35,664 nucleotides of DNA from a virus. Location: IMG/VR virus record IMGVR_UViG_3300042896_000063, positions 1-35,664 of that record, one strand, 5' to 3'. The position numbers were made by a program, and so were the translations under genes. Positions 1-35,664 of this stretch are shown here, piece by piece (positions within the stretch are counted from its first letter, which is position 1; every line of letters starts with the position of its first letter). Under the pieces are notes generated by a model, which worked only from the letters and a program-made list of their open reading frames with translations, was not told the DNA's origin and ran no database searches.

Positions 1-127
1 CTCCAAACAGCACTGCCATTAGCTTTACGTTGGTCACTTACTAAATTATGTGCAATTTGTTCTGCATTTGCTTCTCTCATCGCTCTATTTCTTTCTCTTT
101 TTTCTCTAGCCATTTTATTGACTGGTT
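1..127. repeat. Exact terminal redundancy, copy 1 (circular overlap)
   Basis: Bases 1-127 are identical to 35538-35664. A perfect 127-bp end overlap is what a de Bruijn assembler with k=127 leaves on a circular or circularly permuted molecule, so the biological unit is probably 35,537 bp. A true short terminal repeat of exactly this length is possible but less likely. The repeat lies inside a gene that reads across the junction. Confidence 0.9.
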
Positions 128-440
128 TAGGTCTTTTCTTATACTTCTGTAACATTTTAATTAGCTCTAATCTTTTAACTAAATCATATTCATCAAGTGC
201 CTCTAACTTATTAGTTACATATGGGTAGTAAGCCATTAGATAACCAAATACTGTCATGCTATGGTCCCATTGGTTAGGGAAGTGTGTCATTGCCTTATAA
301 TCCTCTTGAGTAAACCTAACCTTATGCTTCTTAAAGAATTGATAAGTGCAAGCACGTATAGTTGAAAATCTATGGTTATAAAATGTATTAACTAAAAAGT
401 TACACCATAGTTCATTATTTGTTTTATCTATCATTATCAT
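1..440 (-). CDS. Hypothetical phage protein, cut by the window start
   Basis: I do not recognise this protein. It begins at ATG 440 (or the in-frame ATG at 434), directly after the stop of the upstream gene at 441-443, and stays open to base 1. Joined across the circular overlap it continues from 35537 and ends with TAA at 35525-35527, giving about 150 residues. The N-terminal half has many aromatic residues and the C-terminal third is very basic (runs of K and R, for example REKRERNRAMRE), consistent with nucleic-acid binding. It is downstream of two other short leftward genes and upstream of the recombination operon, so it belongs to the early leftward arm. The missing stop is an artefact of where the window was cut. 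Confidence 0.75.
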   Translation of the reverse strand, partial: MIMIDKTNNELWCNFLVNTFYNHRFSTIRACTYQFFKKHKVRFTQEDYKAMTHFPNQWDHSMTVFGYLMAYYPYVTNKLEALDEYDLVKRLELIKMLQKYKKRPKPVNKMAREKRERNRAMREANAEQIAHNLVSDQRKANGSAVW

Positions 441-599
441 CTACCAGTTAGCTACACGACCCTTAATATTGAACATTGCCATTGCACGATTGATTACTTT
501 GGCATCATGCTTGTACCTATCAGCACTATGGTCACGTGCTAGGTTACGTGCATCATTAAGTTTTACTCTCCATACTTTTCTTTGTTGGTAGTTAGTCAT
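441..599 (-). CDS. Small basic hypothetical protein (52 aa)
   Basis: Start chosen at ATG 599 because it is preceded by GGAGAAATAAA, the same leader found before the next gene upstream (ATG 891). An upstream in-frame ATG at 668 would overlap that gene and lacks a ribosome site. The product is 52 residues, basic, without membrane segments or a family I recognise. It ends one base before the next leftward gene begins at 440, so it is probably co-translated. A UUCG hairpin lies in its leader. Confidence 0.6.
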   Translation of the reverse strand: MTNYQQRKVWRVKLNDARNLARDHSADRYKHDAKVINRAMAMFNIKGRVANW

Positions 600-612
600 T
601 TTATTTCTCCAA

Positions 613-624
613 GCCCCGAAGGGC
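613..624 (-). other. UUCG tetraloop hairpin in leader
   Basis: On the minus strand the sequence reads GCCC-TTCG-GGGC, a 4-bp GC stem closed by a cUUCGg tetraloop, an exceptionally stable RNA loop. It sits between the stop of the gene at 631-891 and the ribosome site of the gene at 441-599. It lacks a following T-run, so mRNA processing or stabilisation fits better than termination. Confidence 0.55.
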
Positions 625-630
625 ATTAAG

Positions 631-891
631 TTAATTAATTTGTAATTCAACTGCTTTAAGTATTGCACTTGCTTTTTTGTATGCAGGAATAATTTTATTA
701 TTAAATTCTACTTTCCAGCAAGAACAGCCACCCATATCAGTTTCATAAAAACAAATTGCATTGCCAATTTTAATTTCATGACGCAATGCTTGATGTGTAT
801 GCCAAAAACGACCATCTAAAACCGTTACTTTTGTTGAAGATACATTTAAACTATTATCTTTTGCAATTTGTTTTGCTTGATTCTCGTTCAT
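631..891 (-). CDS. Hypothetical protein, first gene of the leftward arm (86 aa)
   Basis: Starts at ATG 891 after GGAGAAATAAA. The 86-aa product has an aromatic, cysteine-containing centre (GGCSCWKVEF) and a helical C-terminus. I cannot assign a family. It is the first leftward gene after the divergent intergenic region and has a good promoter candidate about 40 bp upstream, which suggests early expression. Confidence 0.7.
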   Translation of the reverse strand: MNENQAKQIAKDNSLNVSSTKVTVLDGRFWHTHQALRHEIKIGNAICFYETDMGGCSCWKVEFNNKIIPAYKKASAILKAVELQIN

Positions 892-925
892 TTTATTTCT
901 CCGTTTCGTTAGTTGATGTAGCTAT

Positions 926-952
926 ATTATAGAACAGTTATACACTATGCAA
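926..952 (-). promoter_or_regulatory. Sigma-70-like promoter of the leftward arm
   Basis: Reading leftward, TTGCAT (952-947) is followed after 15 bp by a consensus TATAAT (931-926), about 35 bp before the first leftward gene. The -10 is perfect; the -35 and the spacing are suboptimal. The region 892-1003 separates the two arms and must also serve the rightward arm, for which only weak -10-like sequence (TAAAAT at 973-978) is visible. Confidence 0.5.
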
Positions 953-1003
953 GCATTATTTACACATTATGCTAAAATAAATGAAATTAATTTAAGGATA
1001 GCT

Positions 1004-1360
1004 ATGAAACTCAATGAACATCAAGAACAATGCTTAGTAATAGAATGGTTCAGACGAGCATATCCTAAGTATGACAAGCTATTATTTGCGATACCAAATG
1101 GTGGAGTCAGACATATAGGTACAGCTATTAAATTAAAGAAAGAGGGCGTTGTAGCAGGTATACCGGATTTATTCCTTATGATTCCTAATAATAGTTTGCA
1201 TGGTATGTGGATAGAAATGAAAGCATCTAAAGGTAAGCTACAGACTAATCAAGTAGAGTTTATGGAACGAGCTACACTATTAGGTTATATGTCAGTAGTC
1301 TGTTATGGTTTTGAAGAAGCTAAAGATTTAATTACAGAATATTTGCAAGATTATAAATAA
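1004..1360 (+). CDS. VRR-NUC domain nuclease
   Basis: An 118-aa single-domain VRR-NUC protein of the PD-(D/E)XK superfamily. Such stand-alone phage proteins are nucleases thought to act on branched or replicating DNA. Visible motifs: the N-terminal helix with E5-HQ, NGG(V)R around 32-36, the catalytic GIPD (P54-D55) and E71-x-K73 followed by SKGKLQTNQ. This is the usual compact length for the family. I chose ATG 1004 because it follows AAGGATAGCT (a Shine-Dalgarno also used at 5140); the in-frame ATG at 947 would add 19 residues and has no ribosome site. First gene of the rightward arm, ahead of the replication genes. Confidence 0.9.
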   Translation: MKLNEHQEQCLVIEWFRRAYPKYDKLLFAIPNGGVRHIGTAIKLKKEGVVAGIPDLFLMIPNNSLHGMWIEMKASKGKLQTNQVEFMERATLLGYMSVVCYGFEEAKDLITEYLQDYK

Positions 1361-1384
1361 TGGTTTAGAATATAAGTTAATCAC

Positions 1385-1485
1385 TTGGCAGTGGTATTTA
1401 GGTAAGCCTTAGTTAGCACTCTGCTAGTACCTACTAGTCTGCCAACGTCCTTAAAAAAGACGAGAGTGTTATCTAAGGCTTTTTT
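1385..1485 (+). ncRNA. Candidate pseudoknotted structured RNA upstream of replication genes
   Basis: The 138-bp gap between the VRR-NUC and replication genes is packed with exact complementarity. P1: TTGGCAG (1385-1391) pairs with CTGCCAA (1439-1445). P2 outer: AAGCCTTAG (1404-1412) pairs with CTAAGGCTT (1473-1481). P2 inner: TAGCACTCT (1414-1422) pairs with AGAGTGTTA (1463-1471), one G-U. Inside lie hairpin CTAGT-ACCT-ACTAG (1424-1437) and hairpin CGTC/GACG (1446-1462). P1 crosses P2, so the fold is a nested pseudoknot. A T6 run (1480-1485) follows P2 and the next gene's Shine-Dalgarno begins at 1488. It could be a riboswitch or attenuator, a ribozyme-like element, or a terminator. The pairings are seen; the function is unknown. 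Confidence 0.6.
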
Positions 1486-1498
1486 GTGGAGCAAAGAA

Positions 1499-2224
1499 AT
1501 GGAATGGTTCAGACACGATTCAAATGCAAATTTAGATGAAAAGTTACAAGAAGTATTACTTGATTATGGTTTAGAGGGATATGGATTGTATTGGTATTGC
1601 ATAGAGTTAATTGTAGGTAAGACTTCTGCAGATAACATTACTTTTGAGTTAAAGCATGATGCAAGGGTAATTGCTCGTAATACAGGTTCAACACCACAGA
1701 AAGTAGAAGAGATGATGAAGCGTTTTATTTCTTTAGGTTTATTTGAAAATGAAGAAAATAAGATTACTTGCATGAAAGTAGCTAAGAGATTAATGAGTTC
1801 TGCTACTAGTAATCCTAAGATGCGACACATGATACAAGACATTAAGACACAGCAAGATACGTTAATAGATGTTAAGAGTCATGACGGCATCATGACGGCA
1901 TCAGATTTCATCACGGCAGAAGAGAATAGAATAGAAGAGAAGAGATTAGATAAGAAAGAAAAACACTTGACTAAAAAAGAGATATCTATTAGTTATTTTG
2001 AAGATTTTTGGTACAAGTATCCTAAGAAAGTTGGTAAAGCAGATGCACTTAAATCTTGGAATAAAGTAAAGCCTGACATACTTTTAGTCATTGATGCATT
2101 GAACTGGCAGATTAACAGTAGACAATGGCGAGCAGAAGATGGTAAGTACATACCTAACCCTGCTACATACTTAAACCAAGGTAGATGGCAAGATGAAGCA
2201 CCTGCTGAACAAGCACCATTCTAG
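1499..2224 (+). CDS. Replication initiator-like protein (DUF4373-type N-terminus, primosomal C-terminus)
   Basis: A 241-aa protein with two parts. Residues about 1-115 match the Lin1244/Lin1753-like (DUF4373) winged-helix domain of phage replication proteins (EWFRHDSNA, LLDYGLEGYGLYWYCIELI). After a charged linker rich in K and E, the C-terminal 70 residues (YFEDFWYKYPKKVGKADALKSW, then IPNPATYLNQGRW) resemble the C-terminal domain of phage O-type and DnaT-like proteins that bind the helicase loader or ssDNA. It probably opens the origin. ATG 1499 follows GGAG with a 7-nt spacing; a GTG at 1466 in frame would lie inside the structured RNA. The helicase-loader candidate follows 9 bp downstream. 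Confidence 0.8.
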   Translation: MEWFRHDSNANLDEKLQEVLLDYGLEGYGLYWYCIELIVGKTSADNITFELKHDARVIARNTGSTPQKVEEMMKRFISLGLFENEENKITCMKVAKRLMSSATSNPKMRHMIQDIKTQQDTLIDVKSHDGIMTASDFITAEENRIEEKRLDKKEKHLTKKEISISYFEDFWYKYPKKVGKADALKSWNKVKPDILLVIDALNWQINSRQWRAEDGKYIPNPATYLNQGRWQDEAPAEQAPF

Positions 2225-2233
2225 GAGCATGTG

Positions 2234-2656
2234 ATGATTGATACAGATAAAAGTGCATTTAAAGATATGGTCAATGCTGTATTTACTATTTATAGTAAGC
2301 CATTACCTGAACGTGAGATGTTACGTATATGGTGGCATAAGCTAGAGAGATATGAGTTCAGTGTTGTAGGTCGTGCATTTGATAAGTGGACAGATACACC
2401 TAACAAGCTACCACAACCTGCAGACATAGTTCAGATGTGTAAGCCTAGAGAGGCTGAGTACCATGCACTACCTGCACCAGTTAGTATTGCAGACAATAAA
2501 GCTAATATGCAGAAACTAAATCAGTTTGTTGCTGAACGTATAAAGCCTAAGACTGATTACAAAGCATGGGCTAGACGAATTATTGCTAACCCACAGAACT
2601 TTCCTGAACACTCATTGCATCTAGCTAAAGAGGCATTGCTATATGAAGTGGCTTAG
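2234..2656 (+). CDS. Helicase loader-like protein (G39P type)
   Basis: A 140-aa helical protein. The first 70 residues carry the pattern of phage replisome organisers related to SPP1 G39P, the loader/inhibitor of the replicative helicase: a short helix bundle ending in FDKWTDTPNKLPQPADIVQMC. The C-terminal half has a tract (YKAWARRIIANPQNFPEHSLHLAKEAL) that may contact helicase. No helicase is encoded here, so it would load the host DnaB. ATG 2234 is 6 nt after AGGAG; GTG 2231 would be too close. Together with the upstream gene it forms a minimal initiator-loader pair. Confidence 0.6.
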   Translation: MIDTDKSAFKDMVNAVFTIYSKPLPEREMLRIWWHKLERYEFSVVGRAFDKWTDTPNKLPQPADIVQMCKPREAEYHALPAPVSIADNKANMQKLNQFVAERIKPKTDYKAWARRIIANPQNFPEHSLHLAKEALLYEVA

Positions 2657-2813
2657 TGTTGATAAGTATCATATGAAGTCAGGCAGTTATATTATTGCTA
2701 CCTACTTTTCTCATGACAAAGTAAAGTTTGGTTTAAGTCATAACAATACTTTCTTAGGCTTCTTTGATTCAGAAGATGAAGCTAAAGCAAAAGCTGATAG
2801 TCATGCATCATAA
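2643..2813 (+). CDS. Small hypothetical protein (56 aa)
   Basis: Starts at an ATG overlapping the last 14 bases of the helicase-loader gene and ends at TAA 2811-2813, overlapping the next gene by 11 bases. The 56 residues look like a small beta-rich fold (GSYIIATYFSHDKVKFGLSH) with an acidic and lysine-rich tail. No family recognised. The tight overlaps on both sides and the coding-like composition support it. Confidence 0.6.
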   Translation: MKWLSVDKYHMKSGSYIIATYFSHDKVKFGLSHNNTFLGFFDSEDEAKAKADSHAS

Positions 2814-3225
2814 GTTTGATAAAGCTATCTTTGATGAATGTGACTTAAAAGCTAGAACATGGGCTAAACAATTATTTAAAAGATATAACGTAGAGCTAAA
2901 AGATAATTCAGATGACTACGGTGTAGACTTAATAGCTTATAGAAATAATGTAGCAGTAGGCTATGTTGAAGTAGAGATAAAGAAGTCTTGGGGCGATTTA
3001 TTTATGTATAGACATCTAAATGTACCAGTACGTAAGAAAAAATTGCTCACCGCTTCTTTGCCTAGTGTTCTAGTGACTTTTAACAATGATGGAACAAAGT
3101 GTTTTATCTGTAAAGATGATGTTGTACTTAATTCTGAGATAGAAGAAGTAAAGAACAAACACATATCTCAAGGTGAGATGTTTTATAAAGTACCAATAGA
3201 TAAGATAAAGTTAGTGACTATGTAG
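2803..3225 (+). CDS. PD-(D/E)XK-like nuclease fold protein
   Basis: A 140-aa protein. GVDLIAY (D42) and VEVEIKKSW (E56-x-E58-x-K60) are spaced as in the core of PD-(D/E)XK nucleases: an acidic residue on the first central strand, then ExK on the next. The upstream helix (ARTWAKQLFKRY) fits the fold. The rest (PSVLVTFNNDGTKCFICKDDVV) resembles small phage or restriction-type domains. Substrate unknown. ATG 2803 is inside the upstream gene's end; ATG 2776 is a possible alternative start. Nuclease assignment is from motif pattern only. Confidence 0.55.
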   Translation: MHHKFDKAIFDECDLKARTWAKQLFKRYNVELKDNSDDYGVDLIAYRNNVAVGYVEVEIKKSWGDLFMYRHLNVPVRKKKLLTASLPSVLVTFNNDGTKCFICKDDVVLNSEIEEVKNKHISQGEMFYKVPIDKIKLVTM

Positions 3226-3242
3226 AAACAATCATATATAAT
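3214..3242 (+). promoter_or_regulatory. Promoter upstream of the XRE gene
   Basis: GTGACT (3214-3219, four of six to TTGACA), a 17-bp spacer and a perfect TATAAT (3237-3242), 28 bp ahead of the XRE gene at 3271. The very AT-rich imperfect dyad around 3240-3256 could be its operator. The -35 overlaps the end of the preceding gene. Confidence 0.5.
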
Positions 3243-3270
3243 AAATATATTATTAATTGATAGGGCTAAC

Positions 3271-3435
3271 ATGACACACTTAGAAGTACGAGAGCTACGA
3301 AGTAAGACAGGTTTAACGCAATCAGAGTTTGCTAGTAAGATGTTTAAGACTAGAGATTGCATTGCAAAATGGGAGTCAGGTAAGTTTGCTATCCCAAAGT
3401 ATGCAGACATATTATTGACTGCAGTATTTAAATGA
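3271..3435 (+). CDS. Minimal XRE-family HTH regulator
   Basis: A 54-aa protein that is essentially one Cro/CI-type helix-turn-helix: VRELRSKTGLTQSEFASKM, then a recognition helix and KWESGKFAIP. It lacks a dimerisation or cleavage domain, so it resembles Cro-sized or antitoxin-type regulators rather than a CI repressor. It has the strongest promoter seen in the rightward replication region just upstream, consistent with autoregulation. Its TGA overlaps the next ATG (ATGA). No integrase is present, so a lysogeny switch is not supported. Confidence 0.8.
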   Translation: MTHLEVRELRSKTGLTQSEFASKMFKTRDCIAKWESGKFAIPKYADILLTAVFK

Positions 3436-3626
3436 AAGAGATGACCTGTAATGAATTTATCTCTGCCATGCGAGATGCAGGGTTTAGTGGTACTTTTAGG
3501 GCAACTAAGGGTAATCAAACATTTACAGGAACTATTAATCAAAATTCTACAGTCAGTACAATCAAGGTTGCTACTACTGATGAAAGCAGACAAAAGATAA
3601 AGGATTTATTCAAAAGTGGAAATTAA
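3432..3626 (+). CDS. Small hypothetical protein (64 aa)
   Basis: Begins by ATGA overlap with the XRE gene; an alternative start is ATG 3441. Sequence MTCNEFISAMRDAGFSGTFR then a glycine/threonine-rich stretch and a helical C-terminus. No family recognised. It ends inside the start of the NinB gene, so all three are translationally coupled. Its partner may be the regulator next to it, but nothing shows this. Confidence 0.6.
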   Translation: MKEMTCNEFISAMRDAGFSGTFRATKGNQTFTGTINQNSTVSTIKVATTDESRQKIKDLFKSGN

Positions 3627-3978
3627 GAACTTTAATATTACAGTTAGCAACCTACCTTATCTATTTGCAAAGATTACTGCACTTGATATGGGTGAGGGTT
3701 ATGTAGCAAACATTACTGTTAAGCAAGCAAGTAGAAGCACAGACCAAAACTCACGACTATGGAAGCTATACAATGCACTAGGCAATCACATAGGTCATTC
3801 AGGTGATGATATGCATAGACTAATGGGTTACAAGTTCTTACGATACCAAGAACGTATTAATGATGAAGTAGTAGAGTTAATTAGAAGTACAACAAAGCTA
3901 GATATGCAAGAAATGTCAAAGTATCAAGGTCAGATAGAGCATTGGGCTAATGATATTGGGTTCGTGTTCAATGAGTAA
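3616..3978 (+). CDS. ninB: NinB-like recombination protein
   Basis: A 120-aa protein matching the lambda NinB (Orf) family, a mediator that helps load recombinases on SSB-coated ssDNA. The diagnostic centre is KQASRSTDQNSRLWKLYNALG (about residues 33-53), where family members have RSxxQNxxLWAxL. Starts with GTG 3616, supported by AAAGGA upstream and by the family's usual N-terminal strand; no suitable ATG exists. Overlaps the previous gene by 11 bases and the YbcO-like gene by 8. It fits with the ERF, exonuclease and SSB genes of the opposite arm. Confidence 0.85.
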   Translation: MEIKNFNITVSNLPYLFAKITALDMGEGYVANITVKQASRSTDQNSRLWKLYNALGNHIGHSGDDMHRLMGYKFLRYQERINDEVVELIRSTTKLDMQEMSKYQGQIEHWANDIGFVFNE

Positions 3979-4264
3979 GATTACACAGTCAGCTAAGGGT
4001 GAGAACTGTACAGTAAGAGTAATAGGTTACTGTAACGGAAATAGTGAAACTGTAGTATTGGCCCACTTAAATGGTATTAGGTATGGACATGGTACAGGTA
4101 AAAAAGTGAATGATATACATGGCTCATATTGTTGTAGCAGTTGTCATGATGTATTAGATGGCAGAGTACGTTCAAATTATAGTAAAGATGAATTGAAACT
4201 ATTTCATTTAGAAAGTATAATAGAAACACAATTAATACTACTAGATAAGGGTTTGATAAAATGA
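3971..4264 (+). CDS. YbcO-like nuclease (DUF1364, HNH/Ref-like)
   Basis: A 97-aa protein that follows the lambdoid YbcO family closely from end to end: KGENCTVRVIGYCNGN, ETVVLAHL, GTGKK, and CCSSCHDVLDGR. The cysteines and the CxxCHD segment form the zinc-bound HNH-type active site of these RecA-associated nucleases. Length equals the family norm. ATG 3971 chosen to match the family start; the frame is open further upstream. As in lambdoid phages it sits directly after ninB, so the two probably act in the same recombination step. Confidence 0.85.
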   Translation: MSKITQSAKGENCTVRVIGYCNGNSETVVLAHLNGIRYGHGTGKKVNDIHGSYCCSSCHDVLDGRVRSNYSKDELKLFHLESIIETQLILLDKGLIK

Positions 4265-4698
4265 TTGATAGCAAATGTACCATAAGAGATATACGCAGAC
4301 TAGATAGATATAATGCAATCTTACAGATATGTAAAAAGCAATCTGTAGTGTTGGACATAGAAGAGGTATTGCCATATTCAAGTCAGATACTTCGCTCAGA
4401 CTGCAGACACTTAACTGAGAATGGTTACTTGCAGACAGACCGCATACAGTCAGGTAAGTTCAATCAGTTTACATTGCACTATAAGACATTAATTAAGAAG
4501 TATGATGAGTCACAGATTGTGCCTATCACGACTACTAGCAATAAATCTAAAGAATTAAGACTTCAAAAGATTGCAATGACTAAAGAGGAGTTACCTGCTC
4601 ACGTCAGATATATACCTGAACGCATGGTTATGAGTGTAAGACCTAAATCACCAAGAGGTCATGTAAGTGGTGCAACTATTTCAGAGAGTACATGGTAA
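4261..4698 (+). CDS. Hypothetical protein, possible winged-helix DNA-binding protein
   Basis: A 145-aa protein linked by ATGA to the YbcO-like gene and by TAATG to the DUF3310 gene. Residues about 12-75 could form a winged helix (AILQICKKQSVVLDIEEV, then LRSDCRHLTENGYLQT and a K/F-rich wing). The C-terminal half is basic and low in structure. It occupies the place where lambdoid phages have small ninG-to-Q genes, but I see no similarity to Q antiterminators. Function unknown. Confidence 0.65.
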   Translation: MIDSKCTIRDIRRLDRYNAILQICKKQSVVLDIEEVLPYSSQILRSDCRHLTENGYLQTDRIQSGKFNQFTLHYKTLIKKYDESQIVPITTTSNKSKELRLQKIAMTKEELPAHVRYIPERMVMSVRPKSPRGHVSGATISESTW

Positions 4699-4946
4699 TG
4701 AGTACAGCATTAGATAATCAGGTTGGTGGTGACCACTATAAGAAGTTCATCATACAGCCAGTAGAGTTCTGCTATCACAACAACATACCTTACTTAGAGG
4801 CTACAGCTATCAAGTATCTATGCAGATGGCGAGATAAGGGAGGTCTACAAGACTTGCATAAAGCTAAACACTTCATTGACCTGCTAATAGATTTTGAAAC
4901 AGTTAAAGAAGATGAGTTTAACTTACTAGATAACGTGATTGATTAG
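4698..4946 (+). CDS. DUF3310 protein (SaV-like)
   Basis: An 82-aa member of the DUF3310 family, common in phages and sometimes labelled nucleotide kinase without firm evidence. Hallmarks: QVGGDHYKKFIIQPVEF, then ATAIKYLCRWRDKGGLQDLHKAKHFIDLLID. These are the conserved GGxHY and KY-RW-KGG-DL-KA-HY/F positions. I chose ATG 4698 (TAATG with the preceding stop; AGAGAG 9 nt upstream) over ATG 4692. Last gene before the structured leader of the morphogenesis block. Confidence 0.85.
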   Translation: MSTALDNQVGGDHYKKFIIQPVEFCYHNNIPYLEATAIKYLCRWRDKGGLQDLHKAKHFIDLLIDFETVKEDEFNLLDNVID

Positions 4947-5006
4947 AAGCCTATCATGTGTTAATGTCATGAAAACATTTATAGTAGGTTGATTGCATAG
5001 TCAGCT

Positions 5007-5121
5007 TACTCTTTTATTCTCGTAGTGGAGGCATCTGCTACAGATACTACCGACAAAGTAATGTCGTATGCCTTGACGAAGATTCATACCAGCCCGTGAT
5101 GCTGAGAGTAGTGGAAATCAC
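5007..5121 (+). ncRNA. Candidate structured leader before the morphogenesis arm
   Basis: The 193-bp gap 4947-5139 has no ORF. Visible helices: GTAGT (5022-5026)/ACTAC (5046-5050); ATCTG (5033-5037)/CAGAT (5041-5045); AGGCAT (5029-5034)/ATGCCT (5068-5073), which crosses the first; CGACA (5051-5055)/TGTCG (5062-5066); TACTCT (5007-5012)/AGAGTA (5105-5110); GTGAT (5096-5100)/ATCAC (5117-5121). GTAGTGGA occurs twice (5022 and 5108), so ACTAC has two partners. A TATAGT at 4980-4985 may be a -10. Several pairings are mutually exclusive and short, so this is weaker than the RNA at 1385. Confidence 0.4.
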
Positions 5122-5139
5122 CTAATTCTAAGGATAGTT

Positions 5140-5535
5140 ATGAAAATGATGATAGCAAAAGGTTTGTTAGATACAAAGACAACTATTGGCTCAGCCAAAG
5201 AGATTGTATCTAATACAGAAAATGCTATCAGTAACTATGCTCTCGGTCCACTAGTACCAGAACAGCCTAGTACAGAGTATTGGGCTAAGATGGCTAAGAT
5301 GTTCCGTATCACACCTGCAGAAGTCAAACGACAAAGATGTGCTAACTGTGAGTACTATGATAATACTCCTGAGATGTTTGAGGCAATGGAAGCAATCCCA
5401 CTAAACAAGTATGACCTGTATGATGGTCAAGCTCAGAGGGGTTACTGTCATAAGCTAGACTTCATCTGTCATACCTCACGTTTGTGTAGTGTGTGGGAGA
5501 AGAAAGATTTTGAATCAGAAGATATGGGAGATTAA
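5140..5535 (+). CDS. Cysteine-rich phage protein (possible metal-binding)
   Basis: A 131-aa protein whose C-terminal half carries CANCEYYDN, GYCHKLDFICHTSRLCSVWE: five cysteines in a pattern (CxxC, C, C, C-xxW) common to small phage proteins that probably bind zinc or an iron-sulfur centre. The N-terminal 45 residues are variable. ATG 5140 follows AAGGATAGTT, nearly identical to the ribosome site before the VRR-NUC gene. Function unknown; it opens the block leading to terminase. Confidence 0.7.
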   Translation: MKMMIAKGLLDTKTTIGSAKEIVSNTENAISNYALGPLVPEQPSTEYWAKMAKMFRITPAEVKRQRCANCEYYDNTPEMFEAMEAIPLNKYDLYDGQAQRGYCHKLDFICHTSRLCSVWEKKDFESEDMGD

Positions 5536-5536
5536 T

Positions 5537-5671
5537 ATGCCGTTAAAAAAAGGTTCTAGTCAAAAGACTGTCAGTAAGAATATCAAAACAGAAATTGCTC
5601 ATGGTAAAAAGCCTGCTCAAGCAATTGCTATTGCACTAAGTGAAGCAAAGAAATCTAAAGCCAAGAAATAA
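5537..5671 (+). CDS. Small lysine-rich conserved phage protein (44 aa)
   Basis: Forty-four residues starting MPLKKGSSQKTVSKNI and ending in a lysine cluster, with the core GKKPAQAIAIALSEA. Proteins with this PL-KG-S layout are widespread in podoviruses near the terminase; function unknown. ATG 5537 lies one base after the preceding stop. Its TAA overlaps the next ATG. Confidence 0.75.
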   Translation: MPLKKGSSQKTVSKNIKTEIAHGKKPAQAIAIALSEAKKSKAKK

Positions 5672-5751
5672 TGCACGACCATTGGTTAGTAATTATCTTA
5701 GCCGTAATAGCTAATCTCACTCTTGTTATAAACGCAATACATCATTGGTAA
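5671..5751 (+). CDS. 26-aa membrane micropeptide
   Basis: TAATG overlap with the preceding gene, 26 codons, stop at 5749-5751. The peptide is a single hydrophobic helix (WLVIILAVIANLTLVI) flanked by histidines (MHDH at the start, IHHW at the end). Too short for family assignment. Coupling and the clean membrane segment support a real gene, but chance is possible. Confidence 0.45.
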   Translation: MHDHWLVIILAVIANLTLVINAIHHW

Positions 5752-5755
5752 CTAT

Positions 5756-7336
5756 ATGGCTGGATTAACTCAAGAACAATTTATGCAGATGATGGGTAAT
5801 AAGCAAGAACCTATTACTTCGTCTATTGCAAATGGTTTAGGTGCATTTATTGATTTAATCAAAAAAACTCCATTAGATACATATGCATTTAAAAAAGATA
5901 TTCCAGTAGTTGGTGGGATGTCACCATTAAATTTTACTCCACTTGAAGGCACACAGTCATTGATTAAAGACTTTAGTCAAGGTAAGACAATGATGCCAGA
6001 AGGTCAGCCAGATGCTAGATTTATGGATGTAGCTAATATGCTACCAATGGTTGGGCCAGTAGCTAAAGGGGTAGGTTTAGGTGCTAAGTATGTAGGTAAA
6101 GAAGCATTAAATCAGTTAAGTAATAATACTGGATTACTAAGTAAGATTGTTCCAGATATGAATGCATATGCAGTACCAAATATTAATGGCATTCCATATC
6201 ATGAAATACTATACCCACAAAGAACATTAGATTCATTAAGTTCTGCCGAGAAATCAGCTGTTACTAAATTTACTAAAGGTATGCAGATACCTGCATTTAA
6301 TACTAGAGAAACATTAAAACATAGTGGTACTGGTAACATAGTTACACCAGACCATTTTAATTTTGTTGAAAGACAAGGTATTAATCCAGAGATTATATTA
6401 AATAAAATATTAGTACCAGTTGCTGGAGATATGGCACGTACTGGTGGTAAAGTACAACAAATTGCTGGTAATGAATTAGTTAATCCATATACAGGATTGC
6501 CTATGGAAGTAGAACGACAAGGTGGTAATAAATTTCCTTTTATTAAAGAAAACTTTGATAAAAATGTTGGATGGGGAAGTGAGCCTAGTGCGGCAGTTTC
6601 AAAAGTAAATAATTTTCAAAATTATGGTAATCAAGGTAAAGATGTACTTGGTGTATTTCAATCATTAGGGCCAGAGGGAATTAACTTTTCACATCATGTT
6701 GCTCAAGGAATGATTGGACAAATTAAAAAGTTAAATCCTTCACAAGAAGCTATAAGACAATTAAATTCAGATATACAAAATCAAGCAGTTAAAAAAATAA
6801 ATAAAACAACTGGTGTTACTACAATATCATATCCATATAAGAATTTTTCTGGTGTTACAGATGAAAATATAGGACATGAAATTTTACATGGAACTGATAC
6901 ATCAAGTGCAGGAAATTTAAGAAAAATTATTATTGAAAAAATGGGTTCTGATAAGTATAAAAAATTAGGTTTCCCTACTTATGAAGATACACAAAAAATA
7001 ATGTCAGAACCAGACCTATATACTGGTGCATCTGGTAAAACTATATTTCAAGCTGATACATCAGGAAAATTAATAGACCCAGCAATGAATCATCTTAGTT
7101 ATAGTGCAGGTATACCTAGAGTTGAAGGTGGATTGCTTGGAGGTATACAAGATGCATCTGGTAATATTGTTTCAGTTCCAGATGAATCTTTATGGCCAAA
7201 ACTATTTGCACAAAAAAGAGCAGAAGGTGCTACTGAACATGGCATTAGAAGGTCTATGATGATGTCACATCAAGGTGAAGTATTTGACCAACAAGCATTA
7301 GATAATCTTATGAAACTTCTTGGATATGGGAAATAA
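5756..7336 (+). CDS. Putative HExxH metallopeptidase-like phage protein, possibly ejected
   Basis: A 526-aa protein I cannot place in a named family. The N-terminal third has a helix with Gly/Pro-rich hydrophobic stretches (VANMLPMVGPVAKGVGLGAKYVGK, about 85-112) like those of phage internal proteins. At residues 374-378 it has HEILH within NIGHEILHGTD, an HExxH zinc-protease signature, with further acidic residues downstream (IIIEKM, YEDT). The C-terminus is glycine-rich then helical. It sits upstream of the terminase, where accessory structural genes are common. The gene is more AT-rich than its neighbours and its 3' end overlaps a minus-strand gene. Protease activity is inferred from the motif alone. 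Confidence 0.55.
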   Translation: MAGLTQEQFMQMMGNKQEPITSSIANGLGAFIDLIKKTPLDTYAFKKDIPVVGGMSPLNFTPLEGTQSLIKDFSQGKTMMPEGQPDARFMDVANMLPMVGPVAKGVGLGAKYVGKEALNQLSNNTGLLSKIVPDMNAYAVPNINGIPYHEILYPQRTLDSLSSAEKSAVTKFTKGMQIPAFNTRETLKHSGTGNIVTPDHFNFVERQGINPEIILNKILVPVAGDMARTGGKVQQIAGNELVNPYTGLPMEVERQGGNKFPFIKENFDKNVGWGSEPSAAVSKVNNFQNYGNQGKDVLGVFQSLGPEGINFSHHVAQGMIGQIKKLNPSQEAIRQLNSDIQNQAVKKINKTTGVTTISYPYKNFSGVTDENIGHEILHGTDTSSAGNLRKIIIEKMGSDKYKKLGFPTYEDTQKIMSEPDLYTGASGKTIFQADTSGKLIDPAMNHLSYSAGIPRVEGGLLGGIQDASGNIVSVPDESLWPKLFAQKRAEGATEHGIRRSMMMSHQGEVFDQQALDNLMKLLGYGK

Positions 7337-7487
7337 TACTTATCTCATGTTGTAAGTTCGTGATAATATCATTTAAACATTTTAGTCTTACTTCATTATT
7401 AAGACATAAGTAATTAGTAGACCACTTAATTTTAGATTCATTAGTAATATCATTATATGAGCTATAAATTATAATTTTATTAGACAT
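7308..7487 (-). CDS. Minus-strand 59-aa protein inside the late region
   Basis: ATG 7487 is preceded by AAAGGAG at ideal spacing and by an extended -10 promoter, and the frame runs 59 codons to TAA 7308-7310, overlapping the end of the 526-aa gene by 29 bases. The product (start MSNKIIIYSSYNDITNES, end HEISIISHIQEVS) is helical and has no recognised family. Being opposite to every neighbour, it looks like an independently expressed accessory gene, perhaps a host-takeover or exclusion factor; that is speculation. Confidence 0.65.
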   Translation of the reverse strand: MSNKIIIYSSYNDITNESKIKWSTNYLCLNNEVRLKCLNDIITNLQHEISIISHIQEVS

Positions 7488-7508
7488 AACATTCTCCTTT
7501 GAGATATT

Positions 7509-7517
7509 ATTATAGCA
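7509..7517 (-). promoter_or_regulatory. Extended -10 promoter of the minus-strand gene
   Basis: TGCTATAAT read leftward (7517-7509) is a perfect extended -10, 22 bp ahead of the start codon at 7487. No good -35 is visible, which an extended -10 does not require. Confidence 0.6.
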
Positions 7518-7578
7518 TAGAAAAGTAATACAACATAATTAACAACAGGGTGACCAACCATAAAGGAGTCACAATAAC

Positions 7579-7887
7579 ATGACAGAAAATACACATGGTG
7601 GTGCAAGAGCAGGTGCTGGAGCTCCATTAGGCAGTAAGAATGCAAGTAAGAGTAATAGACTATTCGGTGAAACTATTAAACGGCTCATTGTACAAAGTGA
7701 GGGTGAGGTAGTACGACAGATTGCTGAGGCACTAATCAATAAAGCTATTGATGGCGATATGAATGCCATTAAAGAGTTTGGTGATAGGGTAGATGGAAAG
7801 GTAGTACAAGAAAGTAAACTAAGTGGTGATAGTGAAGCTCCTGTCATCATACAAGTTAATACTGGTATTGATAGAAGTGGAAAGTAA
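7579..7887 (+). CDS. terS: Terminase small subunit-like protein
   Basis: A 102-aa protein with the GGARAGAGAPLGSKNAS opening typical of small phage DNA-binding proteins in front of large terminase. A helical centre follows (VVRQIAEALINKAIDGDMNAIKEFGDRVDGK), typical of the small subunit that recognises the packaging site and oligomerises. It is shorter than most TerS. The Shine-Dalgarno AAAGGAG is 10 nt upstream. The large-subunit gene overlaps its 3' end. Confidence 0.7.
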   Translation: MTENTHGGARAGAGAPLGSKNASKSNRLFGETIKRLIVQSEGEVVRQIAEALINKAIDGDMNAIKEFGDRVDGKVVQESKLSGDSEAPVIIQVNTGIDRSGK

Positions 7888-9142
7888 AAGCATTGACTTA
7901 GGCTATAAGCCTAGAAAGCCACAGACACAGATACATGATGCGCTACTAAGTAATAGGTTTGTAGTAGCTGTAGCACATAGACGGATGGGTAAGACAGTTA
8001 GTGCTATATTGCACTTGATTGATGATGCATTGAATAACAAGCAGAAGCAACCAAGGTATGCTTATATTGCACCTACATACTCACAGGCTAAGCGTGTGGC
8101 GTTTGATTACTTGATTGAGTACACTAGACCATTGGGTGCAGTCGTAAACATTGCAGAGCTACGTGTAGACTTCATGGGTAGACGAATAAGTCTGTATGGT
8201 AGTGAGAATGGTGATAGCTTACGTGGACAATACTTTGATGGTGTTATCTTAGATGAGGTAGGTGACCAAGACCCTAAGATATGGAACGAGATTGTAAGAC
8301 CTGCACTAGCTGATAGAAAGGGTTGGTGCTTATTCATTGGTACACCGAAAGGTAATAATCATTTTCGGGAGTTCAAAGAACGTGCAATAGTTACAGAGGG
8401 TTGGAAGTTCTTAGAGTTCAAGGCTAGTGAAACAAACATACTAGACCCAGTAGAGCTTGCTAGTGCAAGAAATGAAATGGGTGATGATAAATATCGCCAA
8501 GAGTTTGAATGTAGCTTTGATGCTCCTGTAGAGGGTGCTTACTATGGGGCATTACTAAATGAAGCAGACGAACAGAACAGAGTTACTAAGATTCCTAAAG
8601 ACAAACTGGCTAAGATTGTGTGTAGTTGGGATTTGGGTGTTAGTGACTCAACTTGTATCTGGGTGGCTCAAGTAGTAGGAAAAGAGATACAGCTAATAGA
8701 TTGTACTGAGAATCATGGTGTAGGCTTAGATTATTATGTAAGTTGGCTACGAGATAATGGCTACGATAAAGGTCAGCAGATACTGCCACATGATGTAAGG
8801 GTACGTGAGATGACTACGGGCCGTAGTAGACTAGAAGTATTAATGGAAGCAGGTTTAGATGTTACAGTAGCACCTAGCCTATCTATAGCAGACGGCATAC
8901 AGGCAGTACGAAGATTACTACCTAGATGCTGGTTTGATATGGAGGGTACAAAGGGTGGTTTAATAGCACTACGTAACTATAGACGTGAGTTCAATGAGAA
9001 ACAAAACGTATTTTATGATAAGCCAGTTCATGACTGGTCAAGTCACTATTCAGATAGCTTTAGGTATTTAGCTATTGGTTTAGTAGAAACAGATGTAACA
9101 TGGTCAAAACCATTAAAACAAAACACAAACTGGGTAGTATAA
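7877..9142 (+). CDS. terL: Terminase large subunit
   Basis: The ATP-driven DNA packaging motor and headful/cos nuclease. From GTG 7877 the product is 421 aa: adenine-binding Q16/Q18 region, Walker A AHRRMGKT (33-40), Walker B VILDE (123-127), motif III LFIGTPKG (152-159), then the RNase H-like nuclease with SWDLGVSDST (about 250-260), a central HDVRV, and the final HYSDSFRYLAIGL aspartate. The GTG start overlaps the small-subunit gene by 11 bases; the open frame extends to 7823 but that stretch is unlike terminases. Ends three bases before the portal start. Confidence 0.93.
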   Translation: MESKSIDLGYKPRKPQTQIHDALLSNRFVVAVAHRRMGKTVSAILHLIDDALNNKQKQPRYAYIAPTYSQAKRVAFDYLIEYTRPLGAVVNIAELRVDFMGRRISLYGSENGDSLRGQYFDGVILDEVGDQDPKIWNEIVRPALADRKGWCLFIGTPKGNNHFREFKERAIVTEGWKFLEFKASETNILDPVELASARNEMGDDKYRQEFECSFDAPVEGAYYGALLNEADEQNRVTKIPKDKLAKIVCSWDLGVSDSTCIWVAQVVGKEIQLIDCTENHGVGLDYYVSWLRDNGYDKGQQILPHDVRVREMTTGRSRLEVLMEAGLDVTVAPSLSIADGIQAVRRLLPRCWFDMEGTKGGLIALRNYRREFNEKQNVFYDKPVHDWSSHYSDSFRYLAIGLVETDVTWSKPLKQNTNWVV

Positions 9143-9144
9143 AT

Positions 9145-11271
9145 ATGACAAACGAAGAACTTAAAGCACTACTAATGGACGAAGTCAATAATGCTATTGG
9201 CTACTTAGAATCAGATACTGTACAGGCTAGGGCAGATAGTATGAACTACTACATGCGTGAGAAGTATGGCAATGAGGTAGAGGGTCGTTCAAGTGTAGTA
9301 ACAGGTGAAGTTGCAGAGGCAGTAGATGGTGCATTGCCACAATTAATTCGTGTGTTTACATCTAGTGAAGATGCAGTACAGTTTGAACCTGCTAAAGATG
9401 GTGACGAGCCAATGGCAGAGCAAGCAAGTAACATGGCTAATTGGGTGTTCTATAAAGACAATGATGGCTTCTTAATCTTGCATAACTGGTTTAAAGATGC
9501 ACTACTTCAGAAAGTTGGTATTGTTAAAGCATACTGGGAAGTTAAGAAAGATATTACTAAAGAGAAGTATAAAAGTCTTAGTGATGATGAATTAGCTATG
9601 ATTATGATGACTCAAGAATATGAGATCGTTAAGCAGACTACAGATGTAGTTATTGGCATGGATGGTATGTCTTACAACAGCCATAACGTAACAGTACAGA
9701 TGACTGACGATAAGAGTCGTATACAAATTGAAAATGTACCACCAGAAGAGTTCTTAATTAGCAAACGAGCTAAGACAATACAAGATAGTCCATTTGTTGC
9801 ACATAGAAGCCGTGTATCACGTGGTGATTTGATAGCTATGGGCTATTCAAAAGCAGATGTTGATGCTATCCCATCAGGTGACCGATTAGAGTACTCTGCA
9901 GAACGTCTAGCTAGGTTCTCACGTGATGAAATGCCTGACTATAATCAGAGTACAGATATGTCTATGGAAGATGTAGAGGTATTTGAGTGTTATATCAAGG
10001 TAGATACAGGTAAAGATGGTTTGCGTGAGTTGCGTAGGGTAGTGATGGCAGGTGAGAAGATACTTGAAGATGAAGAATGTGATTACGTACCATTCCATTC
10101 ATTGTGTCCTATTCCTGTACCACATAAGTTATTCGGTCAATCACTAGCTGATAGGACTATGGATATTCAGCTCACTAAGTCTACTATTCTTAGACAGATG
10201 CTTGATAACTTGTACTTAACTAACAACTACCGAGTGGGAGCAGTAGAGGGCCAAGTTAATCTTGATGACCTATTGACTAGTACAGCAGGTGGTGTAGTTC
10301 GTATGAAGAACCCTAATGCTATCGTACCTATGACAGTACAAAATACTGCGGCACAATCATTTCCAATGCTAGAGTATTTAGACCAAGTGCAAGCTAAACG
10401 TACAGGTGTAAGTGATGTACAACAGGGTTTAGACTCTAATATCTTGCAAAACAGCACAGCAACAGCAGTATCTGCAATGATGCAACAGTCTGCAGGTAAG
10501 CTAGAGCTAATGGCACGTATCTTTGCTGAAACAGGCGTTAAGTCACTATTCAGAGGTATTTTACATCTGTTATGCAAGTATCAAGATAAGTCTAAGACTA
10601 TTCGCACTAATGGCAAGTGGGTAGAATATGACCCTCGTGAGTGGTCAAATCTATATGAAGTGAGTATTAATGTAGGTCTTGGTAATGGTAGTCGTCAAGA
10701 ACAGATTGGTATGTTGCAGATGATTATGGCTAAGCAAGAAGAGATTATTGGTAAGTATGGTGCTAACAATCCACTAGTAACTGTGACTCAGTATCGCAAG
10801 ACATTGGGTCGTATGATTGAGATGTCAGGCTTTAAAGATACTACATCATTTATTAATGAGATTACACCTGAGATTGAACAACAGATTGCTCAACAGGCAT
10901 CTCAACCACCTGCAGACCCTACAGCACAGGCCGCACAGTTATATGCAAAAGTAGAAGCAGATAAAGCTCAACTAGCCTCACAAACTGCACAAGCTAAGAA
11001 TCAACTTGACCAACAGAAGATGGCTATTGAGAATGAGCAGAAGCAATTAGAGCTACAACAAAAGCAAGCACAGATGGAAGCAGACTATCAAATTAAGTCA
11101 GCAGAACTAGAGCTTAAGAAGATGGAATATGAGCTAAAAATGCAGACAGCTACAAGCTCTATGGATAAGAACCAACTAGATTCTATTATGTCAGCCATTT
11201 CGCAATTGCATGGAATGATAAAAGGTGATATAAAGAACAATCCACAAGATGTAGTAGATAGTTTTGATTAA
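9145..11271 (+). CDS. Portal protein
   Basis: The dodecameric ring at the head vertex through which DNA enters and leaves. At 708 aa it is of the large P22/podovirus class. The body contains a wing/clip region (ENVPPEEFLISKRAKTIQDSPFVAHRSRV) and LFGQSLADRTMDIQ, then the conserved QQGLDSNILQNSTATAVSAMMQQS. Residues about 560-670 are a long Q/A/K/E-rich coiled coil (repeated QQK, AQAKNQ, ELELKKMEYELKMQ), comparable to the barrel extension of P22 portal. ATG 9145 is two bases after the terminase stop. Confidence 0.9.
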   Translation: MTNEELKALLMDEVNNAIGYLESDTVQARADSMNYYMREKYGNEVEGRSSVVTGEVAEAVDGALPQLIRVFTSSEDAVQFEPAKDGDEPMAEQASNMANWVFYKDNDGFLILHNWFKDALLQKVGIVKAYWEVKKDITKEKYKSLSDDELAMIMMTQEYEIVKQTTDVVIGMDGMSYNSHNVTVQMTDDKSRIQIENVPPEEFLISKRAKTIQDSPFVAHRSRVSRGDLIAMGYSKADVDAIPSGDRLEYSAERLARFSRDEMPDYNQSTDMSMEDVEVFECYIKVDTGKDGLRELRRVVMAGEKILEDEECDYVPFHSLCPIPVPHKLFGQSLADRTMDIQLTKSTILRQMLDNLYLTNNYRVGAVEGQVNLDDLLTSTAGGVVRMKNPNAIVPMTVQNTAAQSFPMLEYLDQVQAKRTGVSDVQQGLDSNILQNSTATAVSAMMQQSAGKLELMARIFAETGVKSLFRGILHLLCKYQDKSKTIRTNGKWVEYDPREWSNLYEVSINVGLGNGSRQEQIGMLQMIMAKQEEIIGKYGANNPLVTVTQYRKTLGRMIEMSGFKDTTSFINEITPEIEQQIAQQASQPPADPTAQAAQLYAKVEADKAQLASQTAQAKNQLDQQKMAIENEQKQLELQQKQAQMEADYQIKSAELELKKMEYELKMQTATSSMDKNQLDSIMSAISQLHGMIKGDIKNNPQDVVDSFD

Positions 11272-11285
11272 TTACTAGGTATAGT

Positions 11286-11516
11286 ATGACAAACTCAGAG
11301 TGGGCTAATAATATGCTCCAAGACCAAAAGTTCTTGGACGTATTTAAAGACTTACAGGATATTGAAATTAGTACAATTGCTAACTCAGGTTCTGATGACT
11401 ATGATAGCCGTCAGACTGCTTACGTTAAGTTTAAGGCTTTAGAGTCTGTCATGACTCATATACAGGCAATGGCTAGTCAGAAACAGATTAATGCTAGCCG
11501 ATGGAAGATTTTATAG
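11286..11516 (+). CDS. Small conserved-type protein between portal and scaffold (76 aa)
   Basis: Seventy-six residues, starting MTNSEWANNMLQDQKF, helical with no membrane segment. Small acidic helical proteins occupy this position in many podoviruses; function unknown. The stop codon lies inside an 8-bp inverted repeat (11509-11528). Confidence 0.65.
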   Translation: MTNSEWANNMLQDQKFLDVFKDLQDIEISTIANSGSDDYDSRQTAYVKFKALESVMTHIQAMASQKQINASRWKIL

Positions 11517-11548
11517 GGTTCTATAAAACGTAGCTAGTCGCAACTAGC
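11509..11548 (+). other. Two hairpins in the scaffold/capsid leader
   Basis: TTTTATAG (11509-11516) and CTATAAAA (11521-11528) form an 8-bp stem with a GGTT loop. GCTAGT (11533-11538) and ACTAGC (11543-11548) form a 6-bp stem with a CGCA loop. They fill the gap before the scaffold gene. No T-run follows, so RNA processing or translation control fits better than termination. Confidence 0.45.
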
Positions 11549-11563
11549 ATTATGGAGATTTAC

Positions 11564-12532
11564 ATGAGTAACGACACCAACCCAGATTCTGGGAGTGACA
11601 ACCAAACAACTGGTACGATTAGTGAAGCAACAGATGCATTCTTAGGTTTAATGGGTTCAGACGAAGCACCCGAAGATGGGCAAGTAGAAGCTGAAACAGA
11701 AACCAATGATGTAGATAGTGAAGAACCAGAAGTTGAGCAAGAAGATGATAGCTCTGAGGAGTCTGAGTCTAACCAAGATGAAACACTTTATGGTGTGAAA
11801 ATTGATGGTGAAGATAAAGAACTAACCATAAAAGAGTTAAAAGCCTTAGCACAACAAGGTGGTGATTACACTAAGAAAACGCAACAAGTAGCAGAGCAAC
11901 GTAAAGCAGTACAGGCCGAACAACAAGCTATTGAAGAAGCCAAGTACATGCGAGATGCTTATGCAGAACGATTGCAAGCAATGGAGCAGTTACTTAATGC
12001 TCAATCACCTGCAGAAGATATGGATTACTTAAAAGAGAATGATCCTATCGGCTATGCGGTGAAGGTCGCAGAAATGTCACAGAACAAAGAGAAGGTACAA
12101 GCAATACAAGCTGAACGATACAGAATTGCTGAACAGCAACAATCTGAACAACAGCAAAATATGCAACGATACCTATCTGAACAGGCTACAAAGTTAGCCG
12201 AAGTTCTGCCAGAGTATAGTGACCCAGTAAAAGGTGAAACACTAAGGTCAGACTTGCGTAAATATGGAAAGACTTCTGGGTTTTCTGAAGAAGAACTATC
12301 CTCAGTACGTGATTCAAGATACGTTATGGCATTGTTTAAGGCAATGAAATACGACAAATTACAAGAATCTAAGCCTCAAGTTAATAAGAGGGTTAGTGAT
12401 GCACCTAAGACTATGAAGTCTGGTAATAGCAATACAGCCGTATCTGCTGACCAGTCTAAACGTAACATGGCGCAATTAAAACAAACAGGCAGAGTTCGTG
12501 ATGCGGCTTCTGTCTTTGAACAATTTATTTAA
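11564..12532 (+). CDS. Scaffolding protein
   Basis: A 322-aa protein directly ahead of the capsid gene. The first 75 residues are strongly acidic (SDEAPEDGQVEAETETNDVD, EEPEVEQEDDSSEESES). Then comes a K/E-rich helix and a long Q/A-rich coiled coil (about 100-210, repeated QQ and AEQQ), and a basic C-terminal end (KRVSDAPKTMK, KRNMAQLKQ) like the capsid-binding helix of P22 gp8-type scaffolds. ATG 11564 follows GGAG; ATG 11552 is a possible four-residue extension. Role assigned from position and composition. Confidence 0.85.
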   Translation: MSNDTNPDSGSDNQTTGTISEATDAFLGLMGSDEAPEDGQVEAETETNDVDSEEPEVEQEDDSSEESESNQDETLYGVKIDGEDKELTIKELKALAQQGGDYTKKTQQVAEQRKAVQAEQQAIEEAKYMRDAYAERLQAMEQLLNAQSPAEDMDYLKENDPIGYAVKVAEMSQNKEKVQAIQAERYRIAEQQQSEQQQNMQRYLSEQATKLAEVLPEYSDPVKGETLRSDLRKYGKTSGFSEEELSSVRDSRYVMALFKAMKYDKLQESKPQVNKRVSDAPKTMKSGNSNTAVSADQSKRNMAQLKQTGRVRDAASVFEQFI

Positions 12533-12544
12533 AGGATTTAAAAA

Positions 12545-13489
12545 ATGGCTACATATCAAACCTACCAATCAATTGGTAACCGTGAAGATTTATCAGATGT
12601 TATTTATAATATTTCTCCTACAGAAACACCATTTTTAAACTCAGTAGGCAAAACTAAAGCTACTGCTGTATATCATGAATGGCAAAAAGACAGTCTTGCG
12701 GCTGTAAACGTATCTAATGCTTTAGTTGAAGGTGCAACAGCTACAGATGCAACTATGACTCCATCAGTTCGTGTTGGCAATCGTACTCAAATCTCAGCTA
12801 AAACTGTTAAGATTTCAGGTACATTAGAAACAGTAAACAAAGCTGGTCGCCGTTCAGAAAAAGCATACCAATTGGCTAAAGCTTCATCAGAAATAAAACG
12901 TGATATGGAAGCAATTTTGCTTTCTAATCAAGTTGCGGCTACTGGTGATGCAACAACTGCACGTACATTAGGTGGCTTACAAACATGGTTAGCTTCTAAC
13001 ACATCAAATGGTGTTGGTGGTTCTGCTGGTGCAAATGGTTCTACTGCTCGTACTACTGGTACTGACCGTGCTTTCACTTCTATCTTGCTAAACAATGTCA
13101 TTCAATCTTCTTATACTAATGGTGGTAATCCAACTATCTTGATGGTTACACCTGCACAAAAAGTAGTTGCATCTACATTTGCTGGTATTGCTACACGTTA
13201 TAAAGATGTACCTGCTAACTCACAAGCGGCTATTATCGGTGCGGCCGATGTATATGTTAGTGACTTCGGTACAATCTCTATCGTACCTAATCGTTTCATT
13301 CCTAATGCTGATTCTGATGATACAGCTTTCTTATTAGATCCAGAGATGGCGGCAGTTGCTTACCTACGCACATTCCAAACTAATGAGCTTGCTAAAACAG
13401 GTGATGCTGATGTAACTCAACTTCTTGTAGAGTACACATTAGAAGTTAAGAATGAAGCGGCACATGGTATTATCTCTGACTTAACCTAA
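12545..13489 (+). CDS. Major capsid protein (DUF5309/SU10-type)
   Basis: A 314-aa capsid protein. The N-terminal arm TYQSIGNREDLSDVIYNISPTETPFLNSVGK is the hallmark of the DUF5309 (SU10 major capsid protein) HK97-fold family. It continues with an E-loop-like WQKDSL region, SGTLETVNKAGRRSE, and a C-terminal AMAAVAYLRTFQTNELAKTGD axial domain. No prohead protease is seen, in keeping with scaffold-directed assembly. Base use is more GC- and C-ending than in neighbouring genes (ggtgct, gcggct), as expected for a very highly expressed gene. A strong hairpin follows the stop. Confidence 0.9.
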   Translation: MATYQTYQSIGNREDLSDVIYNISPTETPFLNSVGKTKATAVYHEWQKDSLAAVNVSNALVEGATATDATMTPSVRVGNRTQISAKTVKISGTLETVNKAGRRSEKAYQLAKASSEIKRDMEAILLSNQVAATGDATTARTLGGLQTWLASNTSNGVGGSAGANGSTARTTGTDRAFTSILLNNVIQSSYTNGGNPTILMVTPAQKVVASTFAGIATRYKDVPANSQAAIIGAADVYVSDFGTISIVPNRFIPNADSDDTAFLLDPEMAAVAYLRTFQTNELAKTGDADVTQLLVEYTLEVKNEAAHGIISDLT

Positions 13490-13502
13490 TAGTTAATTAG
13501 AT

Positions 13503-13528
13503 ATGGGGGAGAGGTAACTCTCCCCTAT
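13503..13528 (+). terminator. Perfect hairpin after the capsid gene
   Basis: GGGGAGAG (13506-13513), loop GTAA, CTCTCCCC (13518-13525), extended by one G-U and two A-T pairs to 11 bp. GTAA is a GNRA-type tetraloop. Only a weak T content follows (TATTA), so it may be a partial terminator or a 3' stabiliser that sets capsid mRNA above downstream mRNA. Confidence 0.6.
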
Positions 13529-13540
13529 TAATGAGGTCTT

Positions 13541-13858
13541 ATGAGTAACATAATATCAAACGGCATTACAGATACATCATTCGTAGAGAATGGTGACGAG
13601 TTAGTAATAGTAAAGAGTCAAAATATCTCAGCAATTCTTGAGATGAATAAACGAGAATATGCGGCACAAGATGAACGTAAGACATGGGGTGATGATGCAT
13701 TTAGTAATAAGGTAGCATCAATACCACTAGCAGTATTTTCAGATTTAGAGAAGCTAGGTATAACACGTGGCTTCGCAGTAATAGATAAGAAACGATTTCA
13801 TGCATGGCTAAACGACCCTGATAATAGGGCATTTCGTACACGGGCAGGACGCATATAA
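13541..13858 (+). CDS. Hypothetical head-region protein (105 aa)
   Basis: A 105-aa protein directly after the capsid hairpin, beginning MSNIISNGITDTSFVENGDELVIVKSQ. A helix-rich C-terminus ends in RAFRTRAGRI. Similar small proteins follow the capsid gene in related podoviruses, but I cannot name a function. Its stop overlaps the next start by TAATG. Confidence 0.7.
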   Translation: MSNIISNGITDTSFVENGDELVIVKSQNISAILEMNKREYAAQDERKTWGDDAFSNKVASIPLAVFSDLEKLGITRGFAVIDKKRFHAWLNDPDNRAFRTRAGRI

Positions 13859-14478
13859 TGGCAATGACAAACTATACAGACTTACAGTCATCAGTAGCTA
13901 GCTATCTAGCACGTTCTGACCTTACAGCAATGATACCTGATTTCATTCATATGGCAGAGTTAAGGTTACGTAGAGATTTACGTATCAGACAGATGCTAAA
14001 GGTAGTAACAACGACAGCAACAGGTGGTGACTCTACAGTAGAACTACCATCAGACTTCTTACAAATGAGAGATTTGCATATTGCAACAAACCCATCTGCT
14101 ACACTAGAGTACCAATCACCTAGTAACCTATTCCGTAATGCACGTGCAACAGAATCAGGTCTACCTAAGATGTACACGGTACTAGCTCAAGAGTTTCAAC
14201 TAGCTCCAGTGCCTGATAGCAACTATACTTTAAGTATGTTGTACTATGCATCACCAGTATTTTTAAGCTCTACAGTGCCTTCTAATGCATTCATGGCTAT
14301 ATGTCCAGACTTGTTATTATATGCATCGTTGGGTGAGGCTGAGAGCTATCTAATGAATGACCCTAGACTACAGACATGGGCATCATTATATGACAGAGGC
14401 CTATCAGCATTAACAACAAGTGATGACCAAGGCGAGTATGCAGGTTCACCACTATCAATATCAATAGCAAGACGATAA
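13858..14478 (+). CDS. Head-tail adaptor protein
   Basis: A 206-aa adaptor of the type that stacks beneath the portal in podoviruses (P22 gp4/T7 gp11-like position). Hallmarks: the N-terminal MTNYTDLQSSVASYLARSDLTAMIPDFIHMAELRLRRDLRIRQM, then ELPSDFLQMRDL, and LLLYASLGEAESYLMNDPRLQTWASLYDRGLSAL near the C-terminus, seen in the phage adaptor family. ATG 13858 overlaps the preceding stop; ATG 13864 is also possible. It links portal to the hub encoded at 19681. Confidence 0.85.
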   Translation: MAMTNYTDLQSSVASYLARSDLTAMIPDFIHMAELRLRRDLRIRQMLKVVTTTATGGDSTVELPSDFLQMRDLHIATNPSATLEYQSPSNLFRNARATESGLPKMYTVLAQEFQLAPVPDSNYTLSMLYYASPVFLSSTVPSNAFMAICPDLLLYASLGEAESYLMNDPRLQTWASLYDRGLSALTTSDDQGEYAGSPLSISIARR

Positions 14479-14488
14479 AGGAATTACT

Positions 14489-14875
14489 ATGTCAGAAATG
14501 TCCAACTACCTTGAAAATGCACTTATTAACGTAACACTACGCAATACAGCATATACCTCACCTACAACTATTTATGTAGCATTATTTACTACAGACCCTA
14601 CAGATGCAGGTACAGGTACACAGGTATCAGGTGGCTCATATGCACGTACTGCAGTTACATTTGGCGCACCATCAGATGGTGTAAGCTTATCTAATGCAGA
14701 CTGTACGTTTCCACAGGCAACAGCATCATGGGGTACAGTAGCATTTATTGGTCTATTTGATGCATTGACTGTAGGTAATATGCTTTACTACACACCATTA
14801 ACTGTATCTAAAACTATTGATACAGGTGATATTTTCAAGATAGCATCAGGTTCACTTTCAGTTACATTAGCATAG
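14489..14875 (+). CDS. Conserved phage structural protein (128 aa)
   Basis: A 128-aa beta-rich protein of a type very common in tailed phages: SNYLENALINVTLRNTAYTSPTTIYVALFTTDPTDAGTG, SGGSYARTAVTFG, TFPQATASWGTVAFIGLFDA. Usually annotated as virion or tail-fibre-associated; precise role unknown. A clean Shine-Dalgarno (AAAGGA) precedes it. It starts the run of tail/fibre genes. Confidence 0.75.
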   Translation: MSEMSNYLENALINVTLRNTAYTSPTTIYVALFTTDPTDAGTGTQVSGGSYARTAVTFGAPSDGVSLSNADCTFPQATASWGTVAFIGLFDALTVGNMLYYTPLTVSKTIDTGDIFKIASGSLSVTLA

Positions 14876-14884
14876 GGGCTTATT

Positions 14885-15370
14885 ATGGCTCTTATCGTTA
14901 AAGATAGGGTTCAAGAAACTTCTACTACAGTAGGTACAGGTACATTAACACTTTTAGGTGCTAGTGCTGGCTTTCAAACATTCTCTACGGCAGTTGGTAA
15001 TGGTAATACTACTTACTATGCTATCGTAGAGGGTTCTCTGTGGGAGGTAGGAGTCGGAACTGTAGGTGCTGGTACGTTAGTAAGGACTACACTATTATCT
15101 TCGTCCACAGGCTCTCTGGTAGCTTTTACGAGTGCATCTAAGAACGTATTTGTAACTTACCCTGCAGGTCGTTCAGTATATCTAGATGAAACACTAACAG
15201 CCAATGCACCACAACTTCAAGCATCTAATGGTCTAATACTTAATAGCAAGACAATCGGCACTAGCTTTACGATACCGTCTGTAGATAATGCTATGTCAGT
15301 TGGCCCAGTTACTATCAATTCTGGTATTACAATTACTGTGCCATCAGGTAGTCGTTGGTTGGTACTTTAA
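14885..15370 (+). CDS. Tail-associated structural protein
   Basis: A 161-aa protein with the N-terminal module VKDRVQETSTTVGTGTLTLLGASAGFQTFSTAVGNGNTTYYAIVEG found at the start of many tail fibre-region proteins, followed by a beta-repeat C-terminus ending SGSRWLVL. It probably forms part of the virion surface or fibre base. Seven bases after the preceding gene's stop, in the same operon. Confidence 0.7.
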   Translation: MALIVKDRVQETSTTVGTGTLTLLGASAGFQTFSTAVGNGNTTYYAIVEGSLWEVGVGTVGAGTLVRTTLLSSSTGSLVAFTSASKNVFVTYPAGRSVYLDETLTANAPQLQASNGLILNSKTIGTSFTIPSVDNAMSVGPVTINSGITITVPSGSRWLVL

Positions 15371-15379
15371 GGATAAATA

Positions 15380-16372
15380 ATGGCAACAATAATTTCAAGT
15401 AAGACAACAAGTGGTGGGGGTCTAATAATAACACCAGATACTTCTGGAATATTAGCACTAGCCTCAGCAGATGGCACGACAGCGGTCACTATAGATGCTA
15501 GTCAGAATACTTCTTTAGTAGGTAATCTAAATCTTACTGGGGCTAGTAAGTTTATTACTGGTGATTTTAGTAATTCTACCGTAGCTAATCGAGTTGCATT
15601 TCAAACCTCTACGACTAATGGTAATACGGGATTAACTGTTTTACCTAATGGTACTGCTACATATAGTGGTATATCTTTATTTAGTAATTCTAATCCAACT
15701 AATTCCTCTTATGGGGCTTTATCACAAAATGGAACTACTACTAAAGTTGAGGCATCAATAAATGGTACAGGTACTTATGGTAATTTAGAACTTTGGTCAG
15801 GTGGTGTTAGAACATTTTATAGTGGAAGTTCTGGGGATGTACATATACCAGCATTAAATATAGATGGAGGATATATTGAACTTAATTCTGCTATTACAGT
15901 AGATTCTGTATGTTTTATAGATTTTCATGCTACTGCAGGTTCTGATTTTAACTTTCGTATTCTTAGAAATGCAGGAGTTAATGGTGCTACTCAACTACAA
16001 AATACTGGTACAGGAGCTATATTAGTAACAGCTAATACAGCAGGGGTTCAATTAACTAATGGTGCAACATCATGGGTATCTGCATCAGATGAAAATCGTA
16101 AAGATATTATTGAACCAATCATTAATGGTGTAGATAAGGTAGCAACATTACGTTCTGTTATTGGTAAGTATAAGACAGATGATGCAGATAAAAGACGAGT
16201 CTTCTTAATTGCTCAAGATGTACAAAAAGTACTACCTGAAGCAGTAGTAGAATGTGAAGATGATACAGGTAAATATTTAGCTTTATCTTATACAGACATT
16301 GTACCTCTATTAGTATCAGCTATTAATGAACTAACTGCAAGAGTTAAAGTATTGGAGAGTAAAATTGTCTAG
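15380..16372 (+). CDS. Tail fibre with S74 intramolecular chaperone
   Basis: A 330-aa fibre. Residues 1-230 are threonine/serine/glycine-rich beta structure typical of trimeric fibres. The C-terminal 95 residues are a peptidase S74 chaperone: ASDENRKDIIEPI, YKTDDADKRRVFLIAQDVQKVLPEAV, then a coiled coil ending ELTARVKVLESKIV. In this family the domain assembles the trimer and cuts itself off; the S236-D237 before ENRK is the likely cleavage site. The first 230 residues presumably bind a host surface sugar. Overlaps the next gene by 8 bases. Confidence 0.88.
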   Translation: MATIISSKTTSGGGLIITPDTSGILALASADGTTAVTIDASQNTSLVGNLNLTGASKFITGDFSNSTVANRVAFQTSTTNGNTGLTVLPNGTATYSGISLFSNSNPTNSSYGALSQNGTTTKVEASINGTGTYGNLELWSGGVRTFYSGSSGDVHIPALNIDGGYIELNSAITVDSVCFIDFHATAGSDFNFRILRNAGVNGATQLQNTGTGAILVTANTAGVQLTNGATSWVSASDENRKDIIEPIINGVDKVATLRSVIGKYKTDDADKRRVFLIAQDVQKVLPEAVVECEDDTGKYLALSYTDIVPLLVSAINELTARVKVLESKIV

Positions 16373-17012
16373 CATAGTCGTAGCTGGCGATACCAGCGGA
16401 AGTGTCACATTAAGTGCGCCAGCAGTAGCAGGTTCTACAACATTAACTCTACCTAGTGTGAGTGGAACTCTAATTACAAGTGCTACAGGTCAAACATTAA
16501 CATCTCCAGTTATTGCAGGTACTCCTACAGGTGTCGGTACATTAACATCAGGTACAGCAGTAGCCTCTACAAGTGGTACATCAATAGACTTTACAGGTAT
16601 ACCTAGTTGGGCTAAGAGGGTTACTGTGATGTTTAGTGGCGTAAGTACAAGCGGTGCAAGTAATTTGCAATTTAGATTAGGAGCATCTGGTGGAGCTGAA
16701 GCTACAGGGTATTTATCAACTGATTTTGGTGTTGGTGGGGCTACTACTTCTACAGCATTAAGTACAACTGGATTTCAACTCAGATCAGATACAGCATCTT
16801 CTGTTAGTAATGGTCAATTAGTAATAAGCCAATTAAATAGTGCGACTAACTTATGGGTTGCTACAGGGATAGATGGTCGTTCAGATGTAGCTGTATTGTA
16901 TTCTTTTGGAGGTTCTAAAACCCTTGCAGGTACTTTAGACAGAGTTCGCATCACCACATTAAATGGCACAGACACCTTCGATGCTGGCTCAATTAATATA
17001 ATGTACGAGTGA
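16365..17012 (+). CDS. Tail fibre-like protein with TTG start
   Basis: A 215-aa beta-rich protein. The opening SIVVAGDTSGSVTLSAPAVAGSTTLTLP is the repeated phage fibre motif. The C-terminal half (RVTVMFSGVSTSGASNLQFRLG, INIMYE) resembles a globular fibre tip. The only workable start is TTG 16365, with GGAGAG at 16354-16359 five bases upstream, inside the S74 gene; no ATG exists near. It may be an additional receptor-binding fibre or a variable partner of the S74 fibre. Confidence 0.75.
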   Translation: MSSIVVAGDTSGSVTLSAPAVAGSTTLTLPSVSGTLITSATGQTLTSPVIAGTPTGVGTLTSGTAVASTSGTSIDFTGIPSWAKRVTVMFSGVSTSGASNLQFRLGASGGAEATGYLSTDFGVGGATTSTALSTTGFQLRSDTASSVSNGQLVISQLNSATNLWVATGIDGRSDVAVLYSFGGSKTLAGTLDRVRITTLNGTDTFDAGSINIMYE

Positions 17013-17040
17013 TTATAGCTAATCACATAAAGGAAATCCA

Positions 17041-17208
17041 ATGAGAATAGAACTTAACTTAGAAACAGGTGAGCAATCAGAACATGAAGATGCACCAGTA
17101 ACTTGGGTAGAACCTGTAGTAGTTGCGCCTATACCACCTACTAAAGAAGAACTGTTGGTAGAACTTGAATTATTGACAGCTAAGATACAAGCATTAGGAG
17201 CAATATAA
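17041..17208 (+). CDS. Small acidic protein between fibre genes (55 aa)
   Basis: ATG 17041 follows AAAGGAA. The 55 residues start MRIELNLETGEQSE, have a proline/valine-rich linker (VEPVVVAPIPP) and end in a helix (TKEELLVELELLTAKIQALGAI). Short proteins like this sit beside fibre genes in many phages and may be assembly helpers; that role is inferred. TAATG overlap with the next fibre gene. Confidence 0.6.
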   Translation: MRIELNLETGEQSEHEDAPVTWVEPVVVAPIPPTKEELLVELELLTAKIQALGAI

Positions 17209-17714
17209 TGGCAATAGTTTTAGATGGCACACTTGGAATCACCTCACCAGCATTAGATATAGCAACTCCACTTGTAGTAGCAGATGGTGGTACAGGATTA
17301 TCAGCAGTAGGTACATCAGGTAATGTATTAACAAGTAATGGTACTGGTTGGGTAAGTTCTGCACCAGCTACTATAAGTAGATATACATCTACAGCTCAAA
17401 CAATTACAAATGCAGGTCTTTTAACTTTAGCACATGGTCTTGGAGCTAAACCTTATAGAATATTTACTACTCTAGTTTGTGTTACTGCTGAATTTAATTA
17501 TGCAATTGGTGATGAATTATTTGTTACACACTATCAAGAGTCATCTTCTGCAGTAGATTCTTATGGGTGTAGCTTAACTATTAATGCAACAAATTTAATT
17601 ATACGATATGGTTCAGGACCTACAACAGTATTTGTAGCTACTAATAAAACTACAGGGGCAGGAGTTAATTTAACTAATGCTAATTGGAGATTTTATATAA
17701 GGGCAGAATTATAA
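17208..17714 (+). CDS. Tail fibre-like protein (168 aa)
   Basis: The N-terminus (DGTLGITSPALDIATPLVVADGGTGLSAVGTSGNVLTSNGTGWVS) carries the GGTG-SxxGxxxxxLTSNGTxW repeat common in phage fibre shafts. The C-terminal 110 residues form a beta-sandwich-like tip (LAHGLGAKPYRIFTTLVC, NWRFYIRAEL). No chaperone domain. TAATG coupled to the preceding small gene, and followed without gap by a membrane protein gene. Confidence 0.7.
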   Translation: MAIVLDGTLGITSPALDIATPLVVADGGTGLSAVGTSGNVLTSNGTGWVSSAPATISRYTSTAQTITNAGLLTLAHGLGAKPYRIFTTLVCVTAEFNYAIGDELFVTHYQESSSAVDSYGCSLTINATNLIIRYGSGPTTVFVATNKTTGAGVNLTNANWRFYIRAEL

Positions 17715-18212
17715 ATGAAATACTTTAGATGGTTATTATGCTTTCCATTCTCAATAGCATTAACCTTTGTTACATGGTTTCTTTCACCACTTCTAGCACT
17801 CCCTATCTTCGTAACTATAATAGATGGCAGGGAATGGTTAATTAAACCTTTACGTTGGTTTCAGACTTTTGATGCACCATTAGATGAATTTACACATGGT
17901 GGTTATGGCACAGCTTCAAGTGCATATACTAATCGTATCAAGTGGCTTATTCGTAATCCTGCTTATGGCTTTGCTCAATATCCTATGGGTATAGAACCTA
18001 CTAGCTTACCTAAAGTAACTGGCTCAATATGCAAGTGGGATATGGGATTTAATAACTGGGAATATACCGATTGGGGTAATGCATTTAACTTTAGGGCGCA
18101 ATGGTTCTTTACAGTACATTGGTTCATTCGTATTAATATTGGTTGGAAGTATCATGGAGGTTTTACACGACTTATGCTTGCTACTCATATAACACCTAGA
18201 AAGTTTAAATAA
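17715..18212 (+). CDS. Phage membrane protein of the DUF7338 type
   Basis: A 165-aa protein with two hydrophobic segments at the N-terminus (LLCFPFSIALTFVTWFLSPLLALPIFV, residues 6-35), then a soluble part rich in W, Y and F: RWFQTFDAPLDEFTHGG, NRIKWLIRNPAYGF. This arrangement is shared by a widespread uncharacterised phage family seen among tail and lysis genes. Probably in the inner membrane; function unknown. Overlaps the next gene by one base. Confidence 0.75.
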   Translation: MKYFRWLLCFPFSIALTFVTWFLSPLLALPIFVTIIDGREWLIKPLRWFQTFDAPLDEFTHGGYGTASSAYTNRIKWLIRNPAYGFAQYPMGIEPTSLPKVTGSICKWDMGFNNWEYTDWGNAFNFRAQWFFTVHWFIRINIGWKYHGGFTRLMLATHITPRKFK

Positions 18213-18985
18213 TGTTTGGGATAGCATCATTTTCTCAAGTACCATTTAGCTCACTTGCTAGTCAGTTACTATTAGCTTCTGCTAGTATTAATGGAACAGC
18301 AGTAGTTACTGCTAATGGCTATAATATCTATAGTGGCAATGCATTAATAAACTCTACTGCTACTGTTACTTCTAATGCTTATGCTATCAGAACATTTAAT
18401 GGGTCAATAACTGCTTATGGTATTGTAAGTTCTGATGCTATTAGATTACGTACAAGCACAGGCTCAATAAATGGCATTGCTACAGTATCTAGTGATGCTG
18501 ATATTATTTATAATGGCATTGCAACTATTACAGGTTATTCTGTAGTACAATCGTCAGCATATAGAATTAGATATGCACTAGGTACAATTAATAGTGATGC
18601 TACAGTATCATCTAGTGCAATAAGAACACGTACTACATCAGGTAACATTATCGGTACGGCAATAGTTACTGGTCTTGGTGGTGTACAGTATGAAGGCAAT
18701 GCTAGTATTAATGGTTATAGCTTATTAACTGCTTATCCTAATACAATATGGTCAGCAAATGGTAGTATCTATAATACGGCAACAGTAATTGTTAATGGAA
18801 TTAATATTGGCCATAACTGGACAGATACAACTATAAACAACAATACATGGACAGATACTACAGTTAATAATAATGTTTGGACTGACTCAATAGTTAATTC
18901 AAATACATGGTCAGATGTAGCTACAAATTCAAATACTTGGACAGATACATCAGTTAATAGCAATGAATGGCTACTCAAGGGATAG
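18212..18985 (+). CDS. Repetitive tail protein with C-terminal WTD repeats
   Basis: A 257-aa protein made of repeats. Residues about 25-195 are seven or so 27-29-residue units of the form GSINGIATVSSDAIRIR, likely a beta-solenoid or stacked-strand fibre. Residues 201-253 are five 10-residue units (NxWTDTTVNN) ending NEWLLKG. No catalytic motif. It lies between fibre genes and is probably a virion spike or stalk. ATG 18212 shares its first base with the preceding stop. Confidence 0.7.
   Translation: MFGIASFSQVPFSSLASQLLLASASINGTAVVTANGYNIYSGNALINSTATVTSNAYAIRTFNGSITAYGIVSSDAIRLRTSTGSINGIATVSSDADIIYNGIATITGYSVVQSSAYRIRYALGTINSDATVSSSAIRTRTTSGNIIGTAIVTGLGGVQYEGNASINGYSLLTAYPNTIWSANGSIYNTATVIVNGINIGHNWTDTTINNNTWTDTTVNNNVWTDSIVNSNTWSDVATNSNTWTDTSVNSNEWLLKG
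18812..18970 (+). repeat. 30-bp coding tandem repeat (WTD repeats)
   Basis: Five imperfect 30-bp units, each encoding about ten residues (NTWTDTTVNN, NVWTDSIVNS, NTWSDVATNS, NTWTDTSVNS). The trinucleotide phase is kept, so copy number could change without breaking the frame. Confidence 0.75.
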
Positions 18986-18988
18986 ATT

Positions 18989-19681
18989 ATGGCTAAAAAT
19001 AAAGTAAGTGAATATAGCTCAACTGCCGCAAGTAATACTGATATTGGTGGTATTGATATTGCAGAGGGTTGCGCACCAAGTGGGATTAATAATGCAATTC
19101 GTGAGCTAATGGCTCAGATTAAAGATATGCAATCAGGTAGTGATTCAGATGCATTAGTAGCAGGTGGTACATTAACACTACTAAATACATTAATTACAAG
19201 TTCATCAGCAGGTACTGCAGGTCAAGCATTACTATCTCAAGGTGCTTCAACACCACCAGCATGGGGTACATTAACAATATTTCCAGTAGGTGCTATCTAC
19301 ATTAGTACAGTATCTACTAACCCTGCATCACTATTTGGTTTTGGTACATGGGTAGCATATGGTACAGGTCGTACTTTAGTAGCTATTGATACAAGTAATA
19401 CATTAATGGACGTAGTAGGTGAAACATTTGGTGGTGCTGATGCAATCGTTCCTAGCCATAGTCATAGTATTACAGATGCTGGACATAATCATACTGCTAT
19501 GGGTACATATGCTCTAAGTCAGCCTAGAGATGGGGCGCAAGGTCAGCCTTCAGCTAGAGAAACAACAGTAACAACAAGCACATCTACTACTGGTATTACT
19601 ATTAATACAACAGGTGTTTCAGTAACTAATCAAAACTATCAACCATCTATTGCAGTATATATCTGGAATAGGACTGCCTAA
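18989..19681 (+). CDS. Tail fibre protein with His-rich collar-like tip
   Basis: A 230-aa protein. Residues 1-45 (SEYSSTAASNTDIGGIDIAEGCAPSGINNAIRELMAQIKDM) match the N-terminal virion-attachment module of many podoviral fibres. The C-terminal half has PVGAIYISTVSTNPASLFGFGTW and GGADAIVPSHSHSITDAGHNH, then NQNYQPSIAVYIWNR. The HSH...HNH pattern resembles the metal-binding histidines at the tip of T4 gp12-like short fibres. A good candidate for the primary receptor-binding fibre. TAATG overlap with the hub gene. Confidence 0.8.
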   Translation: MAKNKVSEYSSTAASNTDIGGIDIAEGCAPSGINNAIRELMAQIKDMQSGSDSDALVAGGTLTLLNTLITSSSAGTAGQALLSQGASTPPAWGTLTIFPVGAIYISTVSTNPASLFGFGTWVAYGTGRTLVAIDTSNTLMDVVGETFGGADAIVPSHSHSITDAGHNHTAMGTYALSQPRDGAQGQPSARETTVTTSTSTTGITINTTGVSVTNQNYQPSIAVYIWNRTA

Positions 19682-21111
19682 TGGCTGTACAACGTATTAC
19701 ATTTAACGAGTGGACTCCTGACCAACCTAGTATTGTTGAGAACTTATCTGTCGCAAAGAATGTAATACCTGCGGCAGTTGGTTATACTCCATATCATCTA
19801 CCTGTAAACTATTCATCTGATGCTAGTGAGAACTTGAATCAAGTATATGCAGGTAGATTTAGTAATACCACTACAGTATTTGCAGGTGGTGCTACCAAGC
19901 TATTTAAGTATGACGGCTCAACACTTGCATTGAATAACGTATCTCAAGCAGGTAACTATACTAATGTTGAGAAGTGGAACATGGTTCAGTTTGGTAATAC
20001 AGTCATTGCCGCAAATGCAGTCAATAAACTTCAAGGCTATACAATAGGTTCAAGTACAACATTTACAGATTTAAGTACAGTAGCACCAGTAGCTGAGTAT
20101 GTAACAGTAGTACGTGACTTTGTAGTATCAGCTAACTTAGACTCAGGCACTAATGCAAATAAAGTTCAATGGTCAAATATTAACGATTCATCAGATTGGT
20201 CTACAGGTTCAGCTAGTCAGTCAGACTTTCAGATAATTGCAGATGGTGGCAACATTCATGGCATAACTGGTGGTGAAACAGGTCTTATCTTGCTAGAACG
20301 TGCCATTGTACGTATGACATATGTAGGTAGTCCATTATTCTTTCAGTTTGATACTATCTCACGTAGTCTAGGCTGTATTGAGGGTAACTCAGTAGTCAAG
20401 TACGGCAACATGACATACTTCTTAGGTGAAGAAGGATTTTACTCATGTGATGGTTCTACAGTAACTCCTATAGGCAATGAGAAGATTGATAGGTGGTTTG
20501 CACTTAACTCAAACCCATCATTAATTAATACAATATCTGCGGCAGTAGATCCATTTCACAAGATTGTAGTATGGAACTTTGCTAATACATTTGGTGGTCG
20601 TTCATTACTTATCTTTAATTGGCAAGTAAACAAGTGGTCATATGGTGATACTGATGTAAACTATGTAGCAAGCTCTGCATCTGCAGGTCTTACATTAGAG
20701 GGCATGGATATTTACGGAACTATGGACACAATAGGTACATCATTTGATAGCCGTCTATTTTCTGGTGGTAAGTTACTATTTGCAGGTGCAAGGTTAGCTA
20801 AGATAGTGACATTTACTGGTGCTAACTCTGAGGCAGTAATTACTACAGGTGATATAGGTGCTGAAACTGCTACAGTTATCAACTTTGTTAAGCCTATCGT
20901 AGACAATGGGTCTGCTACAGTAGCTCTATCTACACGTAATAAGTTAAATGAGTCATACACAATTACATCATACATTCCAGCAGATGCTGAGAATAAGGTA
21001 TCAGTAAGGTCAAGTGGTAAGTATCATCAAATATCTGTAAAGCCTACTGGCACACAATGGTCAAACGTACTAGCTGTAGATATTGATATTATTCCACAGG
21101 GTAATAGATAA
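19681..21111 (+). CDS. Tail hub / DNA stabilisation protein (P22 gp10-like)
   Basis: A 476-aa beta-propeller-like protein of the P22 gp10 family, the tail factor that attaches below the adaptor and holds in the packaged DNA. Recognisable features: the opening FNEWTPDQPSIVENLSVAKNVIPAAVGYTPY, WNMVQFGNTVIAAN, VRDFVVSANL, VQWSNINDSSDWS, SLGCIEGNSVVKYGNMTYFLGEEGFYSCDG. The length matches the family. With the adaptor at 13858 it completes a short non-contractile tail. TAATG links it to both neighbours. Confidence 0.88.
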   Translation: MAVQRITFNEWTPDQPSIVENLSVAKNVIPAAVGYTPYHLPVNYSSDASENLNQVYAGRFSNTTTVFAGGATKLFKYDGSTLALNNVSQAGNYTNVEKWNMVQFGNTVIAANAVNKLQGYTIGSSTTFTDLSTVAPVAEYVTVVRDFVVSANLDSGTNANKVQWSNINDSSDWSTGSASQSDFQIIADGGNIHGITGGETGLILLERAIVRMTYVGSPLFFQFDTISRSLGCIEGNSVVKYGNMTYFLGEEGFYSCDGSTVTPIGNEKIDRWFALNSNPSLINTISAAVDPFHKIVVWNFANTFGGRSLLIFNWQVNKWSYGDTDVNYVASSASAGLTLEGMDIYGTMDTIGTSFDSRLFSGGKLLFAGARLAKIVTFTGANSEAVITTGDIGAETATVINFVKPIVDNGSATVALSTRNKLNESYTITSYIPADAENKVSVRSSGKYHQISVKPTGTQWSNVLAVDIDIIPQGNR

Positions 21112-21905
21112 TGTATCGTAAACTAAATCCATCAGGTGCTAACACACGTGAAATATCAGAGGTAGTGAATAACTTACTTGATGGTAAGTCTAATAATACA
21201 GGCACATTTACATTAGCAACAGGTGGTGCAAAGACTACGACTATCTATGATGAACGTATTGGCTTTGATTCATCTATTGCAATAACACCTACAAGTATGA
21301 CTGCGGCTACTGGCTACTATCCATATGGCGCATATCAAGATGATACGACACAAAGTGTTACAGTAACAACTAACGCCTATGCTATGCGATTTAATACTAT
21401 AGACTATGAGCTAGGTATGTCTTTAACAAGTGGGTCAAGAATTACTGTAGGTTATTCTGGTCTATATAATATTCAGTTTAGTTCTCAATTTGTAAATACA
21501 GATAGTCAAGCACATGATGTAAGCATATGGTTTAGAAAGAACGGAACTAATGTACCTAAGTCTAATGGTGAATTTACAGTACCTAGCAAACATGGTTCAG
21601 TTAATGGACAGCTAATTGCTGGGTTTAATTTATTTTTAGATTTAGCATTAAATGATTATGCAGAAATTATGTGGGCTACTGAAAGTACTACTGTGGCAAT
21701 GACTAACATTCCAGTACAAATTAATCCTACTAGACCTGCTACACCATCAGTTATTGCTACTGTATCTCATGTATCTGCTGATGGATATACAACTAACCTA
21801 TTTAATGCTCCATATATTAGTGCTAAGTTCAAAGGTAGTGCTACAGTAACTCACCCTGCAAATTCTAATACAGGTGTTACTTTTGATTATGTGGTGGTGG
21901 GATAA
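21111..21905 (+). CDS. Tail spike/fibre protein with jelly-roll domain
   Basis: A 264-aa protein. The N-terminal 65 residues (MYRKLNPSGANTREISEVVNNLLDGKSNN) are the attachment module seen in podoviral fibres that dock to the hub. Residues about 105-200 look like a TNF/C1q jelly-roll (SRITVGYSGLYNIQFSSQFVN, DVSIWFRKNGTNVPKS, LALNDYAEIMWATES). A carbohydrate-binding tip is plausible. It follows the hub gene by a TAATG overlap. Confidence 0.75.
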   Translation: MYRKLNPSGANTREISEVVNNLLDGKSNNTGTFTLATGGAKTTTIYDERIGFDSSIAITPTSMTAATGYYPYGAYQDDTTQSVTVTTNAYAMRFNTIDYELGMSLTSGSRITVGYSGLYNIQFSSQFVNTDSQAHDVSIWFRKNGTNVPKSNGEFTVPSKHGSVNGQLIAGFNLFLDLALNDYAEIMWATESTTVAMTNIPVQINPTRPATPSVIATVSHVSADGYTTNLFNAPYISAKFKGSATVTHPANSNTGVTFDYVVVG

Positions 21906-22294
21906 TGAACTTTGCATATGTAAAACCAAATGAGTTACGAGATAATTGGTGGTGGGTTCGTCTAGGACTTGAGAAAGTTCGTGCTAAAGGTCATTCAGAA
22001 TGGCTACCAGAAGATATTTACTGTGACTGCTATGAGCAGAGGTCAATGCTATGGACACTACCTGAGAAGAAAGGTTTTATCGTATTACAACCAAGTGGCA
22101 CTACCATGCACATATGGGCGGCATGGCTAGATTCAAGCAATCCTGATGACTTATCGTTTGGACTTGATTTTGCCAAGAGCATTGCTAAAGAAGGCAACTG
22201 CACAAAATTAACCTTTTCATCTATGCGAAGTGGGTGGGAATCAAGAGCAAAACAACTAGGATTTAGACCAAGAAATTGGGAACTAAGCATTTAG
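21905..22294 (+). CDS. GNAT-fold-like phage protein
   Basis: A 129-aa protein with the arrangement of a short family found beside podoviral tail genes: VKPNELRDNWWWVRLGLEKV, WLPEDIYCDCYEQRSMLW, HIWAAW, and a C-terminal WESRAKQLGFRPRNWEL. The order of strands and helices resembles GNAT acetyltransferases, but the acetyl-CoA loop (RxxGxG/A) is not evident, so catalysis is doubtful. TAATG overlap with the spike gene. Confidence 0.6.
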   Translation: MNFAYVKPNELRDNWWWVRLGLEKVRAKGHSEWLPEDIYCDCYEQRSMLWTLPEKKGFIVLQPSGTTMHIWAAWLDSSNPDDLSFGLDFAKSIAKEGNCTKLTFSSMRSGWESRAKQLGFRPRNWELSI

Positions 22295-22303
22295 GAGCAT
22301 TAC

Positions 22304-23440
22304 ATGAAATATAACCATTTAGATATGTTGCCATCAAAAGCATTCTCACCATTAGGTAAGGTCATGACACTTGAGGGTGGCGGTGGTGGCGGTAATAGTG
22401 GGTCATCAACATCTACTACAGGTATTGACCCAATGTTAAAACCGTATGTAGAGTTTGGTACACAAGAAGCTAAGAAGTTATATGAGGCAGGTGGGCCGCA
22501 ATACTATGCAGGTCAGACTTATGTAGGGCCATCAACTCAGACAACTAGTGCTATAGATTTAGCTACGCAACGTGCTGCTGCAGGTAATCCATTAGTACCA
22601 CTAGCACAGCAACAACAACAAAATGTAATCAGCGGTCAATACTTACAAAACAATCCTTACTTTAATCAAGCTATGGGAAGTGCGGCCCAAGGTGCAACTC
22701 AAACATATATGGACGCAATTAAAGCGGCCCAAAGTGGTGCATCTCAAGCAGGTCGTTATGGCTCAGGTGTAAGTGCTGATATTCAGAATCGTGCGGCCAC
22801 AGGTTTAGGTAATACTTTAGCAAATAAATATGGAGAACTGGCTTATCAGAATTATGCGGCCGAACGTGGCATGCAAAATCAGGCGGCTCAAAACGCACCT
22901 ACACTTGCTAATGCAGACTACACTGACATCAATCAACTATTGCAAGCAGGTCAAGCTAAAGAGGGTTATGCTAATACAGCACTACAAGCAGACATTAATC
23001 GTTTCAACTATGGTCAAAACTTACCTACTGCTAACCTTAATCAATATGCTTCATACCTTAATGCAACTCCACAAGGTTCTACTACTACAAGTACAACAAG
23101 TGGTGGTGGTAAGATTGTGTGTACTGCAATGAATCATGCTTATGGCTTCGGCTCATTCCGTCAAGCTATTTGGTTAAAACACTCAGCTAACATGAAAAAT
23201 GCTAAAACAATAGAAACAGGCTACCACGCATTATTCTTACCTGTCGTAGCTTATGCATTCAATGGCAAACGAAACAAGCTCACAGATGCTGTAAAGGCTG
23301 TTGCAGAGCATATTGCACGTCATAGAACTGCTGATTTGTGGAAAGAAATGAGAGGCAAGAATCGTGATACACTAGGTCGTATCTATCGTGCAGTCATTGA
23401 ACCTATTTGCTACGTAGTTGGCAAGGTAAAAGGAGCTTAA
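22304..23440 (+). CDS. Ala/Gln-rich tail or ejection protein
   Basis: A 378-aa protein with a glycine run near residue 27 (GGGGGGNSGSS), a long Ala/Gln/Asn-rich helical region (about 60-255) and a separate C-terminal domain of about 110 residues beginning KIVCTAMNHAYGFGSFRQAIW, with GYHALFLPVVAYAF. That domain is shared by many podoviral proteins of unknown role. Composition suggests a virion protein delivered with DNA. Start ATG 22304 follows GGAG. Confidence 0.65.
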   Translation: MKYNHLDMLPSKAFSPLGKVMTLEGGGGGGNSGSSTSTTGIDPMLKPYVEFGTQEAKKLYEAGGPQYYAGQTYVGPSTQTTSAIDLATQRAAAGNPLVPLAQQQQQNVISGQYLQNNPYFNQAMGSAAQGATQTYMDAIKAAQSGASQAGRYGSGVSADIQNRAATGLGNTLANKYGELAYQNYAAERGMQNQAAQNAPTLANADYTDINQLLQAGQAKEGYANTALQADINRFNYGQNLPTANLNQYASYLNATPQGSTTTSTTSGGGKIVCTAMNHAYGFGSFRQAIWLKHSANMKNAKTIETGYHALFLPVVAYAFNGKRNKLTDAVKAVAEHIARHRTADLWKEMRGKNRDTLGRIYRAVIEPICYVVGKVKGA

Positions 23441-23441
23441 T

Positions 23442-24122
23442 ATGTTTCCATTGTTAATTCCAATGTTAATGGGTGCTGGTGTTGGTGCTGGCAGTAAATT
23501 ACTTCAAGGTAAAAGTTTAAATGACATATTAAGAGGCGGTTTACTTGGCGGTGCAATTGGTGGAGTAACTGGAGGTATTGGTAGTGCAATAGGGGCAGGT
23601 GCTGGAGCAGGTACTGGTGCTGTAGGTGCGGCTTCAAGTGGTGGTCTTGGTCAAGCTGGAATTACAGGTTTACAGTTTGGTACAGAAGGATTAAAGCAAG
23701 GAGTTAATTTAGCATTACCTACAGTTACCGAATCAGGCATACCAACAATGTTGGCATCTGACTTTGCACCTAAAGTTATTGCTGGAAATCTTGGCACTCC
23801 AATTTCATTAGCAGGTGGTGGAGTTAATTTACCAGCAAGTATTGGTTCACAACTAGTAGATAATAATATTGGTAGTATGCCTAATGCATTTGATGAAAAA
23901 TTAATGCGTATGTACGATAAGTATGGCACAGTTCAAAACGTAGCAGGTGCAGGTAATCTTGCTATGGAATATGCAAAGCTACCTAAGCCACAACGACTTC
24001 AAGCTGAACATGGACAGATTACTAAAGGTCAAGCCCCAACCTTAGAAGGCTTACTTGCACTACAAAAGATGGGTTATGCATTACCACAGAATAAAAAGAT
24101 TAACTTTAGTTTGTTAGGATAA
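23442..24122 (+). CDS. Glycine-zipper internal/ejection protein
   Basis: A 226-aa protein. Residues 1-85 are almost only G, A, L and V with short GxxxG motifs (GAGVGAGSKLL, GGLLGGAIGGVTGGIGSAIGAGAGAG), typical of virion proteins that insert into or cross membranes. The rest is helical (MRMYDKYGTVQNVAGAGNLAMEYAKL). One base after the preceding stop and four bases before the next gene. Probably part of the ejection cargo. Confidence 0.65.
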   Translation: MFPLLIPMLMGAGVGAGSKLLQGKSLNDILRGGLLGGAIGGVTGGIGSAIGAGAGAGTGAVGAASSGGLGQAGITGLQFGTEGLKQGVNLALPTVTESGIPTMLASDFAPKVIAGNLGTPISLAGGGVNLPASIGSQLVDNNIGSMPNAFDEKLMRMYDKYGTVQNVAGAGNLAMEYAKLPKPQRLQAEHGQITKGQAPTLEGLLALQKMGYALPQNKKINFSLLG

Positions 24123-24126
24123 ATAT

Positions 24127-25509
24127 ATGGCTGGATTATTAGATTTTTTAGGTAGTGTAGGTTCAACACCACCTGCATATATGGAGGGTCTGCTAGGTCA
24201 AGACCAGATGGATAAACTTAAAAGGCAAGCTACTACTACAGGTTTAGCTAATATGGTACTAGGCTATCTTGCGGCACCTAAGAATCAAAACTTAGGTCTT
24301 GGTCGTATCTTAGGTGGTGCAGTTCAAGCAGGTATGCAAGGCGCACAGGGTGTATATAGTGGTGCATTGTCTGATTATGAAACACAGCAAAAGATTGAAG
24401 AAATGAAAAGGCAACAAGAAGCACGTAAGATTTTTGAAGCAGAGTCTAAAAATGTACTTACAACAACACCTGCACAATATCAAACGATTGCTACATCTGG
24501 TGGCTATGAACCTCAACAACCTAGTGCTGACCAATTATCACCTAACTTCAATTTAACTAAACTACCTGATGTTACTACGCAAGTACAGACAGCACCTGCT
24601 AGACAGTCATTGAATCAAGATGCATTGATGAAATTAGCTTTAAGTGGTGACCCACGTGCTAAAGTATATGTTGAAACATTACAGGCTATGAAAGATTTAA
24701 ACCCTGTAGCAAAGCCTAGAGCAACTCAATTTGCACCTAATGGGCAATTAATATATTCAGATACTGGTGAACCAGTTACATCACAAAACTTTTCTGCACC
24801 TAAAGAAGCACCATCTACTGAATTAGATAAATATATGGCGACTAGAAATAGATTATTTCAATTAAATCCTAATGACCCTAATATTAAAATTTATGATGAT
24901 GCTATTAACAAACTTAGAACTTTTGCTCCAACACCAATGACAACTATTCAAAATTTTGTACCTGCAGGTCAAGCATTGCAAAAATCATCTGCAGAAGCAT
25001 TAATTAAGAATTATGAAACATTACAAAATGTTCCACAAACAATTGCAACTATGGAGCAAGCTAAAAAATTAGTGCCAAGTGCTATTAACTTTACTGGTTC
25101 ATTAGGTGAACAAAAATTACAATTTGCTAAGTTTTTTAATAATAACTTTGGTACTAATATTGACACTACAGGCATACAAAGTGCAGAACAATTAAGGTCT
25201 GCACTGTTTACTAATGTTATGGATAACTTAAAGAAAATGGATGCTAGTCCATCTCAACAACAACAACAAGTAATGTCTAAAGCATTTGGTACACTTGAAA
25301 CTGACCCAAAATCATTACCATTAATTATTGATATTTATGAAAATATATTAAAACAAAAAGTAAATTTACATAATAGTAGAGTAAAACAAATTGGTACAAA
25401 AATTGAATTACCATATGATTTAAATGTAACTATACCAGAAACAATTCCTACTGGTGAGTCATCTACAGAACGTGCGGCTAGAATTAAACGTGAAAGAAAA
25501 GGAGGATAA
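24127..25509 (+). CDS. Internal virion/ejection protein (460 aa)
   Basis: A 460-aa mainly helical protein. N-terminus MAGLLDFLGSVGSTPPAYMEGLLGQDQMDKLKRQ and a small-residue helix (LGRILGGAVQAGMQGAQGVYSGALSDYETQQKIEEMKRQQ) resemble internal proteins of podoviruses. The centre has Q/P-rich linkers and the C-terminus ends KRERKGG. I see no lytic motif. Together with 22304, 23442 and 25512 it forms a four-gene cassette likely to make the DNA-ejection channel. Identity inferred from position and composition. Confidence 0.65.
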   Translation: MAGLLDFLGSVGSTPPAYMEGLLGQDQMDKLKRQATTTGLANMVLGYLAAPKNQNLGLGRILGGAVQAGMQGAQGVYSGALSDYETQQKIEEMKRQQEARKIFEAESKNVLTTTPAQYQTIATSGGYEPQQPSADQLSPNFNLTKLPDVTTQVQTAPARQSLNQDALMKLALSGDPRAKVYVETLQAMKDLNPVAKPRATQFAPNGQLIYSDTGEPVTSQNFSAPKEAPSTELDKYMATRNRLFQLNPNDPNIKIYDDAINKLRTFAPTPMTTIQNFVPAGQALQKSSAEALIKNYETLQNVPQTIATMEQAKKLVPSAINFTGSLGEQKLQFAKFFNNNFGTNIDTTGIQSAEQLRSALFTNVMDNLKKMDASPSQQQQQVMSKAFGTLETDPKSLPLIIDIYENILKQKVNLHNSRVKQIGTKIELPYDLNVTIPETIPTGESSTERAARIKRERKGG

Positions 25510-25511
25510 TT

Positions 25512-27131
25512 ATGGCAGATGCAGATATTCCTACTAATGTAGGTAATGATATTGATAATTTTACAGATACTCAATTAAAACAGTTATCACCAAAAGATTT
25601 TGAGTATTTATATAATGGAAAGATGGATAAAATGTCTACTGCTGGATTAGAGATATTATCACCTACTCCAGTACCAAGTGGAACAACAGCATATCGTGGA
25701 ACTTCTATGGTTGCACGTGGTTTAGCATCTCCTATTATTGGTGCAACTGCAGGTACTGCATTAGGTGCGGCTACATTTCCACCTGCAATACCAATATTAG
25801 CTGGTGCTGGTACATTAGCTGTACCTGCGGCAGATTTACTAACAATGGGTTGGAATAAATTAACACCAGAAAATTATAATATTAAATATCCATCACAAGT
25901 TATTCAAAATTTATTAACTAAGTCTGGAGTACCAACACCACAAAACACTTTAGAAAGAGCTATTGAAACAGGCAGTTCTGCATTAGGAGGTACTGCAGGT
26001 CAAGTTCCTGCATTAGCTAATGTTGCTAATACTGCAACTAGTACATTTGGTCGTGGACTTGCTGAAACACTTTCACAATCACCAGTAAGACAAATGGCAA
26101 TAGCACCAGTAGCAGGTGGTGTAGGTCAAGCTACTCAAGATATAACAGGCAATCCATACTTATCTATGATGGCTACATTAGGTACTGGAGCACTTGGTGG
26201 TATTGGTGCAAAAACATCTGCATTAACACGTGATGAATTAGCAAAACAATCAACTAATTTATTTGAACAAGCTAAAAATTCTGGAATTGTTTTAAATACA
26301 AAACCATTTCAAGCAAATATGAAAAATATTGCATCAACTTTACGTGCAGAAGGATATACACCTACTGGCAATTTTGATAGTGTTACATCTGCATTAAAAG
26401 AATTAACTACAAGCACTCAACCTAAAGACTTTGTAGAGTTACAAGCATTACGTACAATGATTAAAAATGGTCAAGCAAGTGCAGATGCTAATGAAAAACG
26501 AGTAGCATCTATATTATTAGATAAATTTGATAATTATGTAATGAATATTCCTGCACGTGATATTCAAGGTGGCAATACACAACAAGGTATGCAAGCATGG
26601 CAAGATGCAAGAACTGCATATAGTCGTTTAAAGAAATCAGAAATATTTACTGATATTCAAGATAGAGCAGAAATGAATGCCACACGATATACACAATCTG
26701 GTGCAGAAAATGCTTTAGTTGGTGATTTACGCAATCTTGCAAATAATAAAAATAAAATGCGATTATTTACTGCTGATGAACAACAAGAAATACGTGATGC
26801 AGTTAAAGGTGGTTCAATACAAAATGCATTACGATTTATGGGTAAATATGCACCTACTAGTCCATTGGCGGCCGCAGGTGGTGCAGTTACAGGTTCTGTT
26901 TTAGGTGGAACTACAGGTGCTGGTATTGGTGCTTTAGCTATACCTTTAATTGGTACTGGTGCTAGAATTGCGGCAACTAAAATTCGTGAAAATCAATTAA
27001 ATAATTTAGTTGATATAATGCGTCTTGGCGGTAAACTTCCAACAACTGTATCTCCAGTAAAAACACTAAGTTTGCGTGGATTATTATCTAGTGCTTTATC
27101 GGGCTTTCCTAATCAACAAGGTAATCAATAA
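25512..27131 (+). CDS. Internal virion/ejection protein (539 aa)
   Basis: The largest cassette member. N-terminal half contains a hydrophobic Gly/Ala region (ASPIIGATAGTALGAATFPPAIPILAGAGTLAVPAADLL, about 74-112) and a helical body; near the C-terminus is a second membrane-like stretch (AAAGGAVTGSVLGGTTGAGIGALAIPLIGTGARIAA, about 452-490). The region between is charged and helical (AWQDARTAYSRLKKSEIFTDIQDRAEMNA). Two hydrophobic patches fit a protein that forms a passage across the envelope. No transglycosylase motif visible. TAATG overlap with the next small gene. Confidence 0.65.
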   Translation: MADADIPTNVGNDIDNFTDTQLKQLSPKDFEYLYNGKMDKMSTAGLEILSPTPVPSGTTAYRGTSMVARGLASPIIGATAGTALGAATFPPAIPILAGAGTLAVPAADLLTMGWNKLTPENYNIKYPSQVIQNLLTKSGVPTPQNTLERAIETGSSALGGTAGQVPALANVANTATSTFGRGLAETLSQSPVRQMAIAPVAGGVGQATQDITGNPYLSMMATLGTGALGGIGAKTSALTRDELAKQSTNLFEQAKNSGIVLNTKPFQANMKNIASTLRAEGYTPTGNFDSVTSALKELTTSTQPKDFVELQALRTMIKNGQASADANEKRVASILLDKFDNYVMNIPARDIQGGNTQQGMQAWQDARTAYSRLKKSEIFTDIQDRAEMNATRYTQSGAENALVGDLRNLANNKNKMRLFTADEQQEIRDAVKGGSIQNALRFMGKYAPTSPLAAAGGAVTGSVLGGTTGAGIGALAIPLIGTGARIAATKIRENQLNNLVDIMRLGGKLPTTVSPVKTLSLRGLLSSALSGFPNQQGNQ

Positions 27132-27310
27132 TGACTCCTGAAGAACAAAAAGAACTTCATAAAGAAGCAATCAAAGAAGCAATCCAAGAGTGGTTAGATA
27201 AACAGTTTATTACAGTTGGTAGATGGACAATAAAAGGTTTTGCGGCTATGGGTCTAGTATCAATGTTGTGGATATATGCAATGGCACATGGTTGGAATAT
27301 TAAATTTTGA
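27131..27310 (+). CDS. Small single-span membrane protein
   Basis: Fifty-nine residues beginning MTPEEQKELHKEAIKEAIQEWLDKQ (charged amphipathic helix), then one transmembrane segment (FAAMGLVSMLWIYAMAHGW). Proteins with this opening are common beside phage lysis genes and may assist or antagonise the holin; not proven. TAATG overlap at the start, TTGA overlap at the end. Confidence 0.65.
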   Translation: MTPEEQKELHKEAIKEAIQEWLDKQFITVGRWTIKGFAAMGLVSMLWIYAMAHGWNIKF

Positions 27311-27480
27311 AACAATCATTTATTGACCGAATAACATTATGTGATAGGTGTCGTAAGGCATTTATCATTGATGAAGAGGGTACAGATAGTACGTGTGATT
27401 CTTGTTTAGCTGAAAGTGAAATTACACATGAGTTAATTGACTCAGGTGACTTATTTGGGATAATTGATGTCCGTACATAA
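27307..27480 (+). CDS. Small zinc-ribbon protein with TTG start
   Basis: A 57-aa protein starting at TTG 27307 inside the previous stop (TTGA). Two CxxC knuckles (C12-DR-C15 and C30-DS-C33) form a classical zinc ribbon, followed by an acidic tail (ELIDSGDLFGIID). There is no ATG in the frame. Evidence is the motif and the tight coupling on both sides; target unknown. Confidence 0.6.
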   Translation: MKQSFIDRITLCDRCRKAFIIDEEGTDSTCDSCLAESEITHELIDSGDLFGIIDVRT

Positions 27481-27658
27481 CTTATTTGGTGGTATGCCTG
27501 ACTACTTTCAACACATGGTAGGCAAGAAGATTGAAGAAGTAGCTATATTTGATGGTGAGCTAGTTATATTCTTAGATGACTTATCTGAGGTATGTATCTA
27601 CGAATCAGAGTATGGCTTATCTATGCAGATTAATGAACGACCAGACACAGATGACTAA
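27467..27658 (+). CDS. Small hypothetical protein (63 aa)
   Basis: ATG 27467 overlaps the end of the zinc-ribbon gene by 14 bases; TTG 27464 is an alternative. The product has a beta-strand pattern (VGKKIEEVAIFDGELVIFLDDLSEVCIYESEYGL) found in small phage proteins of unknown function. Acidic, no membrane segment. Confidence 0.65.
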   Translation: MSVHNLFGGMPDYFQHMVGKKIEEVAIFDGELVIFLDDLSEVCIYESEYGLSMQINERPDTDD

Positions 27659-27666
27659 GGATTAAT

Positions 27667-28128
27667 ATGGGTGCATTATTTAGCTTTTTAGGTGGTTCAA
27701 TCTTTCGTATGATATGGGGTGAAGTATCTGCGGCATATACGAAAGCACAAGACCATAAGATAGAACTAGAAGCAATGAAGTTACAAGATACGTTAGATGC
27801 TAACAAGTCTGTACGTGAGCTAGAGAGGCTTAAAACACTCTCTGAGCTAGGTTTAAAAGAGCTAACTATTAAATCTGATGCTGACCTACAACTTAAAGAT
27901 GCAGAGGCATTTAATACTGCTATGGCAACTGTTAATGTGCAAACAGGCATTAAGTGGGTAGATGCATGGAATGGTATTATCAGACCATCTGCGGCTACTA
28001 CTGCAATCTTGATATGGTGGTTCTGTCTATACACACAAGGCTTTGTGCTGACTGAGTGGGATAAAGAGTTACTAGGTGTCATTCTTGGTTTTTACTTTGC
28101 CCATAGATCGTTCGTCAATAAAAAATGA
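27667..28128 (+). CDS. Holin (3TM-type)
   Basis: A 153-aa protein. Residues 1-25 are hydrophobic (ALFSFLGGSIFRMIW), the middle is a coiled coil, and the C-terminal 50 residues have WVDAWNGIIRPSAATTAILIWWFCLY and LLGVILGFYFAHRSF. This matches the phage 3TM holin layout (W-D-x-N-x-x-IRP, then a C-terminal gFyFahR). It makes the membrane hole that frees the cytosolic lysozyme encoded next, whose start overlaps its stop (ATGA). Confidence 0.8.
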   Translation: MGALFSFLGGSIFRMIWGEVSAAYTKAQDHKIELEAMKLQDTLDANKSVRELERLKTLSELGLKELTIKSDADLQLKDAEAFNTAMATVNVQTGIKWVDAWNGIIRPSAATTAILIWWFCLYTQGFVLTEWDKELLGVILGFYFAHRSFVNKK

Positions 28129-28553
28129 ATGAACTAGATTTACTCATTTCTCTTATCAAACGATTTGAGGGGTGTAGTTTAAAACCTTATTATTGCCCTG
28201 CAGGTGTACTTACTATAGGTTGGGGCGCAACTGGTAATGGAGTTAGTCATGACAGTAAATGGACACAAGAACAAGCAGATGCTAGGCTTAAAAGTGATGC
28301 TACTAAGTTTCTTGTTGGAACTAAGAGTCTATTGCCAAACATATCAGGCGGTATGTTGGTTGCCTGTGCTGACTTTGCTTACAATCTTGGGCTTGGTAGA
28401 CTAAAGACAAGTACGTTACGTAGAAAAATGCTATTAAATGACTATAATGGTGCTATAGTTCAATTCATGCGTTGGAACAAAGCTGGTGGTAAGGTATTGA
28501 AAGGCTTAGAGTTAAGACGCAGAGCAGAAGTATCTTTATTCACAACAAATTGA
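28125..28553 (+). CDS. GH24 lysozyme (endolysin)
   Basis: A 142-aa T4-type lysozyme that cuts the glycan of peptidoglycan at lysis. Catalytic region F14-E15-G...YYCPAGVLTIGWGAT: E15, C24 and T30 are spaced like T4 E11-D20-T26, with Cys replacing Asp, a known E-8-C-5-T variant. Then WTQEQADARL, ACADFAYNLG, RRKMLLNDYNGA, FMRWNKAGG and GLELRRRAE follow the family. No signal peptide or anchor, so it needs the holin. ATGA overlap with the holin gene. Confidence 0.92.
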   Translation: MNELDLLISLIKRFEGCSLKPYYCPAGVLTIGWGATGNGVSHDSKWTQEQADARLKSDATKFLVGTKSLLPNISGGMLVACADFAYNLGLGRLKTSTLRRKMLLNDYNGAIVQFMRWNKAGGKVLKGLELRRRAEVSLFTTN

Positions 28554-28559
28554 GTAGAT

Positions 28560-29312
28560 ATGAAAATTCTAGTATTGCCAGATGTACAGGCAAAGCATGG
28601 TAATGATTTCAGTTTCTTAACTTCTATAGGTAAATACATTTTAGCAAAGAAACCGGACGTAATTGTAAACATCGGAGACTTTTCTGACATGGAGAGTTTA
28701 AGCTCGTATGACAGAGGTTTAAAGTCTTTTGAAGGTCGTAGCTACATGAAAGATATTTGGAGTGCTAGAGAAGCTATGGATGCACTCCTAGAGCCAATAT
28801 ATCAATACAATATCAGTCAGAAAAGCCATAAGCACAAACCTTATAAACCTAGAATGATTTTGACACTAGGCAACCATGAAAATCGTATTAATCGTGCAGT
28901 CAATGAAGATAGAAAGCTAGACGGATTAATCTCTACCGATGACCTTCCTTATCAAGACTGGGAGGTATATCCATTTCTTGAGGTAGTAGTAGTAGCAGGT
29001 ATTGCATTCTCACATTACTTTACTAGTGGTGCAATGGGTAGACCTGTAGGTACTGCGCAGGCTTTACTATCTAAGAAGCATATGTCATGTGTAGCAGGGC
29101 ATCAACAAGGTAGACAGATTGCCTATGCTAAACGTGCTGATGGTGCTGAGATGACTGCATTAATTATTGGTAGCTGTTACCAACATGATGAAGATTACAT
29201 GGGTATACAAGGTAATCAGCATTGGAGAGGACTCTATCTTCTGCACAACTGTCATGATGGTTCATTTGATGAATGTGCCGTACCACTTCAATATATTACA
29301 GATAATTATTAG
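28560..29312 (+). CDS. Calcineurin-like metallophosphoesterase
   Basis: A 250-aa phosphoesterase with two-metal motifs: D8 (LPDVQ; the usual DxH histidine is replaced by Q10), GDFSD (39-43), GNHE (104-107), H152 in FSHY, and GHQQG (180-184). Phage enzymes of this fold act on nucleic acid or nucleotide phosphoesters; substrate here unknown. It is placed after lysis and before the pqqA insert. The Q10 substitution may alter metal binding. Confidence 0.8.
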   Translation: MKILVLPDVQAKHGNDFSFLTSIGKYILAKKPDVIVNIGDFSDMESLSSYDRGLKSFEGRSYMKDIWSAREAMDALLEPIYQYNISQKSHKHKPYKPRMILTLGNHENRINRAVNEDRKLDGLISTDDLPYQDWEVYPFLEVVVVAGIAFSHYFTSGAMGRPVGTAQALLSKKHMSCVAGHQQGRQIAYAKRADGAEMTALIIGSCYQHDEDYMGIQGNQHWRGLYLLHNCHDGSFDECAVPLQYITDNY

Positions 29313-29361
29313 CAATATTTAGTCATTACAACTAAGTTTGTCTTTCATAATATGGTCTATA

Positions 29362-29391
29362 TTGAACACAAGCACTTTTGCTTTGTATAGA
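29362..29391 (+). promoter_or_regulatory. Candidate promoter for pqqA
   Basis: TTGAAC (29362-29367), 18-bp spacer, TATAGA (29386-29391), each four of six to consensus, 14 bp ahead of the start codon. The spacer contains a 5-bp inverted repeat (AAGCA/TGCTT, 29370-29383). An own promoter would let this gene be used separately from the lysis genes. Moderate match only. Confidence 0.4.
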
Positions 29392-29405
29392 TTAAAGGCT
29401 ATATT

Positions 29406-29477
29406 ATGTGGACATCACCATCAGCAACAGAAATGCGTTTTGGCTTTGAAGTAACTTTATATGTAATGAATCGTTGA
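29406..29477 (+). CDS. pqqA: PqqA, PQQ precursor peptide
   Basis: A 23-residue peptide that begins MWTSPSATEM and ends FEVTLYVMNR. It matches PqqA, the ribosomal substrate of pyrroloquinoline quinone synthesis, in length and layout: MW start, (M/L)R, and the FEVTxY core with E15 and Y19, the two residues that PqqE cross-links and which become PQQ. These positions are the same in the 23-residue enterobacterial PqqA. AAAGG lies 7 nt before ATG 29406. No pqqB-E exists in the genome, so host enzymes (PqqD chaperone, PqqE radical SAM) would be needed. It sits between the phosphoesterase and an HNH gene, like an acquired accessory gene. PqqA is usually missed by gene callers because of its size. 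Confidence 0.93.
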   Translation: MWTSPSATEMRFGFEVTLYVMNR

Positions 29478-29498
29478 TATTATGTTATAGTAATAACT

Positions 29499-29581
29499 CT
29501 ACCAGAATGACTTAGCGGTCATGTTCGGCTTCAGTAACCGACTGGTAGTTCTAAATTTCTTACTGACCTTAAACTGAAAGG
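29499..29581 (+). ncRNA. Candidate pseudoknotted RNA between pqqA and the HNH gene
   Basis: Outer helix CTACCAG (29499-29505)/CTGGTAG (29542-29548) encloses hairpin ATGAC-TTAGCG-GTCAT (29507-29522) and hairpin TCGG-loop-CCGA (29525-29541), a compact three-way junction. The loop of the second hairpin contains TCAGTAA (29531-29537), exactly complementary to TTACTGA (29560-29566), a 7-bp pseudoknot. The same loop (TTCAGT, 29530-29535) can instead pair with ACTGAA (29573-29578), which touches the HNH gene's Shine-Dalgarno AAAGG. Two exclusive partners suggest a switch. Pairings are seen; the role is inferred. It could also be a 3' element of pqqA mRNA. Confidence 0.55.
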
Positions 29582-29587
29582 TATCAA

Positions 29588-30034
29588 ATGAACAAAAAAT
29601 CAATAGATATAAATGCTTTAAAAGACTATTTTTATTATAAAGATGGCGGTTTATATAGTAAATTAAATAATAAACAATATGGCACTAAAAGAACTGATGG
29701 CTATGTTGTATTTCAACATAATAAAATAAAATATTATGTTCATAGAGTAATCTGGGCTTTGCATAATGGAACTATTCCAGATGAAAAACAAATAGACCAT
29801 ATTAATAGAAATAAATCTGATAATACAATTGAAAATCTTAGAGTAGTAAATGTAAGAGAAAATGGATTAAATAGAGAATTTAAAAAAAGTAATACTGGTA
29901 TTAAAGGTGTTAGTAAAGATAGAGATTATTATAAAGTAAGTTTTACTATCAATAATAAATCAATTCATGTTGGTAATTTTAAAAACTTAATTGATGCAAA
30001 AAATTGTGCTAATAACTTTTTGATGAATAAGTAA
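29588..30034 (+). CDS. HNH homing endonuclease with AP2 domain
   Basis: A 148-aa free-standing HNH nuclease. Residues about 40-100 carry the HNH_3 pattern (YYVHRVIWALHNG, KQIDHINRNKSDNTIENLRVV), followed by a C-terminal AP2-like DNA-binding fold (NTGIKGVSKDRDYYKVSFTINNKSIHVGNFKNLIDAKNCA). These are selfish genes spread by cutting cognate DNA and often sit next to intron or accessory sites. Very AT-rich with A-ending codons, unlike neighbours, which suggests recent acquisition. Its 3' end overlaps the last leftward gene by 26 bases. Confidence 0.9.
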   Translation: MNKKSIDINALKDYFYYKDGGLYSKLNNKQYGTKRTDGYVVFQHNKIKYYVHRVIWALHNGTIPDEKQIDHINRNKSDNTIENLRVVNVRENGLNREFKKSNTGIKGVSKDRDYYKVSFTINNKSIHVGNFKNLIDAKNCANNFLMNK

Positions 30035-30125
30035 TCTTTGTTAATAGGATAGCTATTATTAAACCAGTAGCTACTCCTAATGCAAATGCTTCTTTATAGC
30101 AAAGTAAGTAATCTAACGTGTACAT
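30009..30125 (-). CDS. 38-aa membrane micropeptide, last leftward gene
   Basis: Starts at ATG 30125 overlapping the preceding stop (TAATG) and ends at TAG 30009-30011, inside the HNH gene's 3' end. One transmembrane helix (AFALGVATGLIIAILLTKI) between short polar ends. No family. Confidence 0.5.
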   Translation of the reverse strand: MYTLDYLLCYKEAFALGVATGLIIAILLTKITYSSKSY

Positions 30126-30262
30126 TATTTTTTACCCAATGCAATATCTAGCTTCATTATCAAAATAAATAGTTCAATAATAATTACTGAACAAAACATA
30201 CCCCACCATATCCAGTTAGCATTGTTTAATGCAAGAAAAAACGCAGTCATAAAGTAAATCAT
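30125..30262 (-). CDS. 45-aa membrane protein
   Basis: ATG 30262 overlaps the stop of the upstream gene (ATGA). Two short hydrophobic stretches (MIYFMTAFFLAL and WWGMFCSVIIIELFILIM), then a KLDIALGKK tail: a hairpin-like membrane protein of holin-accessory size. Function unknown. Confidence 0.55.
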   Translation of the reverse strand: MIYFMTAFFLALNNANWIWWGMFCSVIIIELFILIMKLDIALGKK

Positions 30263-30438
30263 GTGTTCCATGTTTCCAGTTGGACTTTTTCATCTTCTGC
30301 TGTTTTCATTCCTCGTCTAAGTAATACTTCAAAACCTAACTGCATAAGATATTGCTTACCTTCATCATCACAATCTAATTCAACCTGACCACTTCCATCA
30401 GGATTATCAACAATATCACCTATCATCTCAATCTTCAT
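30259..30438 (-). CDS. Small acidic hypothetical protein (59 aa)
   Basis: ATG 30438 follows GGGAAG. Product begins MKIEMIGDIVDNPDGSGQVELDCDDEG, then a helix (KQYLMQLGFEVLLRRGMK) and an acidic end. This is the layout of a small conserved phage domain annotated as hypothetical; no function known. It follows the 11-bp tandem repeat. Confidence 0.6.
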   Translation of the reverse strand: MKIEMIGDIVDNPDGSGQVELDCDDEGKQYLMQLGFEVLLRRGMKTAEDEKVQLETWNT

Positions 30439-30469
30439 TTTTCTTCCCTTTCGGTCATATATTACATTT

Positions 30470-30491
30470 TATCGGTTAATTATCGGTTAAT
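30470..30491. repeat. Two tandem 11-bp repeats (TATCGGTTAAT)
   Basis: Two exact head-to-tail copies in the gap between two leftward genes; the stop codon of the upstream gene falls in the second copy. They may be an operator or recent slippage product. Confidence 0.6.
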
Positions 30492-30615
30492 TATACTTCC
30501 GCATTTTTGCCATAGTTTCATACAGCCTTTTACTTCTATCTGACCGCCTAAATACTTTCATGCGACCATCCCATAACATCTTGCCGTTAAGCATCCGCAT
30601 TTGGTGAAGAATCAT
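30487..30615 (-). CDS. Small basic protein (42 aa)
   Basis: ATGA overlap with the preceding gene. Forty-two residues, many M, R and K (LNGKMLWDGRMKVFRRSDRS), likely nucleic-acid- or membrane-binding. No family recognised; support comes from coupling. Confidence 0.45.
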   Translation of the reverse strand: MILHQMRMLNGKMLWDGRMKVFRRSDRSKRLYETMAKMRKYN

Positions 30616-30776
30616 TTCAGTTCATGCCACCCTTTAATTGGTGTTCCATCTTCGTGAAACCCATATAAAAATAATGGGTATGCCTTTGTCTTATACTGCT
30701 GAACCTTCATACTTGCATGAAGTAATAACCCACCAACAACCGCAAGTACAACCAGTAAAATTAATATGAGTATCAT
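30612..30776 (-). CDS. Small membrane-anchored protein (54 aa)
   Basis: Starts by ATGA overlap at 30776. N-terminal membrane helix (MILILILLVVLAVVGGLLLH) and a soluble C-terminus (AYPLFLYGFHEDGTPIKGWHEL). It could be an inner-membrane anchor with a periplasmic or cytoplasmic tail; unknown role. Confidence 0.6.
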   Translation of the reverse strand: MILILILLVVLAVVGGLLLHASMKVQQYKTKAYPLFLYGFHEDGTPIKGWHELK

Positions 30777-31057
30777 GTGTTCTTCTCCCTTAATGCCTCG
30801 TCAATCTTTTGAAGTAAAAGTAACATCTTGCTAGACGGCTCTATTGTTGCGTAACTAGATGCCCAAGCTACTGTATATCCATACCCATTCCCCATACCTA
30901 AGTTGTCCCCCCATATAGATTTAGCAATTGCAATAAACTCCTCTCCACTTAAACTCTGCCATTCTTTTTGGTGGGTGTAGAGTTTTAATTCTCTATCAAG
31001 TTTCAATACAAAAATTGCATTCTCATGCACCATTTCATCTATCGTTCCTATATACAT
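30773..31057 (-). CDS. Phage protein with LYTHxKEW motif, copy A (94 aa)
   Basis: A 94-aa protein of unknown function. Central LYTHQKEWQSLSGEEFIAIAKS resembles the LYTHP-L-EE-I pattern of a group of small phage proteins. The same motif occurs in the next gene upstream (31048-31275), and the two DNA copies share a nearly identical 26-bp stretch (30957-30982 and 31145-31170). Overlaps both neighbours, ATGA downstream. Confidence 0.65.
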   Translation of the reverse strand: MYIGTIDEMVHENAIFVLKLDRELKLYTHQKEWQSLSGEEFIAIAKSIWGDNLGMGNGYGYTVAWASSYATIEPSSKMLLLLQKIDEALREKNT

Positions 31058-31275
31058 AAGTTCTTATTCCTCAATAAATTTTCAACTGCCTGAAGTGTGT
31101 GTTCGTTTAAAGGTATTGAATTAATTTCTTCTGCTGTCAGTCCTTGCCATTCTTTTGGGTGGGTGTAGAGAGGTATCGTATAGTGTTCATCAGGTTCTCT
31201 ACGCACAACAGCTTTTATGATATGGTTCAAAGGCAATACTTCTTCCGACATCCATGCTACTGGTTTTTTAGTCAT
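31048..31275 (-). CDS. Phage protein with LYTHPKEW motif, copy B (75 aa)
   Basis: Seventy-five residues: MTKKPVAWMSEEVLPLNHI, RREPDEHYTIPLYTHPKEWQGLTAEEI, then a short helix. The LYTHP motif followed by LTxEEI is widespread in small phage proteins with no known function. First gene of a leftward sub-operon that follows a 185-bp leader with dyads. Probably a tandem duplicate of, or module exchange with, the downstream gene. Confidence 0.65.
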   Translation of the reverse strand: MTKKPVAWMSEEVLPLNHIIKAVVRREPDEHYTIPLYTHPKEWQGLTAEEINSIPLNEHTLQAVENLLRNKNLCI

Positions 31276-31460
31276 CTTGTTTTCCCTGTTAAGTTAGTTA
31301 AGTACAACATTTCAGGCTAAAATTTAACTAGATGTGTAGACTAGCTAACATATATATTTGTATCTATAAACTAGCTTTAAAGCACTTTAAGTACACATTT
31401 ATAAGTATTACCTAGGCAAAGACCATAAGTTAATAGGACGAAGCACCATATCCCACCACG
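31276..31460 (-). promoter_or_regulatory. AT-rich leader with dyads
   Basis: No ORF. TTAACTAG (31324-31331) and CTAGCTAA (31341-31348) form an 8-bp stem (one G-U in the leftward transcript) with a 9-nt loop. GCTTTAAAGC (31374-31383) is a perfect 10-bp palindrome. CTAGCT occurs at both. The layout suits an operator or promoter region for the genes 31275 to 30009; I see no convincing -35/-10 pair. Confidence 0.4.
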
Positions 31461-31808
31461 TTACTTTTTTTCAGGGATTACTCGGTAGAACTTAACGTAT
31501 TTCCATTCAAGATTACCTGCAAGCTCTTTAAATGACCTTGATATATATGTTTCTACCTCAATCCAATCTGTAGAATTTACAGGGCAATTACTACTTTCAT
31601 CATGTTTTCTCCATTCATAATGTTCACCTGTAGGGCCATTCTGCCCAATAATATCAATTCTACCCTCATCCCAGTCTGGGTCTGGATTACGTTCTGTAGG
31701 TTTCTTGCTAAATATTTTATCATAATTATCCGCATACTTTTGTTGCTGTTCTTTATTACCTACCCTTGTTACTAATGCATCACCAGTTACACCATTATAC
31801 GTAGCCAT
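31461..31808 (-). CDS. Hypothetical protein (115 aa)
   Basis: A 115-aa charged protein starting MATYNGVTGDALVTRVG, with KPTERNPDPDWDEGRIDIIGQNGPTGEHY in the middle and a beta-rich end (NLEWKYVKFYRVIPEKK). No family recognised. It is two to three bases downstream of the glycosyltransferase gene, so it may belong with it. Confidence 0.7.
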   Translation of the reverse strand: MATYNGVTGDALVTRVGNKEQQQKYADNYDKIFSKKPTERNPDPDWDEGRIDIIGQNGPTGEHYEWRKHDESSNCPVNSTDWIEVETYISRSFKELAGNLEWKYVKFYRVIPEKK

Positions 31809-31811
31809 ATA

Positions 31812-32675
31812 TTACCTTTCAATTAATTTCATGCCATATTCATTTACAGCATTAACTTTTATAAAATCATCTCTTAATTGTGGCAAGTTCTTAAAGCCAC
31901 TATAATCTACATGATGATGCCATCTCTTAAATTTATATACTAATGCAGAATATTGAGGGTAAACATCTACAAGCATCTTAGATTTAGGCAATGTACCCTC
32001 TTTATCATAAAACTCTTCTGTATTGCCACCGCCTAGTGTTGAAGTTCTTAATTTATTCTGTAAAAATGCATAAAAAGAAACAGTACAGTAACCTTGTTCA
32101 AGCATATCTAAAGACAATATTGTATCTTCATTATAACGACCACGCCATCTTAAATTAATATCATTGCGAATAAGATTGCATGAGTAAATTCGTGTATTAA
32201 GTTTAAACGGCACATTAATACTTCTCTCAGGTGCAAAGAATCTATATTCAGGACCTGCCATTGCTACATTGCTATACCTATCACAAAAATCTTCCATTGC
32301 TTTAAATATACTAGCTGACTTAACAGGCACACGTTTATTATTATTAAGTCTAGCAAAGCCATCAATGTTATCGTCCATTACCCAATGCCACTTATAACCA
32401 TTGTCTATTGCATGTTGCCATGCAAAATTACGAGCAGGGCCAGGGCCTGTAGACTTGCTTAGACCATGCTCATCAAGTAACTCATATGAATCTTTATAGC
32501 TTAAATCTAGTACTAGTAAATTATCTTTATGCTTTTCATTAGTTCTATATAGTTCATATTCTTTTGGTTCTACTATTACGTAGTAGTCACACCCCATAGA
32601 TTTTAATGTATCTGCAGTAAGCATCTTTTCATACCGACCTTTAGAAGGTATATATATTGGATAACTATTTTTCAT
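31812..32675 (-). CDS. TET-associated-type glycosyltransferase (GT-A fold)
   Basis: A 287-aa GT-A enzyme. The opening YPIYIPSKGRYEKMLTADTL, VIVEPKEYELY, GPGPARNFAWQHAIDNGY and WVMDDNIDGFARLN (DD at 101-102, the nucleotide-sugar/metal site), then GRYNEDTILSLDMLEQGY, match phage TET-associated glycosyltransferases, which add sugars to modified DNA bases. No TET/JBP oxygenase or base-synthesis gene is encoded here, so its acceptor is unclear and a glycan or protein target is possible. ATG 32675 chosen; ATG 32681 adds two residues. Overlaps the upstream gene. Confidence 0.75.
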   Translation of the reverse strand: MKNSYPIYIPSKGRYEKMLTADTLKSMGCDYYVIVEPKEYELYRTNEKHKDNLLVLDLSYKDSYELLDEHGLSKSTGPGPARNFAWQHAIDNGYKWHWVMDDNIDGFARLNNNKRVPVKSASIFKAMEDFCDRYSNVAMAGPEYRFFAPERSINVPFKLNTRIYSCNLIRNDINLRWRGRYNEDTILSLDMLEQGYCTVSFYAFLQNKLRTSTLGGGNTEEFYDKEGTLPKSKMLVDVYPQYSALVYKFKRWHHHVDYSGFKNLPQLRDDFIKVNAVNEYGMKLIER

Positions 32676-32994
32676 CAACATATACCATACGTTTAGTATC
32701 AGTAATTGGCCAATAAAATGATTTAGTCGTATATGTAATCACTTTACCTAGCAACTTTGAAAATTCTTGCATATCATATTCTGATTCAAAGTTAATCTGA
32801 ATGGTATGTACTGACTCTTTGTTTTTAAAGCTAAATTCTGGCATATCTTGCCAATGATTTAAAGCAAATTCAACTGCAGAACTACCATCAGACTTACCAA
32901 ATAAATCAACTTGGTCATCAATTAAAATACTACCTTTAATATAATTCTCAGAATATCTTACTACTTTACCATCATCATCATATAGGGCGTACAT
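32665..32994 (-). CDS. Conserved phage protein upstream of the glycosyltransferase (109 aa)
   Basis: A 109-aa protein. The C-terminal half contains TIQINFESEYDMQEFSKLLGKVITYTTKSFYWP, a segment that recurs in phage proteins near DNA-modification or ParB-like genes. No enzyme motif. Its end overlaps the glycosyltransferase gene, so the pair is probably co-translated and may work together. Confidence 0.65.
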   Translation of the reverse strand: MYALYDDDGKVVRYSENYIKGSILIDDQVDLFGKSDGSSAVEFALNHWQDMPEFSFKNKESVHTIQINFESEYDMQEFSKLLGKVITYTTKSFYWPITDTKRMVYVDEK

Positions 32995-33003
32995 TTTATG
33001 CTC

Positions 33004-33378
33004 CTAGAAAGGAATATCTTGGTCAATATCTTCAATAGCAACATTAGATGGCTTTTGTACAGGTGAATCAGACTTACTGCCAAGTAAGGTTACTTCATTT
33101 ACACGTAGTTCTAAACTTAACTTCTCAGCACCATCTTTTGATGTATAAGGGCGATTAGTTAATTGACCCTCAACGCCAATCTTTGTGCCTTTTAAAAGCA
33201 TAGGTGCTAATGTTTCAGCACGTTTACCGAACAATGCACAATTCACCCATGTAGTCACTTGCTTATCACCGTATCCACTTGTTAGCGCAAAGCTAAAGTT
33301 ACAGATTGGGTCACCCTTTGCCGTATATTTAAGTTCTGCATCTTTACCTACATTACCAATTGCATTTAAGTTATTCAT
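33004..33378 (-). CDS. ssb: Single-stranded DNA-binding protein
   Basis: A 124-aa OB-fold SSB. NNLNAIGNVGKDAELKYTAKGDPICNFSFALTSGYG, TTWVNCALFGKRAETLAPMLLKGTKIGVEGQLTNRPY, and LELRVNEVTLLG follow the classical SSB pattern. The short tail ends in acidic residues and DIPF, the C-terminal tip that recruits partners such as exonucleases. Overlaps the exonuclease gene upstream and belongs with ERF and NinB. Confidence 0.95.
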   Translation of the reverse strand: MNNLNAIGNVGKDAELKYTAKGDPICNFSFALTSGYGDKQVTTWVNCALFGKRAETLAPMLLKGTKIGVEGQLTNRPYTSKDGAEKLSLELRVNEVTLLGSKSDSPVQKPSNVAIEDIDQDIPF

Positions 33379-33988
33379 CTTTTAAATCCTTTAATTGTTG
33401 AGTTAATTGTGTTACTTCATCTAAGAACCTACTTACTGCTACTTCTGTTTCTTCAATCCATTTATTATCCCTATGCACACGTGTTACAAATAGTGCTAAA
33501 TGCTCACCAACTTCTGGACAGTAGCTAACAAAATCACACCAATCTCTACCTGTACAAACCATCTGCCATTGCATCTGTGCATAATACTTGCTAGGTGACT
33601 TACCACTTAGAATTGTATCTACATGGTTACCTGCAGTAGGGCATTTAATTTCTACTAAACCATCTTTACCTACTAACCCATCAGGACTTGCACCTGTCAT
33701 TTCTATAGTTGGGTGTTCAGCAAAGCCAATTTCATCTACAACTACATCATTTTTAAACTCATACAATGCACGTGCAATCGGTTCTAGGGATGTTCCACGT
33801 TCCATGTGATGGTTTGTATACCCCTCTGCTTTTAAACCCGTTAGGCGCTCGCAAACAAGTTCTACACGATAGTTCTTACGTGATGCAGACTCACCTGTTT
33901 TTAAAGTTGAAAGTATGTCTGTAATTTTACTAGCTGTAGCTTTACCTAACCTTGCAGAAAACCATTCTGGTGAACCTTGAATAATCAT
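33371..33988 (-). CDS. YqaJ/lambda-type exonuclease
   Basis: A 205-aa 5'-3' exonuclease of the lambda Exo/YqaJ family that makes 3' overhangs for the annealase. Motifs: GSPEWFSARLGKATASK, ERG (63-65), SPDG (D103), VEIKCP (E113, K115), and the QMQWQM helix followed by WCDFVSYCP. These are the catalytic and fold residues of the family. With ERF and SSB it forms a complete two-component recombination system. ATGA overlap with the gene upstream. Confidence 0.92.
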   Translation of the reverse strand: MIIQGSPEWFSARLGKATASKITDILSTLKTGESASRKNYRVELVCERLTGLKAEGYTNHHMERGTSLEPIARALYEFKNDVVVDEIGFAEHPTIEMTGASPDGLVGKDGLVEIKCPTAGNHVDTILSGKSPSKYYAQMQWQMVCTGRDWCDFVSYCPEVGEHLALFVTRVHRDNKWIEETEVAVSRFLDEVTQLTQQLKDLKDE

Positions 33989-34125
33989 TTTTTAATCCTT
34001 GGTAATGGTCTTGAAAGTAAATACTTATGACCTAAATTAGTAATCTGTTCAGCAATCTTAACAGCTCGGTCTGCTACAAGTTTAGGGTCTGGTGCAGATA
34101 GACCATATAGACTATGAATTATCAT
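33985..34125 (-). CDS. Small basic protein in recombination operon (46 aa)
   Basis: Forty-six residues linked by ATGA overlaps at both ends. Begins MIIHSLYGLSAPDPKLVADRAVKIAEQITN and ends in a basic tail (SRPLPRIKK). No family. The double overlap and clear frame support a real gene. Confidence 0.65.
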   Translation of the reverse strand: MIIHSLYGLSAPDPKLVADRAVKIAEQITNLGHKYLLSRPLPRIKK

Positions 34126-34319
34126 TTTTTTTCTCTAATCCTTATCATTTCATCTGCGTATTTATAACAACTAATAGGCATCCAACTTATTGCAGATGGG
34201 TTAAATTGCTCACCATTTAATTTTGCTTTTTTTTCTTCTGACTTTACTATTTCATAATTTGCTAACATTCCTTGTAATGCAAGTCCTGCAAAATAATCTC
34301 TTAGCTCTATATTATTCAT
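34122..34319 (-). CDS. Conserved small phage protein (RDYFAGLALQG type, 65 aa)
   Basis: Sixty-five residues with RDYFAGLALQGMLAN at the start and CYKYADEMIRIRE at the end, a layout common in small phage proteins of unknown function (RDYFAA-ALQGLLA ... AYxxADAML). It lies in the recombination operon between the ERF gene and a small gene. Confidence 0.75.
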   Translation of the reverse strand: MNNIELRDYFAGLALQGMLANYEIVKSEEKKAKLNGEQFNPSAISWMPISCYKYADEMIRIREKK

Positions 34320-34321
34320 GA

Positions 34322-34873
34322 TTAGTTACTCTCCATAATTGATTTCATTTCATCTTTAGCAATAGTGATTGCCTTTGAATAAACTACATCAGACTTAACT
34401 TCATTACGTACAGATATAAATACTGACTGCAGTTCTTCCATTGTCTTGGTAGCACGAATTTTATTAATGTATGTTTCTACTGGTGCTAACTTAGCTACAG
34501 GTCGTGATGCAGAGTTACCATCATCATCTTCTGCGGCTATGCCACAGGTTGCCATAAGACTATATCTACGTGCATAAGTCAAAGCACTACCATATGCCTG
34601 TGGATCCACTTTAATAGCTGGTACATGAAGTATGCCACCACTAATCTCTTCACCAGATTCATGCAATAAGATTGTTTCAATTTTAACTCCACTTTCACAG
34701 TCATGGTTACGTTGAATAAGTGCAATACCATTGTTATGTAATGCATCAATTACAGCTTCAATACATACACTAAGGTCAGCATATTTAGATTTAAAGAATG
34801 GGTTTGAGTTTGTCTTAAGTGCAGGTGCAAACTCTTTCTGAGCCTTAACTAATGCGGTTGCTATTTGTTTCAC
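34322..34873 (-). CDS. erf: ERF-family ssDNA annealing recombinase
   Basis: A 183-aa P22 Erf-type annealase. Key segments: LVKAQKEFAPALKTNSNPFFKSKYADLSVCIEAVIDALHNNGIALIQ, IETILLHESGEEISG, and DPQAYGSALTYARRYSLMATCGIAAEDDDGN, the GSALTYARRY block being diagnostic. It anneals complementary ssDNA exposed by the exonuclease. C-terminal half is variable, as usual. Followed directly by a small conserved gene and preceded by an acidic 51-aa gene. Confidence 0.93.
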   Translation of the reverse strand: MKQIATALVKAQKEFAPALKTNSNPFFKSKYADLSVCIEAVIDALHNNGIALIQRNHDCESGVKIETILLHESGEEISGGILHVPAIKVDPQAYGSALTYARRYSLMATCGIAAEDDDGNSASRPVAKLAPVETYINKIRATKTMEELQSVFISVRNEVKSDVVYSKAITIAKDEMKSIMESN

Positions 34874-35000
34874 AATTTAACTCCTTATTTAATTCATCAA
34901 TAAAATTTAGACTATGTATCCATGCATCATATTCTTCTAAGTTAATCTGAGCATTCTCTTCATTTTCACGTTCATCTGGTATGTAAGCATCATTAGCCAT
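34845..35000 (-). CDS. Small acidic protein (51 aa)
   Basis: ATG 35000 chosen because GGAGG lies 7 nt upstream and TAATG overlaps the preceding gene. The 51-aa product is acidic (DERENEENAQINLEEYDAW). It overlaps the start of the ERF gene by 29 bases. No family recognised. Confidence 0.6.
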   Translation of the reverse strand: MANDAYIPDERENEENAQINLEEYDAWIHSLNFIDELNKELNCETNSNRIS

Positions 35001-35122
35001 TACACAGCCTCCAAGAACATAATTGCAATACTCATAAGAATCACAGCTACAAAGCAAGAGCCTAAGACAATCATCTCTAGTGTGCTTTCTTCTTTTACAT
35101 TGCTATTTTTGTAATCAATCAT
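35000..35122 (-). CDS. 40-aa membrane micropeptide
   Basis: Overlaps the preceding gene by 8 bases and the next by TAATG. Polar start (MIDYKNSNVKEESTLEM) and one transmembrane helix (VLGSCFVAVILMSIAIMFLEAV). No family recognised. Confidence 0.6.
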   Translation of the reverse strand: MIDYKNSNVKEESTLEMIVLGSCFVAVILMSIAIMFLEAV

Positions 35123-35420
35123 TAGATAAACCTTTCAAAGTATTAGCATCTGCATCTTGAGCAAAGCCAATATTTTTTTCTGATTCTGTAAATGATTCGT
35201 TAATATTTTTAATTCTACGAGTAAGCAATAAGTCTTGTAGACTTTTTGTAATATCGTTAATTGATTTTTCATCAAGTGATGTTAATAAGTTCTTAACACC
35301 TGATGTAATTTCTACTGAAAGAAGTTCTATATTGCCGTGAGTTTCATAGTAATAAACATCAAATTGTTTACCTCTAAGAACTGGGTTTTGACTTAATACT
35401 TTTACTGTTTCTAATTTCAT
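35115..35420 (-). CDS. Hypothetical protein heading the recombination operon (101 aa)
   Basis: ATG 35420 follows GAGGAAAATAAA and a strong promoter. The frame is open up to 35474 but that part covers the promoter. Product begins MKLETVKVLSQNPVLRGKQFDVYYYETHGNIELLSVEITSG and continues helical. No family recognised. First gene after the promoter, so probably among the earliest products. Confidence 0.7.
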   Translation of the reverse strand: MKLETVKVLSQNPVLRGKQFDVYYYETHGNIELLSVEITSGVKNLLTSLDEKSINDITKSLQDLLLTRRIKNINESFTESEKNIGFAQDADANTLKGLSND

Positions 35421-35472
35421 TTTATTTTCCTCTACCGTTTTAACAAGGTTGCTTGATTGCGACCACAAATTC

Positions 35473-35500
35473 ATTATACAGACTTTTTATACTTTGTACA
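35473..35500 (-). promoter_or_regulatory. Promoter of the recombination operon
   Basis: Leftward TGTACA (35500-35495, four of six to consensus), 16-bp spacer, perfect TATAAT (35478-35473), about 50 bp ahead of ATG 35420. The surrounding 100 bp is extremely AT-rich. Confidence 0.6.
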
Positions 35501-35524
35501 CATAAATATACAATTATTTTAAAT

Positions 35525-35664
35525 TTATTTACATTGACTCCAAACAGCACTGCCATTAGCTTTACGTTGGTCACTTACTAAATTATGTGCAATTTGTTCT
35601 GCATTTGCTTCTCTCATCGCTCTATTTCTTTCTCTTTTTTCTCTAGCCATTTTATTGACTGGTT
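35525..35664 (-). CDS. 3' end of the junction-spanning hypothetical protein
   Basis: Same gene as the leftward frame at 1-440. Here it enters from the window end and stops with TAA 35525-35527 after residues NGSAVWSQCK. Bases 35538-35664 are the second copy of the terminal overlap, so this is not an additional gene. Confidence 0.75.
   Translation of the reverse strand, partial: PVNKMAREKRERNRAMREANAEQIAHNLVSDQRKANGSAVWSQCK
35538..35664. repeat. Exact terminal redundancy, copy 2 (circular overlap)
   Basis: Identical to bases 1-127. See the copy at the window start; the two collapse into one in the circular genome. Confidence 0.9.

Follow-up and report, generated by a model that had tools for sequence, protein, structure and literature searches.

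The window, meaning the whole stretch of 35,664 nucleotides analysed here (IMG/VR virus record IMGVR_UViG_3300042896_000063), is a genuine tailed phage genome with portal, terminase, capsid, and lysis genes. On its plus strand, from the ATG at 29406 to the end of the TGA at 29477, lies pqqA, encoding the 23-residue PQQ precursor peptide MWTSPSATEMRFGFEVTLYVMNR. A first-pass annotation of the DNA had placed a PqqA with E15 and Y19 at exactly this position, and the peptide scores above the curated cut-offs of both family profiles (Pfam PF08042, 35.5 bits, E 9.6e-9, cut-off 21.1; NCBIfam TIGR02107, 31.7 bits, cut-off 20). The glutamate and tyrosine that define PqqA, which have three residues between them and become PQQ, are present as E15 and Y19. 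A six-frame search of the whole record returned this single PqqA match (E 3.5e-9) and returned none in 14 control genomes, so the match is not due to chance; the identity of the gene as pqqA is near certain.

Length, layout, the E-x3-Y pair, and scores above both cut-offs are shared between the phage peptide and the PqqA family. It is nearly identical to the PqqA of Methylophilaceae: comparison with the host peptide MWTTPAATEMRFGFEVTMYVMNK, a check proposed in the annotation, gave differences at four positions, and phage peptides resemble host peptides of this kind closely or match them exactly. What sets it apart from the usual family member is that it is phage-borne and stands without pqqB-E nearby. 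The annotation was right that the other pqq genes are absent, none of pqqB-E being seen among the window ORFs scanned; likewise, none of pqqB, C, D, and E was found in 141 viral loci (in the stretch searched around pqqA), as compared with pqqB in 52 of 119 cellular pqqA loci. Adjacency to pqqB-E is typical of PqqA without defining it, and hosts also have solitary pqqA genes.

A Shine-Dalgarno sequence, AAAGG, was read at 29394-29398 on the plus strand, 7 nt 5' of the ATG. The site called good in the annotation is thus present, but it is only adequate, being slightly weaker than the AGGA or AGGAG of most relatives; ribosome-binding sites of the AAGG/AGGA/AGGAG type precede all 138 phage pqqA copies examined. 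Just before it, a leader hairpin (AAGCA-CTTT-TGCTT; 29370..29383, plus strand) is predicted by folding, and a similar hairpin is kept in aligned relatives. Further upstream, alignment to relatives marks 29320..29365 (plus strand) as the presumed promoter region, a degenerate counterpart of their T[C/A]ATG[A/G]TTTT...TATAAT element; the window's own copy scores -4.2, below threshold. No unusual structure was predicted for the leader and pqqA region as a whole (z 1.2), the fold downstream (29478-29590) has no clear stability advantage over shuffles (z -1.1), and a generic promoter scan gave no excess near pqqA in the window.

The gene is located 3' of the lysis genes and of a metallophosphoesterase gene (phrog_221; 28560-29312), and 5' of an HNH endonuclease gene (29588-30034) and a minus-strand block of recombination genes. 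Elsewhere in the window, a minus-strand gene (31812-32681) matches phrog_842, annotated as a glucosyltransferase acting on glucosyl-hydroxymethylcytosine DNA, which makes DNA modification possible; neither tRNA genes nor Rfam matches above gathering were found in the window. Siblings were collected as relatives of the window's portal, and among those of about 35-36 kb pqqA was found in six of seven records, the window not counted. Two of them, G020 and G025, share the window's arrangement, with pqqA 3' of the metallophosphoesterase gene; wherever both genes could be placed in the remaining siblings, about 3 kb separate pqqA from the portal gene and the two are on opposite strands. The gene therefore has two positions among the window's close relatives. 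The sequence 3' of pqqA in G020 and G025 differs from that of the window, so that the HNH gene looks like an insertion beside pqqA. The exception, G019 (near-complete, 34.9 kb), has neither pqqA nor the metallophosphoesterase gene, and pqqA is therefore not essential for this lineage.

A tblastn search of 50,697 phage records with the window peptide gave real matches only in methylophages (P19250A, Venkman, MEP301, MEP401, MEP402, and four Melnitz isolates) and in one Manatee Spring metagenome phage. Of methylophages, the GenBank phage collection has six types (P19250A, Venkman, MEP301, MEP401, MEP402, and Melnitz), and pqqA is thus present in all six. As the annotation had thought possible, it was overlooked in nearly all records of isolated methylophages, being almost always unannotated (as in the P19250A GenBank record) or hidden under a hypothetical ORF annotated on the opposite strand; such opposite-strand ORFs were seen in MW202481 and Melnitz. 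The remaining matches were set aside. Two came from records named Acinetobacter phage: in CAKLQF020000010.1 ("Acinetobacter phage MD-2021a") the match is flanked by pqqB, C, and D and a gene for a radical SAM protein, a full pqq operon, so that this record is a bacterial chromosome fragment; the second record is presumed to be bacterial as well. The match in Escherichia phage ERS-1 was partial (E about 10), and plasmid matches were pqqA genes of Burkholderiaceae megaplasmids, unrelated to the phage question.

The phages concerned belong to unrelated lineages: the Venkman/P19250A type, MEP301, the Zobellviridae MEP401/402, the T4-like Melnitz, and a 356 kb contig. The window's portal has relatives in 301 phage records, and among the best 40 of these a pqqA match was found only in Venkman and MW202481. 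When the largest ORFs of 119 viral loci with pqqA were compared with PHROG, they hit 190 families, among them several kinds of portal, terminase, helicase, and polymerase, which indicates that many phage lineages carry the gene. The 356 kb contig (IMGVR_UViG_3300023174_000036; L377/L423) is of jumbo-phage size, with pqqA near its end, and also has phage helicase and primase genes, a carbamoyltransferase-like gene, and a 2OG-Fe(II) oxygenase-like gene. Five viral contigs have a close relative of OM43 xoxF, and both large ones that were searched whole also have pqqA. These two contigs of 72 and 104 kb, L400 (IMGVR_UViG_3300025120_009955) and L401 (3300042891_000377), encode a xoxF-type methanol dehydrogenase 85-88% identical to that of OM43.

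Selection on the phage gene was assessed by scanning IMG/VR with two DNA patterns, both of which favour Methylophilaceae-like peptides. The pattern requiring EVT.Y gave at least 120 loci, and 119 of the 120 matches listed are true PqqA ORFs. The second pattern, blind to residues 14-23, also gave at least 120 loci with 119 complete peptides among the matches listed; F14, E15, T17, and Y19 are kept in all 119, and positions 4, 6, 7, 8, 10, 12, 16, 18, 20, 21, and 23 are variable. The sole short ORF among the matches listed (L385) is cut off by the end of its contig and was set aside as a truncated peptide for that reason alone. Loss of E15 and Y19 in sibling phages, named in the annotation as a finding that would speak against it, was not what was seen, the divergent siblings MWTSPAVSEMRYGFEVTAYIMTR and MWTKPNAVEMRWGFEVTCYIMNK both keeping the two residues. 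For 109 distinct phage genes, at codons not fixed by the pattern, pN/pS is 0.20 (0.14-0.28 in subsamples), and over FEVTMY, the most constrained segment, it is 0.03. Phage pqqA is under strong purifying selection.

On the host side, pqqA was found in 149 of 150 Methylophilaceae genomes, with a median of 4 copies (range 1-12). An earlier comparison of the family reported 3-12 copies and a single set of the other pqq genes (PMC4109929), and of the five copies in one PQQ-producing methylotroph, pqqA1 and pqqA3 are the most strongly expressed (PMC9851590). With a median of four copies and usually one pqqBCDE set, dosage of the precursor appears to be selected in the hosts. The solitary extra pqqA genes of Methylophilaceae (PMC4109929; PMC9851590) resemble the phage gene in being single-gene units away from pqqBCDE with the same peptide, and those of OM43 genomes have the same type of upstream element as phage copies; they are chromosomal, whereas the phage copies are viral.

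This element, T[C/A]ATG[A/G]TTTT[A/C] or a variant of it, was found at most 130 bases 5' of pqqA in 55 of 127 phage copies, an enrichment of about 350-fold over all other parts of these contigs, and in 27 of the 55 it is exactly 37 bases from a TATAAT-like box. With a weight matrix, 72 of 132 distinct upstream regions from phages (P19250A, MEP301, MEP402, and Melnitz among them) were seen to contain it at scores that none of 660 shuffles attained, the matrix being trained on phages so that the phage count is not independent, the shuffles being simple ones, and related sequences not being independent of each other. With the same matrix, 6 of 69 host regions and no shuffles were above threshold, and the simpler motif precedes 21 of 56 host pqqA copies (121-fold enriched). 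In OM43-type genomes both exact ATTCATGATTTTAC matches precede a solitary pqqA by about 110-130 bases; of the sites with a single mismatch, one does so too and the others do not precede pqqA. Judged by these comparisons, the upstream element is common to about half of the phage copies and to solitary host pqqA genes; about half of the phage copies, the window and Venkman included, have no good match to it. As a group, pqqA leaders have predicted folds that are more stable than those of composition shuffles (mean z -1.2, vs -0.33 for the region upstream), and between phages in which pqqA sits at different places the leaders resemble each other more than expected by chance (P19250A vs G020, score 62; 99.9th percentile of shuffles, 28). 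Units sharing a leader recur in different lineages and at different places in the genome, suggesting joint movement of promoter, leader, and gene.

We consider it probable that phage pqqA is a supplementary, stand-alone source of PQQ precursor that raises host PQQ for methanol dehydrogenase, a function we infer from conservation, host specificity, and host gene dosage. The first-pass reading of the locus as a phage pqqA, in the form now put forward, is borne out by the family scores, E15 and Y19 invariant among the matches listed, purifying selection, recurrence in unrelated methylophages, and the lack of pqqB-E beside the gene. In the infected methylotroph, pqqA would be transcribed as its own short unit, in many phages from a promoter of the type that drives the solitary pqqA genes of the host, and the peptide would be translated from its clear ribosome-binding site; host PqqE and PqqD would cross-link E15 to Y19, host PqqB and PqqC would finish PQQ, and the cofactor would pass to host methanol dehydrogenase, mostly XoxF. 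Methanol oxidation, and with it the supply of energy and carbon, would be kept up during infection, to the presumed benefit of the phage. Since PqqA is consumed one for one, an extra pqqA would raise cofactor supply with no need for the enzymes. As the hosts already have several copies, the gain may be small, and the conserved residues would also persist in a peptide that only needed to bind PqqD or PqqE.

That pqqA is a passenger of little benefit, often picked up because its hosts have many copies, is unlikely. It is a small, mobile-looking unit, hosts have 1-12 copies of it, and G019 does without it, all as expected of a passenger; purifying selection on the phage gene is not, nor is its presence in all isolated methylophage types checked, in six of seven near-complete siblings, and in the window, nor that close relatives of the window have kept it at two different sites. 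Very unlikely, too, is the decoy offered as an alternative in the annotation, by which the phage peptide would occupy PqqD or PqqE and lower host PQQ production. The peptide would indeed bind the same proteins, yet a decoy would profit from a lost or blocked E-Y cross-link, and the two residues that become PQQ are invariant in the 119 complete peptides among the matches listed, which disfavours it; FEVTMY being the most constrained segment and the closeness or identity of phage peptides to host peptides also argue against a decoy, and the joint occurrence of xoxF and pqqA on viral contigs fits a promoted methanol oxidation.

The promoter or leader might matter instead of the peptide, pqqA-type sites on the many copies of the phage genome titrating a host regulator or the leader RNA regulating the host. 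Enrichment of the element before phage pqqA, its sharing with host pqqA, and the recurring leader hairpins are in keeping with this, but the strong coding constraint on the peptide would be left unexplained, and the many phage copies with no good match to the element would have no part in it; we regard it as highly improbable. Host contamination or misassembly, named in the annotation as a possible refutation and suggested by a peptide nearly the same as host PqqA, is rejected as practically out of the question, since the gene sits between phage metallophosphoesterase and HNH genes with no pqqB-E nearby, recurs at the same place in G020 and G025, and is carried by all isolated methylophages checked, in complete genomes.

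A supplementary source of PQQ precursor remains our preferred reading of phage pqqA. A wider proposition is in our judgement evenly balanced between being right and wrong: that nearly all methylophages, from several unrelated families, have a stand-alone pqqA, in many cases under the pqqA-specific regulatory element that the host's own solitary copies have, and that PQQ precursor is a common bottleneck of infection. If so, phages would relieve this bottleneck in infected methylotrophs by means of a 72-base gene. In abundant bacteria of marine and fresh waters, methylotrophy begins with PQQ-dependent methanol dehydrogenase, and the presence of pqqA in every isolated methylophage checked and in a great many uncultured ones suggests that sustained methanol oxidation matters to these viruses and that infected cells are limited by a cofactor precursor and not by an enzyme. 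Cyanophage psbA is a host-derived auxiliary metabolic gene that likewise feeds one host step and is thought to sustain a central energy reaction during infection; the product of phage pqqA differs in being a consumed cofactor precursor and not an enzyme or reaction-centre protein.

The annotation knew of no described phage pqqA, but there is one earlier case: PqqA together with methanol dehydrogenase was reported for the Lake Baikal phage VP_266 (PMC7678222). VP_266 is similarly a methylophage with PqqA for which an aid to methanol oxidation was proposed; it is a population of T4-like phages whose reported gene set is larger and includes a methanol dehydrogenase gene, whereas here pqqA occurs alone in small phages, in several unrelated lineages, and often with a host-type upstream element. 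In a reservoir study pqqA, pqqE, and pqqD were listed among viral genes with no detail (PMC13188868), and the published papers on MEP301, MEP401/402, Venkman, and Melnitz name no pqq genes in the phages. The kind of gene is thus known from one described case; judged by the papers searched, its breadth, its occurrence on its own in small phages, and the upstream element held in common with hosts appear to be new. Skipped by gene callers, this 72-base gene is seemingly among the most regular host-derived genes of methylotroph phages; it can serve as a marker for such phages in metagenomes, and it warns that very short ORFs conceal viral metabolic genes.

PqqA types unlike those of Methylophilaceae were seen on IMG/VR contigs L011, L020, L025, L031, L032, L035, and L089, which may come from phages of other PQQ users, e.g. 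other methylotrophs or methanotrophs. Among methylophages, existing phage-host pairs are Venkman or Melnitz on H5P1 and MEP401/402 on FZCC0133.
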